Assembly: GCF_006715095.1 (NCBI RefSeq)
Contig: NZ_VFMO01000001.1
Span: 682,001 to 746,000, forward strand
Direction: 5' to 3'
Source: Yimella lutea
GTDB lineage: Bacteria > Actinomycetota > Actinomycetes > Actinomycetales > Dermatophilaceae
DNA length: 64,000 nucleotides
Position 1 is the stretch's first letter. Each line of letters opens with the position of its first letter. The position numbers and the translations under genes were made by a program. Below the pieces are notes generated by a model. It had not been told where the DNA came from and searched no databases. It worked only from the letters and a program-made list of their open reading frames with translations. Of this stretch, positions 1 to 64,000 are shown piece after piece.

Positions 1-81
1 GTACTGACCCTCACCCGTCCGGACGACACCACCGACCTGTGTCCGGGTGAACTGCCGGCCTGGTACCTGGCGGCTCGTTAA
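1..81 (+). CDS. C-terminal end of an unidentified protein (cut by window edge)
   Basis: The frame starting at base 1 is open and ends with TAA at 79-81, giving a 26-residue tail that ends PAWYLAAR. It uses the G/C-ending codons of the neighbouring genes and stops 39 bases before the next gene on the same strand. The fragment is too short to assign a family. It could be a chance open frame. Confidence 0.4.
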   Translation, partial: VLTLTRPDDTTDLCPGELPAWYLAAR

Positions 82-120
82 CCGGTTGCTGCGCGCACGT
101 GCGTCTGCGAGCGTGACTGC

Positions 121-1374
121 ATGAGCGACACCACCATCCGCCGGATCGAACCGGGCGACGCCGACTGGTTCCTGGCTGCGGACGAACTCGTCTGGGCCGA
201 CGACGAAGCCGGCGATCGGCAGGATCGCCTGCAGAACACCCCGACACGGGCCGGCTTCGCAGCCGAGCAGGACGGTGAACTCGCCGGGATCAGCGCGTCG
301 TGGGACATCGAGCTGGCGGTGCCGAGCGGGATGACCGGGAGTCGCCTGGTGCCGGCCGAGGGCCTCACCTGGGTCGGCGTCCACCCCGACCACCGTCGCC
401 GGGGCGTCCTGAGCGCGATGATGCGCCACCACCTGCGTTGGACGCGCGACGAAGGCCGTTCACTCGCCGCGCTCAAGGCGTCCGAGCCCGGCATCTATGG
501 ACGCTTCGGCTACGGCCTGGCTGCGCAGTCACTCAAGGCGAAGTTCGGCCGGGGCGCCCAGTTCGCCGCTCCCTCAGAGGTTTCCGATCTGGCGGACGCA
601 ACCCGCACGACCTTCCGGACTGCTTCCCCCGACGACGCGCAGCGATTACACGCACTGATGCGCCGCTGCGCCGTCGAGGGTGCTTGCGGAGCAGTGGTCC
701 GTCACATCGATGACCTGCGACGGCTGCTCACCGACATACCCGAACAGCGCAGGGACAGGGAGCGTAACCGTCTGTTGTGGGCGACGCGGGACGGCGAGGA
801 CGTCGGTTACGCCTTGCTGCGCCGCACCCACAAATGGGACGACGGGTTGCCCGGCGGTGAGATCGACGTGTTCATGTTCGGTTCGACCGACACCGGTGCG
901 CGCCTGGCGCTGATGCGCCGACTCGTCGACTTCGACCTGATGGGTTCGGCCATCAACTGGATGCCGCTGGACGACCCATTGCTGCTGTGGAGCCCGTCGC
1001 CGCGTGGCGTCGGCAGCGGCGTGACCGACTCGTTGTGGCTGCGCATCGTCGACCTGTCCGCCGCTATCGCCGAACGTGGGTTCGCCGCGCCGTGCGACGT
1101 CCGAATCACTGTGCAGGACAAGCTCATCGAAGAGAACGACCGTGTCTGGCACTGGGTGGTCGACGCCGACGGTACGGGTGCCCTCGAGCCGGCGGCGGGC
1201 GAGGCCGACCTCAGTCTCGACATCGTCGACCTCGGTGCTGTCTGGCTCGGCGGTCAGACGCTCGGCGCACGGCACGCTGCCGGCTTCGTCAGGGAAACCA
1301 GCGAAGGAGCGGTCGCTGCCCTGGACGCAGCCTTGCGGACGGCGAGCCAGCCGACGAAGGCGGTCGACTTCTGA
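121..1374 (+). CDS. Eis-family GNAT N-acetyltransferase
   Basis: 417-residue acetyl-CoA-dependent N-acetyltransferase of the Eis family (mycobacterial Eis acetylates amines such as aminoglycosides at several positions). The first GNAT domain carries the acetyl-CoA loop V-x-P-x-x-R-R-R-G-V at residues 87-96. A YGRFGYG segment at 126-132 puts a Tyr at 126, the number of the general-acid Tyr in mycobacterial Eis. The protein ends in Phe, matching the C-terminal Phe carboxylate used in Eis catalysis. A second GNAT-like half and a SCP2-like C-terminal domain are expected from the length (usual about 400). The ATG at 121 is the first start after the preceding stop. Convergent with the PRC-barrel gene, 6 bases apart. 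The natural substrate is unknown. Confidence 0.9.
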   Translation: MSDTTIRRIEPGDADWFLAADELVWADDEAGDRQDRLQNTPTRAGFAAEQDGELAGISASWDIELAVPSGMTGSRLVPAEGLTWVGVHPDHRRRGVLSAMMRHHLRWTRDEGRSLAALKASEPGIYGRFGYGLAAQSLKAKFGRGAQFAAPSEVSDLADATRTTFRTASPDDAQRLHALMRRCAVEGACGAVVRHIDDLRRLLTDIPEQRRDRERNRLLWATRDGEDVGYALLRRTHKWDDGLPGGEIDVFMFGSTDTGARLALMRRLVDFDLMGSAINWMPLDDPLLLWSPSPRGVGSGVTDSLWLRIVDLSAAIAERGFAAPCDVRITVQDKLIEENDRVWHWVVDADGTGALEPAAGEADLSLDIVDLGAVWLGGQTLGARHAAGFVRETSEGAVAALDAALRTASQPTKAVDF

Positions 1375-1380
1375 CCGAGC

Positions 1381-2532
1381 TCAGTCGGCCGGGTGGAAGC
1401 CGGCGTTCTGCGCGGCGGTCTCGTCCACGAACCAGACGTCGGCGTCGCGTTCCCACTCGGCTTCCGATCCGCCACGGAAGGACATCGTGTCCTGCCAGGC
1501 GCGAATCGGGTGGCCGAGCGGCTGCGCGCCGTCATCGATCGCAGCGGCGGAGCCGATGCCGTACCCGCCGTCACGAACCTCGTCGTAGTCGCTGACCCGT
1601 CGCCCGCCGGTGCCGTCGGCACGAGCCCCGCCGGGGAACGGTCCGTCGTGTGGGCCGGGCTCGACCGCCGCCGCCGGGATGTCCGTCGCCGGGAGCTCCT
1701 GCTCCACATCCGGCGTCGAGCGATGCACGCCCGGCAGATCGCCGTCAGGGTTGTCGTCATCGATTCCGATCGAGCGCGGCGTCGCCTCGGCGTGCTCGCG
1801 TCCTGCGCCGGTGTACGCATCACCGGGGGAGTCGGGCACCGCGCCCGCAGCACCGCCGGCGACCGCCGCCTCGTTCTGAGGCTTCTGGTCGACGAGTGCC
1901 TCGTCCGGTGCGTCGTGCGCCTCGATCTCCTCGACGGACTCGACCGTCACCGGGTAGTCGTCGGACGACGTCGTGGTCCCCGCGTACACACCGTCACCGC
2001 GGGAGACGGCGTCCGGATCACCGACAGTCGCCGGGGTCCGGGCTTCCCGCTCGTCGCTCGACCCGACGGCCGCGCCGCTTGCTGCCCCGGCGGCGGCTGC
2101 TTGACCGGCGCGTCGATCGGCGTCCGTGTTCTCGGCGCTCACACCCTCGCCGGCCTCGTCCTGCCGGGAGCCGGCTGAACCTTGCCAGCCGTGCCGGCGG
2201 TAGTACTGGTGGAGTTCGCCTTCCTCGCTGCTCGACAGGTGGTCGTCTGAGTCGACGCGGGGTGAGTTCTTCACCACGTCCCGGGTGAACGGCACGCGGA
2301 TCTCATCGCCACCGAGGTCGACGCCGTCGAGCGGCACCAACGACTCACGCGTGCGGAACAGGCCGGTACGCACGCAGGCCCAGGAGGGGCGACCGGTGGC
2401 GTCGTGGACGTAGATCTGATCGACTCCGCCGATGCGTTCGCCCTCGCTGTCGAGAACGGTTGCGCGAGTGAGGCGCTGGAGGTCCTCGTCGCGGATGCGG
2501 CGGGCCTCGTGCGGTGAGTTGTCGTGAGCCAT
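1381..2532 (-). CDS. PRC-barrel domain protein with long disordered acidic tail
   Basis: 383 residues. The N-terminal 90 or so form a PRC-barrel: a start such as LTRATVLDSEGERIGGV, then a beta-rich stretch ending before VKNSPRV, typical of bacterial PRC proteins linked to photosynthetic reaction centres, RNA metabolism or stress. After a YYRRHGW motif (about residue 115) the sequence becomes low-complexity, rich in Asp, Glu, Gly, Ala and Pro, and is probably disordered, down to a short conserved-looking end (W-x-D-T-M-S-F-R). No signal peptide or membrane segment. Stress or general cytoplasmic proteins of this form are common in actinobacteria, but the function is not established. Monocistronic. 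Confidence 0.8.
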   Translation of the reverse strand: MAHDNSPHEARRIRDEDLQRLTRATVLDSEGERIGGVDQIYVHDATGRPSWACVRTGLFRTRESLVPLDGVDLGGDEIRVPFTRDVVKNSPRVDSDDHLSSSEEGELHQYYRRHGWQGSAGSRQDEAGEGVSAENTDADRRAGQAAAAGAASGAAVGSSDEREARTPATVGDPDAVSRGDGVYAGTTTSSDDYPVTVESVEEIEAHDAPDEALVDQKPQNEAAVAGGAAGAVPDSPGDAYTGAGREHAEATPRSIGIDDDNPDGDLPGVHRSTPDVEQELPATDIPAAAVEPGPHDGPFPGGARADGTGGRRVSDYDEVRDGGYGIGSAAAIDDGAQPLGHPIRAWQDTMSFRGGSEAEWERDADVWFVDETAAQNAGFHPAD

Positions 2533-2738
2533 AGGGATCCCTCATTCCTCGGGCGACTGTGTCCGAGCGCTGCGCGAACCCGGACTCCTGTCGATCGTGG
2601 CACAGCCCCGGTTCCGATTGGCCGTCCTGGGACGGGTCAGATGCGCCAGTGTGCGCTGAACCACAGTGACCGGCAAGGGCCGATCAGGACGCCGTGTCTG
2701 CGACGATCGGACAAAACCACAGCGGAAGGTGATCGAAC

Positions 2739-3101
2739 ATGAATGACGCACCGATCGGGCGCACCGTCGTCCTCAACAAGGGTTTCGTCGACTCGTTGTC
2801 CAAGGGGCAACTGCAGGCGTACGTCCAGGTCCTTGTCGACGCCTCGGAGAACCATCCTGACGCCGACAAGGATGTCCTGCGCGAAGAGCTCGAACGCAGC
2901 TTCCAGCGCATCGGCGTCGAGATCTCTCCGGTCGAGATCGACCGCACCGCAGAGCAATTGGTGGGTGAGGGTGCGGCACCGCTGACCATCTCGACCAATG
3001 ACGGCACGATCTTGTTCGAGCGGGAGGAGCGTAGTTCCGCAGAGCCGACCCAGGAGACTCACGCAGACCCCGCCGACCCGGAGCGGCCGCTGTATTCCTG
3101 A
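2739..3101 (+). CDS. Conserved-looking hypothetical protein, 120 aa
   Basis: I do not recognise a family. The product is soluble and mostly helical in residues 15-75 (KGFVDSLSKGQLQAYVQVLV, then an acidic segment), followed by a short beta-like segment and a disordered Pro/Glu/Asp tail from about residue 100. The sequence A-A-x-x-x-x-E-G-x-x-x-A lies just upstream as aGCGGAAGGTGATCGAAC, so a Shine-Dalgarno GGAAGG precedes the ATG at 2739. Divergent from the PRC-barrel gene across a 206-base intergenic region and followed by its own hairpin terminator. Codon use is like the rest of the window, so it is probably a real gene. Confidence 0.7.
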   Translation: MNDAPIGRTVVLNKGFVDSLSKGQLQAYVQVLVDASENHPDADKDVLREELERSFQRIGVEISPVEIDRTAEQLVGEGAAPLTISTNDGTILFEREERSSAEPTQETHADPADPERPLYS

Positions 3102-3129
3102 ACCCGGTAGGTCCTGTCGCGCGAACCGG

Positions 3130-3187
3130 ACGTCCGGCGACCCCACAGTCATGCAGGGCCATGCAGGGTTCGCCGGACGTTCATTTT
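3130..3187 (+). terminator. Hairpin terminator after the 120-aa hypothetical gene
   Basis: Perfect 11-bp arms ACGTCCGGCGA (3130-3140) and TCGCCGGACGT (3170-3180) with a 29-base loop, followed by TCATTTT. It sits 28 bases after the stop of the upstream gene and separates it from the cspA leader. Confidence 0.6.
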
Positions 3188-3332
3188 CGCCTCGCCCGCT
3201 GGCCGCCTGCGGGGTGAATTTCGACGTCCTTGACCATTTCTTGAACATTTTCGGTTTTCTTCGACCGTGCCCTATCGGCCAGCCCGTGCTAACGTCAGTC
3301 TCGTTGCAGTTGCAGTTCCTCGTAAGACGAAG

Positions 3333-3429
3333 TGCCCGCCGACAGGTGGGCATTTGCATGTTCGGGGACGGTTTCGGCAACACAGTTCCTGCCGACTTGG
3401 CGGGAATGAAACCGTACACAGATTGAGAG
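3333..3429 (+). promoter_or_regulatory. Structured 5' leader of the cold-shock gene
   Basis: Two hairpins precede the start codon. Hairpin A pairs TGCCCGCC (3333-3340) with GGTGGGCA (3345-3352). Hairpin B has an outer 8-bp stem ACGGTTTC (3368-3375) with GAAACCGT (3408-3415) enclosing an inner 8-bp stem TTCCTGCC (3386-3393) with GGCGGGAA (3399-3406, one G-U pair). A weak ribosome site (GAGAG, about 3425-3429) lies just after hairpin B. The rest of the 337-base gap 3102-3438 holds only the upstream terminator and AT-richer sequence (3225-3265) that may contain the promoter. Long structured leaders control cspA-type mRNAs in other bacteria; a thermoregulatory role here is inferred. Confidence 0.55.
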
Positions 3430-3438
3430 TTACCCCGC

Positions 3439-3642
3439 ATGGCACAAGGAACCGTCAAGTGGTTCAACGCGGAAAAGGGCTTCGGCTTCATTGCGCAGGA
3501 TGGCGGCGGCCCGGACGTTTTCGTCCACTATTCCGCTATCCAGACCCAGGGCTACCGCAGCCTTGAGGAAGCGCAGCGCGTCGAGTTCGACATCACCCAG
3601 GGCGACAAGGGCCCGCAGGCGAGCAACGTCGTCGCGGTCTGA
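3439..3642 (+). CDS. cspA: Cold-shock protein (CspA family)
   Basis: 67-residue single cold-shock domain, the normal family length. RNP-1 (KGFGFI, residues 13-18) and RNP-2 (VFVHY, about 28-32) are both present, so the OB-fold single-stranded nucleic-acid binding surface is intact. The N-terminus [17 protein letters not shown] is standard for the family. It acts in the cytoplasm as an RNA chaperone or antiterminator. Preceded by a structured leader and followed by a strong terminator, so it is a single-gene unit. Whether it is cold-induced or constitutive cannot be told from the protein. Confidence 0.97.
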
Positions 3643-3690
3643 GTTCACCTCAGTATGGTGATGGCACGCAACATCTGAGACTTTCACCAG

Positions 3691-3728
3691 CGAAACCGCC
3701 CCGGCATCTGCCGGGGCGGTTTCGTGTC
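3691..3728 (+). terminator. Rho-independent terminator after cspA
   Basis: 16-bp arms CGAAACCGCCCCGGCA (3691-3706) and TGCCGGGGCGGTTTCG (3709-3724) with a 2-base nominal loop, then TGTCTTC. It lies between convergent cspA and the PBP gene and could serve both strands. Confidence 0.85.
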
Positions 3729-3739
3729 TTCGGCCGGCG

Positions 3740-5650
3740 TCAGCTGCGCGCGAGCAGGGACAGGAAGTCGCGTGCGACCGGCGCCGCGACCGTGCCGCCA
3801 CCCTTGCCGGCCGGAACATCGGCGACCAGGACGGCAAACGCCACATTGCCCTGCCAGCCGGCCAACCAGGCGTGGGCACCGGCTTTCCCACCTTCGAAGA
3901 ACTCCGCCGTGCCGGTCTTCGCGTGGACCTCACCGCCGGGCACGCCCTCGACGAGCGTGGCGGTGCCGTCGGTGACTGTCAGCCGCATCATCTGCCTGAT
4001 CGAGTTGACGATCCCGGCATCCAACGGCTTCGGCGTCCGGTCGCCGCCCTGGGCGGGGGATGTGACCAGAACCGGCGGCACGTAGCTGCCGCGCGCGATG
4101 GACGCGGCAACGCTCGCGATCATCATCGGTGAAGCAAGGATGCGTCCCTGCCCGATCGTCATCGCCGCCGTGTCGGTTGGCCCGGCGGACGCGGGGACGC
4201 TGCCGCTGTAGGCCCCGTTGACGCCGACCGACTTGCTCAGGTCGGTTCCGAACCCGAACAGCGAAGCCGCCTGCTGCAGATCGCTCGCACCGAACGGTTT
4301 CGTCGAGTTGACGAAGGCTGTGTTGCAGGAGTGCGCGAAGTCGTCGCGGAAACTGGGATCGCCGAGCGTCTCACCCTCGAAGTTGCGGAAGGCGCGGCCG
4401 TCGATCTTCGTCTCCTGCGGGCAGGCCACCTTGGTGTCGGGATTCAGCCCCTTCTTCAGCAGCTCGTACGCAGAGACGATCTTGAAGGTCGATCCGGGCG
4501 AGTAGCGACCGGTGACGGCCCGCTCCAGCCCGTACGTCGGTGCGTTGGCGGCCGCGAGGATGCCTCCCGTCGGGACGTCGATCGCCACGACCGCACCCAT
4601 GGACCCCTCCGGCAGCGAGTCGAGCGCCTTCTCCGCAGCGGTCTGCACCTTCGGGTCGAGGGTGGTGCCCAGGTTCTTGCCGTCCTGTGCGCCGGCGCCG
4701 AAGAGCACCGCATCAGGCTGGGACCTCGCCGAGATCTTCAGCCCGGCCTTCGGCAGGAGCACCCCGTCGTACTGTCGTTGCAGCCCCGAGGTGCCGGCGA
4801 ACATGCCTGACCGGTAAGTGCTCGGGTCCTTCTTGAGCATCTCGGCTGTGACCGGGCCGACTGCGCCGAGCAAGGGCTGCCCGAACGTACGGTTGGCTGC
4901 GAGCGGTTGTTTTCGCTCACGAACGATCGCCCCGGCAAGGTCGCGGATGCCCGACGATCGCTCCTCGTAGTCGTCCTTGCGGTAGGTGATGACATCGATC
5001 GTGGACTTCGACCCGGAAGCCTTCGCCGCTGTCACCTTGGCGCGCAGACCGCCGACGCCGGTGGTGTTCTCCAGCCGCCGGGCCGAGTCGAGGGTGGCCT
5101 TGGTCGGGTCGAGCGAGATGTCGTACACCGACTGGTTGGTCATGATCGCGGCGTTGTCCCGGCCGCGGATCTCCCCGCGCAGGCCGCTGTCCAGATCGAC
5201 CACGAATGCGTCGTTCGCCTGCAACTTGGGGTGCCAGAGCGAGCGGTTGTTCGCCACGACACCCCAGCTGTCGCCGGACTTCTCCAGCTCGATCGGGTTC
5301 ACCCAGCTGAACGTCCGGCCGCCCGAGACGGTCCAAGCGACGTTGACAACAGCCGTGGCGCGGTTGCCGTTGCGCTCGAACCCGGAGATCGAGGTCCGGA
5401 CGTTGCCGTTGCCCAACTGCGCTGTGGTCGTGCGGAAGTCCTCGGCAGCGGCGGCGGGTTCGGTGCCGACGTAATTCGCCCGGTCGAGCGTGCGGTCCGA
5501 CCACGCGCTCGCGAAGCTCGTCGCTGCGTTACGAGCGGCCTCGTCCAACTCCTGCTGTTCGGAACGTTCGTTCCAGAGCATGTAGCCCCCGGCTCCGGCG
5601 GCGATCATCAACCCTGCGGTCGTCGTTGCCAGGACTGTGCGTGCGCTCAT
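3740..5650 (-). CDS. Penicillin-binding protein with MecA-type N-terminal domain
   Basis: 636-residue class B-type PBP (peptidoglycan transpeptidase). Residues 5-25 are a single hydrophobic anchor; residues about 30-150 form an NTF2-like MecA N-terminal domain, followed by a PBP dimerisation domain. The transpeptidase domain has all three motifs: SxxK as STFK (387-390), SxN as SCN (441-443) and KTG (578-580), so it should be active and beta-lactam reactive. It crosslinks peptidoglycan outside the membrane. The LCP-family wall ligase follows upstream in the same direction (39 bases between the LCP gene stop and this start), which suggests a cell-wall unit. The MecA-like N-domain resembles the low-affinity PBPs of Firmicutes and is also found in actinobacterial PbpA-like proteins; resistance cannot be inferred from sequence. 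Confidence 0.93.
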   Translation of the reverse strand: MSARTVLATTTAGLMIAAGAGGYMLWNERSEQQELDEAARNAATSFASAWSDRTLDRANYVGTEPAAAAEDFRTTTAQLGNGNVRTSISGFERNGNRATAVVNVAWTVSGGRTFSWVNPIELEKSGDSWGVVANNRSLWHPKLQANDAFVVDLDSGLRGEIRGRDNAAIMTNQSVYDISLDPTKATLDSARRLENTTGVGGLRAKVTAAKASGSKSTIDVITYRKDDYEERSSGIRDLAGAIVRERKQPLAANRTFGQPLLGAVGPVTAEMLKKDPSTYRSGMFAGTSGLQRQYDGVLLPKAGLKISARSQPDAVLFGAGAQDGKNLGTTLDPKVQTAAEKALDSLPEGSMGAVVAIDVPTGGILAAANAPTYGLERAVTGRYSPGSTFKIVSAYELLKKGLNPDTKVACPQETKIDGRAFRNFEGETLGDPSFRDDFAHSCNTAFVNSTKPFGASDLQQAASLFGFGTDLSKSVGVNGAYSGSVPASAGPTDTAAMTIGQGRILASPMMIASVAASIARGSYVPPVLVTSPAQGGDRTPKPLDAGIVNSIRQMMRLTVTDGTATLVEGVPGGEVHAKTGTAEFFEGGKAGAHAWLAGWQGNVAFAVLVADVPAGKGGGTVAAPVARDFLSLLARS

Positions 5651-5689
5651 CGATCCCTCTCGGCGTTTCAGGTGCCAGGCAGCTGCTCG

Positions 5690-7276
5690 TCAGCAGTGCT
5701 GCGCAGTGTCCGTGACCGGCTTCACGCTGGTCGACTTGCTCGACGGCTCGGTGGTGGGGGAGGACGTCGTGGGGCTGGACGACGTGGTCGGGCTCGACGT
5801 CGAAGCGGTCGCGCCCGCCTTCGGGGCCTTGGGGTCGTGCGGGGTGTTGATCGCGGTCTTGACCATGGAGCGGATCTTCGCGAAGTCGGGGTTGTAGTGC
5901 TTGACCGAGTCGGTGACGTTGACCGTGCGCGAGTTGCCGCTCTTCATGCGATCCACCAGTTCGGCGAACGCAGGGAGCTCGTCCTGGGGGACGTCCAGAC
6001 GGATGTTCTGCCCGGCAGCTTCCATGATGCCGGTGAACTTCGTGACCATCTTGAACGGATCGGTCTGGGAGACAAGAGCGTTCACCATGCAGCGTTGACG
6101 ACGCATGCGGTCGTCATCGGTGCCGGCGACGCGGCTGCGGGCGTACCAGAGAGCGTTCCGACCGTTCAGCTTCTGATAGCCCGGCGCGATGTAACCGGTG
6201 ATGCTGCCGGGGACGACGTAGCCGTTGACGACCTTCCCGCCGATCGGGATGCCCGGCGGCGGACCGGGGACGGTGATGTAGACGCCGCCCATCGCGTCCA
6301 CGAGTTGCTGGAAGCCCGACATGTCGATGACCGCGGTGTAGTCGATGTGCAGACCGACGATCTCGCCGATGACCTCGCGCGTGGTGTCGAGACCGGGGTT
6401 GGCCTCGTCGGCGGGGAACTTGTCCTTGTTGTTGTCGGCCTCGATCCAGACGCCGTTCATCATGCATTCGGCGCCGGCGCCACCGCGCTCAGGGCAGTCG
6501 TAACCCTTGGGGAACAGGGCGTGCATCGGGTTGTTCTTGGGAAACGGCACCTTCTGCAGGTTGCGTGGGATCGAGATCAGCGTGGTGTCACCGGTCTTGG
6601 TGTCGATGCTGACGACCATCATCGAGTCGGTTCGCTGCTTGTACCGGTCGGTGCCGGCGTCCGAGCCCAACAGCAGCATGTTGACCCGAGGAACCGACTT
6701 CCACGGATCGGAACCCGTCCCGGGACCGCGTGCAGGGCCGCCGCGTCCCTCGTACCGGTCGGTGAAGATCTTGTCGAACGCGCTGCGGGTGACCGTCACG
6801 TAACGCACCGCCTGCACGGCCGGCACGGCGACGATCAGCACCATGAGCATGGTGAAACCGCGAAGCGCCCAGCGCATCTTCGAGGTCCACCGGCGTCCGG
6901 ACGTCTCCTTCGCCGTCAACAAAATGCCGCTGATCCAGACCAGGGCACCGATGGCGACCAGGACGAGCAGCGAGATCAGACCCCGTTTGGTGGCGAACTT
7001 GGCCGCGCCGGCCAGCACACCGCCGCTGAACAGCACGAACCCCAGGACGATGGCCGTCACCGCAGCGCCCAGAGCCAGGACGACTCCGAGCCACTTGCGC
7101 CGGGTGCGCAGCAGCCCGATCCCGGGCCAGATGGTCGACAGACCGGTGAGGGCCAGTGCTCGCTTCAACTGCTCGGAGCGCACCTGCCGTACTTCGTGCC
7201 GGCTCAGCTCCCGGCCGTCGCGTGTGGGCGTGGAAGCGTCGTCCTCGGTGGACACATTGCGGTCCTCGGTCGACAT
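5690..7276 (-). CDS. LytR-CpsA-Psr (LCP) family cell-wall glycopolymer ligase
   Basis: 528 residues from the chosen ATG at 7276, which has an AGAAGGAAACG ribosome site; a longer frame upstream is out of character for the family and lacks a ribosome site. The first 60 residues are cytoplasmic, followed by about four hydrophobic segments (roughly residues 60-185) and then the LCP catalytic domain. LCP signatures are visible: a GSDAGTDRYKQRTDSM stretch, the Arg-rich RSRVAGTDDDRMRRQ segment that binds the polyprenyl pyrophosphate, and basic and acidic residues around SIPRN. It transfers wall polymers such as arabinogalactan- or teichoic-type glycans to peptidoglycan. The C-terminal tail is Ser/Thr/Pro-rich; the LytR_C domain often fused to LCP proteins is absent here, while two separate LytR_C proteins lie at 42 and 44 kb. 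Confidence 0.92.
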   Translation of the reverse strand: MSTEDRNVSTEDDASTPTRDGRELSRHEVRQVRSEQLKRALALTGLSTIWPGIGLLRTRRKWLGVVLALGAAVTAIVLGFVLFSGGVLAGAAKFATKRGLISLLVLVAIGALVWISGILLTAKETSGRRWTSKMRWALRGFTMLMVLIVAVPAVQAVRYVTVTRSAFDKIFTDRYEGRGGPARGPGTGSDPWKSVPRVNMLLLGSDAGTDRYKQRTDSMMVVSIDTKTGDTTLISIPRNLQKVPFPKNNPMHALFPKGYDCPERGGAGAECMMNGVWIEADNNKDKFPADEANPGLDTTREVIGEIVGLHIDYTAVIDMSGFQQLVDAMGGVYITVPGPPPGIPIGGKVVNGYVVPGSITGYIAPGYQKLNGRNALWYARSRVAGTDDDRMRRQRCMVNALVSQTDPFKMVTKFTGIMEAAGQNIRLDVPQDELPAFAELVDRMKSGNSRTVNVTDSVKHYNPDFAKIRSMVKTAINTPHDPKAPKAGATASTSSPTTSSSPTTSSPTTEPSSKSTSVKPVTDTAQHC

Positions 7277-7522
7277 CGTTTCCTTCTCACGCTGGTCGTA
7301 CGGCCGTCCTCGTGGGCGCGGCCGCTCAGGCTGTGGTCGTTCTCCGGATGTTCTGTTGCACGACAATCCCCTATGAGGGACGACGTGCACGGTACTGCGG
7401 TTGGTTCCCCCTCGAACCCATTTTGCAGGTACTCGCCGTAGCGGGGTAGCCTGACCGGGCTGCCGTACATGGTGCCTCGTCGTTGCTCGATGAGCAACGT
7501 GAGACATCGCACGGCAAGCGGA

Positions 7523-7612
7523 GGAGGCGTCGCCTAGTCAGGTCTATGGCGCCCGCCTGCTAAGCGGGAGCGGTCTTAAAGCCGCACGCGGGTTCAAATC
7601 CCGCCGCCTCCG
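7523..7612 (+). tRNA. tRNA-Ser (anticodon GCU)
   Basis: Full class II cloverleaf of 90 nt: acceptor GGAGGCG (7523-7529) with CGCCTCC (7605-7611), anticodon stem CCCGC/GCGGG with loop CTGCTAA and anticodon GCT at 7559-7561, long variable arm, T-arm GCGGG-TTCAAAT-CCCGC (7588-7604), discriminator G at 7612. CCA is not fully encoded. Decodes AGC/AGU. Confidence 0.97.
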
Positions 7613-7618
7613 CCGATC

Positions 7619-7655
7619 GACAAGGGCTCCCCGACCGGGGGGCCCTTGTCTCGTT
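7619..7655 (+). terminator. Terminator after tRNA-Ser(GCU)
   Basis: GACAAGGGC (7619-7627) pairs with GCCCTTGTC (7642-7650), and an internal CCCC/GGGG extends the stem. TCGTTCTG follows. It also lies at the 3' side of the convergent histidine-kinase gene. Confidence 0.8.
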
Positions 7656-7665
7656 CTGCGGGGTC

Positions 7666-9171
7666 TCATCGAGGCAGCCGGATCTGGAAGATCGTGTCGC
7701 CGGGCCGCGAGGTCACCGACACGGCGCCGCCGTGTGAGCCCACCACCGCGTCGACGATCGACAAACCGAGACCCGTCGACCCTTCGGTGCGGGTACGCGC
7801 GCGATCGCCACGGGTGAAGCGTTCGAAGATGTGCGGCACGAGGTCCGGATCGATACCAGGCCCGTCGTCGCGCACCATCAGTTCCACGTGGTCCTCGAAC
7901 TCGCGGACACCCGCCGTCACGGTCGTGCCGGCCGGCGTATGGCGTCGCGCATTCGCCAGCAGGTTGATCATCACCTGGCGCAGCCGTGCCTCGTCGCCGA
8001 TCACCTCGACCGCGTCCTGCGGCAGATCCAGGTTCCACCGGTGCTCACGTCCGGCCACCTGCGCATCGCTCACGGTCTCGATGAGCAGCATCGACAGATC
8101 GACCGGTTCGCGGTCGAGCGGGCGTCCGGAATCGAGTCGGGCCAGCAGCAGCAGATCCTCGACGAGCGCGGTCATCCGGGTCGCCTCGGACTCGATGCGT
8201 CCGAGGGCGTGGGTGACCGAATCGGGCACCGGCTCGGGTTCACGACGGGACAGTTCGGCGTAACCGCGGATGGACGCGAGCGGGGTCCGCAGCTCGTGCG
8301 AGGCGTCCGCGACGAAACGGCGGACGCGGGTCTCGCTCGCCTGGCGGGTGCTCAGGGCAGCGCCCATGTGGTCGAGCAGGTTGTTCAGCGCGTGGCCGAC
8401 CTGACCCACCTCGGTGCGCGGGTCGGTGTCGCGCGGGTCGACACGCTCGACGATGTCGACCTCACCGCGGGACAGCTGCAACTGGGACACCTTGGTCGCC
8501 GTGCCGGCGACACGACGCAGTGGTTCGAGGTTGCGCCGGATGAGGAATGCGCTCCCGAGGCCGACGATGAGCACGCCGAGCCCGCTGAGCAGCCCGACCG
8601 AGAACGCCGTCTTCGCGATGCTCTCCCGCACCGGCTCCAGCGGCAACCCCATGATCGTGACCACTTGCTCGGTCGAGCGTTCGCCGGTGTCGACCTTCAT
8701 CACCCGCTGCGGATGCCGGACGGCAATCAGCCGGTAGTCGCCCGCGTCGTCGACGTGCACCGTCCGAGGGTTCGAGTCGAGGCCGACCGCGAGCAGTTGG
8801 TCGATCTGGGTGGGAGACAGGCGGGTTCGTTTGCCGGGCGCGTTGATCCAGGCGTCCGGGGTGTACTTGTCGGTGTCCGGGTCACGCGAGACCGTCGGGG
8901 TCGAGGTGTCTGCGAGCACGTCGAGGCGCAGCATCGAGCCGCCGGCGACACTTCCCTGCGGCCCTTGTGGTCCGGGTGCGGCTCGGTCGCCCGAATTGCT
9001 CAGAGCAGCATGGGAACTCGTCAACTGTTCGTCCACCTGGCCGAGCAGCGTCCGCTGCAGTTGCCAGACCGTCAACGCGCCGACGGTGGCCGTGACCAGG
9101 AAGAACAGCAACAGGACGCCTGCGACCAGTTTGGTGCGCAGCGTCCAGCGGCCGGGGGAGACAAGGGTCAC
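7666..9171 (-). CDS. Sensor histidine kinase (HAMP, HisKA, HATPase)
   Basis: 501-residue membrane sensor. Transmembrane segment 1 is about residues 14-36 and segment 2 about 191-212, enclosing a roughly 150-residue extracytoplasmic sensor. HAMP follows at about 213-270. The HisKA H-box is HELRTPLASI with the phospho-acceptor His at 292. The N-box (INLLANARRHT, about 402-412), G1 (DDGPGI, 435-440) and G2 (GSTGLGLSI, 464-472) complete an active kinase. It resembles actinobacterial OmpR-partner kinases of the TrcS/MprB type. It lies 7 bases downstream of its response regulator, in the usual order (regulator first). The stimulus is unknown. Confidence 0.95.
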   Translation of the reverse strand: MTLVSPGRWTLRTKLVAGVLLLFFLVTATVGALTVWQLQRTLLGQVDEQLTSSHAALSNSGDRAAPGPQGPQGSVAGGSMLRLDVLADTSTPTVSRDPDTDKYTPDAWINAPGKRTRLSPTQIDQLLAVGLDSNPRTVHVDDAGDYRLIAVRHPQRVMKVDTGERSTEQVVTIMGLPLEPVRESIAKTAFSVGLLSGLGVLIVGLGSAFLIRRNLEPLRRVAGTATKVSQLQLSRGEVDIVERVDPRDTDPRTEVGQVGHALNNLLDHMGAALSTRQASETRVRRFVADASHELRTPLASIRGYAELSRREPEPVPDSVTHALGRIESEATRMTALVEDLLLLARLDSGRPLDREPVDLSMLLIETVSDAQVAGREHRWNLDLPQDAVEVIGDEARLRQVMINLLANARRHTPAGTTVTAGVREFEDHVELMVRDDGPGIDPDLVPHIFERFTRGDRARTRTEGSTGLGLSIVDAVVGSHGGAVSVTSRPGDTIFQIRLPR

Positions 9172-9178
9172 CCGTGGA

Positions 9179-9916
9179 TCACTTAGCCGGTTTCAGCACG
9201 TAGCCTGCGCCGCGCATGGTGTGGATCATCGGCTCGCGCCCGGCATCGATCTTCTTGCGCAGGTAGGAGATGTAGAGCTCGACCACGTTCGCCTGCCCAC
9301 CGAAGTCGTAGTGCCACACCCGGTCGAGGATCTGCGCCTTGCTCAGCACCCGCTTCGGGTTGCGCATCATGAACCGCAGGAGCTCGAACTCGGTTGCGGT
9401 CAACGAGATCTCGGCGCCGTCCCTGATCACCTCGTGACTGTCCTCGTCCAGCGTGAGGTCACCCACCCGAAGTACCGAGGACGATTCCTGCACCATCTGG
9501 GTGGAGCGTCGGATCAGGGCGCGGACCCGAGCGACAACCTCTTCCAGCGAGAAGGGCTTGGTCACGTAGTCGTCGCCACCGGCGGTGAGTCCGGCCACCC
9601 GATCCTCGACGGCGTCCTTTGCGGTGAGGAACAGCACCGGCAGGGACGGGTCGCTGTCGCGCATCCGGCGCAGCACCTCGAGTCCGTCGAAGTCGGGCAA
9701 CATCATGTCGAGCACGACGGCGTCCGGCTCGAACTCCTTCGCCGTCTTCACCGCGCTCGTGCCGGTCGCCGCGGTGCGGATCTGCCAGCCCTCGTAGCGC
9801 AGCGCCATGCCGAGCAGTTCGGTCAGGTTCGACTCGTCGTCGACCACGAGGACGCGCACCGGCGAGCCGTCGAGCCGGGTGAGCGCAGGAGCGTTTGCCA
9901 TGAGACCAGTGTGCAT
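9179..9916 (-). CDS. OmpR-family response regulator
   Basis: Receiver domain (about residues 20-130) with acidic pair D26-D27, phospho-acceptor D70 in DAVVLDMMLPDFDG, and the conserved Lys at 100; a winged-helix DNA-binding domain follows (about 150-240, ending in the RGAGYVL wing). 245 residues with the start at 9916. An internal ATG at 9901 would give 240 residues, and neither start has a clear ribosome site, so the first five residues are uncertain. Operon with the kinase downstream. Resembles TrcR/MprA-type regulators; targets are not visible from this sequence. Confidence 0.93.
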   Translation of the reverse strand: MHTGLMANAPALTRLDGSPVRVLVVDDESNLTELLGMALRYEGWQIRTAATGTSAVKTAKEFEPDAVVLDMMLPDFDGLEVLRRMRDSDPSLPVLFLTAKDAVEDRVAGLTAGGDDYVTKPFSLEEVVARVRALIRRSTQMVQESSSVLRVGDLTLDEDSHEVIRDGAEISLTATEFELLRFMMRNPKRVLSKAQILDRVWHYDFGGQANVVELYISYLRKKIDAGREPMIHTMRGAGYVLKPAK

Positions 9917-10023
9917 TTCACAGCTAGCCGACAGCTATCGCATTCCTGTGCGATTTCTATGACAAGTCAGTGATGGGCGAGCAGCCGCGCTGCTCGCCCA
10001 TCACCGTTCGATGCTGGCAGCGG

Positions 10024-11751
10024 TTATCGAGTCGCGAGCACCTGGCGCATGTCCGGACGGGTCTCCGGCGCCTCGTTGCGGCGTGCGTCGGACTCCTCGT
10101 CGGTGGTGAGTTCCTGGCTTTCGCGTTCGGCCTTCACCCGCTCCAGGTAGGCGTTGACCTCGTGTGCCTTCTTCGCGTCGTCCCAGCCGAGCACCGGTGC
10201 GATGAGGTCGGCTGCTTCCTGGGCGGCTTCGGTGCCGCGGTGCTTGGTCTCGATCGACATGCGGGTGCGCCGGGTGAGCACGTCGGCGAGGTGCAGCGCG
10301 CCTTCGTGGGTCGCGGCGTACTTGATCTCGGCGCGCAGGTAGGCCTCGGCGTTGGTCACCGGTTCGAGCAGCGACGGGTCCTCCTCGCCGAGTGCCAGCA
10401 CCTCGTGCAGTTTCGATCCGTACCGGCCCAGCAGGTGCTCCACCCGCCACTCGGGCAGCCCGGTCTCGGCGGCGAGCTCGCCCTTGAGGTTGAGCATCGC
10501 CTGGTAGCCGTCGGCCCCGATGAGCGGGACGTTCTCGGTGACGGAGTCCTTGATCTGGCCGAGGTCTTCGGCAGCGGCGTCGACGGCGTCTTTGGCCATG
10601 ACCCGGTAGGTCGTGTACTTACCACCGGCGATCGAGATCAGACCGGGCTCCGGACGCGCGACCGCGTGCTCACGAGACAACTGGCTGGTCGACTCGCTTT
10701 CGCCGGCGAGCAGCGGGCGCAGCCCGGCATAGACACCGAGGATGTCGTCCTTGGTCAGTGGGGTGGCCAGCACCTCGTTGACGTGCTCGAGGATGTACTC
10801 GATATCGGTTTTGGTGGCCGCCGGGTGGGCGACGTCGAGCGCCCAGTCGGTGTCGGTGGTGCCGATGATCCACTGCTGGCCCCACGGGATCACGAACAGC
10901 ACCGACTTCTCGGTGCGCAGGATAAGGCCGACCTCGCCGGCGATGCGGTCGCGCGGAACGAGGATGTGCACGCCCTTGCTGGCGCGCACTCGGAAGCGTC
11001 CGCGTCCGCCGCTCATCTTCTGCACGTCGTCGGTCCAGACGCCGGTGGCGTTGATGACGACCTTGGCGCGCACCGTCTGGGTGGTGCCGGTGTCGACATC
11101 GCGCACGACCGCACCGACGACCCGGTCGGCTTCCTTGACGATCTCGACGACCTCGGTGCTGTTTCGCACGACCGCCCCGTAGTGCGCGGCGGTGCGGGCG
11201 ACCATCATCGTGTGTCGGGCGTCGTCGGCCTGGGCGTCGAAATAGCGCACTGCGCCGACCATCGCGTCGGACTTCAGGCCGGGGAAGAGCTTCAGGGCAC
11301 CGCCGTGCGTGAGGTGCTTCTGGCGCGGCACCGAGCGTGCACCGCCCATCTGGTCGTACATGGCCAACCCGGCCGCAACGTACGGACGCTCCCAGCCACG
11401 GTGCGACAGGGGGTACAGGAACGGGACGGGGTGGACGAGGTGGGGCGCGATGCGGGTCAGCATCAACTCGCGTTCCTTCAGCGCCTCGGCCACCAGGCTG
11501 AAGTTGAGCTGTTCGAGGTAGCGCAGGCCGCCGTGGAACAACTTGGAACTGCGCGAGGAGGTGCCGCTGGCGAAATCGCGCGCCTCGACCAGTCCGGTGC
11601 GCAGTCCGCGGGTCGCTGCATCGAGCGCAATGCCGGCGCCGGTGACGCCGGCGCCGATGACCAGGACGTCGAACTCGCGTTCACCGAGTTCCTCCCAGGC
11701 TTGCTGGTGCTCGGCCGGACCGAGTGTGGCGCTGAAGGGCTGCATGACCAT
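10024..11751 (-). CDS. glpD: Glycerol-3-phosphate dehydrogenase (FAD, GlpD)
   Basis: 575 residues. Oxidises sn-glycerol-3-phosphate to dihydroxyacetone phosphate at the membrane, passing electrons to quinone. The FAD dinucleotide motif GAGVTG is at 33-38, followed by the family segments ARDFASGTSSRSSKLFHGGLR (continuing LEQ) and the central DAO fold; the helical C-terminal GlpA/GlpD domain begins around residue 430. The ATG at 11751 is chosen because CAGGAGATTCCC precedes it; an upstream ATG at 11817 would add 22 unlikely residues. Transcribed away from glpFK; the divergent interval between the start codons is 220 bases and probably holds shared control sites, but I could not identify an operator. 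Confidence 0.96.
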   Translation of the reverse strand: MVMQPFSATLGPAEHQQAWEELGEREFDVLVIGAGVTGAGIALDAATRGLRTGLVEARDFASGTSSRSSKLFHGGLRYLEQLNFSLVAEALKERELMLTRIAPHLVHPVPFLYPLSHRGWERPYVAAGLAMYDQMGGARSVPRQKHLTHGGALKLFPGLKSDAMVGAVRYFDAQADDARHTMMVARTAAHYGAVVRNSTEVVEIVKEADRVVGAVVRDVDTGTTQTVRAKVVINATGVWTDDVQKMSGGRGRFRVRASKGVHILVPRDRIAGEVGLILRTEKSVLFVIPWGQQWIIGTTDTDWALDVAHPAATKTDIEYILEHVNEVLATPLTKDDILGVYAGLRPLLAGESESTSQLSREHAVARPEPGLISIAGGKYTTYRVMAKDAVDAAAEDLGQIKDSVTENVPLIGADGYQAMLNLKGELAAETGLPEWRVEHLLGRYGSKLHEVLALGEEDPSLLEPVTNAEAYLRAEIKYAATHEGALHLADVLTRRTRMSIETKHRGTEAAQEAADLIAPVLGWDDAKKAHEVNAYLERVKAERESQELTTDEESDARRNEAPETRPDMRQVLATR

Positions 11752-11971
11752 GGGAATCTCCTGGCTGCCTCGACGAGTGTTCTGGTTCAACTGTAAACGA
11801 GTGGTCAACGTCGCCACCCACTGGCCACTACGGATGTAGAGGACCGAAAAACGCGCCGGTCAATTGTGCTCAAGCCCTACGGACATGGGTCGACCTTTGG
11901 TAGAACATAGTCACATCTACGTCGAAGATCGTGGTCCGCGCTCTTCGCATACTGGGAGGAGGGGTTCAACG

Positions 11972-12709
11972 GTGAGCCTCGGAGCAGTATTTGTCAGTGA
12001 AGTGATCGGAACCGCGATCCTGCTGTTGTTGGGTTGTGGTGTCGTCGCGAACGTCGCGCTGCCGAAGAACAACGGTACGGACGGCGGTTTCCTGATGGTC
12101 AACTTCGGGTGGGGTCTCGCGGTCTTCGCGGGTGTCTACGCCGCCTGGAAGTCGGGCGCGCACCTCAACCCGGCCGTCACCATCGGTCTGCTCACTCAGA
12201 GCCTCGGTGACGAACCCGTGACCTACGCCAAGGGCGTGGAGATCACCGCCGCGTCCACCATGGTCTACCTGGCCGCCGAACTGATCGGTGCCTTCATCGG
12301 TGCCGTGTTGTGCTGGATGGCCTACAAGAAGCAGTTCGACGAGCGCGGTGAGGCCGGCTCGCTCGGCGTCTTCTCCACCGGCCCGCAGATCCGTTCCACC
12401 GGTTGGAACCTCGTGACCGAGGCCCTGGGGACCTTCGTTCTGGTCTTCATCATCATGATGTTCGGCAAGTCACCCGCAGGTCTCGGCCCGTTGGCCGTGG
12501 CGCTGCTTGTGGTCGGAATCGGTGCCTCGCTGGGTGGCCCCACGGGGTACGCCATCAACCCGGCGCGTGACCTCGGTCCGCGTATCGCGCACGCCGTGCT
12601 GCCGATCCCGCACAAGGACGACAGCAACTGGGGTTACGCGTGGATCCCGGTCGTCGGCCCGCTCCTCGGCGCCGTCGCTGCAGGTCTGCTCGCGATCGTC
12701 TACATGTGA
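11972..12709 (+). CDS. glpF: Glycerol uptake facilitator (aquaglyceroporin)
   Basis: 245 residues starting at GTG 11972, set by the strong ribosome site GGGAGGAGGGG (11954-11964). Six membrane helices and two half-helices carry the NPA boxes HLNPAVT (NPA at 66-68) and AINPARD (NPA at 196-198). The Arg after the second box (R199) and a Gly-rich face (GGPTGYA) fit a glycerol-conducting selectivity filter, while water channels keep a narrower filter. It lets glycerol cross the membrane by facilitated diffusion and is trapped by GlpK, encoded 79 bases downstream. It is the first gene of the glpFK operon. Confidence 0.96.
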   Translation: MSLGAVFVSEVIGTAILLLLGCGVVANVALPKNNGTDGGFLMVNFGWGLAVFAGVYAAWKSGAHLNPAVTIGLLTQSLGDEPVTYAKGVEITAASTMVYLAAELIGAFIGAVLCWMAYKKQFDERGEAGSLGVFSTGPQIRSTGWNLVTEALGTFVLVFIIMMFGKSPAGLGPLAVALLVVGIGASLGGPTGYAINPARDLGPRIAHAVLPIPHKDDSNWGYAWIPVVGPLLGAVAAGLLAIVYM

Positions 12710-12788
12710 TCGGACGTGGGCCCGTCGCACCAGCGGCGGGACACTCCTCTCTTCCCCGCACGAAACTTTCGGCTAAGGAGCCACCGCA

Positions 12789-14339
12789 GTGAGCAAGTAC
12801 ATCGCTTCGATCGACCAGGGCACCACCAGCACGCGGTGCATGATCTTCGACCACGACGGCAAGGTCGTCTCGGTCGCACAGATGGAACACGAGCAGATCT
12901 TCCCCAAGGCCGGCTGGGTCGAGCACAACCCGGCCGAGGTCTGGGAGAACACCCGCAAGGTGAGCGCCGAGGCCATGGCCAAGGGAGACATCTCGCGCGG
13001 CGACGTCGCCGCGGTCGGCATCACCAACCAGCGTGAGACCGCGGTCGTCTGGGACAAGAACACCGGCGAGGCCGTCTACAACGCGATCGTCTGGCAGGAC
13101 ACCCGCACCGACAAGATCGTCGAGGAACTCGGCGGCTCCGAGGGTGCCGACAAGTACAAGGACAAGGTCGGCCTGCCGCTGGCCACCTACTTCTCCGGTC
13201 CGAAGGTCAAGTGGATCCTCGACAACGTCGAGGGCGCTCGCGAGAAGGCCGACAAGGGCGACCTGCTGTTCGGCAACATGGACACCTGGGTGTTGTGGAA
13301 CATGACCGGCGGCTCGGACGGCGGTGTCCACGTCACCGACGTCACCAACGCCTCGCGCACCATGTTGATGGACTTGGACACCCTGCAGTGGGACGAATCC
13401 ATCGCCAAGGACATGGGCATTCCGATGTCGATGCTTCCGGAGATCCGGTCGTCGTCGGAGGTCTACGGCAAGGGCCGGGAGAAGGGCTCCTTCCCGGGTG
13501 TGCCGATCGCGGGCATCCTCGGCGACCAGCAGGCCGCCACCTTCGGTCAGGTCTGTTACGAGCCCGGCACGGCGAAGAACACCTACGGCACCGGCAACTT
13601 CATGCTCCTCAACACCGGTGAGGAGAAGGTCATGAGCAAGAACGGCCTGCTCACCACCGTCTGCTACAAGATCGGGGACAACAAGCCGATCTACGCCCTC
13701 GAGGGTTCGGTCGCCGTCACCGGGTCGCTGGTGCAGTGGCTGCGCGACAACCTCAACCTGATCAGCTCGGCGCCAGAGGTCGAGGACCTCGCCAAGGGTG
13801 TCGAGGACAACGGTGACGTCTACATCGTCCCCGCCTTCTCCGGTCTGTTCGCCCCGCACTGGCGCTCCGACGCCCGCGGCGCGATCGTCGGCCTCACCCG
13901 GTTCGCGAACAAGGGCCACATCGCCCGTGCCGCGCTCGAGGCCGTCGCGTTCCAGAGCCGCGAGGTGATGGACGCGATGAACGCCGACTCCGGCGTCGAC
14001 CTCACCGAGCTGAAGGTCGACGGCGGCATGGTGGTCAACGAGACCCTCATGCAGTTCCAGGCCGACATTCTTGGCGTGCCCGTCATCCGTCCGGTGATCA
14101 ACGAGACCACCGCGTTGGGCGCGGCCTACGCGGCCGGCCTGGCCGTCGGTTTCTGGAAGGACGAGGACGAACTGCGCAAGCAGTGGGCCGAGGACAAGCG
14201 CTGGGAGCCGCAGATGGACGAGGCCGACCGCAAGCGTCTGTACGCCAAGTGGAACAAGGCCGTCCAGCGCACCCTCGACTGGGCCAAGGACGACGAGAAG
14301 CCGGAAGACGCGGTGTCGGAGGCCGACATCCAGCAGTAA
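12789..14339 (+). CDS. glpK: Glycerol kinase
   Basis: 516-residue FGGY-family kinase converting glycerol and ATP to glycerol-3-phosphate. The N-terminal ATP-binding signature DQGTTSTR is at residues 10-17, family segments such as GWVEHNP and the conserved ITNQRET follow, and the FGGY-C segment DGGMVVN is near residue 413. Starts at GTG 12789 with AAGGAG at 12775-12780. Slightly longer than the usual 500 residues because of an acidic tail. Forms an operon with glpF and, with glpD, a complete glycerol-to-DHAP route. A strong terminator follows. Confidence 0.97.
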
Positions 14340-14343
14340 CCGA

Positions 14344-14388
14344 CCGGTGGATGAGCCGTCGTGAGGCTGCGAGCGACGCATCGAAACC
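14344..14388. repeat. REP-like dispersed repeat, copy 1
   Basis: On the minus strand this reads GGTTTCGATGCGTCGCTCGC (then AGCCTCACGACGGCTCATCCACCGG). It shares the TTTCGA...CGTCGCTCG...GACGGCTC framework with 46082-46123 and the GGTTTCG/GGCTCA-CCA ends with the copies near 59.15 and 63.1 kb. It lies between the glpK stop and its terminator. Confidence 0.5.
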
Positions 14389-14396
14389 CGGAACAT

Positions 14397-14436
14397 AACC
14401 AGGCCCCAGCCCGACACGGGTGGGGCCTGGTTCTGT
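14397..14436 (+). terminator. Terminator between glpK and the siderophore operon
   Basis: AACCAGGCCCC (14397-14407) pairs with GGGGCCTGGTT (14422-14432), with further AGCCC/GGGT pairing in the loop; CTGTTC follows. It lies in a convergent gap, so it can terminate both strands. Confidence 0.85.
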
Positions 14437-15234
14437 TCAGGCAGCGGGGACGCTGTGGTGCCGGCCGATCGGCACCACCAGCGGCGTCCCGGTCACCGGG
14501 TCGGGCACGACACTCGCGGTCAGACCGAAGACCCCGCGCACTCGCTCGGCGGTGATCACCTCCGTCGGGCTGCCCTGAGCGACGACCGTTCCTTCTTTGA
14601 CCGCGATGAGTTCGTCGGCGTACCGGGCAGCCAGGTTGAGGTCGTGCAGCACCATCGCCACCGTCGTCCCGCGCTCGCGGTTGAGGTCGGTGACCAGGTC
14701 GAGCACGTCGACGGCGTGGGCGAGGTCGAGGAAGCTGGTGGGTTCGTCGAGCAGCAGCACGTCGGTCTGTTGGGCGAGCACCATCGCGATCCACACCCGC
14801 TGTCGTTGGCCACCGGAGAGTTCCTCGACGAGGCGGTCTGCGAGGTCGAGGGTTGCGGTGGCTTCGAGTGCCTCGGCGACGATGCGATCGTCGTCACGGG
14901 TACGGGGACGAAACGCGCTCTGGTGCGGGTGCCGGCCCAGCCCGACGAGTTCGACGACGGTCATGCCGCTCGGCGCGACAGGTTGCTGTGGGAGCAGCGC
15001 GACGCGCCGCGCGACCTGGTTGGGGCGCATCGACCTCAGGTCGGCGCCGTCGAGCAGCACCGCACCCGCGTGCGGACGCAACACCCGCGACAGCCCGCGC
15101 AGCAGCGTCGACTTGCCGCAGCCGTTCGCGCCGACGATCGCGGTGATCTGGCCCGCGGGCAGCGCGAGGTCGAGACCGTCGACGACGGTGTGCTTGTCGT
15201 AGGTGAGGGTGAGGCCACGTGCTTCGAGGGTCAT
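14437..15234 (-). CDS. Iron-siderophore ABC transporter, ATP-binding protein
   Basis: 265-residue FecE/FepC-type ATPase. Walker A GANGCGKST (about residues 35-43), Q-loop LPQQPV, signature LSGGQRQRV, Walker B VLLLDEPTSFLD and H-loop VLHDLNLA are all present. Energises uptake of ferric siderophore or a related chelate at the inner face of the membrane. Its ATG overlaps the stop of the upstream permease gene by 4 bases (ATGA), indicating translational coupling. It is the last gene of the operon; the terminator at 14397-14436 ends it. Confidence 0.95.
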   Translation of the reverse strand: MTLEARGLTLTYDKHTVVDGLDLALPAGQITAIVGANGCGKSTLLRGLSRVLRPHAGAVLLDGADLRSMRPNQVARRVALLPQQPVAPSGMTVVELVGLGRHPHQSAFRPRTRDDDRIVAEALEATATLDLADRLVEELSGGQRQRVWIAMVLAQQTDVLLLDEPTSFLDLAHAVDVLDLVTDLNRERGTTVAMVLHDLNLAARYADELIAVKEGTVVAQGSPTEVITAERVRGVFGLTASVVPDPVTGTPLVVPIGRHHSVPAA

Positions 15235-16283
15235 GCGTCGTTACTTCCTCGCGAGGTGGGGCGGTGGATCAACAGGGACAGCAGGAAAGGCGCGCCGGCG
15301 ATGCCGGTGAGCACACCGACCGGGAGGCTGCCGGGCACGACGTACGTGGTGAGGTAGTCGGCGGCAACGACGATGCAGGCTCCGATGAGTGCCGACAACG
15401 GGATCGAGGGGCGGCCGCCGTTGAGGCGGCGCGCGGTGGGCCCCGCGAGCAGGCTGACGAACGCGATGGGGCCGGTGACGGAGGCCGCGGTGGCGGTGAT
15501 GACGACCGCGACGGCCATGAGCGCGAGTCGGGTGCGGTCAGCCGCAGCGCCGAGTGCAGTGGCCGCTTCGGCGCCGAGTTCGATCAGTCGCAGCGGCCGG
15601 GCGAGTACAGCGGCCACCGGCAGGGCGATGGCCAATACGACTGCCAGCCGGGCGATTCCGCTCCACGCGGGGGAGTTGAGCGACCCGGTCAGCCACACCA
15701 TCGCGTCCTGTGCCTGATGGATGTTGGAGCGCATGAGCAGCCACTGGATCAGCGACTGCAGCGCCGCGCTGATGCCGAGCCCGATGAGGATCATCCGGTG
15801 CGAGGCGGTCGCGCCGCGGCCGCCGACGAGGTGGATCAGCAGCGCGACGACGAGGCTGCCGGCGAGCGCGGCGAGCGACATCGGTGTGCCGGACCAGCCC
15901 AGCAGCACCGACGAACCCAGCGCCCCTGCGCTTGCTCCCAGCGAGACGCCGAGCACATCGGGGCTGGCCAGCGGGTTGCGCAACATCGTCTGGAAGATCG
16001 ACCCGGCCGCGCCGAAGGCGACCCCTGCAAGAGCTCCTGCGAGCGCGGCCGGGAGTTTGGACTCCATCACCATGAAACCGGCCACCGGGATGTCGGTGCC
16101 GGTCACGATGCGGAAGAAGTCGGGGATCGTCACGGTGTAGTCGCCGAGCAGCACGCGCGCGGCGAGCAGTCCGAGCAGCGCGAAGGCCGCGGTTACGAGC
16201 GCGACCGACAACCTGCGGCGGACGCGGGTGCGCGCGGCGGCCACCGCCTTCAGGGCAGGGGTGGCGCAGGTTGCGGCAGTCAC
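15231..16283 (-). CDS. Iron-siderophore ABC transporter permease (FecCD type) 2
   Basis: About 350 residues with nine or ten hydrophobic helices. Family landmarks include GAAGSIFQTMLRNPLASPD and the cytoplasmic coupling segment near TGPIAFVSLLAGPTARRL. GTG 16283 is chosen as start: it overlaps the preceding permease stop by 4 bases (GTGA) and has AAAGGTGG upstream. A longer open frame upstream is antisense-type Arg/Pro-rich sequence and is not coding. Forms a heterodimer channel with the upstream permease. Member of the iron-regulated operon. Confidence 0.93.
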   Translation of the reverse strand: MTAATCATPALKAVAAARTRVRRRLSVALVTAAFALLGLLAARVLLGDYTVTIPDFFRIVTGTDIPVAGFMVMESKLPAALAGALAGVAFGAAGSIFQTMLRNPLASPDVLGVSLGASAGALGSSVLLGWSGTPMSLAALAGSLVVALLIHLVGGRGATASHRMILIGLGISAALQSLIQWLLMRSNIHQAQDAMVWLTGSLNSPAWSGIARLAVVLAIALPVAAVLARPLRLIELGAEAATALGAAADRTRLALMAVAVVITATAASVTGPIAFVSLLAGPTARRLNGGRPSIPLSALIGACIVVAADYLTTYVVPGSLPVGVLTGIAGAPFLLSLLIHRPTSRGSNDA

Positions 16284-17326
16284 AGGGTGACCACCTTTCG
16301 GCGCAGCAACACGATCAGCGCGGGCACCCCGACCAGTGCGGTGAGGATGCCGGCCGGAAGCTCGCCTGGGCGGGCCACGACGCGTCCGATGACGTCGGCG
16401 AGGGTCAGCATCGCGGCGCCGCCCAGGGCGCACAGCGGCAGCAAGCGGGTGTGGTCGGGCCCAGCGAAGCCGCGCACGACGTGGGGCACGACGAGCCCGA
16501 CGAAGGCGATCGGGCCGGCGATCGAGGTGGCCGTGCAGGCGAGCAGCACGGCTCCGGCGGCGACGGTGATGCGCACCAGCGCGACCCGCCGGCCGAGGGC
16601 ACGGGCGAGGTCGTCGCCGAGTGCGAGCGCGTTGAGAGTGCGCGCCGAGGCGACCACGATCAGTGCGCCGACGGCGAGGAAGGGGAGGGTGAGGAGCAGG
16701 TTCGCCGACTCGCGTCCGCCGACGGAGCCCACCTGCCAGAAACGGTAGACCTCAAGCGCCCCCTGGTCGCGCATGAGCAGCGCGGCGGTGATGCTCGAGC
16801 AGCCGGCGGTGACCGCGGCGCCGGTCAGTGCCAGCGTGATCGGGCCAGCGCCACCGTAGGCCGCGGAGGCGATCGCATAGACGGCGAACGCCGCGAGAGC
16901 GCCGCCGAGCAGGGCAAGGAGCACGAACGACAGTTGGTTGCCGGCGAAGCCGGCGGTCAGGCCGATGACGACGGCCAGTGAAGCGCCGGCGTTGACACCG
17001 AGCAGTCCCGGGTCGGCCAGCGGGTTGCGGGTGAGCCCCTGCAGCGCGGCACCCGACACGGCGACCGACGCCCCGACGACGACGGCGACGAGGGTGCGGG
17101 TGGCGCGTGCATCGACGACGGCGGCCGCGTCACCGGTGCCGGTGAAGAACGCGTGCAAAGCGTCGAGCATGCCGAGGCTGCTGCTGGAGCCGATGGCGAG
17201 GGAGAGCGCGCAGGCGACGCCCAAGGTCGCCGTCGCGATCGCGAAGCCGACGCCGGCGCGCCGGCGCGACCCGCGTCCGGTTGTGGGTCGGCCGGACGCG
17301 GGTCGGGTGGAGACGAGAGTGCTCAC
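16280..17326 (-). CDS. Iron-siderophore ABC transporter permease (FecCD type) 1
   Basis: 348 residues, about ten helices. The typical ALQGLTRNPLADPGLLGVNAG segment (positions about 85-105; residues G-x-x-x-Q-x-x-x-R-N-P-L-A-x-P) and GPIAFVGLVVPHVVRGFAG with the coupling helix identify a FecC/FepD-like permease. Start GTG 17326 overlaps the binding-protein stop by 4 bases. A 178-residue upstream extension of the frame is only the shadow of the binding-protein gene. Works with the second permease, the lipoprotein and the ATPase. Confidence 0.93.
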   Translation of the reverse strand: MSTLVSTRPASGRPTTGRGSRRRAGVGFAIATATLGVACALSLAIGSSSSLGMLDALHAFFTGTGDAAAVVDARATRTLVAVVVGASVAVSGAALQGLTRNPLADPGLLGVNAGASLAVVIGLTAGFAGNQLSFVLLALLGGALAAFAVYAIASAAYGGAGPITLALTGAAVTAGCSSITAALLMRDQGALEVYRFWQVGSVGGRESANLLLTLPFLAVGALIVVASARTLNALALGDDLARALGRRVALVRITVAAGAVLLACTATSIAGPIAFVGLVVPHVVRGFAGPDHTRLLPLCALGGAAMLTLADVIGRVVARPGELPAGILTALVGVPALIVLLRRKVVTL

Positions 17327-18372
17327 AGCGCCTTGGCGGCGGCCGCAGCAAGCTGCGGCAGGAACTTCTCGAGTGCGGTCGGGATGCTCAGCGGGGTGGG
17401 GCTGGACATCGGCATGGCCGCGACGTTGTCGGAGCTGGCGACGTACGAACCACGTTGCAGCGCAGGGATTTTCGACAGCAGCGCGTTGCCGGTGATCTGC
17501 TTGGTCTGCGCTGCGTTGTCGACGTAGAAGACCAGCACGTCGGCGTCGGCGGTCGAGGCGTTCTCGGCGGAGACATCGACGCTGAACAGGTTGGGCTTGC
17601 CGGCCGACAGCTTGGTGACGAAGCTCGGCGTCGTCATACCGAACGCCTCGAGCATGCGCGGACGGTTGTCGATGCTGGTGTAGAAGCTCACCTTCGACAG
17701 GTCGGTCGGTGTGAACCAGGCCCACGCCGCCGACTTGCCCTTGATTGCGGGGTACTTCGCGACGGCGGTCTTGATCGAGTTCTCGGTGTCGGTCTTCAGC
17801 TTCGCGGCCTCGGTGGACTTGCCGAACGCCTTGCCGACGAGGTCGAGCGACTGCTGCCACGAGGTGCCCCAGGGCTGGTCGGGGTAGGCGACGACAGGCG
17901 CGATCTTCGACAGCTTCGCGTAGTCGTCTTTGGTGATGCCGGAGTTGGTCGCGAGGATCAGGTCAGGCTTGAGCGCGGCGACCTTGTCGAACGGGGTGCC
18001 GTCGGCGTCGCTGTAGCGGGTGGGCTGCTTTCCGCCGATCTTCGCCAGCGCGGCGTCGTACCAATCGGTCGACTTGCCGGCGTTGCCACCCCAGGTGACT
18101 TCCGGCGCGCCGACCGGCGCGACGCCGAGCGAGACCGCGACGTCCTGGTCGCTCCAGCCGAGGGTCACCACTCGCTGCGGCGCCTTGGTGATGGTGGCGG
18201 AACCGAGCGCGGTCTTCACAGTCACCGGGAAGTCGCCGCTGTCGGTGGTCGTTGTGGCGCCGGCCGCCTGGGTGCCCGCGGTTTGGCTGTCGGCGCCACC
18301 GGTCGGCCCGGTCGAGCAGGCTGCGAGCAAGCCCGTTGCCAGCAGCGCGATGGGAAGTGCGATCTTCTGCAT
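17323..18372 (-). CDS. Siderophore-binding lipoprotein of the ABC transporter
   Basis: 349 residues from ATG 18372 (ribosome site AAGGAA). N-terminal signal peptide with lipobox LLAAC, Cys at residue 19, so it is a membrane-anchored extracellular receptor. Two Rossmann-like lobes of the TroA/FepB (peripla_BP_2) fold: the segment R-V-V-T-L-G-W-S-D-Q-D near residue 70 and E-A-F-G-M-T-T-P later are family landmarks. Captures the ferric chelate and delivers it to the two permeases encoded next. A 46-base gap separates it from the upstream siderophore-interacting protein gene. The specific siderophore cannot be read from sequence. Confidence 0.93.
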   Translation of the reverse strand: MQKIALPIALLATGLLAACSTGPTGGADSQTAGTQAAGATTTTDSGDFPVTVKTALGSATITKAPQRVVTLGWSDQDVAVSLGVAPVGAPEVTWGGNAGKSTDWYDAALAKIGGKQPTRYSDADGTPFDKVAALKPDLILATNSGITKDDYAKLSKIAPVVAYPDQPWGTSWQQSLDLVGKAFGKSTEAAKLKTDTENSIKTAVAKYPAIKGKSAAWAWFTPTDLSKVSFYTSIDNRPRMLEAFGMTTPSFVTKLSAGKPNLFSVDVSAENASTADADVLVFYVDNAAQTKQITGNALLSKIPALQRGSYVASSDNVAAMPMSSPTPLSIPTALEKFLPQLAAAAAKAL

Positions 18373-18418
18373 GCGAGGAATTTCCTTGTCGGATAAGAGA
18401 TTTCGGGCGGGTTGTGGT

Positions 18419-19249
18419 TCAGACGCGGGCTTGGCCGAGCTGCCAGAAGGAGGAGAACATGACCTTCCTGCGGTGCACACCGCGCTCGCCGACGAGGTGT
18501 TTGCGGGTGCCGGTCGCGAGGGCGCGCTCCCCGCAGATCCACGCATAGCCGAGGGCGGGCCACTGCAGACCGGGCAGCACCTCCAGCACGGCTTCGCCGG
18601 GCGCGCGATCGCCGCGAATGACGATGTGCGCGTCGATGTCGACCGGTAGCGGCGACAGGTGATCGGTGTCCGGCACCTCGACGATGATCGTGCGCGGCTT
18701 GTCCGGGTGCTGGTCGATGATCGCGGCCAGGGCCGGTGCGCCGGTTTCGTCGGCGACCAGCAGTTCGTGGCCGTCGTGCTGGGGCAGGTAGAGCGCGGTG
18801 CCCTGGCGGAAGCCCAGGCGGTCACCGACGCGCGCTCGCGACGCCCAGGCAGTGCCGGGACCGGCGTCGCCGTGCAACACGATGTCGACATCGGCCTCGC
18901 CGAGGTCGGGGCGCACCGCCCGCAAGGTGTACCACCGAAGTTCGGGGCGTTCGACCGGATTCATCGCATGCACTGCGCGCCGTACGTTGGCCTCGTTCGG
19001 ATCTGGCATCGTCAGCCGACCGTCGGTGGGGATGAGCAACCCGAAGTACTCGTCGGGGCCGTTGCTGGCGTAGCCGCTGAACTCCTTGGCCACGAACGTG
19101 AACCGACGCACATGGTCGGCGACCTCAGTGATCGAGCGGACGGTCATGGGCCACTGCCGAAGGTCGGTGCGGTCGGGCATCTGCGCCATCGTGACGGCGG
19201 TGTACGCAGAGACGGCGCGCTGTTCGATGCGGTCGAGCAGAGTGGTCAC
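18419..19249 (-). CDS. Siderophore-interacting protein (ferric-siderophore reductase, ViuB/SIP family)
   Basis: 276-residue cytoplasmic flavoprotein that releases iron from imported chelates by reduction. The FAD-binding beta-barrel has R-x-F-T-F near residue 49 and R-W-Y-T-L-R around residue 105 followed by D-I-V-L-H-G-D-A-G-P-G, the SIP FAD signature. The C-terminal SIP domain (about 150-276) has AGDETGAPAL-like (here ADETGAPAL) and ICGER motifs. First gene of the iron-uptake operon; its start is 66 bases from the iron box, so it should be derepressed when iron is scarce. Confidence 0.93.
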   Translation of the reverse strand: MTTLLDRIEQRAVSAYTAVTMAQMPDRTDLRQWPMTVRSITEVADHVRRFTFVAKEFSGYASNGPDEYFGLLIPTDGRLTMPDPNEANVRRAVHAMNPVERPELRWYTLRAVRPDLGEADVDIVLHGDAGPGTAWASRARVGDRLGFRQGTALYLPQHDGHELLVADETGAPALAAIIDQHPDKPRTIIVEVPDTDHLSPLPVDIDAHIVIRGDRAPGEAVLEVLPGLQWPALGYAWICGERALATGTRKHLVGERGVHRRKVMFSSFWQLGQARV

Positions 19250-19314
19250 GCGAATTCCTTCCGGTTGCTGGACCCCACTTCATGATTTGAGAGCGGCGGC
19301 CCAAGAGTGGCGGA

Positions 19315-19348
19315 TTAGGTCAGGCATACCTAACTAAGCGTTACCTAA
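19315..19348 (-). promoter_or_regulatory. Tandem DtxR/IdeR iron boxes upstream of the siderophore operon
   Basis: On the minus strand TTAGGTATGCCTGACCTAA (19333-19315) matches the 19-bp DtxR/IdeR consensus TTAGGTTAGCCTAACCTAA at 16 positions, counted by eye. A weaker 12/19 box, TTAGGTAACGCTTAGTTAG (19348-19330), overlaps it by 4 bases. The box is 66 bases from the SIP start codon and overlaps where a promoter is expected, which suggests iron-dependent repression. Confidence 0.85.
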
Positions 19349-19450
19349 CCATGTCAAGCCGGTCTCACTCCCGCCAGGGGGGTGCTCGCGGTAATGCGTA
19401 AGTCGCGCTTCTACCGGGTCGATGTTCCGCGTAGGCGTCGCTCGCTGCGC

Positions 19451-19582
19451 AGCGCCGTCGAGTACGCCGTGGCAACCTTCGGCGGACTCGACTACGCGTT
19501 CAACAACGCAGGCATCTTCGCGTCCGCACCACTTGCCGATCTCGAGATCGAGGAATGGCAGCGCGTCGTACGTCGAGATCTC
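19451..19582 (+). pseudogene. Fragment of a short-chain dehydrogenase gene
   Basis: About 44 codons encode an internal SDR segment with the hallmark LDYAFNNAGI followed by ASAPLADLEIEEWQRVV. The TGxxxGIG nucleotide site and the YxxxK catalytic site are both missing, and there is no start. It abuts the CaiB-type fragment on the opposite strand, so the gene was cut by deletion or rearrangement. Confidence 0.75.
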
Positions 19583-19687
19583 GCCCCTGGTGGGCGGCAT
19601 CCAGGTCCGGGTGTCGTCTCCGGAGGGCCCCTCGACCTTGATCACAGTCGCGCCGAGGTCGGCCAGCAGCATGGTCGCGTGAACCGA
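19568..19687 (-). pseudogene. Fragment of a CaiB/BaiF (family III) CoA-transferase gene
   Basis: On the minus strand about 40 codons read ASVHATMLLADLGATVIKVE (then GPSGDDTRTW), the N-terminal nucleotide-like segment typical of CaiB-family CoA-transferases. The remaining 350 or so residues are missing. It lies head to head against the SDR fragment and just upstream of the IclR remnant, which suggests a lost catabolic cluster. Confidence 0.75.
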
Positions 19688-19706
19688 CGCACACTCGGAG
19701 GTAGCA

Positions 19707-20148
19707 ATGGGAAAGCGTGGCAGCGGTCCCGACTTCATCGAAGCCTTGGCCAGAGGCCTGGAGGTGATTCAGGCGCTCGGCGACGCCCACGACACGAAAG
19801 GTGCTGCTCGCCGACCTGAGCCCTGAGGAGCTGGACGCGGTGCTCGACCAGCCGAGCCGATCGGGGGTGGTCGCCCGCCGGGAGGTCGACCGGGCCCAAC
19901 TGGGACGGGAACTTGCGGATACTCGCGCCAAGGGGTGGTGCATGACCGATCAAGACCTCGCAGTGGGCATCCGTTCCGTGGCCGCGCCTCTGCGCGATGC
20001 GACGGGGCGTGTCGTGGCGGCTCTGAACGTCAACGCTCATGCCGGCCAGACTTCGGTGGACAGGTTGCTCGAGCACCACCTGCCCAGACTGCTCTCTACG
20101 GCATCCTCGATCAGTGAGGACTACGTGCGTCGGAACCAGCTTCGGTGA
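19707..20148 (+). pseudogene. IclR-family (PcaR-like) regulator with internal deletion and frameshift
   Basis: ATG 19707 has a GGAGG ribosome site and encodes an IclR start (PDFIEALARGLEVIQAL), after which the frame is lost at about 19800. From 19801 a different frame reads VLLADLSPEELDAVL and continues to the true C-terminus of the effector domain (ALNVNAHAG, LLEHHLPRLLSTA). Most of the winged helix-turn-helix and the first half of the effector domain, about 130 residues in the family, are missing. The parent probably controlled aromatic or acyl-CoA catabolism, in keeping with the adjacent SDR and CoA-transferase remnants (inference). Confidence 0.85.
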
Positions 20149-20168
20149 CCGAACAGCAGTGAGGTGGG

Positions 20169-21356
20169 TCAGAGCCAGTTCTTGCGACGGAAGATGACCC
20201 ACATCGTGGTGCTGACAGCGAACATCAAGAACAACGCGAACGGGTAGCCGAACCACCAGGAGAGTTCGGGCATCTTCTCGAAATTCATGCCGTAGATGCC
20301 GGCGACGACAGTAGGGGTGAACAGGATGGCCGCCCACGACGAGGCCTTCTTCACCTCGTCCGCCTGGTTGTTCGCCACCTCGGCAAGCCGCTTCATCTCC
20401 TCATTCTGGGTCTGTGCGACGAGGGTGGCGTTGAGGGTGAGGATGTCGGCGAGCGACTGCCGGAAGCCGTCGACCCGCTCGGCGACACTGGTGGCGTGGT
20501 CGGCGACGTCGCGTAGTGAGCGCTGGAGTTCGGGGTCGGTGCCGTATTTCTCGACACCCTTGTCGAGCGCGTCGAGGATGCGTTGCAAGGGCTTCACCGC
20601 ACGCTGCAACTCCATGACCTCCTGGCTGAGTTCGTAGATGCGGCGCGAGACGCTCGGATCGGACTCGAACACCTGCGTCTCGATCTCGTCGATGTCGTTC
20701 TCGAGGCCTACGAGCACGGGAGCGTAACCGTCGACGATGTGGTCGAGCACGCCGTACAGCACGGCTTCGGGGCCGAGCGCGAGCAGGTCGGGCTCGGCTT
20801 CCAGCCGTTTGCGCACCGGACCGAGCTTGGGGTCGGCGCTGTGCCGCACGGTGATGACGAAGTCGGGTCCGATGAACAGGTGGATCTCGCCGAAGTCCAC
20901 GGTCTCGGTGTCGTCGTCGTAGCTGGCCGAACGGAGCACCACGAACAACGTGTCGTCGTAGCGCTCGAGCTTCGGACGCTGGTGGGCGACGATCGCGTCC
21001 TCCACCGCCAGCGGGTGCAGGTCGAAGATGCGCGCGACCTGCTGCACGTGATCGGCGCTGGGGTGGGCCAAGCCGATCCAGGCCATCGGCCGCTCGGACG
21101 GATCGGGCTTGTGCGACAACCGGTGGATGGTCTCGGAGATCGTCGCGGGGTTCTCCAATTTGCGACCGTTGCAGTAGATCGCACGCTCGACCACCGTGGC
21201 CTCTGCGGGACGGTCTTGCTCATCGCGCGCAGGCTCGAACGACGCAGCCGGACCGTCGTAGGTGAACAGGTTGCGTGCGGGTGATTTCGGGACGGTGACC
21301 GGGCGTCCGCGCCAGACGGGCATGGCCGAAACACTAGCCCCGAAAGGTCGGATCAT
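20169..21356 (-). CDS. corA: CorA-family magnesium/cobalt transporter
   Basis: 395 residues. A large cytoplasmic N-terminal alpha/beta domain, a long helical stalk (about residues 200-330), and two C-terminal helices joined by the signature GMN motif ([10 protein letters not shown], about residue 353). A basic end RRKNWL follows. Forms a pentameric Mg2+ or divalent-cation channel. The start ATG 21356 overlaps the fumC stop codon by ATGA, which supports this start and translational coupling; an alternative ATG at 21323 is possible. Genes downstream are degenerate. Confidence 0.93.
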
Positions 21357-22756
21357 TCACGTCCGTGCGGGTAGGCCATGGCGAGCACGTCGAGGGCTTC
21401 GTCGAGCTGCTGCTCGGTCAGTGTGCCGTCGGCGACGTGGTCGCGTTCGATGACGACCTCGCGGATGGTCTTGCCCTCCTTCAGGGCCTGCTTGGCGATG
21501 CTTGCGGCTTCGTCGTAACCGAGCTGGTGGTTGAGCGCGGTGACGATCGACGGGGACGACTCTGCGTACCGGCGCATGCGGTCGGCGTCCGGCTCGATCC
21601 CATCGACACAACGCTCTGCGAAGACCCGAGAAACGTTGGCCAACAACTGGATCGACTCCAGTACATTACGCGCGATCACGGGCAGCATCACGTTGAGTTC
21701 GAAGGTGCCGGCGCTGGCCCCGAACGCTACGGCTGTGTCGTTGCCGATGACCTGCGCACTGACCTGCAGCATCGCCTCGCACAGCACCGGGTTCACCTTG
21801 CCCGGCATGATCGAGCTGCCGGGCTGCAGATCGGGCAGGTGAATCTCCGCCAGACCGGCGGTCGGCCCGGAGCCCATCCACCGGATGTCGTTCGCGATCT
21901 TGGTGAACGCGACCGCGCAGGTGCGCAGCAGGCCCGACAGGTCGACCAGCGAGTCGCGGCTGGACTGGGCAGCGAAGTGGTTACCCGCCTCGGTCAGCGG
22001 CAGGTCGAGCGACTTCGCGAGATCGTCGATCACCGTCTTGGCCAGCCCGGTGGGCACGTTGATGCCGGTGCCCACGGCGGAGCCGCCGAGGGGAAGTTCG
22101 CCGACGCGGGGCAGCACCTCGCTCAGGCGGGAGATGACGTACTCGACCTGCGCGGCGTATCCGCCGAACTCCTGCCCGAGGGTCACCGGGGTGGCGTCCA
22201 TCAGGTGGGTACGCCCGGACTTCACCAAGTCGGCGAACTCGGTCTCCTTGGTGCGCAAAGACTTTGCGAAGACCTCAAGAGCAGGGATGAGCTCGTTCTT
22301 CACGCCGGCGGTGGCGGCGATGTGCATCGCCGCGGGGAACTGGTCGTTGGAGGAGAACGGGTCGTTCACTGCATCGTTGGGGTGGACGTCCTTGCCGAGC
22401 GTGTCGGCAGCGAGGGTCGCGATGACCTCGTTGGCGTTCATGTTGCTGGACGTGCCCGAGCCGGTCTGGAAGACGTCGATCGGGAACTCGTCGTCCCAGG
22501 TGCCGTCCGATACTTCCGCGGCAGCGTCCGAGATCGCCTGTGCCACATCGGAGTCGAGGGCTCCGCTGGCGGCGCGCGCTCTCGCGGACGCGCCCTTGAT
22601 CGAGGCCAGCGCGTGGATGAGGGACGGTTCGATCGGACGCCCGGAGATGGGGAAGTTCTCGACAGCGCGTTGGGTCTGTGCGCGCCATTTCGCGTTGACG
22701 GGTACTTCGACCTCGCCCATCGAATCGCGCTCGGTCCTCGTCTTCTGCTCGGACAT
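21353..22756 (-). CDS. fumC: Class II fumarate hydratase
   Basis: 467 residues. Converts fumarate to L-malate in the TCA cycle, as a homotetramer. The superfamily signature [11 protein letters not shown] is at 313-323, the [10 protein letters not shown] loop at 98-107, and the catalytic-site region [10 protein letters not shown] with H184. ATG 22756 is chosen for the ribosome site AAGGAG; an upstream extension of the frame is not coding. Followed by corA with overlapping start and stop. Confidence 0.97.
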
Positions 22757-22867
22757 CGTTGCTCCTTCAGTCGAGTTCGTCGTCTTTCTCCAGTCAACAG
22801 CGGTTGGCGCTCCAGTTGTTCCTCCGGTTGCGGTGCGAACCGGGCGGGCCGGTGGAACAGTCCTCGC

Positions 22868-23570
22868 ATGGAATTGCTGATCGAGCCCATGACCGCGGCC
22901 GAGTTCGAGCGTTGGACCGCGGTCGTGCGGGCGCACCTGATCGCGATCCGCACCGGCAATGCGCCAGGAGACCCGGCGGCTGTTGCCGACCGCGTCCTGG
23001 AGACGCTGCATCAGCAAGGGAAGCAGCAGCTGTGGCGCCGTCGGTGCAACAGTGAAGCGGGCCGGGGCGGAGCTGGTCGCGGCCAAGATGAGCATCCGGG
23101 TGAACGACGTGCCGGACGGTACGATCGAACTGCGTCCGATGACCGAGGATCGTTTCGAACGGTTCATCGACGCCGGCATCGAGCATTACGCCCACTCCAT
23201 CTTCGATGCCGGCGGTTTCGAAACGATCGAAACCGCGCGGCTGGCTTCGCTCGAGGAACACAAGCGCCTGCTGCCGCAGGGTCTGCAGTCGCCCGGTCAT
23301 CGCTCTGGTCGGCCTTCGACGCGGCCGATCCGACGCAGGAAGTCGGGTTGCTGTGGGTCCAGGAACGACCCGACCACGGCTTCATCTACGACATCGCGGT
23401 GGACCCTGCCGAAGGGGATCGACCGGCTGACCACTCCCACTCACGCGGTGGTGAAGATCGTCGGGGGCAAGATCGTAGAGCTGCACCAGATTCTCCAGGT
23501 GTGAGCCGAGTGGAACAACACGGAAACAACGCGGCGCCGCAAGCCCTGTGCTGCTCGTTCCGCCGACAGG
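22868..23570 (+). pseudogene. Decayed GNAT acetyltransferase gene(s)
   Basis: Starts with [16 protein letters not shown] at 22868. A second, overlapping GNAT-like start ([15 protein letters not shown]) comes at about 23120, then EHKRLLPQGLQSPGH, and after frame changes VGLLWVQ...FIYDIAVDP and finally VEQHGNNAAPQAL, which recalls the F-G-x-N-x-x-A-x-x-L motif at the end of the domain. At least three frames are needed to read it. The two start-like segments in tandem could be two collapsed paralogues. No intact product is possible. Confidence 0.75.
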
Positions 23571-23578
23571 ATGGACGG

Positions 23579-24376
23579 ATGCGCCGCGTTGTTTCCGCCC
23601 ATGTCGAAGCCACTGTTTCCGCCACCGCCGACATCACCTGGTCGGTGGCGGTGTCCGAGGTCGTACCGCGAGCCGAGGAAGAGCTCACGGTCACCGTCGA
23701 CGGCACGAAGATCGAGTTGGAAGAGATCGTCGACGGGATGACGCGGCTGCACCGGTGCCGGCAAACCCCGGCGGGCGCTCTCGTCCTCGACTATCGATGC
23801 ACGGTCGACGAACAAGCTCCCGAGCCGGACGTGACGCTCCTGGACGAGGTCGTGTTCCTGCGTCCGAGCCGTTATGTCGATTCAGACACTCTCGCTCCCG
23901 TTGCCCATGCGACGTTCGGGGGGAAGCAGGGCAAGGACCTGCTGGATTCCGTTGCGGTGTGGGTGAATCAGAGCCTGCAGTACGTCAGCGGTTCCAGTCG
24001 TCCGACCGACGGATCCATCCAGACCTACCTGTCCAGGCAGGGGGTCTGTCGCGATTTCGCGCACCTGGTGATCGCGATGCTGCGTGGGCTGAACGTGCCT
24101 GCCCGGCTGGTGAGCGTCTACGCGCCGGGACTCAGCCCGATGGACTTCCACGCGATCGCCGAAGCGTTGATCGACGGCAAGTGGCAGGTCGTCGACGCGA
24201 CCTCGATGGCGCCGCGTACCTCACTGCTGCGTATCGCGACCGGCCGGGACGCGAGCGACACCGCGTTCATGACGGTTGCTGCCGGTCAGGTGGAGCTCGG
24301 TCAGATGCAGGTCACGGCGATCGCCGAGCCCGACCTGCCGACCGACGACCCCTCGATGCTGACCCAGCTGCGCTGA
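23579..24376 (+). CDS. Transglutaminase-like cysteine-protease-fold protein
   Basis: 265 residues from ATG 23579. N-terminal beta-rich half (1-115), then a transglutaminase core. The catalytic triad is intact: C157 in QGVCRDFAHL, H191 in MDFHAIAE and D206 in VVDATS. Cytoplasmic, with no signal peptide. Such proteins often act as amidases or peptidases, sometimes beside alpha-E/ATP-grasp partners, but none is adjacent here. The gene follows a GNAT remnant and ends at a long hairpin shared with the TauE gene. Confidence 0.88.
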   Translation: MRRVVSAHVEATVSATADITWSVAVSEVVPRAEEELTVTVDGTKIELEEIVDGMTRLHRCRQTPAGALVLDYRCTVDEQAPEPDVTLLDEVVFLRPSRYVDSDTLAPVAHATFGGKQGKDLLDSVAVWVNQSLQYVSGSSRPTDGSIQTYLSRQGVCRDFAHLVIAMLRGLNVPARLVSVYAPGLSPMDFHAIAEALIDGKWQVVDATSMAPRTSLLRIATGRDASDTAFMTVAAGQVELGQMQVTAIAEPDLPTDDPSMLTQLR

Positions 24377-24382
24377 CAGTTG

Positions 24383-24427
24383 CTGAGTGTCAGACGCAGT
24401 CCGCGACGCGGATGGTCTGACACTCAG
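24383..24427. terminator. Long bidirectional hairpin between convergent genes
   Basis: Perfect 13-bp arms CTGAGTGTCAGAC (24383-24395) and GTCTGACACTCAG (24415-24427) with an inner TCCGC/GCGGA stem. The stop codon of the TauE gene (24424-24426) lies inside the right arm. No U-tract is evident, so it is inferred to be a terminator or mRNA-end stabiliser. Confidence 0.65.
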
Positions 24428-25152
24428 ACGGTCAGGGCGACCCGGACGATCACGGCCACCGCAGCGACGGTGGCCAGCATCAGCATCAGCTGCTTGAACC
24501 GTGTCGGGTCGATGCGGTGACGCAGCGGCTGCGCGAGCACCGAACCGAGCACCATGAACGGCATCCAGGCGACGCCTGCGATCAGCGCCTCACGCGGCAC
24601 CTGGCCGCCGACGCCCAGTCCGGCCAGCGAGGCCAGTGCACCGATGAGGAAGAACGGGGCGAGCGTGGAGCGCACCTGCTGCGGCTTCTGCTCCTGCAGC
24701 ACCAGGCCGTAGAAGGGTCCGCCGATCGATGCGGCTGTGGCCGAGACGCCGGTGACCAGGCCGGCGAGCCCCGACAGGGCGGGCGTCGGTTGCACATGGA
24801 TCCGGGTGAACGAGCCCGCAACCGCAGCCAGCACCATCGCCGCAACCACGAGCGAGATCACCGAGGACGACGCGACGGACACCAACCAGACCCCGAGCGG
24901 CATCGTGGCCAGGCGTCCGAGCAGTGCCCAACTGCAGGACCGCCACAGCACATGAGCGCGTCCGCGCACTGCCTCCAGGAGCGGTAGCGGCACGACGGTG
25001 ATCAACAGCGACGCCGGCATCAGGTCGGGCGCTGCCATCACGACGAAGGGTGCCGCGACGACCGCGAGACCGAACCCGGCGACCCGTTGCACGAACGCGC
25101 CGAGGCCGATCACGAGTCCGAGAACGACGAACAGCGTCCATGAGATGCCCAT
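24424..25152 (-). CDS. TauE/SafE-family sulfite (anion) exporter
   Basis: 242 residues with seven or eight hydrophobic helices. Typical start FVVLGLVIGLGAFVQRVAGFG and a mid-protein Gly/Pro hinge (TGVSATAASIGGPFYGL) identify the DUF81/TauE family. Predicted to export sulfite, sulfoacetate or related small organic anions, but substrates are rarely known. It sits alone, facing the transglutaminase gene, with a degenerate GH3 gene upstream. Confidence 0.9.
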   Translation of the reverse strand: MGISWTLFVVLGLVIGLGAFVQRVAGFGLAVVAAPFVVMAAPDLMPASLLITVVPLPLLEAVRGRAHVLWRSCSWALLGRLATMPLGVWLVSVASSSVISLVVAAMVLAAVAGSFTRIHVQPTPALSGLAGLVTGVSATAASIGGPFYGLVLQEQKPQQVRSTLAPFFLIGALASLAGLGVGGQVPREALIAGVAWMPFMVLGSVLAQPLRHRIDPTRFKQLMLMLATVAAVAVIVRVALTV

Positions 25153-25189
25153 GGTTGCTCCCTTCGCTCAGGCCGACGGACGATGGTCT

Positions 25190-26394
25190 CAGCGGCGGCC
25201 GGGAAACGACGAATCGGTCAGCGTCGACCGAGGTTGCAAAGGCGCAGGGCGAGGTCGATCGTCCGCCAACTGAGTTTGCCGTCGCCGAAGCGTGCCGCCG
25301 CGCGCAGCGGCAACTCGGCGAAGTTGCGTTCGACCATGGGGCGGTCGGCATCGCTGAGCTCGGTGCCGGCGATCGTCGCGCGCCAGCAGAATCGTCCGCC
25401 GTCCGGTGGGACAGTGCCATTCGTGCGTACGGACGTCCCAGAACTCGAAGCTTCGGGCAGGCACCTCGATGTCCACCCGTCGTGAACCGCCGACTTCGAG
25501 ATGCACCTTGGCGAAGCCGGCCACCTCGTCGCGCCACGGCATCGTGATGGGTGCGCCGTTCGACAGAACCACGACGGTGCGCGGGTTGGCCTGTGCAACA
25601 GCCGAAACCAGTTCGTCGTGCGCCGCAGGGAGCGACAGGGTGTCGCGATCGATGCCCGGCGATCGAGGGGAAGGGTGTCGTCATTGCGGAGCAGGACCGT
25701 GCCGGCCGCGGCGGCTCCAGTCGCTCACCACTCCGTCGAAGCCCCACTCGTCGCGCAGGATCTGGGTGAGTAGTCGGTGATTCTGGGAGGTAAGTTCACC
25801 GTCGACCGAGTTGTACGACGCCATCACCGTCCCATGGCTTGCCCCGTTCGACGGCGTACTCGAAGCCGGACAGGTAGATCTCATGCAGCGTGCGCTCGTC
25901 GACGACCGCGTCGACCACGAAGCGGTAGTACTCCTGATTGTTGACCGCGTCGTGCTTCAGGCAGGCGCCCACACCGACGCTCTGCAGACCATCGACAACT
26001 GCCGCAGCGAAACGTCCGCTGATGAACGGATCCTCGGAGAAGTACTCGAAATTCCTGCCGCCCAACGGGTTTCGCTTGATGTTCAACCCTGGGCCGAGCA
26101 CGACGTCCACACCGAGTTGGCTCGCCTCGGTACCCAACGCGACAGCCAGCTCCCGTGCAAGGTCGAGGTCCCAACTGGAGGCCAACGTGACGGCAGAGGG
26201 AAACAGGTGGCCGGGTGGCTGTCGCCGACTCCGAGATGATCGGCCGACTCGCACTGCAGCCGGATGCCGAGGGGACCGTCCGAGAGGGTCACGGGAGGCA
26301 GGTCATGAACGGGCAGCGGACGCGTGAGCCCGAAGTCGACACCACTGAGCAGACCGATCTGCTCGTCACTGGTCAGGTCGGTGGCTCTCGGCAT
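25190..26394 (-). pseudogene. Degenerate GH3 beta-glucosidase gene
   Basis: Reads in several minus-strand frames. MPRATDLTSDEQIGLLSG at 26394, then PAVTLASSWDLDLARELAVA-type sequence with GPGLNIKRNPLGGRNFEYFS (about 26100), [17 protein letters not shown], a frameshift at the ERGKPW point (about 25835), then [10 protein letters not shown] and [10 protein letters not shown] carrying the nucleophile Asp, [11 protein letters not shown], and finally a fibronectin-III-like end (ARSFEFWD). All are GH3 landmarks in order, but the locus is about 1.2 kb against 2.2 kb or more for the family, so large internal deletions and at least two frameshifts have occurred. Confidence 0.9.
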
Positions 26395-26484
26395 GTGGGA
26401 CACAACGACCACTTTCGCAAAGTCGAAGGCGGCTTGCTGTGATTCACGCCACATCATCGCGGCCGGAAATGGCAAGCTCTGTCC

Positions 26485-28164
<1,680 letters not shown>

Positions 28165-28176
28165 GTCAGAACGAGG

Positions 28177-28215
28177 AAGCCCCGACCGGCGCATCCGCCG
28201 GTCGGGGCTTGGAAT
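28177..28215 (+). terminator. Terminator after the acyl-CoA ligase gene
   Basis: 15-bp arms AAGCCCCGACCGGCG (28177-28191) and CGCCGGTCGGGGCTT (28196-28210) with a CATC loop. Lies 13 bases after the stop codon. Confidence 0.9.
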
Positions 28216-28249
28216 CCTCTGTCTCAACACAGATTCTTGGTATTACCTG

Positions 28250-28322
28250 TGCACCCGTAGGGATTCGAACCCCAAACCTTCTGATCCGTAGTCAGATGCT
28301 CTATCCGTTGAGCTACGGGTGC
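28250..28322 (-). tRNA. tRNA-Arg (anticodon ACG)
   Basis: 73-nt cloverleaf on the minus strand: acceptor GCACCCG with CGGGTGC, D-arm GCTC-AACGGATA-GAGC, anticodon loop CTACGGA with ACG (plus 28287-28289), and T-loop TTCGAAT. Discriminator A; no encoded CCA. The A34 needs deamination to inosine by TadA, which is encoded at 35.5 kb. Confidence 0.97.
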
Positions 28323-28478
28323 TTGCTGCCATCACTGGCAACGACGTCACACTCTACCTGCTCACCTCGATCGATGAGAAATCGAGGGCACGATGTGTAC
28401 GTCACGCTCTGATCGGTGAGGCCGGGCGCCCGTCCGGCCCGCAACCGGCGGACGGTTCCGAGCCGGACGAGCCCGCAC

Positions 28479-29384
28479 TCAGTTACCCGGGCTGACGGTG
28501 TCGGCGGCGACGATGCGGCCGTCCTTGACCTGCAGGATCGCGGTGTACGTCTGCTCGGCGGCGGTGTACTTCGAAGGGACGACGTAGGACGATCCCTCAC
28601 GGTAGTTCGACAGGTTCGGTGCACCGTGCACGCTCTGCGTCCACACCCACTGGGGAGCGCTGATGTTCTCGTTGACGCCGACCAGGATCGACGCGCGGGC
28701 GTCCGGGGCGAGGGTCGCGGAGCGCGCGGCGCCGTCCTCGGGGCCACACGGCACCTCCGGCTCGGGGTCGCAGTTGTCGACCTGCGGCTTGAAGGTGACC
28801 TTGTTCCCGTCGACCGACACGATGCGCGCGGTGAAGCGTCCGTCTCCGGTGTTCTCCTCGCCCTTCTTCGGCTCCGCAGGCTCGACCGTCACCGGTTCGG
28901 CGCGGAAGACGTTGTCGCTCTTGAGGATGAACGTGCCCTCACCGTTCGCCTTCCAGACGCGGACGATCGGGTGTGCGGTGCGCTCCGCGGTGGAAGCGTC
29001 GTTGTCCCACGGGGACGTCTCGATCAGGCCCTGGTCGGAGAGCTCGAGCTCGATCGGACCCCAGTTGGCCTGCGACCCCTTGGTGTTCACCACCAGATCG
29101 TTGCCGTCCTTGGTGAGCGGTCCCCAGACTCCGCTGCCGTTGGAGAAACCGGCTGCGAACCGGTGACCGACGCCCGGAAGGCTGCTGTTGACGACGAAGA
29201 CGGCGTGGAAGTCACCGAGTTCGGCGGCGTCGATCTTCGGGGTCGACTGCTCGTGCGACTCGGGGGCCCTGGAGGAGCCGACCTGCTTCCACGAAGTGCC
29301 GTCCTCGCTCTCGAAGAACTTGACCGTTCCGTCCTTGGCGTACGACATGCCCTCGTGACCGTTGGTTACCTTGATCGATTTCAC
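28479..29384 (-). CDS. Hypothetical secreted-type protein, probably 5'-truncated
   Basis: 301 residues from a GTG at 29384 that lacks a ribosome site; no signal peptide, and the frame is open upstream without a start until a TGA at 29463. The beginning (VKSIKVTNGHEGMSYAKDG, then FFESEDGTSWKQVG) reads like the middle of a beta-rich repeat protein. The middle and end are Gly/Asp/Thr-rich with two Cys close together (NCDPEPEVPC), typical of extracytoplasmic proteins. I do not recognise the family. Most likely a fragment that lost its 5' end, or a gene with an unrecognised start. The metallophosphoesterase gene ends 105 bases upstream. Confidence 0.5.
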   Translation of the reverse strand: MKSIKVTNGHEGMSYAKDGTVKFFESEDGTSWKQVGSSRAPESHEQSTPKIDAAELGDFHAVFVVNSSLPGVGHRFAAGFSNGSGVWGPLTKDGNDLVVNTKGSQANWGPIELELSDQGLIETSPWDNDASTAERTAHPIVRVWKANGEGTFILKSDNVFRAEPVTVEPAEPKKGEENTGDGRFTARIVSVDGNKVTFKPQVDNCDPEPEVPCGPEDGAARSATLAPDARASILVGVNENISAPQWVWTQSVHGAPNLSNYREGSSYVVPSKYTAAEQTYTAILQVKDGRIVAADTVSPGN

Positions 29385-29489
29385 GTACGGGGTGGCGAGC
29401 GACGTTCGTTGGTCTGATGATGGCGTGTGAACAGGCGTTCCCGCGATGGGGAGAGCTACCCATCACGGCGACTGCCAGGAGCCCGTCTG

Positions 29490-31046
29490 TTACTCGCCGC
29501 GTACCGGCACGGTGACCGGCTCGACGGGTCCTGCGCACTGCCGATCGTCTGCGGCTTCCGGTACGAACTGTCGCCCGCTCAACACGTTGGTCGACTGCAA
29601 CTCGGGACGGCCCTGCAGAATGCCGGTGAAGGTGTAGCGGCGCATGGTGGTCAAGGAGCAGCCGGTGTCGAACTCGGCGATGTCGAACGAGTACGCCTGG
29701 GTCTGTACCTCGGTGCCCTTCTCGGCGCCCTGTGCAAGGCGGGCGCCGAAGAGCCCGCCGCCAGTGAACGTGCCGACGGTCATCCAGTTCCCGTCACGAT
29801 GCGGGGTGTGGGTGTGTCCGGAGATCAGCAACTGGTCGTCCTCGAACCCGTCCTCGACCGCGCCCGGCTCGTGGCTCACCACGACGTCCGGGGCCGGGAC
29901 CTCGTTGTCTTTCCACGTGCTCAGAAAGTGCTTGCGGGCACCTGAGTGGATGCTTTTGTCCTTCGGGTCGCCGTCGCCGTAGAAGCGCCGGTCGTTGAAG
30001 CCGCCGAATGTCACACCGGCCATTGTCACCTTCGTGTACAGGCGTGAGTTGGGTTGCAGAGTAACCACATTGGGCACCTTGCTCATCCGGTCCAGCAACG
30101 CGGTATCGGTGGCGCTGGTCGCGTCGTGGTTGCCGCGGACGAACAGGTACGGCACGCCGAGCCGCTCGATCGACCGGAAGATGCCGGCGGCTTCGGCCTC
30201 GCGCACACTGCCGAAGTTGATCAGGTCTCCCGCGTCGACAACGACGTCCACTCTTTCGGATCGGATGATGTCGCGCATCAATGCGTACTGGTTCGTGCCG
30301 TGGATGTCGCTCACGAACATCACCCGCAGCGCGGTCGGCGCAGCGGTCGAGCGGGGCGCGTACTTGGTCTGCAGGGCGCTCGAGAGGGCGAGCACGCTGG
30401 TGATGTACCGCGAGGACTCGGAGGTGCGCTTCTCCAGATCGGTGAGGATCGACAGGTCGTTGCGCGCCATGCTCAACAGCGACGTGGTGCGGACCTCGCC
30501 GATGTGGCGCTCGTGGTAGGTCACGTAACCGGCGAGGGCCGGTGCGACCAGCGAGAGCGCGAGCGCACCGGCCGCCGTGACCAGACTCGCGCGCGGGTTC
30601 CGCCAGGCGCGCCGCGCAACGAGCAGGGCTCCGGCGGTGAGGGCGAAGCCGAGGACGAACCGCCAGGCCACCCCGGTGAGCCCGGCACGGGCAGCAGTGT
30701 CCAGCTCTGCGGGGCTCGGCTGGAACTGTGCGGGCGTCGGTGTCCGGCCGGCGAAGGCCTCGGTGACGTCCTTGCGCAACTGGGCGTCGACGATGATGCC
30801 CGGGGCAGGCAAGGGGCCGTCGAAGCCGACCGACACGTCGCCCAGCAGGGTCGGCAGGCGGACCGTGGAGTCGGGCACCAGCCCCATCCGGACGTCCGCA
30901 GAGTAGAACTTCGTCTCGACGGTGGTGGGGAACAAGCTGGTCATCCCGACCCCACCGACGTACCCGAATGCGGCAAGCAACAGCGTCGCGAGCGCCCACC
31001 TACCGGCGCTGCGTGCGTTGCTTCGGGTGATCTGTGGAGCCTTCAC
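29490..31046 (-). CDS. Membrane-anchored calcineurin-like metallophosphoesterase
   Basis: 518 residues. N-terminal hydrophobic anchor (about 16-36), an extracytoplasmic region, a second hydrophobic pair (about 125-175), then the phosphoesterase domain. Metal-binding motifs run in order: D-x-H in VSDIHG, GDLI (V-D-A-G-D), GNHD in VRGNHD, and later GHTHTPH. A class known in actinobacteria near wall and signalling functions, with unknown substrate. The gene is alone, with peptide deformylase upstream in the same direction. Confidence 0.88.
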   Translation of the reverse strand: MKAPQITRSNARSAGRWALATLLLAAFGYVGGVGMTSLFPTTVETKFYSADVRMGLVPDSTVRLPTLLGDVSVGFDGPLPAPGIIVDAQLRKDVTEAFAGRTPTPAQFQPSPAELDTAARAGLTGVAWRFVLGFALTAGALLVARRAWRNPRASLVTAAGALALSLVAPALAGYVTYHERHIGEVRTTSLLSMARNDLSILTDLEKRTSESSRYITSVLALSSALQTKYAPRSTAAPTALRVMFVSDIHGTNQYALMRDIIRSERVDVVVDAGDLINFGSVREAEAAGIFRSIERLGVPYLFVRGNHDATSATDTALLDRMSKVPNVVTLQPNSRLYTKVTMAGVTFGGFNDRRFYGDGDPKDKSIHSGARKHFLSTWKDNEVPAPDVVVSHEPGAVEDGFEDDQLLISGHTHTPHRDGNWMTVGTFTGGGLFGARLAQGAEKGTEVQTQAYSFDIAEFDTGCSLTTMRRYTFTGILQGRPELQSTNVLSGRQFVPEAADDRQCAGPVEPVTVPVRGE

Positions 31047-31106
31047 TCCTCAACCCGACCAAATCACCGGCGTCCTCGGCGGGAAAACGGCACGGTGAAC
31101 TTGGGA

Positions 31107-31685
31107 TCAGACGTCGTCGGCCTTCTGGGTGGCCGGGTCCCACTTGGTGACGCCCTCTGCTTCCCAACCGCGTTCCTTGCGGGCCTGGCGCGACAGGTCG
31201 CGCTGGCTCGGGGTGAGGCGCTCGAGGTAGAGCTTGCCGTCGAGGTGGTCGGTCTCGTGTTGCAGGCAGCGTGCGAACAGTCCCTCGCCCTCGTAGGAGA
31301 CCGGGTTACCGTCCAGGTCGGTGCCGGTGACGCGGGCCCACTCGGCTCGCGGGGTGGGGAAGTGTTCGCCGGGTACGGACAGGCAGCCCTCCAGGCCGTC
31401 GTCCTCGTCCGGCTCTCCGGGCGGCACGACCCCCTTCTCCAGCACGGGGTTCACCACGACGCCGACGAAGTTGTCGTCCTCGCCCCGTTCGGACGGGCAG
31501 TCGAAGACGAAGATGCGGTGGCGGGCGCCCACTTGGTTGGCGGCCAGGCCGACGCCGTTGGCTGCCTCCATGGTGTCGAACATGTCGGCGACCAGCGTCC
31601 GGATCTCGTCCGTGACTTCCTTGACCTTCTTGGTCGGCTGGTGCAGCGCCTTGTGCCCGATGATCGTGATGGGACGGACGGCCAT
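31107..31685 (-). CDS. def: Peptide deformylase
   Basis: 192 residues from ATG 31685, set by ribosome site AGGAG; a longer frame to 31733 is not supported. Removes the formyl group from nascent N-termini. Motif I GVGLAANQV (44-52), motif II EGCLS (99-103) with the metal-binding Cys, and motif III HETDH (143-147) with both metal His and the catalytic Glu are all intact. C-terminal extension of about 30 residues. Class I/III-type actinobacterial Def. Confidence 0.97.
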   Translation of the reverse strand: MAVRPITIIGHKALHQPTKKVKEVTDEIRTLVADMFDTMEAANGVGLAANQVGARHRIFVFDCPSERGEDDNFVGVVVNPVLEKGVVPPGEPDEDDGLEGCLSVPGEHFPTPRAEWARVTGTDLDGNPVSYEGEGLFARCLQHETDHLDGKLYLERLTPSQRDLSRQARKERGWEAEGVTKWDPATQKADDV

Positions 31686-31754
31686 GTGCGTGGTTCTCCT
31701 GGGTGGTGACGGATCAGCGACCAAGTTTCGCACGCGCGCCGAGGTGTCGAGTGA

Positions 31755-32690
31755 TCAGTGGTCGCGGCGGTCGATGCGTTGCGGCGGGGACGCGTCCTCG
31801 TGGCTCACCGACCAACTGTCGCCCTGGAAGGGAGTGTCGATCTGGGACGCGTTCTCGTGGTCGGGTGCGGGCTCGGTGACCTGCGGGCCGCGCAGCAGGC
31901 GTTCGCGCATCGGAGTGCGTGCCTTGTCGCGGTAACGGTCGACATAGGTGCCGAGGCGGGACGCGACGTCGGACTCCGGGACGTCGGAGATCGGTCGCCC
32001 GCCCTCAGGCCGACGTGGTGGTGCGGTCCTCGTGGCGGTGCGGGCCGAGGACGGACGGGGCAGGAACGGATCGGTGTCGTCGGCGCGGTCGTCGTACGCG
32101 TCCGTGGTCGGCACCATCACCGGCATCGCGTCCTCGTCCGGATGGCTGAACAGTTCGCCACAGATCGCCCGATAGGACGCCTCGGGGTGCGGAATGTAGG
32201 TGATCAGGCGCAGTGCCTGCTCCTGGCCCGCGGACTCCATGACGAACTCGCCATAGCCGAGGATGCGTCCGATGACGGGCTGGTTGAACGACATGTCGGT
32301 CACCTTGGCCAGCGGCATCATCGCGGTCTTGCGGTTGAGAATGCCGCGTCGCCAGACCAGCCGCTGATCGGTGGCCATGAACCAGTCGCGGGTCCAGAGC
32401 CAGACCGCGATGACCGTGTAGGCCAGCATCGCGAGCAGGACGTACCACATCGCGTTCGTGACGACCCCGAACGAGGGCGGTGCCGTGAACCCGACGAACA
32501 GCGTGATCGCGAAGCCCGCGAGCAACGAGAAGACGGTGCCGGCGAGTGATGCCCAGTGCGGACGGTGGACGACGACCATCCGTTCGCCGTGCACCAGGAA
32601 GCGGCGCATCGTCTGCGCGCCGCGCGGGTCGACCAGTTCACCCCACGAGGATCGGGTGTTGCTCGGATCGTCGAGGGGACGCCGTGGCAT
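31755..32690 (-). CDS. PH-domain-like (bPH2) membrane protein
   Basis: 311 residues from ATG 32690. Two hydrophobic helices (about 50-105) are followed by a bacterial pleckstrin-like domain (LVWRRGILNRKTAMMPLAKVTDMSF) and a long Asp/Pro/Arg-rich disordered tail (after about 210). The cytoplasmic domain follows the membrane anchors. Lies 4 bases downstream of the 57-aa membrane protein gene, and the two are probably cotranscribed. A membrane-associated role is inferred; no catalytic motif is visible. Confidence 0.82.
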   Translation of the reverse strand: MPRRPLDDPSNTRSSWGELVDPRGAQTMRRFLVHGERMVVVHRPHWASLAGTVFSLLAGFAITLFVGFTAPPSFGVVTNAMWYVLLAMLAYTVIAVWLWTRDWFMATDQRLVWRRGILNRKTAMMPLAKVTDMSFNQPVIGRILGYGEFVMESAGQEQALRLITYIPHPEASYRAICGELFSHPDEDAMPVMVPTTDAYDDRADDTDPFLPRPSSARTATRTAPPRRPEGGRPISDVPESDVASRLGTYVDRYRDKARTPMRERLLRGPQVTEPAPDHENASQIDTPFQGDSWSVSHEDASPPQRIDRRDH

Positions 32691-32694
32691 GGCG

Positions 32695-32868
32695 TTACTT
32701 GCCGATGATGGCCTTGAAGAAGTCGCCCATGTTCTCGACCCCGGAGGCCAGGAGGTCCCAGATGTTGCGGACGATGTCGGCGGACTTGTCAGGGCTGGTG
32801 AAGATGGCATAGAGAACGAAGGCGAAGAGCACCCAGATGGTGATCCTCTTGATCTTCTCGGTCGCCAT
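32695..32868 (-). CDS. Small membrane protein, 57 aa
   Basis: ATG 32868 with ribosome site GGAGG. One central hydrophobic helix (WVLFAFVLYAIFT, about 13-25) with basic residues before it and an amphipathic C-terminal helix (VENMGDFFKAII). No family recognised. Cotranscribed with the bPH2 protein gene, which starts 4 bases after its stop, so it may be a partner or a short membrane anchor. Not too short to be real, as the ribosome site and helix are clear. Confidence 0.75.
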   Translation of the reverse strand: MATEKIKRITIWVLFAFVLYAIFTSPDKSADIVRNIWDLLASGVENMGDFFKAIIGK

Positions 32869-33014
32869 GGGACCCTCCGGTTGATGAGCGAGCGGGACAG
32901 CCCGCTCAAGACGAGCATATTTGCGCGGCTCATTCTGCCAGCGATGTGACGGCTGTGACTGGAGTGGCCATCGCCCGGGAGTGTCGCCGCGCCGGTGGTC
33001 GTACGCTTCGACTC

Positions 33015-33962
33015 GTGAACTCACTGGCTCCGGTGTTGCGTTCGGCTCTCGAGGACGAGCTCGCCGGGCGCCCCCGCGCGACGCTCGCCGCCGCGACGGC
33101 GCGGCTGTCCGAGCGCTACCGGCGAGGTGGGGCGGCGCAGGCGCCGATCCTTGTGACCGACGCGGACGTGGCTGCGTACGCGGCATATCGAATGCCCGCG
33201 ACCTATGCCGCATGTGAGCGGGCGCTCGCGCTTTCCTCGTTGTGCTTCGGTGGCCGGATCGACTCGGTGGTCGACCTCGGTGGTGGCACCGGCGCCGGGG
33301 CGTGGGCGGCTGCGTCGGTGTTCGAGCCCTCGTCGGTGCGCGTGCTCGACCAGGTGGACGCGGCGTTGAAATGCGGGCAGCGACTGTCCTCGTCCGTGTT
33401 CGATGCTCGTTTCGAGACCTGGAGGGTCGGGTCTGCCGTACCGGCCGCCGACCTGGTGATGGCGTCGTTCGTGCTCTCGGAACTGAGCGAGGCGCAGCGG
33501 GCTGCCCTGGTCCACGCGATGGGGTCGTCGGCGTCCGAAGCGGTGTTCCTGATCGAGCCGGGCACGCCGGACGGACATCAGCGGATCCTTGCCGCCCGTG
33601 CACAACTCGTCGATTCGGGTTGGATGATCGCGGCTCCTTGTCCGCAGTCGGGGGAATGCCCTGTGCGGCAACCTGATTGGTGCCACTTTGCCGCGCGGGT
33701 CGAGCGTTCGGCAATGCACCGACAGATCAAGGGTGGGGATCTCAGCTACGAAGACGAGAAGTTCTCGTTCGTGTTCGCCGTCCGCTCCGGTGCTTCGCCG
33801 TCCGGTGCGCGCGTGCTGCGGCACCCGGGCAAGCGCAAGGGGTTCGTCGATCTGACCGTCTGTGATGCCGCGGGCGAGACCGGTCGACGGGTCGTCACCA
33901 AGAAGCAGGGGGATGCGTACAAGCAGGCCCGCGACCTGCGGTGGGGCGACCCCTGGGTCTGA
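33015..33962 (+). CDS. Rsm22-family (mitochondrial-ribosome-assembly-like) methyltransferase
   Basis: 315 residues from GTG 33015. Rossmann methyltransferase motif VVDLGGGTGAG (about residues 92-102, SAM binding), the acidic motif I loop and a later LIEPGTPDG segment. Between them and the C-terminus is the Cys-rich segment CPQSGECPVRQPDWCHF that marks the Rsm22 family and probably binds a metal cluster. The family is involved in small-subunit ribosome assembly. The GTG start is the first after the divergent start of the 57-aa protein gene. Confidence 0.88.
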   Translation: MNSLAPVLRSALEDELAGRPRATLAAATARLSERYRRGGAAQAPILVTDADVAAYAAYRMPATYAACERALALSSLCFGGRIDSVVDLGGGTGAGAWAAASVFEPSSVRVLDQVDAALKCGQRLSSSVFDARFETWRVGSAVPAADLVMASFVLSELSEAQRAALVHAMGSSASEAVFLIEPGTPDGHQRILAARAQLVDSGWMIAAPCPQSGECPVRQPDWCHFAARVERSAMHRQIKGGDLSYEDEKFSFVFAVRSGASPSGARVLRHPGKRKGFVDLTVCDAAGETGRRVVTKKQGDAYKQARDLRWGDPWV

Positions 33963-34888
33963 CCCATCCGCGTCCGGCAACCACCAAAGAAACCTCGACG
34001 AGCGCCTTCGCCCAACCCGCCGTGCAGGGACTCGTACCTCAACTGGTGCCGCGGCGAGGTTTGCAGCAGGCAAACGCGCTGATGGCCTTCGTCTGCAACT
34101 CCGCACAGTTCCTCGGGCCGGTCCTCGGCGCGATGCTGGTCGCGCTGGGCGGGGCGCCGTGGGCGCTCGCGATCGACGCGGCGTCGTTCGTCGTGGCGAG
34201 TCTGCTGTTGTTGCCGGTGAAGCTGCCGGGCGTTGTACGCAGTGGCACCGGCATCGTCCACGAACTGCGCGAGGGGTGGACGGAGTTCCGATCCCGCACC
34301 TGGTTGTGGGTGATCGTCGTCGCGTTCGGTTTCATGAACGCCATCCAGTGCGGCGCGATCCTCGTCCTCGGCCCCCTGGTCGCCAAGAACACCGAGACCC
34401 TCGGGATCGAGGGCTGGGGATGGGTGATGGGAGCCGAGGCGGCGGGAATGTTGTTGATGTCGCTCGTGCTCCTGCGGCTTCACGTCCTGCGGCCGTTGCG
34501 CGCGGGGATGCTGGGGATCGGCGTCGGAGCCGCCCTGATGATCGCGATGCTCGGTCTTCATCCGGTCACTGCGCCGATGATGATCGCCGCGTTCGCCTGT
34601 GGCGCTGGTATCGAGACGTTCGGCACCGGTTGGAATGTCGCTCTGGGAGAACGCATTCCGCCGAGCGTACTGTCGCGGGTGGTCAGCTACGACATGGTCG
34701 GTTCGTTCGTCGCGATGCCGATCGGGATGCTCGTGTTCGGCGTCCTCGCCACTGCCGTCCCGCTCAAGCCGCTGTTGATCGCGTCAGGCGTGCTCTACGC
34801 GCTCATCGCGCTGTCGACGCTCGCCGTGCACTCGATCCGGACGATGGAACGGCTTCCCGAGCACGCCGACGAGCCGCTGCTCACCTGA
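33941..34888 (+). pseudogene. 5'-truncated MFS transporter gene
   Basis: The frame contains a typical MFS middle from about 33990 (FAQPAVQGLVPQLVPRRGLQ, then ANALM) through the rest of the transporter with about eight hydrophobic helices. The four N-terminal helices and the family start are absent; the nominal GTG 33941 lies inside the preceding rsm22-like gene and encodes a non-MFS run (MGRPLGLTHPRPATTKETST). It looks cut by deletion at the 3' end of its neighbour. A residual protein could in principle be made but would not be a complete transporter. Confidence 0.85.
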
Positions 34889-34892
34889 CCGG

Positions 34893-35534
34893 TCAGTCGG
34901 CGACGCCGTACAGACGGTCGCCCGCATCGCCCAAGCCCGGGACGATGAAGCCCTGCTCGTTGAGACGTTCGTCGATCGAGCCGGTGACCAGCGTGATTGG
35001 GATTTCGAGTTCGGCGAGGTCCTTCTCCATGAACTCGATGCCTTCGGGCGCGCACAGCAGCGTGACCGCGGTGACGTCGTCCGCGCCGCGCTCCGCCAGG
35101 TAACGGATGGCCATGGCCAGCGAACCGCCGGTGGCGAGCATCGGGTCGAGCACGTAAACCTGGCGCCCGGACAGGTCGTCGGGAAGGCGGTTGGCGTATG
35201 TGACCGCTTCGAGTGTCTCCTCGTCGCGCTGCATGCCGAGGAACCCGACCTCGGCGCTCGGCAACAGCCGCACCATGCCTTCGAGCATGCCCAGGCCGGC
35301 ACGCAGGATGGGCACGATCAGCGGCTTCGGCGAGGACAGCTTGATACCGGTGGTGGGGGCGACGGGGGTGTTGATCTCGAACGGCTCGACCCGCACGTCC
35401 CTGGTGGCCTCGTAGGCCAGCAGCGTCATCAGCTCCTCGGCCAGGCGCCGGAACGTGGGGGAGTCGGTGCGCACGTCCCGCAGGTAGGTGAGCTTGTGGG
35501 CGATGAGCGGGTGATTGGCGACCAGAACACGCAT
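34893..35534 (-). CDS. upp: Uracil phosphoribosyltransferase
   Basis: 213 residues from ATG 35534. Converts uracil and PRPP to UMP (pyrimidine salvage). The PRPP-binding loop [15 protein letters not shown] is present, with uracil-site residues near the C-terminus ([16 protein letters not shown]). A 75-residue upstream extension of the frame is not coding. Its start codon overlaps the divergent tadA start. Confidence 0.97.
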
Positions 35535-36018
35535 GGACCAGACTCTACGGGTGATCGCTGCCGCCGACGACTGGATGCAGATCGCGCTCGACGAGGCGCG
35601 TGCCGCGCTCGCCACTGACGACGTGCCGGTCGGGGCCGTGGTGCTCGATGCGGACGGCGTGGTGATCGGCACGGGACGCAACGCGCGGGTCGCGATCAAC
35701 GACCCGCTCTCACACGCCGAGATCGTCGCGATCCGTGCAGCTGCTGAGACGCACGGCAACTACCGCCTCGACGACTGCACCCTTGTCGTCACTCTCGAAC
35801 CCTGCCTGATGTGCACCGGTGCGGTGATGCAGGCCCGCATCCCGAGGGTGATCTTCGGGGCGTGGGATGCGAAGGCAGGCGCCTGCGGCAGCGTGTGGGA
35901 CGTCCCGGCGACCAACCGCTCCCCGCACAAGCTGACCGTGGCCGGCGGGGTGCGTGAGGCAGAGTGCGCGCAGTTGCTCACCGACTTCTTCCGCGCACGG
36001 CGGCGGCGCAAGGGCTGA
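35533..36018 (+). CDS. tadA: tRNA adenosine(34) deaminase
   Basis: Deaminates A34 to inosine in the ACG-anticodon tRNA-Arg, encoded in this window at 28.25 kb. Zinc-site motifs HAE (61-63) and PCLMC (90-94) are present with the catalytic Glu between. 161 residues if it starts at ATG 35533; GTG 35551 is a shorter option (155 residues), and the conserved WMQIALDEA segment (about 14-22) means the true start is no later than that. The proposed ATG overlaps the divergent upp start codon by two bases, which makes GTG 35551 attractive. Confidence 0.93.
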
Positions 36019-36108
36019 TTGCGACTCCTCACCCCAGGGCCCGCCAAGTGGTGCAGATCACATTTCGATAGGTCAGACTGGTCGCCTACGCCCGACCCCA
36101 GGAGTCCG

Positions 36109-37281
36109 ATGAGCAGCCCGACCTTGCCGGTGACGCCAGCCGTCCGTGCTCTCGACGACCTGCGGCACAAGGCCGCGGATCTTGCGCGTCTGCACGAGCA
36201 ATGGCAGCGCAGCCGGCTGGTCCCTGACGCCCTGCGCCCCGAGGTGGCGCGGGCATGGGCGCGCCACGAGCCCGAGCACCGAGCCGCTCGTTCCATCGGC
36301 ACGCTCGCTGTCGACCAGGTGCGCGAGCGGCGGGACGCCTCGGTGGTGCTCGCGGCCGCGGTCGAGCCGCTGCGTCAGTTGCTGCTCGACACGGCCGTCG
36401 AGTCGAGCAACGAGATGGTCGTCTGCGACACCGACGCAGTCGTGCTGTGGGTCGACGGGCCACGTCCGGTGCGCGCCGAGTCGGAACGGCTGGGGTTCGT
36501 CGAAGGTGCCCGCTGGACCGAAGACCTCGTCGGCGTCAATGCGCTCGGCACCGCGCTGACCGAAAGGCGCGCGATCCAGTTGTTCGGTGCGGAGCACTCC
36601 AACCCCGACCAGCACCGCTGGGTGTGCACCGGCGCACCGATCCGCGACCCCGCCTCGACCGCGGTCATCGGGGCGATCACGCTGTCCGGGCCGCTTGCGA
36701 GCGCCCACCCGCACACCCTCTCGCTGGTGACCAGCGCCGTCCGGGCCGTCGAGTCGGAACTCACGTTGAGCCACCGCCGCTCGCTGCGCGACCTTGCCGG
36801 CGCAGACGAGCGCGCCGCACTGGTCGTCGACAGATACGGCTGGGTCGCCGCGGCCCGCGGTATCGATGCGCCCGAACGCGTCTGGGCGCCAAGGGGATTC
36901 GCGTCCGGTGCGATCTGGCTGCCCGCGTTCGGCAGCTTCGAGTGCATGCCGGTCGGGTCGGGCTGGGCATTGCACCCGACTCAGTCGCTGCAGCCGCAGC
37001 TGCGGCTGGTGCGGCACCCGCGTCCGACCCTGGAGGTGGGGGAGGCGCAAGACCCATCGGACGCCGCGAACGCGCGGTTCGCGCTCACTCCGAAGCAGAT
37101 GGTGCTGGTCGAAGCGCTCGCGGCCGCGCCGGGCGGACTCGACGTCGCCCAACTGCAAACCGTGCTCGGGGTCGGCAGCGCCGTGTCGGTGCGGGCCGAG
37201 ATCTCCCGGCTGCGACGCCGCCTCGGCGGCCTGCTGGAGAGCCGGCCCTACCGCTTCACCGTGCCGTGCGCGATCGACTGA
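36109..37281 (+). CDS. GAF-domain transcriptional regulator without AAA+ domain
   Basis: 390 residues from ATG 36109 (ribosome site AGGAG). N-terminal coiled or AcoR-like segment, then a GAF domain (about 90-250, landmarks VGVNALGTALTERRAIQLFG and GAEHSNPDQ), then a C-terminal winged-helix-like segment (about 320-390, LTPKQMVLVEALAA then EISRLRRRLGGLL). It resembles the N-terminal half of AcoR activators but has no sigma54 AAA+ domain or Fis helix. It precedes the flavin monooxygenase and SDR genes in the same direction, with an 89-base gap, and probably controls them. Confidence 0.85.
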   Translation: MSSPTLPVTPAVRALDDLRHKAADLARLHEQWQRSRLVPDALRPEVARAWARHEPEHRAARSIGTLAVDQVRERRDASVVLAAAVEPLRQLLLDTAVESSNEMVVCDTDAVVLWVDGPRPVRAESERLGFVEGARWTEDLVGVNALGTALTERRAIQLFGAEHSNPDQHRWVCTGAPIRDPASTAVIGAITLSGPLASAHPHTLSLVTSAVRAVESELTLSHRRSLRDLAGADERAALVVDRYGWVAAARGIDAPERVWAPRGFASGAIWLPAFGSFECMPVGSGWALHPTQSLQPQLRLVRHPRPTLEVGEAQDPSDAANARFALTPKQMVLVEALAAAPGGLDVAQLQTVLGVGSAVSVRAEISRLRRRLGGLLESRPYRFTVPCAID

Positions 37282-37370
37282 CCGCTGCAACCTTCTGCAA
37301 CGCTTTCTCGCTGCGCACCTGACTCCTAACGTCGGCGATGTGACCCACATCACCTTCGAAGGAGACCGTG

Positions 37371-39158
37371 ATGACCGATGAACTGAAGACCGCCCAGCAG
37401 TGGCTGAGCTCGTTCGAGCAAGCCCTCGGCGGCGACGACGACGCCGCGGTGACCGACCTGTTCGGGCCGGAGTGTTACTGGCGCGACCTGGTGACGCTCA
37501 CCTGGAATCTGCACACGGCCGAGAGCGTCGACGAGATCACCGCGATGCTCGACGGCACTGCAAAAGGCCTGCGCCCCAGGAACATTCGTGCGACCGAAGC
37601 GGCCGACGCCGACGGAGTGATCGAGGCCTGGTTCGAGTTCGACAACGACGCGTTCAACGGCAAGGGCCTGGTGCGGCTGCGCGACGGCAAGGCATGGACG
37701 CTGCTGACCACTTCGCAGGAACTCGTCGACTTTCCTGAGAACCGGGGCACCCGGCGTCCGCTCGGCGCCGAACACGGCAACCCCAACCAGGACAAGAACT
37801 GGCTCGACCACCAGAAGGAACGCCAGGCGCGCCTGGGTTACGAGGACCAGCCGTACGTGGTCATCGTCGGCGGCGGTCAGGGTGGCATCGGGCTCGGTGC
37901 CCGGTTGAAGCAGCTCGGGGTGCCGACGCTGATCATCGACAAGCACCCGCGTCCGGGCGACCAATGGCGCAACCGCTACCACTCCCTGTGTCTGCACGAC
38001 CCGGTCTGGTACGACCACCTGCCCTACCTGCCGTTCCCAGCGAACTGGCCGGTGTTCACGCCGAAGGACAAGATCGGCGACTGGCTGGAGAGCTACACCA
38101 AGATCATGGAGCTCGACTACTGGAGCAACACCGAGTGCGTGTCGGCCGACTACGACGAGTCGACCCAGAAGTGGACCGTCAAGGTGATGCGCGACGGTTC
38201 GCCGGTCACCCTCGAGCCCTCGCAATTGGTGCTCGCAACGGGCATGTCGGGTGTGCCGAACATGCCGACCGTGCCGGGCATGGAGACCTTCAAGGGCGAG
38301 ATCCAGCACTCGTCCCAGCACCCGGGTGGCGACGCGTACGCCGGCAAGAAGGCCGTCGTCGTCGGCTCGAACAACTCAGCCCACGACATCTGCGCCGACC
38401 TGTGGCGAGCCGGGGCCGACGTCACGATGCTGCAGCGTTCGAGCACCCACATCGTGCGGTCGCAGTCGCTGATGACCGAGGTGCTCGGCCCGCTCTACTC
38501 CGAGGAGGCGCTGGCCAACGGCATCGACCACGACAAGGCCGACCTGATCTTCGCCTCGATCCCGTACAAGGTGCTGCCGGGCGTGCAGAAGCAGGCCTTC
38601 GACGTCATCCGCGAGAACGACAAGGAGTTCTACGACGGGTTGGAGAAGGCCGGGTTCATGCTCGACTTCGGCGACGACGACTCCGGTCTGTTCCTGAAGT
38701 ACTTGCGGCGCGGCTCCGGCTACTACATCGACATCGGTGCCTCCGACCTGGTGGCCAAGGGCGAAATCAAACTCGTCGCACCGGCGAACGTCGACCACAT
38801 CGACGAGACCGGGGTGGTGCTCGACGACGGACGCCACCTCGACGCCGACCTCATCGTGTTCGCCACCGGCTACGGCTCGATGAACGGTTGGGCGGCGAAG
38901 CTGATCAGCCAGGAGGTCGCCGACAAGGTGGGCAAGTGCTGGGGCCTCGGCTCCGACACGACCAAGGACCCTGGCCCGTGGCGAGGCGAGCTGCGCAACA
39001 TGTGGAAGCCCACCAAGCAGGACAACCTGTGGTTCCACGGCGGCAACCTGCATCAGTCCCGGCACTACTCGCGCTACCTGTCGATTCAGCTCAAGGCGCG
39101 CATGGAGGGGCTCGACACCCCCGTCTACGCCATCCCCGAAACCGTCCACCTGTCCTGA
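37371..39158 (+). CDS. Flavin-containing monooxygenase with N-terminal NTF2-like domain
   Basis: 595 residues from ATG 37371 (AAGGAG six bases upstream; GTG 37368 is a poorer start). Residues 1-125 form an NTF2/SnoaL-like domain. The FAD motif GGGQGG is at 167-172 (in VIVGGGQGGIGLG), the monooxygenase fingerprint-like FKGEIQHSSQH at 307-317, and the NADPH motif VGSNNSAHD at 331-339. This is the FMO/Baeyer-Villiger-like flavoprotein layout; the fingerprint has His where the classic motif has a Trp/Tyr/Phe, and substrate is unknown. Between the GAF regulator and an SDR gene 10 bases downstream. Confidence 0.9.
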   Translation: MTDELKTAQQWLSSFEQALGGDDDAAVTDLFGPECYWRDLVTLTWNLHTAESVDEITAMLDGTAKGLRPRNIRATEAADADGVIEAWFEFDNDAFNGKGLVRLRDGKAWTLLTTSQELVDFPENRGTRRPLGAEHGNPNQDKNWLDHQKERQARLGYEDQPYVVIVGGGQGGIGLGARLKQLGVPTLIIDKHPRPGDQWRNRYHSLCLHDPVWYDHLPYLPFPANWPVFTPKDKIGDWLESYTKIMELDYWSNTECVSADYDESTQKWTVKVMRDGSPVTLEPSQLVLATGMSGVPNMPTVPGMETFKGEIQHSSQHPGGDAYAGKKAVVVGSNNSAHDICADLWRAGADVTMLQRSSTHIVRSQSLMTEVLGPLYSEEALANGIDHDKADLIFASIPYKVLPGVQKQAFDVIRENDKEFYDGLEKAGFMLDFGDDDSGLFLKYLRRGSGYYIDIGASDLVAKGEIKLVAPANVDHIDETGVVLDDGRHLDADLIVFATGYGSMNGWAAKLISQEVADKVGKCWGLGSDTTKDPGPWRGELRNMWKPTKQDNLWFHGGNLHQSRHYSRYLSIQLKARMEGLDTPVYAIPETVHLS

Positions 39159-39168
39159 AGGAGCCGTC

Positions 39169-39942
39169 ATGTCCAACGTCCACATCACCGGCGCAGCGCG
39201 CGGAATCGGCAAGTCGATCGCGAACCGATTGGCAAGCGACGGACACGACCTGGTCGTGTCCGACCTTCCCAGCATGTCCGACGCACTCGAGGCCACCGCC
39301 GAGGAGCTGCGGGCCCACGGCGGCAAGGTCGTCGCCGCCACCGGTGACGTGTCGTCGGCCGACGACGTACGCCGGTTGGTGGCCACGACCGGCGACGAAC
39401 TCGGGTCGCTCGACGTCATGGTCGCCAACGCCGGTATCGCCCAGACCAAGGCGCTGCTCGAGGTGACTCCCGAGGAATACGACCGGGTGCACGCGGTCAA
39501 CGGGCGAGGGGTGTTCCTCTGTTACACCGAGGCCGCCAAGCAGATGATCTCCCAAGGCAACGGCGGCAAGATCATCGGCGCGGCGTCGATCGCGGCGCAC
39601 AAGGGATTTCCGTTGCTCGGTGTCTACTGCTCCAGCAAGTTCGCGGTGCGGGCGCTCACCCAGTCGGCCGCGCAGGAGTGGGCCGAGCACGGCATCACGG
39701 TCAACGCCTACTGCCCGGGCATCGTCGACACGACGATGTGGGAGGAGATCGATCGCGATCTCGGCGCGATCAACAACGTCGGCAAGGGCGAGTCGATGAA
39801 GGCGATGGCCGCAGGCATCGCACTCGGACGCGTTTCGACCGGCGACGACGTCGCCAAGCTGGTGTCGTACCTGGCTGGCCCCGACTCGGACTACATGACC
39901 GGACAGTCGGTGCTGGTCGACGGCGGAATGGTCTTCAGTTAG
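39169..39942 (+). CDS. Short-chain dehydrogenase/reductase
   Basis: 257 residues. Cofactor motif TGAARGIG at 7-14, NAG at 87-89, catalytic Ser 140, Tyr 153 and Lys 157 (YCSSK) are all present. The C-terminus (GQSVLVDGGMVF) is typical of the classical SDR. It resembles acetoin/diacetyl or 3-oxoacyl reductases. The N-terminus is short for the family (TGxxxGIG starts at 7), but ATG 39169 has AAGGAG upstream. Cotranscribed with the monooxygenase; together they could oxidise then reduce a ketone or its product (inference). Confidence 0.93.
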   Translation: MSNVHITGAARGIGKSIANRLASDGHDLVVSDLPSMSDALEATAEELRAHGGKVVAATGDVSSADDVRRLVATTGDELGSLDVMVANAGIAQTKALLEVTPEEYDRVHAVNGRGVFLCYTEAAKQMISQGNGGKIIGAASIAAHKGFPLLGVYCSSKFAVRALTQSAAQEWAEHGITVNAYCPGIVDTTMWEEIDRDLGAINNVGKGESMKAMAAGIALGRVSTGDDVAKLVSYLAGPDSDYMTGQSVLVDGGMVFS

Positions 39943-39957
39943 TCCGACGGCAAACGG

Positions 39958-39996
39958 AACGAGGCGCCCGCATCGCTGCGGGCGCCTCGTTCCATC
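39958..39996 (+). terminator. Terminator after the FMO-SDR operon
   Basis: 15-bp arms AACGAGGCGCCCGCA (39958-39972) and TGCGGGCGCCTCGTT (39977-39991) with a TCGC loop. It lies between the SDR gene and the convergent tRNA-Ser gene and could serve both. Confidence 0.9.
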
Positions 39997-39999
39997 TGG

Positions 40000-40086
40000 C
40001 GGTGGCGGAGGGATTTGAACCCTCGGTGGGGGTTAACCCACAAACGCTTTCGAGGCGTTCTCCTTAGGCCGCTCGGACACGCCACC
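40000..40086 (-). tRNA. tRNA-Ser (anticodon CGA)
   Basis: 87-nt class II tRNA on the minus strand. Acceptor GGTGGCG (40086-40080) with CGCCACC (40007-40001), anticodon stem AACGC/GCGTT with loop CTCGAAA and anticodon CGA (plus 40050-40052), long variable arm, T-loop TTCAAAT, discriminator G. Decodes UCG. Confidence 0.97.
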
Positions 40087-40140
40087 GCCGAAGAACATAC
40101 CCGACGGACGACGTTCGCCCCAAACCGGCACACTGGACGG

Positions 40141-40389
40141 GTGGAGCACGAGGACATCGTCCGGCTGCGGCGGGCGCGCGATCGGATGGATCGCGACTAC
40201 GCCCAGCCCCTCGACGTGCCCGCGCTCGCGGCCGATGCGCTGATGTCGGTCGGCCATTTCCAGCGCTCGTTCAAGAAGGCGTACGGCGAAACGCCCTACT
40301 CCTACCTGATGACTCGGCGGGTCGAGCGCGCCCAGGCGCTGCTGCGCATCGGTGAGTTGAGCGTCACCGACGTCTGCATGGCGACCTCA
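40141..40389 (+). pseudogene. 3'-truncated AraC-family regulator gene
   Basis: GTG 40141 starts an 80-residue segment with the first AraC helix-turn-helix (VPALAADALMSVGHFQRSFK, then YGETPYSYL and RVERAQALLRIGELSVTDVC). The second helix-turn-helix, which should follow CMA, is missing: the sequence runs straight into the stop of the convergent alpha-hydroxy-acid oxidase gene at 40387-40389. A deletion joined the two. Not functional. Confidence 0.85.
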
Positions 40390-41658
40390 GGCCAGCATCG
40401 AGGAGTCGATCTCGGCGATCGAGGTGACGCCGGTGGTGGCCATCATGAGGTCGAGTTCGGCACGGAAGTGTTCGAGCACCTCACGCACCCCGTCGGCACC
40501 GGCGATCGCGAGCCCGTAGACGTAGGGGCGGCCGATGCAGACCGCTGACGCGCCGAGCGCCAACGCCTTGTAAACGTCTGCACCACAACGGATCCCGCTG
40601 TCGAACAGCAGCGGGACATGCCCGTCGACCACCGGGACTATCGCCTCCAGCGCATCGAGGGAGGCGATCGCTCCGTCGACCTGCCGGCCACCGTGGTTCG
40701 AGACGATGATCCCGTCGACACCCGCCTCCAGTGCCAGCCGAGCGTCCTTGACGGACTGCACACCCTTGACCAGGATCGGCAGGTCCGTCATCTCCCGCAG
40801 CGTCGCCAGGTCGTCCCAGGTCAGATCGGTTCGGGAGAAGACCTCCAGGAAGGTCTGGACGGCGGCGCGTGGATAGGGCGAGCGGAGGTTCTCGCGGAAC
40901 TCGCCGGGATAGTGCTTGGTGATTGAGAGCAGCGAGCGCACCGCGGCCGGGGTCGGTCGTCCGTCGGGCTGTTTGCCCGGCCCGCCGTTCACGCGCTGCT
41001 CGACCAGGTCCTGGAACGCCGGGTCGGACGTGTACTGCGCGATGCCGAGACCACGGGCGAACGGCAGGTACGCGCGATCGAGGTCGAGCGTGCGCCAACC
41101 GAGCACGGTCGTGTCGAGCGTGACCACGATCGCGCCCGCACCGATGGCCTCGGCCCGTCGCACGAACGACTCGACGACGGACGGCTGGTTGCTCCAGTAG
41201 AGCTGGAACCAACGCGGGTGATCGCCGAGTTCGGCGGCGATCTGCTCCATCGGCACGGACGCCTGCGAGGAGATGATCATCGGCACGCCCGCGGCCTTCG
41301 CCCCGCGCGCGACGGCGAGATCGGCATCGGGATGTGCCATCTCGGCCACACCGATCGGGGCTGTCAGCAGAGGTGAGAGGAAATCGCTGCCCAGCAGGGA
41401 GATCGACTGTTCCCGGCGGCTCACGTCGCGCAGCATTCGCGGCACGATGCGGTGTCGGTCGAAGGCGGCACGGTTGGCGTCCATCGTCGACCCGGATCCG
41501 GCACCGGTCTGCACGTAGTCGCGTGCCGGCGGGCTCATCGCCTTCAACCCCGCGCGCTCCAGCGAGTCGGCATGGGTCGGCACCGAAGGCGTCCGACCGA
41601 AGACACCCGCCGAGTAGATACGCGACTGGATCTCGCGTCCGAAGGGCAACTGGGTCAT
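40387..41658 (-). CDS. FMN-dependent alpha-hydroxy-acid dehydrogenase (L-lactate 2-monooxygenase type)
   Basis: 423 residues from ATG 41658 (ribosome site GGGAG). FMN-dependent TIM-barrel; active-site landmarks include the catalytic-base region SNHGGRQVDG with His and Arg, and ILVKGVQ near the phosphate site. The length and long N-terminus fit lactate 2-monooxygenase or lactate dehydrogenase (LldD) rather than the 350-residue glycolate oxidase. An upstream frame extension of 26 residues is not coding. Its stop codon marks the AraC deletion junction. A LytR_C gene starts just upstream. Confidence 0.88.
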   Translation of the reverse strand: MTQLPFGREIQSRIYSAGVFGRTPSVPTHADSLERAGLKAMSPPARDYVQTGAGSGSTMDANRAAFDRHRIVPRMLRDVSRREQSISLLGSDFLSPLLTAPIGVAEMAHPDADLAVARGAKAAGVPMIISSQASVPMEQIAAELGDHPRWFQLYWSNQPSVVESFVRRAEAIGAGAIVVTLDTTVLGWRTLDLDRAYLPFARGLGIAQYTSDPAFQDLVEQRVNGGPGKQPDGRPTPAAVRSLLSITKHYPGEFRENLRSPYPRAAVQTFLEVFSRTDLTWDDLATLREMTDLPILVKGVQSVKDARLALEAGVDGIIVSNHGGRQVDGAIASLDALEAIVPVVDGHVPLLFDSGIRCGADVYKALALGASAVCIGRPYVYGLAIAGADGVREVLEHFRAELDLMMATTGVTSIAEIDSSMLA

Positions 41659-41674
41659 CTCGGGGACTCCCTGT

Positions 41675-42199
41675 TCAGCAGCCGGGTGGGGTGGTGCTGG
41701 TGGTCGGCGCGGGGGTGTTGATCGTCGGGAAGGCATCGCCCAGAACGACGTCGATCGAGTCGTCGTCGCGACCGTCGGTCATGCTCTGGGCGCCCGGCAC
41801 GAGGGGTTGCACGAACTGCTTCGCCTTGGCTGCGCCCTTCGGGCCGAACCGGATCTGGCCGACCGTCTTCAGCTTCATCTGGTACGGGTCGTTGCTGACA
41901 ACACCGACGGTGAAGTGGTGCGCCTTCAGGGCTTTCGCCGTCTCCTTGGCCTTGCCCTGGCCGCTGGAGGCGTTGTAGACGTTCAGGACGAACCCGGCGT
42001 TGGCGTGCACGACCTTCGTGGGTGAGCAGCTCGCCGGCTTCTGGGGCGGACGACTACCCGGAATCATCCCGGTGGTGTACGCCGCCGCGTAGGCCGATCC
42101 GAGCACGACGGCCAGTCCGACCCCGATGAGCACCATGAGGGAACGCCTGCGCTTGCGGTCGCGGGCGTGGGAGCGTCCGGTCGATTGTGCGTACTTCAT
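41675..42199 (-). CDS. LytR_C-domain membrane protein
   Basis: 174 residues. N-terminal cytoplasmic basic stretch, one hydrophobic helix (about 21-43), and an extracytoplasmic LytR_C domain (about 60-160, VVHANAGFVLNVYNASSGQG) with a Pro/Thr tail ending PPGC. LytR_C is often fused to LCP ligases but here stands alone; the LCP protein at 5.7 kb lacks it. It could act as a partner of that ligase (inference). Lies 16 bases upstream of the oxidase gene in the same direction. The 213 bases 42200-42412 before the HerA-like gene hold nothing I can identify. Confidence 0.85.
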   Translation of the reverse strand: MKYAQSTGRSHARDRKRRRSLMVLIGVGLAVVLGSAYAAAYTTGMIPGSRPPQKPASCSPTKVVHANAGFVLNVYNASSGQGKAKETAKALKAHHFTVGVVSNDPYQMKLKTVGQIRFGPKGAAKAKQFVQPLVPGAQSMTDGRDDDSIDVVLGDAFPTINTPAPTTSTTPPGC

Positions 42200-42412
42200 G
42201 AGATCGGCACCATCAGATCACGTGGACGCGTGCGTGCAACGGCGATCGGTGCCCATGTCGGTGGGCATGTCGATCCGTAACGACACCCCAGGCCGTGATC
42301 GAAGGACGGGCGCACTTCGCTCACGGCCTGGGAGATCACCGCGCCAGTCTAGGTCGGCTGGTTCCGGCGGCTCGCCGGTGTTCGGATGTGATCTGAGTCT
42401 AGAGTCGTCGCC

Positions 42413-43963
42413 GTGAGCGAATCTGCGACGCAACTCGACCAGATCAAGTCCGGGTACGGCTTCGAGGGCCTGGCCCTCCAGCTCGGGGTGGCGATGGACG
42501 AAGACACCCCGCATCCCGACGCGCCGGTGCGCCTGCCACTGGCGATGATGAACCGCCACGGCCTGGTCGCCGGCGCGACCGGAACGGGCAAGACCAAGAC
42601 ATTGCAGTTGATGGCCGAGCAGTTGTCGAACCAGGGCGTTCCGGTCTTCATCGCCGACATCAAGGGCGACATCTCCGGCCTGGCGACGCCGGGCGAATCG
42701 AGCGAGAAGCTGCTCGATCGCACGCAGGGCATCGGGCAACAGTGGACCGCGACCGCTTACCCGACCGAGTTCCTCACCCTCGGCGGACGGGGCAAGGGCG
42801 CCCCGGTCCGCGCCACCATGACCTCGTTCGGACCGACTCTGTTGGCGAAGGTGCTCGGTCTCAACGACACCCAGGAGTCCAGCCTCGGCCTGATCTTCCA
42901 CTACGCCGACAAGCGCGGACTGACGCTGCTGGATCTCAAGGACCTGCAGGCGGTCATCAAGCACCTCGTCTCGGACGAGGGCAAGGCCGACCTGAAGGAA
43001 CTCGGCGGCCTCTCTTCCGCGACGGCCGGCGTCATCCTGCGCTCGCTGATCACGTTCTCCGACCAGGGCGCCGACGTCTTCTTCGGTGAACCGGAGTTCG
43101 ACACGGCCGATCTGATGCGAGTTGCGCCGGACGGAAAGGGCGTCATCACGTGTCTTGAACTTCCGCAGGTGCAGGACCGTCCCGAACTCTTCTCCACGTT
43201 CCTCATGTGGCTGCTCGCTGACCTTTTCCAGGACCTTCCCGAGGTGGGTGACGCGGAGAAGCCGAAGCTGGTCTTCTTCTTCGACGAGGCGCACCTGCTG
43301 TTCAAGGACGCGTCGAAGGCGTTCCTCGCCTCGATCGAACAGACGGTGAAGCTCATCCGATCCAAGGGTGTCGGCATCTTCTTCGTCACACAGACGCCGA
43401 AGGACGTGCCGGAGGCCGTCCTCGCCCAACTCGGCAACCGCGTCCAGCATGCGTTGCGCGCGTTCACCCCGGACGACCAGAAGGCGCTCACCCGCACCGT
43501 CCGCACCTTCCCGACGAGCGAGTACGACCTGGAGGAACTGCTCACCACCCTCGGCACCGGTGAAGCCGTCGTCACCGTCCTGAGCGAGCGCGGTGCACCG
43601 ACGCCGGTGGCCTGGACGCGGATGCTAGCGCCGACCTCGCTCATGGCGCCGTCGTCCGAAGCGACGATGGATCAGTTGGTCTCCGCGTCGCCCTTCAACG
43701 CCAAGTACGGCGCCGCGGTCGATCGCGAGTCGGCGTACGAGATGTTGAACAAACGGATGGAGGCGGCGCCGGAACCCGCAGCCGCAGACCCGGAGCCGCC
43801 CGCGCCGGCAGCTCCGCCCGCCCGGCGGGCCGAGCAGGAACCGGGAGTGGTCGAGCAGGTGGTGAAGTCGAGTGCCTTCAAATCGATGCTTCGTTCGGCC
43901 GGCACCGTCATCGGACGCGAGATCACCCGAAGCCTGTTCGGGACGGCTCGGCGTCGTCGCTGA
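42413..43963 (+). CDS. HerA-like DNA-translocating ATPase (DUF853)
   Basis: 516 residues from GTG 42413. Walker A AGATGTGKTKT at 53-63 and a Walker B-like LVFFFDEAHLLF near residue 285 with the Glu-Ala-His of HerA/FtsK-type ATPases; a tail of Ala/Pro-rich repeats and a basic end follows. HerA ATPases move DNA with NurA nucleases, but no nuclease is adjacent, and in actinobacteria DUF853 proteins stand alone. It is flanked by two LytR_C proteins on the opposite strand. Function unknown. Confidence 0.9.
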   Translation: MSESATQLDQIKSGYGFEGLALQLGVAMDEDTPHPDAPVRLPLAMMNRHGLVAGATGTGKTKTLQLMAEQLSNQGVPVFIADIKGDISGLATPGESSEKLLDRTQGIGQQWTATAYPTEFLTLGGRGKGAPVRATMTSFGPTLLAKVLGLNDTQESSLGLIFHYADKRGLTLLDLKDLQAVIKHLVSDEGKADLKELGGLSSATAGVILRSLITFSDQGADVFFGEPEFDTADLMRVAPDGKGVITCLELPQVQDRPELFSTFLMWLLADLFQDLPEVGDAEKPKLVFFFDEAHLLFKDASKAFLASIEQTVKLIRSKGVGIFFVTQTPKDVPEAVLAQLGNRVQHALRAFTPDDQKALTRTVRTFPTSEYDLEELLTTLGTGEAVVTVLSERGAPTPVAWTRMLAPTSLMAPSSEATMDQLVSASPFNAKYGAAVDRESAYEMLNKRMEAAPEPAAADPEPPAPAAPPARRAEQEPGVVEQVVKSSAFKSMLRSAGTVIGREITRSLFGTARRRR

Positions 43964-43976
43964 CCGCTGGTTCTGA

Positions 43977-44771
43977 TCAGCAGCCCGGCGGTCTGGAACT
44001 CGGTTTCGCCGGAGCCGGAGTCGCCTCGGCGGCGGGCACCAACTCCTCGAACTTGCTGCCCAGCATGACGTCGACGGTCTCGTCCTTGCGACCGTCCTTC
44101 ACCAGGCGTGCGCCCTTGATGGACAGTTGCACGCGGCGCGCGGCCGGCTCGCCGAATTCGCCGTGCCGAATGATCGCGGTGTCGTCGGGGAAGTAGCCGC
44201 CGTTGGGGTCATTGCCGTTGGCTGCGACCTGGAAGCCACGCTCGCGCAACCCGGCAGCGACAGTGCCGGACAGTCCGCCCTTGAACGTCGTGTTGTACAC
44301 CCGCACGGTCACCTTCTGCGCGGGCGGCGGCGGCACCGGCACGAACTTGAACGAGTCGCCCAGGACAAGGTCGACCGTCGGGTTGCTCCGGTCGTCCTGG
44401 TACAGGACGGCGTTCTGTACCTGGGAAGCGAGATTCAGCGCGACCTGGCGGCCGTTCCTGCCGTGGCGGATCTCCGCGGTACGCGGTTCGGGTCGGCCGT
44501 CGGGGTTGGGGTCGTTGCCGGTCTTCAGCACGTGAGCGCCACGCCAGGTCAGTTCACCTGCGGCCTTCGAAGCCAGGCCGGAGGTGGCGCTGGCGTTGTA
44601 GATGTTGAGGTAGATCTGGGAGAGCGGCACCGTGAACGACGGTTTCGGCAGTGTCTTCGGGCACGCAGCGGTCGCACGGGGTTTCTGGGGTGCGGGGTCG
44701 TCGCTGCACCCGGTGACGAGGACGGCGATGCCGACGACGAAGCCGACGCATGCCAACCGTCGGTCGTGCAT
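43977..44771 (-). CDS. Lipoprotein with two LytR_C domains
   Basis: 264 residues from ATG 44771 (ribosome site AAGGGGA). Lipoprotein signal peptide with lipobox VTGC, Cys at about residue 22. Two LytR_C repeats follow, each with an I/V-Y-N-A/T segment: LNIYNASATSGLA (about 65) and VRVYNTTFKGGLS (about 160), then a tail ending PPGC as in the other LytR_C protein. Anchored outside the membrane. Faces the HerA-like gene 13 bases away. A longer upstream frame is not coding. The 280-base gap 44772-45051 probably holds divergent promoters; I identify nothing else. Confidence 0.85.
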   Translation of the reverse strand: MHDRRLACVGFVVGIAVLVTGCSDDPAPQKPRATAACPKTLPKPSFTVPLSQIYLNIYNASATSGLASKAAGELTWRGAHVLKTGNDPNPDGRPEPRTAEIRHGRNGRQVALNLASQVQNAVLYQDDRSNPTVDLVLGDSFKFVPVPPPPAQKVTVRVYNTTFKGGLSGTVAAGLRERGFQVAANGNDPNGGYFPDDTAIIRHGEFGEPAARRVQLSIKGARLVKDGRKDETVDVMLGSKFEELVPAAEATPAPAKPSSRPPGC

Positions 44772-45051
44772 TGTCGTCCCCTTCACGATCACAGTCATAG
44801 CCAGCGTGATTGTTTCACGTCCGGCTCGTACCCGTGCCCGGGACACGTCCGGGCGGCTCGGTCGAGTCGGGCTCATGAGTCGCGGCTTCAAATAGATCTG
44901 GCAGGAACTCCCCGAGAGCCGCGGGCGGTGGTGGGCGAAGACTTTGCTACGGTCGTCCCGGCTTCCGGGGGAGGCAAGCCCGAACGAATGGTCGTCCAGA
45001 GCGATAGTGAGGGTGAACCCGCAGCGCGGGTGCTTCCCGAGGAGGTTTGCA

Positions 45052-45684
45052 GTGCGTATCTCGGAACTGTCCGAGGTGACGGGGATGCCCATCGCCACCT
45101 TGAAGTTCTACCTGCGCGAGGGGGTGCTGCATCCCGGCGAAGCGCAGGCCAAGACCCAGTCCTTCTACGACGACTCCCATGTGGAGCGGGTCAGGCTCGT
45201 CCGGGCGCTCACCGAGGTCGGGGGACTCTCGATCGCGGCCACGAAGATGGTCGTCGACGCGATGAACGACCCGCAGGTCGACCGGCTCAGCCTGCTCGCG
45301 ACCGCCCAGAAGTCACTTGCCCCACCGGTGATCGTCCCGCGGCGCGAGCACCCACTCGCCCGGCAGCTGTTGGACAAACTCGGGTGGGAGTACAGCGACG
45401 GTGACCGGATGGTCGATCTGCTCGAGCGCCAGCTGGAAGTGGCCGACGAGGCCGATGTGGGTATGACGATGGCGCACATGGTGGGCCTTGCTCGGATGGC
45501 GCACCACATCGCCGAGGTCGACATCTCGCTCGTCCCGGACGACGCGACCCTCGCCGTCCGTAACACCGTGCTCGGCACCGCAGTCTCCGACAAGTTGCTG
45601 ATCACGCTGCGCCGACTCGCGCAATCCGATGTCGCCCGGCGTGCCGGCGCCGAGACGCCCCAGGCGGAGCCGATTTCGGACTGA
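45052..45684 (+). CDS. MerR-family transcriptional regulator
   Basis: 210 residues from GTG 45052, fixed by GAGGAGG at 45039-45045. MerR helix-turn-helix at about 1-70 (RISELSEVTGMPIATLKFYL, then REG), followed by a coiled dimerisation helix and a C-terminal effector region with no Cys pair, so not a metal sensor of the MerR class. Target unknown. Divergent from the LytR_C lipoprotein gene. Confidence 0.9.
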   Translation: MRISELSEVTGMPIATLKFYLREGVLHPGEAQAKTQSFYDDSHVERVRLVRALTEVGGLSIAATKMVVDAMNDPQVDRLSLLATAQKSLAPPVIVPRREHPLARQLLDKLGWEYSDGDRMVDLLERQLEVADEADVGMTMAHMVGLARMAHHIAEVDISLVPDDATLAVRNTVLGTAVSDKLLITLRRLAQSDVARRAGAETPQAEPISD

Positions 45685-45713
45685 GCGTCCGGCCCGGTAT
45701 CCTCGACCGGCCT

Positions 45714-45800
45714 GGAGGATTCGCATAGTGGCCTAGTGCGCACGATTGGAAATCGTGTTGGGGATGAAACCCCTCGCGGGTTCAAATCCCGCATCCTCCG
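45714..45800 (+). tRNA. tRNA-Ser (anticodon GGA)
   Basis: 87-nt class II tRNA. Acceptor GGAGGAT (45714-45720) with ATCCTCC (45793-45799), anticodon stem CACGA/TCGTG with loop TTGGAAA and anticodon GGA (45738-45740), long variable arm, T-arm GCGGG-TTCAAAT-CCCGC, discriminator G. Decodes UCC/UCU. Confidence 0.97.
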
Positions 45801-45826
45801 CGTGGTGATCGCAGTGATCACGAACG

Positions 45827-45860
45827 AGCCCCCGGCACTTCGGTGCCGGGGGCTTGTTCA
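45827..45860 (+). terminator. Terminator after tRNA-Ser(GGA)
   Basis: AGCCCCCGGCAC (45827-45838) pairs with GTGCCGGGGGCT (45843-45854) around a TTCG tetraloop. A TGTTC run follows. It also lies at the end of the SRP RNA gene on the other strand. Confidence 0.85.
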
Positions 45861-45880
45861 TGTTCAGGGCCCCCACGGGC

Positions 45881-45910
45881 ATGAAAGGACCCCTCGCGCA
45901 CCTGAAAGAG
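45881..45910 (+). repeat. 30-bp inverted repeat, arm 1 (overlaps the ffs 3' end)
   Basis: ATGAAAGGACCCCTCGCGCA followed by CCTGAAAGAG. The reverse complement of 46151-46180 matches 27 of 30 positions. Arm 1 covers the 3' side of the SRP RNA gene. Confidence 0.7.
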
Positions 45911-45976
45911 CTCACCTGCCCTTGCTGCATTCCTGCCCTGGGGGAGTTCAGTGAGGTATCACCACACGAGGGGTCT
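45887..45976 (-). ncRNA. ffs: Signal recognition particle RNA (4.5S, ffs)
   Basis: About 90 nt on the minus strand. The conserved SRP core is visible: CAGG-GCA-GGAA-TGC-AGCA with a GGAA tetraloop closed by GCA/TGC, then AAGGGCAGGTGAGCTC. The outer ends pair as GACCCCTCG (45975-45967) with CGAGGGGTC (45896-45888). The RNA binds Ffh to target membrane proteins. The position divergent from dnaX and beside a tRNA-Ser gene matches the actinobacterial arrangement. Exact ends are uncertain by a few bases. Confidence 0.87.
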
Positions 45977-45983
45977 GCTGAGC

Positions 45984-46013
45984 AGTTTAGAACAGGCGCG
46001 CGCCCAGGCCCAA
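45984..46013 (-). promoter_or_regulatory. Promoter of the SRP RNA gene
   Basis: On the minus strand -35 TTGGGC (46013-46008) and -10 TAAACT (45989-45984) are spaced by 18 bases, 8 bases before the predicted RNA start. Confidence 0.6.
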
Positions 46014-46081
46014 TCGCGGTGCCGTGGCGGCACCCGGGTGAGTCGACGGCCAGGCACACGGAGGCGGCACACGGAGGCGGG

Positions 46082-46123
46082 GCGGCTCGAGCCGTCAGCG
46101 AGGTACGAGCGACGGGTCGAACG
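46082..46123. repeat. REP-like dispersed repeat, copy 2 (dnaX leader)
   Basis: On the minus strand CGTTCGACCCGTCGCTCGTA then CCTCGCTGACGGCTCGAGCC. It shares CGTCGCTCG and GACGGCTC with copy 1 at 14344-14388. Divergent and degenerate. Confidence 0.4.
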
Positions 46124-46150
46124 CCGAAGGAGCCTCCAGAGGACAAACTG

Positions 46151-46180
46151 CTCTTTCAGGTGCCCGACGGGTCCCTTCAT
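46151..46180 (-). repeat. 30-bp inverted repeat, arm 2 (dnaX leader)
   Basis: On the minus strand ATGAAGGGACCCGTCGGGCA then CCTGAAAGAG, preceded by AGGAAGGGGAA. The 3 mismatches to arm 1 (45881-45910) are at positions 6, 13 and 17. Separated by 240 bases. The rest of 45977-46255 contains a REP-like copy and the dnaX promoter region. Confidence 0.7.
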
Positions 46181-46255
46181 TTCCCCTTCCTGGCGTTCGT
46201 CCCCAGCTTGGGTCGACCGGTGTGGGCTGTCGGTCCTGCGGCATAGAGTGACTGG

Positions 46256-48616
46256 GTGAGCACAGCCCTCTACCGTCGTTACCGCCCGGAGACGTTCGCC
46301 GATGTGATCGGGCAGGAGCACGTCACCGAGCCGCTGATGCAGGCCCTGCGCACGGGGCGGGTCAACCACGCCTACCTGTTCAGCGGTCCGCGCGGCTGCG
46401 GCAAGACGACCAGCGCGCGCATCCTGGCCCGCTGCCTCAACTGCGAGCAGGGGCCGACGCCCACGCCGTGCGGCACCTGCGAGTCGTGTGTTGCGTTGTC
46501 GCGCAAGGGAGCCGGCACGGTCGACGTCATCGAGATCGACGCGGCCAGCCACGGAGGTGTCGACGACGCTCGCGACCTGCGCGAGCGTGCGTCCTACGGC
46601 CCGGCGCAGAGCCGGTTCAAGATCTACATCATCGACGAGGCGCACATGGTGACGCCGCAAGGCTTCAACGCGTTGCTGAAGATCGTCGAGGAACCGCCGG
46701 AGCACGTGAAGTTCATCTTCGCGACCACCGAGCCGGAGAAGGTCATCGGCACGATCCGTTCGCGCACCCACCACTACCCGTTCCGTCTGGTTCCGCCGGC
46801 GCGGCTGGCCGAGTACATGGAGGGCCTCTGCGCGACCGAGGGCGTGGCCGTGGAGCCGGGAGTCCTCTCGTTCGTCACGCGTGCCGGTGGTGGGTCGGTC
46901 CGTGACTCGCTCTCGGTGCTCGACCAGTTGATCGCCGGTTCGACCGATGACGGGCTCACCTACGCCGGTGCTGCCGCGTTGCTGGGTTTCACCGATGGTG
47001 CGTTGCTGGACGCGACGGTCGACGCCTTGGCGGCCGGTGACGGTGCTGCGGTGTTCCAGCAGGTCGACCGCGTCGTCGAGTCGGGTCACGATCCGAGGCG
47101 TTTCGTCGAGGACCTCCTGGAGCGATTGCGCGACCTGATCATCGTTGCTGCGGTGCCCGACGGAGCCGAGGCGGTGCTGCGCGGTCTGCCCGGTGATCAG
47201 ATCGAGCGGATGCGTAGTCAGGCCGGTGCGTTCGGGCCCGGACGGCTGTCGTACGCCGCCGACATCATCAACGCCGGTCTCACCGAGATGACCGGTGCGA
47301 CCAGTCCCCGCCTGCAGTTGGAACTCATGTGTGCGCGGGTGCTGCTGCCCCGCGCCGCGGGAGAGGACGGGTACGGCGCCCGCCTCGACCGGCTGGAGCG
47401 GCGCATCGACATCTCCGCCGGGTCCGCGACAGCTCCTGTTTCCCGACCGGCTGCCGCTCCGGTGCCGAACCCGACCGTCGATCAGTCGGAAAGCCCCGTG
47501 CCGCAGCGTGACCCGGCCTCCTCCCAGCAGCGGCCGGCCCGCGAGATTCCGGTCGCCGAGGCGTCGGAGCGCCGTGTGCAGCAGCGTCCGGTCGAGCGAG
47601 GTCCGGAGCCCGCGTTCGAGCAGGAACCGCCGCCCGAGGACGACTTCCCGGACGAATCCGTGCCGCCTCGGCGATCATCGACGGGTCCGCAGACGCCGAC
47701 CGAACAGACACCGTCCCGCGACGCGCGTCCGGCCGAGCGGCAGTCCGCGCCGGAGCCCGAGCAGGCACCCTCGCAGGCACCGTCGCAGGCACCGTCGCAG
47801 GCACCGGCAGCTCACCCCGGTGCACTCGGGGTCGAAGAGATCCGTCGCGAATGGCCGGCGATCCTGCAGCGAATCTCCGCCATTCGCAGGGTCACCTGGA
47901 CGCTGATCAGCCAGCATGCGCACGTCGCAGCGTTCGACGGTTCGGTGTTGACCCTGGGCAGCAGCAGCCCCGGACTGGTCGAGCGCATCGGCTCCGACCC
48001 CAACCCGGAGATCGTTCGCAAGGCCGTGCACGACGCACTCGGGCTCGACGTTCGGGTGACGGCTCAGGTCACCGGGCCCGGCGGGCAGGTGTCGGTGGCG
48101 CAGGAGCAGCACCAGCGCAGTTCCGGTTGGGGCCCCAGCGCTGATGCCCACGTGGTCGACGCAGGTGAGGACGAAGCGGCCAAGCAGGCGGAAATCCGTT
48201 CCCGCTGGCAACAGCGGGTCCGTCAGGCCGGTGGAGAACCCGACGACGCTGCGGTCACACCGTCGCGTGTGACCACCTCCGACGATCGCGCGTCCGAGCA
48301 CCCCGCTCCGCCCAGCGCAGATCGTGCGGCCCTCGACCAACAGGCAGCCCTGTCTCGTTATCAGCGCGACGACCAGTCGGGTGACTGGTCCTCGGTGTCG
48401 TCCGACGCGCCCGCCTGGGCAACCGCAGAAGCTGCGCCGAGCGCCTCGCCGCAGCAGCCCTCGTCCACCGCCGCTCCCGAGTCCAGCAGAGGTCGTGACG
48501 ACGACGGGCCGGTCGAGTCGATGGACGACGAAGACGTCACCGACGGCGACGAGGTCGGCCTGCCGGTGATGACGTCCGTGCTCGGTGCGACGGTCATCGA
48601 AGACATCAGGGAGTAG
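46256..48616 (+). CDS. dnaX: DNA polymerase III subunit gamma/tau
   Basis: 786 residues from GTG 46256. Clamp loader ATPase. Walker A GPRGCGKTT at about 44-52, zinc cysteines C64, C73, C76 and C79 (CEQGPTPTPCGTCESC) and the DEAH box are intact; domain III follows. The region 400-560 is Pro/Gln/Ser-rich linker with a short repeat, and the tau C-terminus (about 590-670) is followed by an acidic tail. No obvious A-rich slippage site for a gamma form is visible. Two bases separate it from plsC. Confidence 0.97.
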   Translation: MSTALYRRYRPETFADVIGQEHVTEPLMQALRTGRVNHAYLFSGPRGCGKTTSARILARCLNCEQGPTPTPCGTCESCVALSRKGAGTVDVIEIDAASHGGVDDARDLRERASYGPAQSRFKIYIIDEAHMVTPQGFNALLKIVEEPPEHVKFIFATTEPEKVIGTIRSRTHHYPFRLVPPARLAEYMEGLCATEGVAVEPGVLSFVTRAGGGSVRDSLSVLDQLIAGSTDDGLTYAGAAALLGFTDGALLDATVDALAAGDGAAVFQQVDRVVESGHDPRRFVEDLLERLRDLIIVAAVPDGAEAVLRGLPGDQIERMRSQAGAFGPGRLSYAADIINAGLTEMTGATSPRLQLELMCARVLLPRAAGEDGYGARLDRLERRIDISAGSATAPVSRPAAAPVPNPTVDQSESPVPQRDPASSQQRPAREIPVAEASERRVQQRPVERGPEPAFEQEPPPEDDFPDESVPPRRSSTGPQTPTEQTPSRDARPAERQSAPEPEQAPSQAPSQAPSQAPAAHPGALGVEEIRREWPAILQRISAIRRVTWTLISQHAHVAAFDGSVLTLGSSSPGLVERIGSDPNPEIVRKAVHDALGLDVRVTAQVTGPGGQVSVAQEQHQRSSGWGPSADAHVVDAGEDEAAKQAEIRSRWQQRVRQAGGEPDDAAVTPSRVTTSDDRASEHPAPPSADRAALDQQAALSRYQRDDQSGDWSSVSSDAPAWATAEAAPSASPQQPSSTAAPESSRGRDDDGPVESMDDEDVTDGDEVGLPVMTSVLGATVIEDIRE
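47761..47808 (+). repeat. 12-bp tandem repeat inside dnaX (4 copies)
   Basis: GCAGGCACCSTC repeated: GCAGGCACCCTC, GCAGGCACCGTC twice, GCAGGCACCGGC. It encodes Gln-Ala-Pro-Ser units in the disordered linker, so copy number is likely variable without breaking the frame. Confidence 0.85.
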
Positions 48617-48618
48617 CG

Positions 48619-49290
48619 ATGCTCTACCTCACGACGCAGCTGTTGGTGTCGCCGTTGGCCCGGGCCTGGTTCCGGCCCGACGTCGAGGGCGCCGACAACG
48701 TGCCGCGCACCGGTGGGGTGTTGCTCGCGTCCAATCACCTGTCGTTCATCGACAGCTTCGCGATCCCGCTGGTGGCGCCCCGGAAGGTGGTGTTCCTCGC
48801 CAAGGCCGAGTACTTCACCGGCACCGGCGTGAAGGGTGCGGCCAGCCGAGCGTGGTTCACCTCGATGGGCATGGTGCCGGTCGAGCGTGACGACTCGAAG
48901 GCCGCTGCGCAGTCGCTCGACATCGCGCTCGACGTCCTTCGTCGTGGGGAAGTGTTCGGCATCTATCCCGAGGGCACCCGCTCGCGCGACGGGCGGCTCT
49001 ACCGCGGACACGTCGGCGTCGCGCATCTGGCGCTCACCGCGAAGGTGCCGGTCGTCCCGGTCGGCCTGATCGGCACACAGCACGTCCAACCGATCGGCAC
49101 CAACAAGGTGCGGCGCGAGAAGTTCACCGTGAAGTTCGGGGAGCCGATCGACTTCTCCGGACGCTTGGACGGCGTCGCCCAGGGCAAGGCCCGGCGCCTG
49201 GCGACCGACGAGATCATGGACGCGATCGCCGCGCTCAGCGGTCAGGAGCGCGCCGGCGTCTACAACGAGCGCTCGGCTCCCACGACCTGA
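48619..49290 (+). CDS. plsC: 1-acyl-sn-glycerol-3-phosphate acyltransferase
   Basis: 223 residues. Acylates lysophosphatidate in phospholipid synthesis. Motif I NHLSFID (NHxxxxD, about 36-42) and motif III EGTRSRDG (about 118-125) are intact. Starts 2 bases after the dnaX stop, so translation is probably coupled. The product has an N-terminal hydrophobic segment and is a peripheral or monotopic membrane enzyme. Convergent with the DUF5063 gene. Confidence 0.93.
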   Translation: MLYLTTQLLVSPLARAWFRPDVEGADNVPRTGGVLLASNHLSFIDSFAIPLVAPRKVVFLAKAEYFTGTGVKGAASRAWFTSMGMVPVERDDSKAAAQSLDIALDVLRRGEVFGIYPEGTRSRDGRLYRGHVGVAHLALTAKVPVVPVGLIGTQHVQPIGTNKVRREKFTVKFGEPIDFSGRLDGVAQGKARRLATDEIMDAIAALSGQERAGVYNERSAPTT

Positions 49291-49294
49291 TCGA

Positions 49295-49855
49295 TCAGGG
49301 GTGCAGGGCGTCGAACTCGGCCTCGGCGGCAGCGTCGTCGTCGACGTCGAGGCGCAGGTGGCGCAGGATCGTCAGCAGCACCCGCAAGCACGACGCGGCG
49401 CGTACGCCCCACTCCGACAGGTAGCTGAACTGCCACCACCACAGCGCCTCGACGGTGCGACCGGCGCGGTAGTGGACGAGTCCGTGCTCGAGTGCCTGGA
49501 CGATGTCGGTGAGGTCGTCGGAGACGGCGCCGCGCGCGGGTTCGACGGAGGTGACCGGGTCGACCAGGTCGGTGTAGTCGTCGATGCCCTCGAAGAGGTT
49601 GGCGAGGTTCTGGCGCAATGGGTCGAGGTCGGCCTCAGCGCCGGGATCGGATTCGAAGCGTTCTGCGGGCACGACGTCCTGCACCGCGCCGAGTCGGGCG
49701 CCGCTCATCTGCAACTGGGACAGCAGGAGCAGCAACAGCGGGATCGCTGTCTCGGGGGCGCCGCCGGCGGCGATCTCGCGTACGGCGGTGGTGAAGGTCT
49801 CGGCGTCGCGGGCGGTCTCGGCGGCCAGGCCGCCCAGGTCGGAGATCTCAGACAT
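49295..49855 (-). CDS. DUF5063 domain protein
   Basis: 186-residue, mostly helical, acidic protein. The C-terminal half ([17 protein letters not shown]) is the conserved part of this actinobacterial family, often beside recR. Overlaps the 3' end of recR by 8 bases, so it is cotranscribed and probably coupled. No catalytic residues evident; role unknown. Confidence 0.85.
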
Positions 49856-50450
49856 TCGTCAGCACCTTTCGTCCTTCGATGGCCCGGCCGAGGGTGACTT
49901 CGTCGGCGTACTCCAGGTCGCCGCCGACCGGCAGGCCTGAGGCGAGACGCGAAATCCGGACGCCCATCGGACGCATCGAGCGCACCAGGTAGGTGGCGGT
50001 CGCTTCGCCGATGTGGTTGGGGTTGGTCGCGATCAACACTTCCTCGATGGGTTCTTCACCCAAGCGGCGGAAAAGTTCGGTGATGCGCAGGTCGTCCGGG
50101 CCGATGCCCGACATGGGATCGATCGCACCGCCGAGCACGTGGTAGACGCCCTTGAACTCACGCGCCCGCTCCATGGCCATGACGTCCTTGGGTTCCTCGA
50201 CCACGCACAACTGGGTACGGTCGCGTTTTTCGTCGGCGCAGATGCGGCATCGATCGGACTCGGCCACGTTGAAACACGTGTCGCAGAAGCGAACTCGCGC
50301 CTTGACCGTCTGCAGCACCTCGACCAAACGGTTCACGTCGGCGCTGTCGGCCTGGAGCAGATGGAACGCGATGCGCTGCGCGGACTTGGGCCCGATGCCG
50401 GGAAGCCGGCCGAGCTCGTCGATCAGGTCTTGGACCACACCTTCGTACAC
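49848..50450 (-). CDS. recR: Recombination protein RecR
   Basis: 200 residues. Works with RecF/RecO in gap repair. N-terminal helix-hairpin-helix ([17 protein letters not shown]), zinc finger ([16 protein letters not shown], about 57-72), and a TOPRIM domain ([14 protein letters not shown]) are intact. The partner DUF5063 follows. In the same direction as the upstream PAP2 gene. Confidence 0.97.
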
Positions 50451-50502
50451 AACCCTGAGCGTACGTCGTCAGGCCGACACCGCCGGTTGCCGCGCGCGAG
50501 GA

Positions 50503-51348
50503 TCAGTTCGCGGTCTGCGGGCGCAGTTCGTCGCGGGTGGGTGCGGGGTGGAAGGCGCCCTGCCCGAACAGCAGTCGTTGGACTGCGAAGGCCGCTGCCA
50601 GCACGGCCGCACCGGCGACGCCATCGAGGATGAAGTGGTTGGCCGTGCCGACCACGACCACGAAGGTCATCATCGGATACACGATGCCGAGGACGCGTAG
50701 CCACGGTCGCCGCGCGATCGAGAAGACAGACAGGCCCACCCAGAGTGCCCACGCGCAATGCAGGCTCGGCATCGCGGCGAACTGGTTGGTGGAACTGGCG
50801 ACCGTCGGGTCCGACCAGGAACCCCAGGCGCCGTAGGTCACCAGCGTGTCGGTGAATCCGGCCCCCGGCAGCAACCGCGGGGGAGCCATCGGCAACAGGT
50901 AGAAACCGACCAGGCCGAGGACCGTGGTGCCGACCAGGACGGTGCGCGCCGCCCGGTAGTAGCGCTTGTGGACGCGGAAGATCCAGATGAGCGTCAGCGC
51001 GGTCACCGGCAGATGCAAGTAGGTGTAGTAGGCGTTGAAGCCGTGCGCGAGTATCGATTGCCCGGCGACGAACCGGTTGACCGAGAGCTCGAGGTCACCG
51101 GTCAGCTGTTGGGTCAGATCGAGCACCTGGTGGCCGCGGTTGTACGCCTCGTCCTGACGGGCGGGCACCAGGTTACGCAGCCGTTCGTAGACGACGTTCA
51201 GGACGACGATGATCGAGATCTCCACCCACCATCTCGGGGAGCGGTGGGTGCGGAGCGTGACAGGGAGGAGCGCCCGACGCCGCCTGACCCCCCTGGTCGC
51301 GACTGTCGTGACAGTTCCCCCAACGCTGTTCACGCTGCTTGACACCAC
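50503..51348 (-). CDS. PAP2-superfamily membrane phosphatase
   Basis: 281 residues from GTG 51348 (ribosome site GGAG, 8-base spacing). About six hydrophobic helices. The acid-phosphatase-type motifs are partly visible: RNLVPARQDEAYNRG (with Arg/Lys), PSLHCAWA (the conserved His), and a later H in NHFILDGVAGA. Predicted to act on lipid phosphates or undecaprenyl pyrophosphate at the outer face of the membrane, but may also be an inositol-phosphorylceramide-synthase-like transferase. Divergent from lysC across 241 bases with no other gene. Confidence 0.85.
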   Translation of the reverse strand: MVSSSVNSVGGTVTTVATRGVRRRRALLPVTLRTHRSPRWWVEISIIVVLNVVYERLRNLVPARQDEAYNRGHQVLDLTQQLTGDLELSVNRFVAGQSILAHGFNAYYTYLHLPVTALTLIWIFRVHKRYYRAARTVLVGTTVLGLVGFYLLPMAPPRLLPGAGFTDTLVTYGAWGSWSDPTVASSTNQFAAMPSLHCAWALWVGLSVFSIARRPWLRVLGIVYPMMTFVVVVGTANHFILDGVAGAAVLAAAFAVQRLLFGQGAFHPAPTRDELRPQTAN

Positions 51349-51589
51349 GTAAGTGTCTCCTTCTCGATCCTTGTTTGCCAATTGTTTGCCCGCCGGCGGT
51401 TGCCTACGACGACGCCGGACCGGCACGGCGGGTTGTTCTTCGATCCGCGATCGGGTGAGGGCAAGGCGTGGACGACGAGTCCGAATCGCGGTCTGTGCAG
51501 GGGGACGCCACAAGCCGTCGTTACGATTGTCCGGGCTCCTTCGAGCTCGCGAGCAAACGCACACGCACAGCAACCCAAGGAGATCCGCC

Positions 51590-53922
<2,333 letters not shown>

Positions 53923-53928
53923 GGCCTG

Positions 53929-54987
53929 ATGAACGGTCGCCGACCTGTTCTCGCCGTCGTGGGTGCGACGGGGGTGGTCGGACAGACCCTGGTCTCGATG
54001 CTGCCCACCCGTCCCGACGTCTGGGGTGAGGTGCGGCTGCTCGCGTCCGGACACTCCCAGGGAGCGACGATGCAGGCGCTCGGCCAGGAACTGCCTGTCC
54101 AGGAGTTGGCGGAGGCGAACTTCGACGACGTCGACGTTTGCATCCTCAGCGTGCCGATCGATGTCGCCCGCACCTGGGCGCCGATCATCGCGCGAGCCGG
54201 CACCGTCGTCATCGACAACTCCGGGGCCCACACGGTCAACCCGACCGTGCCGTTGGTGGTGCCGGAGATCAATCCGGATGCAGCCCGCGGCGAGGGCGGG
54301 CGGATCATCGCCAGTCCCGGTGGCACGACCTTGCTGATGGCCAACACGCTCGCGACTTTGCACGAGGTCTGGCATCTGCGCGAGGTCGTCGCCGCCACGT
54401 ACCAGGCCGTGTCCGACGCCGGTGTCCGCGGCGTCCATCGCCTGTACGACGAGACCGCCGAGCTTGCCGGGAACCGAGGCGTCGGTCAGACTCCGGGCGA
54501 TGTGCGTCGCTTCGTGTCCGACATCGACGGGCGCTCACCGTTCCCGGCGCCGGTGGCGTTCAACGTGATTCCGTGGGTCGGTGGCCCGGGCGACGGACGT
54601 TGGTCGAGTACCGAGCTGCGTGCCCGCGAAGAGGTGCGCGCCATCCTGGGTGAACCCGATCTGCGGATGGCGACCACCTGCGTCCAGGTGCCGGTCACGA
54701 CCGCCCACTCGGCCTCGCTGCATCTGAGCTTCGAGCGACGACTCACGCGGGCCGACGCCGTCCGCGCCCTGACCGAAAGATCCAACTCCGTTGTCGTCCT
54801 GGACGATCCGTTGCGGCAGGAGTGGCCGACGCCCGTCGACGTCGTCGGCACGGACCCGGTGTTCGTCGGACGGGTCAGGCAGCCCGGTGACTTCCCGCGC
54901 GCCCTCGAACTCTTCGTCTGCGTCGACAACCTGCGCAAGGGGTCTGCGCTCAACATGATCCAACTCGCGGAGCTCGTTGCGAGCTGA
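53929..54987 (+). CDS. Asd-like protein lacking catalytic residues (putative pseudoenzyme)
   Basis: 352 residues, colinear with the preceding Asd. Retains the NADP loop GATGVVG (about 12-18), TYQAVS, the His (H260) and the end DNLRKGSALNMIQLAELV. Lost: Cys (C133 becomes G132; NPNCTT becomes SPGGTT), R103 (T102) and R254 (Q253). The codons at 54313-54330 read AGTCCCGGTGGCACGACC, so this is not a frame error. It cannot perform the thioester chemistry. Starts 6 bases after asd, so it is in the same operon. Possibly a regulatory or scaffold partner that heterodimerises with Asd; this is inference. Full length and in frame, so not a decayed gene. Confidence 0.92.
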   Translation: MNGRRPVLAVVGATGVVGQTLVSMLPTRPDVWGEVRLLASGHSQGATMQALGQELPVQELAEANFDDVDVCILSVPIDVARTWAPIIARAGTVVIDNSGAHTVNPTVPLVVPEINPDAARGEGGRIIASPGGTTLLMANTLATLHEVWHLREVVAATYQAVSDAGVRGVHRLYDETAELAGNRGVGQTPGDVRRFVSDIDGRSPFPAPVAFNVIPWVGGPGDGRWSSTELRAREEVRAILGEPDLRMATTCVQVPVTTAHSASLHLSFERRLTRADAVRALTERSNSVVVLDDPLRQEWPTPVDVVGTDPVFVGRVRQPGDFPRALELFVCVDNLRKGSALNMIQLAELVAS

Positions 54988-55086
54988 ACGGCGAACGTCC
55001 GGATTTGGTCACGATTGCGCTGCGTAACGTCCCAAATGCCCGCATGTCATTACATTGCTGTGTTCATGTGACTTAGGGTGTCCGCC

Positions 55087-55893
55087 ATGACGCAGCAGAA
55101 TGCCGCCGAGGGGCAGCCCGCGGATCTGAGCAAAGCGGGGCGTGACGGGCAGGCCGGTCGGCCGTTGGTCGTCCTGGAGAACGTGAACAAGCACTTCGGT
55201 GATCTGCACGTGTTGCGGGACATCGACCTGACCGTTCACCAGGGTGAGGTCGTCGTCGTCCTTGGCCCTTCCGGGTCGGGTAAGTCGACGCTGTGTCGCA
55301 CGATCAACCGCCTGGAGACCTACGAGAGCGGGTCGATCACGATCGACGGCATTCCGCTGCCGGAAGAAGGCGCGGGCCTGGCCAGGCTTCGTGCGGACGT
55401 CGGCATGGTCTTCCAGTCGTTCAACCTGTTCTCGCACAAGACGATCCTGCAGAACGTCACGCTCGGGCCGATCAAGGTGCGCAAGATGAAGGCCAAGGAG
55501 GCCGAGTCGCGCGCGATGGAACTGCTGAAGCGCGTGGGTGTCGACCACCAGGCGAACAAGTATCCGGCGCAGTTGTCCGGTGGACAGCAGCAGCGCGTGG
55601 CGATCGCGCGGTCGCTCGCGATGGAGCCCAAGGTGATGCTCTTCGACGAGCCGACCTCGGCACTCGACCCCGAGATGATCAACGAGGTGCTCGACGTCAT
55701 GGGGCAACTCGCCAAGGAGGGCATGACGATGATCGTCGTGACCCACGAGATGGGCTTCGCGCGCCGTGCCGCCGACCGCGTCGTCTTCATGGCCGACGGC
55801 CAGATCCTCGAGCAGGAGACGCCCGAGGAGTTCTTCAACAACCCCAAGACCGACCGCGCCAAGGACTTCCTGTCCAAGATCCTGGCTCACTGA
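55087..55893 (+). CDS. gluA: Glutamate/polar amino-acid ABC transporter ATP-binding protein
   Basis: 268 residues from ATG 55087 (GTG 55078 would add three residues). Walker [11 protein letters not shown]-loop Q-S-F-N-L-F-S-H, signature [10 protein letters not shown], Walker [15 protein letters not shown], and H-loop VTHEMGFA are all present. This is the polar amino-acid type with glutamate as the likely substrate from gene order A-B-C-D. First gene of the operon; 54988-55086 upstream is promoter space. Confidence 0.94.
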
Positions 55894-55948
55894 GCACGCT
55901 CACCCACAGTCCCGGGATGACAACCATCCCGTCAGCAGGAGGAGAATC

Positions 55949-56770
55949 ATGAAGTTCCGTTCCGCTTCCGCGGTCGCCATGATGGCCGCAGCATCCCTGA
56001 CCCTCGCCGCCTGCGGCGGAGACGACTCGTCCGGCTCGGGGGAGAAGATCAAGATCGGTGTGAAGTTCGACCAGCCTGGTCTGGGCTTCAAGGAGGGCAC
56101 CAAGAACTCCGGCTTCGACGTCGCCGTCGCCAAGTACGTCGCCGGCAAGATGGGCTTCAAGGAAGACCAGATCCAGTTCGTCGAGTCGCCCTCGAAGCAG
56201 CGCGAGAAGATGCTGGCGGCCGGCACCGTCAAGATGATCTTCGCGACCTACTCGATCACCGACAAGCGCAAGGCGCAGGTCTCCTTCGGCGGCCCGTACT
56301 TCGTCGCCGGCCAGTCCGTGTTGGTGAAGTCCGACAGTGACATCAACAGCGTCGACGCGCTCAAGGGCAAGCGGGTCTGCTCGGTCACCGGTTCGACCTC
56401 GGTCGACAACCTGAAGAAGAAGCAGCCGGCTCTGGTGCCGCAGAAGTACGACACCTACTCCGCCTGCGCCACCGCGCTGAAGTCGGGCGCTGTCGACGCG
56501 ATGACCACGGACGACGCGATCCTCGCCGGGTACTCCAACCAGGCGGCGTACAAGGGTGCCTTCAAGCTCGTCGGTGGCACCTTCTCCACCGAGAAGTACG
56601 GCGTCGGCCTGAAGAAGGGCGACAAGGACACCTGCACCAAGGTCAACTCCGCGATCCAGGAAATGATCAAGGACGGGTCGTGGGAGAAGGCGCTGAAGGA
56701 GAACCTGGGCGCCGACTACAAGTACAACACCACCGAGAACCCGCCGAAGTCCCTCGAGACCTGCGCGTGA
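55949..56770 (+). CDS. gluB: Glutamate-binding lipoprotein
   Basis: 273 residues from ATG 55949 (AGGAGGAG). Signal peptide with lipobox LAAC, Cys at 22. Type II solute-binding fold (KIKIGVKFDQPGLGFKEG, then the R-K-M domain crossing). Captures glutamate outside the membrane. Follows gluA by 55 bases, before the permeases gluC and gluD. Confidence 0.93.
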   Translation: MKFRSASAVAMMAAASLTLAACGGDDSSGSGEKIKIGVKFDQPGLGFKEGTKNSGFDVAVAKYVAGKMGFKEDQIQFVESPSKQREKMLAAGTVKMIFATYSITDKRKAQVSFGGPYFVAGQSVLVKSDSDINSVDALKGKRVCSVTGSTSVDNLKKKQPALVPQKYDTYSACATALKSGAVDAMTTDDAILAGYSNQAAYKGAFKLVGGTFSTEKYGVGLKKGDKDTCTKVNSAIQEMIKDGSWEKALKENLGADYKYNTTENPPKSLETCA

Positions 56771-56840
56771 TCGGTGCCGCGTCGGTGTCGGTCATGCCGG
56801 CACCGACGCGGTTTCCCTTTCGTGACTTCGAAAGGCAGTG

Positions 56841-57521
56841 ATGTCACAACTCATCAACGAGTACCACCTGCTGTCGGCTTTCTGGATGACCATCAAGCTG
56901 ACGGTCCTGGCAGCGATCGGCAGCCTCGTCCTGGGCACGATCATCGCGGTGCTGCGCATGTCGCCGGTGCCGATGTTGCGCTTCCTGGGCACCTCCTACG
57001 TCAACGTCTTCCGCAACCTGCCGCTGACGTTGATCATCCTGTCGATGAACCTGGTCCTGTGGGCGCAGCTGAGCATCAGCCTCGCCGACAGCAAGGACCC
57101 CGCATACCTCGACATCAACAACTTCCGGTTGGCCGTGCTCGGTCTGGTGATCTACCACGCCGCGTATGTCTGTGAGTCGCTGCGCAGTGGCGTCAACACG
57201 ATCCCGCTCGGGCAGGCCGAGGCCGCCCGCTCCATCGGGCTCACCTTCGGTCAGTCGCTGAAGGAGGTCGTGCTGCCGCAGGCGTTCCGCGGCGCGGTGG
57301 TGCCGCTGGGCAACACCCTGATCGCGCTCACCAAGAACACGACGATCGCGGTCGTCATCGGTGTGGCAGAGATGGCAGCCCTGCTGGCCGCGGTCACCGA
57401 GAACGACCCCGGCCTGCTGAACCAGGCGTTCCTGGCCACGGCCGGACTGTTCGTCCTGCTGACCCTCCCCACCGGCGTCCTCATCGGGCACCTCGGTAAG
57501 AAGCTGGCGGTGAAGCGATGA
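56841..57521 (+). CDS. gluC: Glutamate ABC transporter permease GluC
   Basis: 226 residues from ATG 56841 (GTG 56838 is one codon upstream). About five helices; HAAYVCESLRSGVNTIPLGQ includes the EAA-loop-type coupling segment followed by EAARSIGLTFGQSL. Pairs with GluD, whose start overlaps its stop by 4 bases. Confidence 0.93.
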   Translation: MSQLINEYHLLSAFWMTIKLTVLAAIGSLVLGTIIAVLRMSPVPMLRFLGTSYVNVFRNLPLTLIILSMNLVLWAQLSISLADSKDPAYLDINNFRLAVLGLVIYHAAYVCESLRSGVNTIPLGQAEAARSIGLTFGQSLKEVVLPQAFRGAVVPLGNTLIALTKNTTIAVVIGVAEMAALLAAVTENDPGLLNQAFLATAGLFVLLTLPTGVLIGHLGKKLAVKR

Positions 57522-58387
57522 GCGCCTCGGTTCTGTTCGATGCACCCGGCCCGAAGGCTCGCCGCCGGCACATGATGCTCACCGTCGTCGGTGTGCTGTT
57601 GTTCTTGGTCGGAATGTTCCTGGTCTACAAGCGGCTGGACGACAAGGGCCAGTTCGCGCCGGCGCTGTGGAAGCCGCTGACCACCGGCACCGTCTGGCAG
57701 TCCCTGCTCGAGGGCCTGGTCGGCACGCTCAAGGCGGCCGCGATCGCGATCGTGATCGCCGGTGTCCTGGGTGTGCTCTTCGCCCTCGGCCGGATGTCGG
57801 AGATCGCGCCGCTGCGCTGGATCTGCTCGGTGTTCGTGGAGATCTTCCGCGCAGTCCCGGTGCTGTTGATGATGCTGTTCAGCTACGGCTACCTGTCCAC
57901 CAGTGGTGCCGTGGACGACGAACTGGCCCCGTTGTACGCTACCGTCACCGGTCTGGTGCTCTACAACTCCTCGGTGGTCGCCGAGGTCATCCGCTCCGGT
58001 GTCAACCAGTTGCCCAACGGGCAACGGGAGGCCGGTCTGTCGATCGGTCTGCGACCCAGCCAGACCCTGCGGATGGTTCAGCTGCCGCAGGCGATCACCG
58101 CGATGTTGCCGGCTTTGATCAGCCAGTTGGTCGTCGTGCTGAAGGACACCGCGCTCGGTTACAACGTGCTCTACAGCGAACTGCTGCGCACCGGCCAGGG
58201 CATCGGATCCAACAACGCGAATATCGTGCAGATGATGTTCGTGCTCGGTGTGATCTACATCCTGATCAACTACTCGCTGTCCAAGCTGGCCGAGTTCGTC
58301 GAGCGCCGGTTGAAGAACCGCGGTCGCGGATCGAGGAAGCAGCAGGTCACCGGCGGACCGGCGGTCGCTGCCGACGCAGCCGCGTAG
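57518..58387 (+). CDS. gluD: Glutamate ABC transporter permease GluD
   Basis: 289 residues. N-terminal about 85 residues with a first hydrophobic helix, then the permease core; coupling segment SSVVAEVIRSGVNQLPNGQR then EAGLSIGLRPSQTLR. C-terminal basic tail. Start ATG overlaps the gluC stop (ATGA). Operon ends at the hairpin 58401-58442. Confidence 0.93.
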   Translation: MSASVLFDAPGPKARRRHMMLTVVGVLLFLVGMFLVYKRLDDKGQFAPALWKPLTTGTVWQSLLEGLVGTLKAAAIAIVIAGVLGVLFALGRMSEIAPLRWICSVFVEIFRAVPVLLMMLFSYGYLSTSGAVDDELAPLYATVTGLVLYNSSVVAEVIRSGVNQLPNGQREAGLSIGLRPSQTLRMVQLPQAITAMLPALISQLVVVLKDTALGYNVLYSELLRTGQGIGSNNANIVQMMFVLGVIYILINYSLSKLAEFVERRLKNRGRGSRKQQVTGGPAVAADAAA

Positions 58388-58400
58388 TCCCGTTCTGCAG

Positions 58401-58446
58401 AAAGTCCGCAGCCTCGTCCCTTTGGGCGGGGCTGCGGACTTTCCTC
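58401..58446 (+). terminator. Terminator of the gluABCD operon
   Basis: AAAGTCCGCAGCC (58401-58413) pairs with GGCTGCGGACTTT (58430-58442), loop TCGTCCCTTTGGGCGG. CCTCATG follows. Confidence 0.85.
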
Positions 58447-58463
58447 ATGTCTACGATCGAACG

Positions 58464-59123
58464 GTGATTTCGGATGTGAGTTTCGACGGTTTCCCGGTGG
58501 CAGCGCTCGACTTCTACGACGACCTCGAGCAGGACAACAGCAAGGCGTTCTGGGACGCGCACCGCTCGACCTACGAGGAGTCGGTGCGCGCGCCGTTCGA
58601 GGCTCTCGCAGCGGACCTGGAGGACGAGTTCGGGTCGGCGAAGATCTTCCGCCCGAACCGCGACATCCGGTTCAGCAAGGACAAGACCCCGTACAAGACG
58701 CATCAGGGGATGTACGTGTCCGCTGCCGAGGCCACCGGGTGGTACGTGCAGTTGTCCGCCGCCGGTGTCATGGTCGGCCTCGGGTTCTACAACGCCCCGC
58801 CGGACCGACTCGCCCTGTTGCGCAAGGTGATCGACAGCCCGAGCGGCGCGACCCTCGAGCGCATGATCGGTGATCTGACGGCGCAGGGCTGGGCGCTCGG
58901 CGGTGACACCGTCAAGACCGCGCCGCGCGGTTACAGCGCAGACAACCCGCGCATCGAACTGCTGCGACACAGGACGATGTCGCTGTCGAAGCAGTACGGC
59001 TTCGAGCCGTTCGTGCACACCCCGGAGGTGTTGACGCGGATCCGGGACGACTGGCGCACCGGCCGACCCCTTGTCGACTGGCTCGCCACTCATCTCAGCG
59101 ACGATGGGACGGGTCTTCGTTGA
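58464..59123 (+). CDS. DUF2461 family protein
   Basis: 219 residues from GTG 58464. Landmarks of the family: FYDDLEQDNSKAFWDAHR (about 14-31) and RDIRFSKDKTPYKTHQGMY (about 70-90). No catalytic motif known to me; a conserved protein found in many bacteria. The stop codon lies in a REP-like element (59121 onward). Confidence 0.88.
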   Translation: MISDVSFDGFPVAALDFYDDLEQDNSKAFWDAHRSTYEESVRAPFEALAADLEDEFGSAKIFRPNRDIRFSKDKTPYKTHQGMYVSAAEATGWYVQLSAAGVMVGLGFYNAPPDRLALLRKVIDSPSGATLERMIGDLTAQGWALGGDTVKTAPRGYSADNPRIELLRHRTMSLSKQYGFEPFVHTPEVLTRIRDDWRTGRPLVDWLATHLSDDGTGLR

Positions 59124-59151
59124 GCCTTGGGCCTGACGGAGGAAGGCGCAG

Positions 59152-59190
59152 GTGCCGAAACCACGGCGCGATGGGCTGGGACTCAGCCGG
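59152..59190. repeat. REP-like dispersed repeat, copy 3
   Basis: 39-bp block GTGCCGAAACCACGGCGCGA then TGGGCTGGGACTCAGCCGG; 35 of 39 positions match 63160-63198. A TGAGCC precedes it at 59121. Lies beyond the 3' end of the patatin-like gene. Confidence 0.7.
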
Positions 59191-59202
59191 ACGCTGTTCA
59201 GC

Positions 59203-60195
59203 TCAGAGCCCTTGGGCGTCCAGGGCTTCGGCGGTCATAATCCGACCCAGTTCGATCATCTCCGCGGCGCGGTGGAATTCCAGCGTTCGGCACGCGTCCG
59301 AGGGCAACGTGACCAGGACGTCCGGCGGGTTGGATGCCATCCGGTACCGCGCGACCAGCGACGACATCGTGTCGAACGAGCGGTTGAAGATCTCGATCGT
59401 CGACAGGTCCTTCGGCATGCGCGACCCGAGCAGACGTGCCAGCGGGTCGGCGTCCAGGTCGGCGTCCTCGGCCGCACGGTTGGCGGTCAGTCGCGCAGAC
59501 AACCGCTGCATCGTCGGCGTCTCGAGGATCTCGTTGGTGCTCCGGCGAACTCGGCGAGCTCCTCGGGTCAACGCCTCGCTGCTTCCGATGATGGTGCGCA
59601 GCGGCGAGAGCGGCACACCCTCGTTCACGCCCTGACTCTGGCGAACACCGTTGAGCGAGATCGCGATCGTGATGTCGGAGGACACCGCGCGCGTGGGTTC
59701 GACGGGGATCGGGTTCATCAGGCCGCCGTCGACCAACATTCGTCCGTCGACGGTGATCGGGTGGATGACTCCGGGCATCGCGATCGATGCACGCACTGCG
59801 ATGTCGGCCGGACCCTTCTGGAACCACACCTCGCGGCGTCCGTCGAGGTCGGTGGCGACGGCGGTGAACGGGATCGGGAAGTCCTCGATCTGCGAATCGG
59901 CAAGCAGTGCACCGATCTTCGTCAGGATGCGCTCGGCTCGGACCACACCCGGGCCGCCGAGGCTCGGGTCGACCAGCCGCAGGATGTCGCGCTGGGTGAG
60001 ACTGAGCGCCCACTCCTTGAGGTTGTCCATCCGGCCGGACGCGGCGAAGCTGCCGACGAGAGCGCCCATCGAGGTGCCGGCGATCGTGACGACCTCGTGG
60101 CCGCGTTCGGCGATCACTTCGAGGGCGCCGATGTGGGCGTAGCCGCGGGCACCACCGGAGCCGAGTGCGATGGCAACTCTCTTCCCGGGTGTCAT
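59203..60195 (-). CDS. Patatin-like phospholipase (RssA-type)
   Basis: 330 residues from ATG 60195. Lipolytic acyl hydrolase with Ser-Asp dyad. Oxyanion hole GSGGARG (12-18), nucleophile elbow GTSMG with S42, and DGG with D156 (156-158). The C-terminal 110 residues are helical and less conserved. The upstream frame extension is not coding. No ribosome site is obvious. Substrate unknown. Confidence 0.9.
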   Translation of the reverse strand: MTPGKRVAIALGSGGARGYAHIGALEVIAERGHEVVTIAGTSMGALVGSFAASGRMDNLKEWALSLTQRDILRLVDPSLGGPGVVRAERILTKIGALLADSQIEDFPIPFTAVATDLDGRREVWFQKGPADIAVRASIAMPGVIHPITVDGRMLVDGGLMNPIPVEPTRAVSSDITIAISLNGVRQSQGVNEGVPLSPLRTIIGSSEALTRGARRVRRSTNEILETPTMQRLSARLTANRAAEDADLDADPLARLLGSRMPKDLSTIEIFNRSFDTMSSLVARYRMASNPPDVLVTLPSDACRTLEFHRAAEMIELGRIMTAEALDAQGL

Positions 60196-60326
60196 GACTG
60201 CAACTGTAGGACGGTGTGGCGTGGCACCAGTCGGCTGCCGGCACCGTGTGTGGCCGCCATGGTGACCGCGGTCACATGATGGATAGCATCGAGGCTGGTT
60301 CACCTCGACACAACGAAAGTGCGGTC

Positions 60327-61151
60327 ATGGACAAGGTTGTTGCGTCCGCGGCGCAGGCGGTGGCCGACATCGGCCCCGGTTCCTCGCTCGCGGTCGGCGG
60401 ATTCGGGCTCTGCGGCATCCCGACGGTTCTCATCAAGGCGCTGCACGACGCCGGCGCGGACGACCTGAAAGTGATCTCCAACAACTGCGGCGTTGACGGT
60501 GCCGGCCTGGGAATCCTGTTGGCCGACAAGCGGATCAGCCTCGTCCAGGCGTCTTATGTCGGTGAGAACAAGGAGTTCGCGCGGCAGTACCTGTCCGGCG
60601 AGCTCGAGGTTCGCCTGACCCCACAGGGCACCCTGGCCGAGAAGATGCGCGCCGGTGGTGCCGGCATCCCCGCGTTCTACACGCAGACCGGTGTCGGCAC
60701 TCAGGTGGCCGAGGGCGGCATGCCGTGGAAGTACGACGCCGACGGAGGTATCGAGATCGAGTCGCCGCCGAAGGAGACCCGCACCTTCGACAGCCTCGGC
60801 GCAGAGCACGAGTACGTGCTCGAGGAGTCGATCGTCACCGACTTCGCGCTGGTGCGTGCCTACAAGGGTGACCGTCACGGCAACCTCGTCTTCCGCACGT
60901 CGGCCCGCAACTTCAACCCGGCCTGTGCGATGGCCGGGCGCGTCACGATCGCCGAGGTCGAGCACCTCGTCGAGCCCGGTGAGATCGAGCCGGACGAAGT
61001 GCACCTGCCGGGCATCTACGTCCACCGCGTCGTGCCCCTGACGCCCGAGCAGGCGCAGGACAAGTTGATCGAGCGCACGACCACCCGTCAGCGTCCGGGC
61101 GCCGGCGCGGCCGGTGGCTCGGAGAGCGTCGCAGAAAGCAAGGAGGCCTGA
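60327..61151 (+). CDS. scoA: 3-oxoacid CoA-transferase subunit A
   Basis: 274 residues from ATG 60327. CoA transferase alpha: [13 protein letters not shown] (about 22-34), with the oxyanion-loop-type GGxxxxGxP. Transfers CoA from succinyl-CoA to acetoacetate or a similar 3-oxoacid. ScoB starts 2 bases after its stop. The C-terminal 20 residues are Ala/Gly/Ser-rich linker. Confidence 0.94.
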
Positions 61152-61152
61152 G

Positions 61153-61785
61153 ATGGCTCTGTCCCGTGAACAGATGGCGGGTCGTGCGGCGCAGGAGCTG
61201 CAGGACGGCGACTACGTCAACCTCGGCATCGGCCTGCCGACGCTCGTGCCCAACTTCGTGGCCGACGACGTCGAACTCGTGCTGCAATCCGAGAACGGCA
61301 TCCTCGGCACCGGTGCCTATCCCTTTGAGGGGGAGGAGGACGCCGACCTCATCAACGCCGGCAAGGAGACGGTCACCCTGCGCAAGGGGGCGAGCATCTT
61401 CGACTCCTCGACCAGCTTCGGGATGATCCGCGGCGGCAAGGTCGACGCCGCGATCCTCGGCGCCATGCAGGTGAGCGCGGTCGGCGACATCGCCAACTGG
61501 ATGATCCCCGGCAAGATGGTCAAAGGAATGGGCGGGGCGATGGACCTGGTCCACGGCGCGAAGAAGGTCATCGTGCTGATGGAGCACGTCGCCAAGGACG
61601 GCAGCCACAAGATCGTGCAGGAGTGCTCGTTGCCGCTGACCGGCAAGAGAGTCGTCCAGCGCATCATCACCGACCTCGCGGTGATCGACGTGACCGACGA
61701 CGGTCTCGTCGTCCGGGAGATCGTCGATGGTCTGTCGCAGGAGGAACTGCAGGAGAAGACCGGCGTTCCGCTGACCTTCGCCTGA
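61153..61785 (+). CDS. scoB: 3-oxoacid CoA-transferase subunit B
   Basis: 210 residues from ATG 61153 (AAGGAGG). Contains the catalytic Glu (E47) in SENGILG, a NLGIGLPT segment, and the [19 protein letters not shown] region. With ScoA forms the complete enzyme for ketone-body use. Confidence 0.95.
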
Positions 61786-61901
61786 CCTCGCCGAGGCGTG
61801 CGGGCATCGACGTCATCGCGCGTCCCGCAGGGTCTCGCCAGAGGGCGGCCACGTAATCTGCTGACCATCGGCGTCGGTGGCGATTTTTGAGGAGACATGC
61901 G

Positions 61902-62927
61902 GTGAGTGAGTACGACGAGTTGGTGCGTCCGGAGCACCTCGGGCCCGCGTTGGCCGAAGCGACCGGTGACGAGGCATGGAGTGAGTTCGAGGCCAAGCTG
62001 ATCGCGGGCGGCAAGTCCAATCTCACCTTCGAACTGCGCTCCGGCGCAGGCGAACTCATCCTGCGCCGTCCACCGTCGGGCAAGCTGCTGCCGAGTGCTC
62101 ACGACATGGGTCGTGAGGCGCGGGTGCAGAAGGCGCTCGCCGGCACGTCGGTGCCGGTGCCCGAGATCGTGCTCGTCGACGAAGGCGAGTTGCTCGGACT
62201 GCCCTGCTATGTGATGCGCAAGGTCGACGGTCACGTGATCCGCGAAGCATTCCCCGAGGGATACGCCGACTCGGTCGACGACATGCAGCGCATCGCGGGG
62301 GCGCTGGTCGACACTCAGGCCGCGCTGCACCTGACCGACCCCGACTCTGTCGGGCTTGCTGACTTCGGCAAGGCCGAGGGGTTCATGCAGCGCCAAGTGC
62401 GTCGCTGGACCGAGCAGTGGCAGCGCTCGAAGACCATCGAGATTCCGCAGATGGACGAGCTCGGACGCCGCCTGTCCTCGGGGGCGCCTGCGCCGCAGCG
62501 GGTTTCGGTCATCCACGGTGATTTCCGGCTCGACAACTGCATGATGGATCCGAAGGACCCGGGCACGGTTGCCGCGGTCCTCGACTGGGAGCTCTCGGCG
62601 CTCGGCGACCCGCTCGCCGACCTGGCGCTGACCCTCTTCTACTGGGTCGAGGAGTCGGACGAGCCGGTCGGCATCACACCGTCCATCACCCGCACGCCGG
62701 GCTTCCCGGGACGCGACTTCGTCAAGAAGCGGTACGCCGAGCGCACCGGGCTCGACCTGTCGGATCTCGGCTTCTACGAGGCGTTCGCCGCGTTCAAGCT
62801 CGCCGGCATCGTCCAGGGCATCAACGCCCGGCAGAAGGCCGGTTCGATGGCGGGCCAGAACTTCGGCGAACTCGACCACCTTGTCAAGCACATCTCCCAG
62901 AAGGGTCTGGACACCCTCGACGCATGA
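61902..62927 (+). CDS. APH-fold phosphotransferase (ACAD10/11-like N-terminal type)
   Basis: 341 residues from GTG 61902 (GAGGAG). APH kinase-like fold with HGDFRLDN at 205-212 (catalytic Asp in HxDxxxxN) and DWE at 228-230 (the Mg2+ Asp). ACAD10/11-type proteins phosphorylate hydroxyacyl-CoAs; the adjacent scoAB genes give a fatty-acid or ketone-body context, though scoB ends 116 bases upstream so cotranscription is not certain. Substrate not proven; could be a general small-molecule kinase. Confidence 0.88.
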   Translation: MSEYDELVRPEHLGPALAEATGDEAWSEFEAKLIAGGKSNLTFELRSGAGELILRRPPSGKLLPSAHDMGREARVQKALAGTSVPVPEIVLVDEGELLGLPCYVMRKVDGHVIREAFPEGYADSVDDMQRIAGALVDTQAALHLTDPDSVGLADFGKAEGFMQRQVRRWTEQWQRSKTIEIPQMDELGRRLSSGAPAPQRVSVIHGDFRLDNCMMDPKDPGTVAAVLDWELSALGDPLADLALTLFYWVEESDEPVGITPSITRTPGFPGRDFVKKRYAERTGLDLSDLGFYEAFAAFKLAGIVQGINARQKAGSMAGQNFGELDHLVKHISQKGLDTLDA

Positions 62928-62928
62928 G

Positions 62929-63105
62929 CTACGCGGCTGACCGTCGTTCGTCGCGGCGGGCAAGCAGGATGATGACTACGGTGACCAGCGCCGCGACGAC
63001 CGATCTGTAACAGCGTGGCGGTCACGGACGACTTCTGGTTGCCGACGGCCTTGACGAGGTTCCCGCCGTGGACCACCTTGCTCGCTGCCTGCTTCGTCGG
63101 CGGCG
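62929..63105 (-). pseudogene. Frameshifted C-terminal remnant of a small membrane protein
   Basis: On the minus strand one frame reads PTKQAASKVVHGGNLVKAV then NQKSSVTATLLQ; one base shift later it continues as SVVAALVTVVIILLARRDER ending RRSAA and a stop at 62931-62929. A membrane helix followed by Arg. No start is visible. Family unknown (it resembles DUF3618-like small proteins only loosely). Confidence 0.5.
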
Positions 63106-63106
63106 T

Positions 63107-63198
63107 GGCTCAACCACCGCCGCTGGTTGAGCCGTGGGGGTGAGCTTGCGAACCCCCACGTGCCGAAACCAAGGCGAGATGCGCTGGGGCTCAGCCGG
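63107..63198. repeat. REP-like dispersed repeat, copy 4
   Basis: GGCTCAACCA (63107-63116) pairs with TGGTTGAGCC (63124-63133); GTGGGGG (63134-63140) with CCCCCAC (63153-63159); then a 39-bp block (63160-63198) matching copy 3 at 35 of 39 positions. The stop codon of the branching-enzyme gene (63191-63193) lies inside. Confidence 0.75.
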
Positions 63199-64000
63199 TG
63201 TAGCCGAACACGAGGGCCGAGTACGGGCCGATGTTGACCGTCGCTGCAGCCGGCTCGCCTTCCGCGGACACCGATCCTGCTGCGACTGAACCGAACTCGT
63301 CGGAGTAGCTCGTGCCGTCGGTGTTCAGCAACAGTTCCCAACCACCCGCGCCCGGGAAGCGCACCGGAACGTCGGAGCGTGCCTCGCCGCTGAAGTTCAG
63401 CACCACGACGACGCTGTCGTTCGGGCCGCCCTGCGCCCAGCGGTGGTAGGCGATGACGTTGGCGTCGTCGTCCGCGCTGACGACCTCGGTGTGTTGACCA
63501 CGCAGTCCGGCACTGCGTCCGGTTGCGTTGCGGCGCAACGCGATCAGGTCGCGCCAGATGTCGACCACGCCGGGCACCTGCTCGGTCAGCGACCAGTCCA
63601 GCGGGACCGTGTCCTGGAACCAGCCGTCCTGCAGGAACTCCTGACCCATGAACAGCATCGGGATGCCGGGGGAGGTCAGCATCGTCGCGGCACCGAGCGT
63701 GGCCATCTTCTGGGCGAGCTCGCCGGACGTGTCGTCGGGCGCGACCTCCAGCGGTACGCGCGCCTTCCCGTTCGCCACCTCGTCGTGCGACTCGGTGTAG
63801 ATGACTCGCTGGAACGCGTCGTCGTTGTACTTCTGCAGGATCGCTCCTGCGAGTGCCTCCAGCGAGCGGTGTTCGTCGGTGGATGCCTTCAGCGCCTCAC
63901 GCACCGGGTGCACGAACGCACCGTCCCATTGGGCGTGGAAAGCGGCGCCGGCCTCGTCCGTCGAACTGACCGCGGGGTTCTGCTGCATGTCCTCGGCGAT
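63191..64000 (-). CDS. GH13 alpha-glucan branching-enzyme-like protein, C-terminal part (cut by window edge)
   Basis: 270 codons in frame to the window end. Landmarks: TESHDEVANGKAR (about 93-105 from the window edge; region IV-type His-Asp) and GIPMLFMGQEFLQDGW (GlgB/amylase region VII). The end is an alpha-amylase C-terminal beta domain (VVVVLNFSGEARSDVPVRFP). It probably branches glycogen or an amylase-like glucan; the N-terminal catalytic residues lie outside. Confidence 0.88.
   Translation of the reverse strand: MAEDMQQNPAVSSTDEAGAAFHAQWDGAFVHPVREALKASTDEHRSLEALAGAILQKYNDDAFQRVIYTESHDEVANGKARVPLEVAPDDTSGELAQKMATLGAATMLTSPGIPMLFMGQEFLQDGWFQDTVPLDWSLTEQVPGVVDIWRDLIALRRNATGRSAGLRGQHTEVVSADDDANVIAYHRWAQGGPNDSVVVVLNFSGEARSDVPVRFPGAGGWELLLNTDGTSYSDEFGSVAAGSVSAEGEPAAATVNIGPYSALVFGYTG

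Follow-up and report, generated by a model that had tools for sequence, protein, structure and literature searches.

The window, by which we mean the whole 64,000-nucleotide stretch of Yimella lutea DNA that was analysed, carries an aspartokinase gene followed by two genes for proteins of the aspartate-semialdehyde dehydrogenase (ASADH) family. Throughout, type B denotes the kind of ASADH gene (ASD) that follows lysC (asd2 in the window), and type A denotes the second kind (asd1). Residue roles were transferred to Asd1 numbering through alignment and motifs, and the features that bear on the argument are as follows.

51590..52873, + strand: lysC, aspartokinase, head to tail with asd1 and asd2
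52870..53922, + strand: asd1, canonical type-A ASADH, with NPNCTT, R103, Q160, K232, R254 and H261 all present
53923..53928, + strand: 6-base spacer between asd1 and asd2, which share a reading frame
53929..54987, + strand: asd2, 352 amino acids from an ATG start, very probably a type-B pseudoenzyme of ASADH fold
54232..54234, + strand: Thr102 where Asd1 has R103, the phosphate-binding Arg; correspondence by alignment, role from PMC3276109
54313..54330, + strand: SPGGTT (Asd2 residues 129-134) in place of the nucleophile motif NPNCTT, by alignment with Asd1 (Cys133)
54319-54321, + strand: Gly in place of Asn (Asn132 of Asd1), by alignment
54322-54324, + strand: Gly132 in place of the catalytic Cys, by alignment
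54619..54621, + strand: Arg231 where Asd1 has K232, the phosphate-binding Lys, by alignment and motif; role from PMC3276109
54685..54687, + strand: Gln253 where Asd1 has R254, the Arg for the substrate carboxylate; role from PMC3276109

The stop codon of lysC overlaps the start codon of asd1 by 4 bases, and the spacing of asd1 and asd2 suggests that the two belong to one operon. A simple scan of 51200-55300 found no sigma-70-like site at all and no terminator-like site between lysC, asd1 and asd2. The single terminator-like site in that interval lies upstream of lysC (shuffled sequence gave a mean of 1.3 such sites), and terminator control was discarded as a candidate. Riboswitch control was likewise set aside, there being zero Rfam matches at gathering thresholds in 49000-58500.

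Asd1 and Asd2 are 38% identical over 363 columns, and in both the NAD-binding and dimerisation Pfam domains score above their cut-offs, which places Asd2 within the ASADH fold. Consistent with this, an AF2 model of Asd2 (pLDDT 87.9, pTM 0.86) found only ASADHs among its first five PDB matches, with TM-scores of 0.85-0.91. The sequence-only reading of this DNA, which had proposed a full-length, in-frame Asd homologue with a dimer-type C-terminus 6 bases past asd1, is borne out on these points. The three substitutions that it listed (Cys to Gly, R103 to Thr, R254 to Gln) also hold in the alignment, although the list missed two more, Gly at Asn132 and Arg at Lys232; it was correct, too, that the NADP loop (GATGVVG), the Gln (Q160) and the His (H261) are kept, as is E230 (Asd1 numbering). 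According to Viola and others (2010, PMC3276109), the Cys of ASADH is the nucleophile and a His the acid-base catalyst, Arg101 and Lys243 of the Vibrio enzyme lie in the phosphate site, Glu240 and Arg267 are substrate ligands, and the C136S change leaves the Haemophilus enzyme almost inactive. Asd2 thus has the active-site Glu, Gln and His of an ASADH and lacks the Cys nucleophile, the phosphate-site Arg and Lys and the carboxylate Arg. Asd1, judging from its complete residue set, would be active.

We looked for ASD genes in 149 genomes of the window's family and sorted these genomes, by our own reading of the match table, on match number and best E-value. Both types were assigned to 84 genomes, type A alone to 48 (one of which, G089, has three ASD matches), type B alone to 15, and neither to 2, both of them incomplete. 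When the active site was read in all 99 family type-B genes, the Cys was absent from 81. The loss in Asd2 is therefore no chance event, given also that 35 of the 120 protein matches listed (the window's own P0001 included) have no Cys at the aligned place. Among the 84 two-match genomes, type B is Cys-less in 78; three more keep the Cys and have other residues changed (G006, G042 and G078), and three have a complete type B (G041, G086 and G106, the last two with 5% contamination). Where there is one match, by contrast, 12 of 15 type-B genes have all seven residues checked, and a second ASD gene may have been missed in the three Cys-less cases (G030, 84% complete; G092, 94% complete in about 410 contigs; G117, 83% complete). 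An active-type paralogue accompanies nearly every Cys-less gene: asd1 adjoins asd2 in the window, and a second ASD match is present in 78 of the 81 family genomes whose type B lacks the Cys. Direct reading of the type-A gene covered 33 of the 84 two-match genomes, the remainder being represented by the match count; the full residue set was present in 54 of 54 type-A rows. In genus g42, two genes (L034 and L042) keep the Cys, as NPNCAT and NPACAT, beside other changed active-site residues and a second ASD match.

Loss of catalytic residues could mean that Asd2 is functionless and slowly decaying, with whatever constraint remains coming from folding or from the operon alone. In favor of this, dead type B evolves faster than the active form: taking lysC as the clock, it runs at 2.3-3.7 times the lysC rate, compared with 0.9 times for active one-copy type B and 1.5 times for active two-copy type B (the latter from 5 genus pairs). 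Decay would also fit the absence of type B from 48 family genomes and the existence of intermediates that keep the Cys with changed ligands. However, Nei-Gojobori dN/dS was 0.05-0.33 for the Cys-less pairs computed, with the upper bootstrap bound under 0.36 for 13 of 13, and within the window's genus asd2 (0.16-0.18) is close to asd1 (0.14-0.17). The genes are also open, although some 19 nonsense changes would be expected at dS 0.8 under neutrality with all base changes equally likely; once rows shorter than 300 aa had been set aside, every one of them at a contig end, the length was 349-392 aa in 64 of 64 Cys-less ORFs. Moreover, dead type B persists through many genera. We consider decay unlikely. 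Selection on dead type B is weaker than that on the active enzyme but real, and in family genomes with a canonical type A the lysC-linked type B has mostly lost its nucleophile while remaining intact, adjacent to lysC and under purifying selection. The earlier view of Asd2 as a pseudoenzyme and not a decaying gene has thus stood up well, the loss of the Cys recurring far beyond one strain with dN/dS below 1, and we are highly confident that Asd2 is a conserved pseudoenzyme.

The rate increase is unevenly spread along the protein. Between residues 228 and 262, at the active site, the ratio of type-B to lysC distance rises most, from 0.26 in active one-copy genes to 1.75-3.49 in four dead groups, and the rises are smallest for residues 161-203 (1.78 active, 2.03-3.56 dead) and 263-300 (2.12 active, 2.43-4.26 dead). 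As support for a partner role this pattern is weak evidence, because in the active enzyme, too, the latter two regions vary more than any other. At equal total identity, residues 161-200 and 263-300 had seemed more conserved in dead than in active type B, as if constraint had been relocated to a new surface. That idea was rejected: with lysC as the clock neither stretch changes more slowly in the dead groups, and the parts at the active site and cofactor change faster. A correlation between the shifts of two dead groups (r 0.68, 32 windows) was discounted, as both share one baseline.

Outside the family, we examined 68 type-B genes from searches of the order and class, a non-random sample made up of best hits and then of deliberately chosen low scorers. 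One-match genomes have all seven residues in 35 of 36 cases, the exception being G158 (91% complete, 6% contamination). In two-match genomes the Cys is kept in 29 of 32 and missing from 3 (G164, G501 and G509), and in 14 of 32 one or more of the seven are absent. A second copy therefore does not force the loss. Genus g145 supplies 20 of these 32 genomes: 9 are complete and 11 have at least one residue changed, 2 of them being Cys-less; loss there is apparently recent and repeated. The altered lysC-linked genes of g145 (L142, L150, L162-L164, L167-L171 and L173, low scorers picked deliberately) include GPDCVT with Lys changed to Ala, and SPGGTT and GPGALT among those without Cys. Eight g145 genomes were read as carrying a canonical type A; elsewhere outside the family the second copy stands for a match count. 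Fragments at contig ends were omitted (L172, L174-L177 and L180 of type B; L178 and L179 of type A), and NPNCTT could be seen in L172, L174 and L180 among them. In genomes of family f6 (G153, G171, G187 and others) ASD matches are very weak (E about 1e-4 to 1e-10); these organisms probably use another type of ASADH.

The sequence-only reading took asd2 for a tandem duplicate that had lost its function. On this point the survey disagrees, since Asd2 is the lysC-linked type found across the class, is complete as an enzyme in genomes with no other ASD, and differs in type from asd1. In the type-A tree, the 21 rows of tandem-arrangement type A group together (support 91/75), as do the 17 rows of family type A located elsewhere (100/100) and the 8 rows of g145 type A (100/100), and the three groups fall apart from one another. 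The simplest reading is that type B was resident and that type A was gained more than once. On the type-B tree of 146 genomes, which was built by a quick method and has several long branches and unsure placements, the state of the Cys requires 7 changes, 3 of them forced by starred branches, so that supported branches account for no fewer than three changes. That these changes were losses follows from the Cys of the type-A outgroup and not from the count of changes. When the link between Cys loss and a second copy was put to a phylogenetic pairs test, the association was nonsignificant (8 independent pairs, median p 1).

Gene order across the genomes read is constant. Directly upstream of type B lies either lysC (146 of 167) or an asd1 that is itself preceded by lysC (21 of 167). 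Of the order lysC-asd-asd2 noticed earlier, the link to lysC is therefore general, whereas the intervening asd1 is confined to those 21. This constancy raises the possibility that the partner of the dead ASADH is LysC and not Asd1, Asd2 being a scaffold or regulator docked on aspartokinase. Direct lysC-B pairs are tightly packed, with a 4-base overlap in 83 of 146 and a gap of at most 60 bases in 136 of 146, and in Cys-less family genomes type A sits between lysC and type B in 21 and elsewhere in 57. However, the order lysC-B is also the rule where type B is a complete enzyme, and the adjacency may be plain positional inheritance; we regard LysC as sole partner as rather improbable. Among the Asd2-matching loci longer than 6.5 kb, recR was seen in 35 of 89 and a nearby small gene in 39 of 89, counts that include type-A-only loci and come from short flanks. 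Directly 3′ of asd2, positions 55078-58387 of the window hold what look like ABC transporter genes (an ATPase, a binding protein and two permeases). Close relatives of these lie about 2 kb past asd2 in L002, with weaker matches in L001, L048 and L115; beyond these four loci the flanks are too short to judge.

The dead lineages differ in what they have kept. The place of the Cys in 69 Cys-less rows from 64 genomes is taken by Ala (42), Gly (14), Pro (9), Ser (3) or Asp (1), and H261 is retained in 68 of 69 rows and E230 in all 69. In one lineage of 25 rows, which we call NPGA (L035-L037, L045, L046, L055, L056, L058, L059 and kin), Ala replaces Cys and Gly replaces Asn throughout, Q160, K232, R254, H261 and E230 are kept in 25 of 25 and R103 in 24 of 25, and the Arg of the NADP 2′-phosphate loop has become Glu or Asp in 24 of 25. 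In the 14 rows of the window's clade, R103, K232 and R254 are gone from 14 of 14, with Arg for Lys in 4, whereas the clade keeps the loop Arg in 11 of 14, the other 3, the window included, having His. A third lineage, PGPV (10 rows; L065-L072, L119 and L120), has the nucleotide loop GATGRFA instead of GATGAVG and Ile or Val for the Gln, and has probably lost NADP binding along with catalysis.

One might suppose from the NPGA lineage, with its nearly intact ligand set around an Ala, that Asd2 binds aspartyl phosphate or aspartate semialdehyde as a holder, sensor or channel and does not reduce it. The losses in the window's clade exclude the same mode of ligand binding there, and we think such a binding role very unlikely. 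Still less probable, to the point that we give it little weight, is that Asd2 is an enzyme of a new kind, using a different nucleophile or a different substrate. The window protein does keep GATGVVG, the Gln and the His, and 2 of the 69 Cys-less rows (L009 and L115) have a Cys one place early, at the Asn position (SPCATT and MPCGPA). Against this, no common nucleophile has replaced the Cys, congeners of L009 lack the shifted Cys, the remaining ligands vary by lineage and the PGPV loop is altered, and the Haemophilus serine mutant mentioned above was virtually inactive. Because the dead lineages keep different ligand sets, a shared new reaction or a shared ligand is unlikely, and the earlier suggestion that Asd2 binds another substrate is disfavored insofar as it implies one substrate common to all. 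What the dead lineages have in common is the fold, the lysC neighbor and, as noted, a second ASD match. We infer that the common ground left to them is a protein-protein role.

Our preferred, if tentative, reading, to which we assign somewhat less than an even chance, is that Asd2 is a noncatalytic partner of Asd1 and/or LysC, helpful but not obligatory; in this respect the earlier idea that it regulates Asd1 or LysC is plausible. Asd2 would fold as an ASADH, assemble with active Asd1 through its retained dimerisation half and/or sit on LysC, and as a subunit would tune or stabilize the conversion of aspartyl phosphate. ASADH dimers are described in PMC3276109 as having an inter-subunit hydrogen-bond path and alternating-site behavior, so that a dead subunit would have something to act on. 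Several observations count against such a partner: dead type B evolves faster than lysC, most two-match genomes outside the family keep the Cys, and Y159 of Asd1, in our reading the tyrosine of the inter-subunit relay, gives way to Phe, Leu or Met in 8 of the 14 window-clade rows and in 18 of 25 NPGA rows. Nor would the partner be obligatory, because type A occurs without type B in 48 of the 147 ASD-bearing family genomes, one of which, G053 (genus g2; L129), has no type-B match when the other eight sampled g2 species carry dead type B; any need of type A for type B is at least not universal. A similar absence was seen in L130 (G089, genus g13), whose sampled congeners have type B. An Asd1-Asd2 fusion, considered as a stand-in for a dimer model, was abandoned, as row identities put nearly all single type-B rows on its first half.

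A more general proposal, and one that we consider unlikely though less so than decay, is that, once a second ASADH had been acquired, the lysC-linked enzyme already present repeatedly and independently became a dedicated noncatalytic subunit of the aspartokinase-ASADH step. If true, an unrecognized control point would head the lysine, threonine and methionine pathway in many actinobacteria. There is precedent for dead paralogues that activate a live enzyme as heteromers (PMC5201418 and PMC3663545). Like Asd2, the trypanosome AdoMetDC prozyme and deoxyhypusine synthase paralogue are dead proteins kept alongside a live enzyme of the same fold; unlike them, for which an activating heteromer is reported, the Asd2 case is known from sequence, and many genomes lack the dead protein. 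Vibrio natriegens also has two ASD genes, Asd1 and Asd2, but both are active by assay (PMC12925634).

Cys-less ASADH paralogues are themselves already known. Usg (E. coli b2319; structure 2hjs of the Pseudomonas USG-1 homologue; NF005957/PRK08040) is one such, and in our alignment E. coli Usg has VPDSLT, i.e., Ser, opposite NPNCTT of Asd1; a paper on the usg operon calls its product a putative ASADH (PMC6358828). Asd2 is not Usg, however: it scores 130.6 bits against an NF005957 cut-off of 273, Usg is 29% identical to Asd2 and 34% to Asd1, and its neighborhood is pdxB-usg-truA. In the open-licence PMC literature we found no description of a lysC-linked, repeatedly inactivated and retained ASADH. 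Since the loss of catalysis recurs at a single place in the operon and intermediate states exist, the retention of dead enzymes can be studied by comparison.

With bacterial ASADH (NF011456/PRK14874; TIGR01296, asd_B), asd2 shares the fold, both Pfam domains and the lysC neighborhood, and differs in lacking the nucleophile, the phosphate ligands and the carboxylate Arg. Its score lies above the NF011456 cut-off (309.5 versus 223) and below that of TIGR01296 (272.1 versus 324.2), and the NF011456 equivalog cut-off is also passed by 4 of 5 further Cys-less members scanned. In relatives the lysC neighbor is named aspartate-semialdehyde dehydrogenase (P0010 and P0015, for example). A type-B lysC neighbor of the Cys-less kind is predicted to be unable to use the known ASADH mechanism, and to take the lysC-linked type B for the enzyme would be wrong in the 81 of 99 family genomes read in which its Cys is missing.
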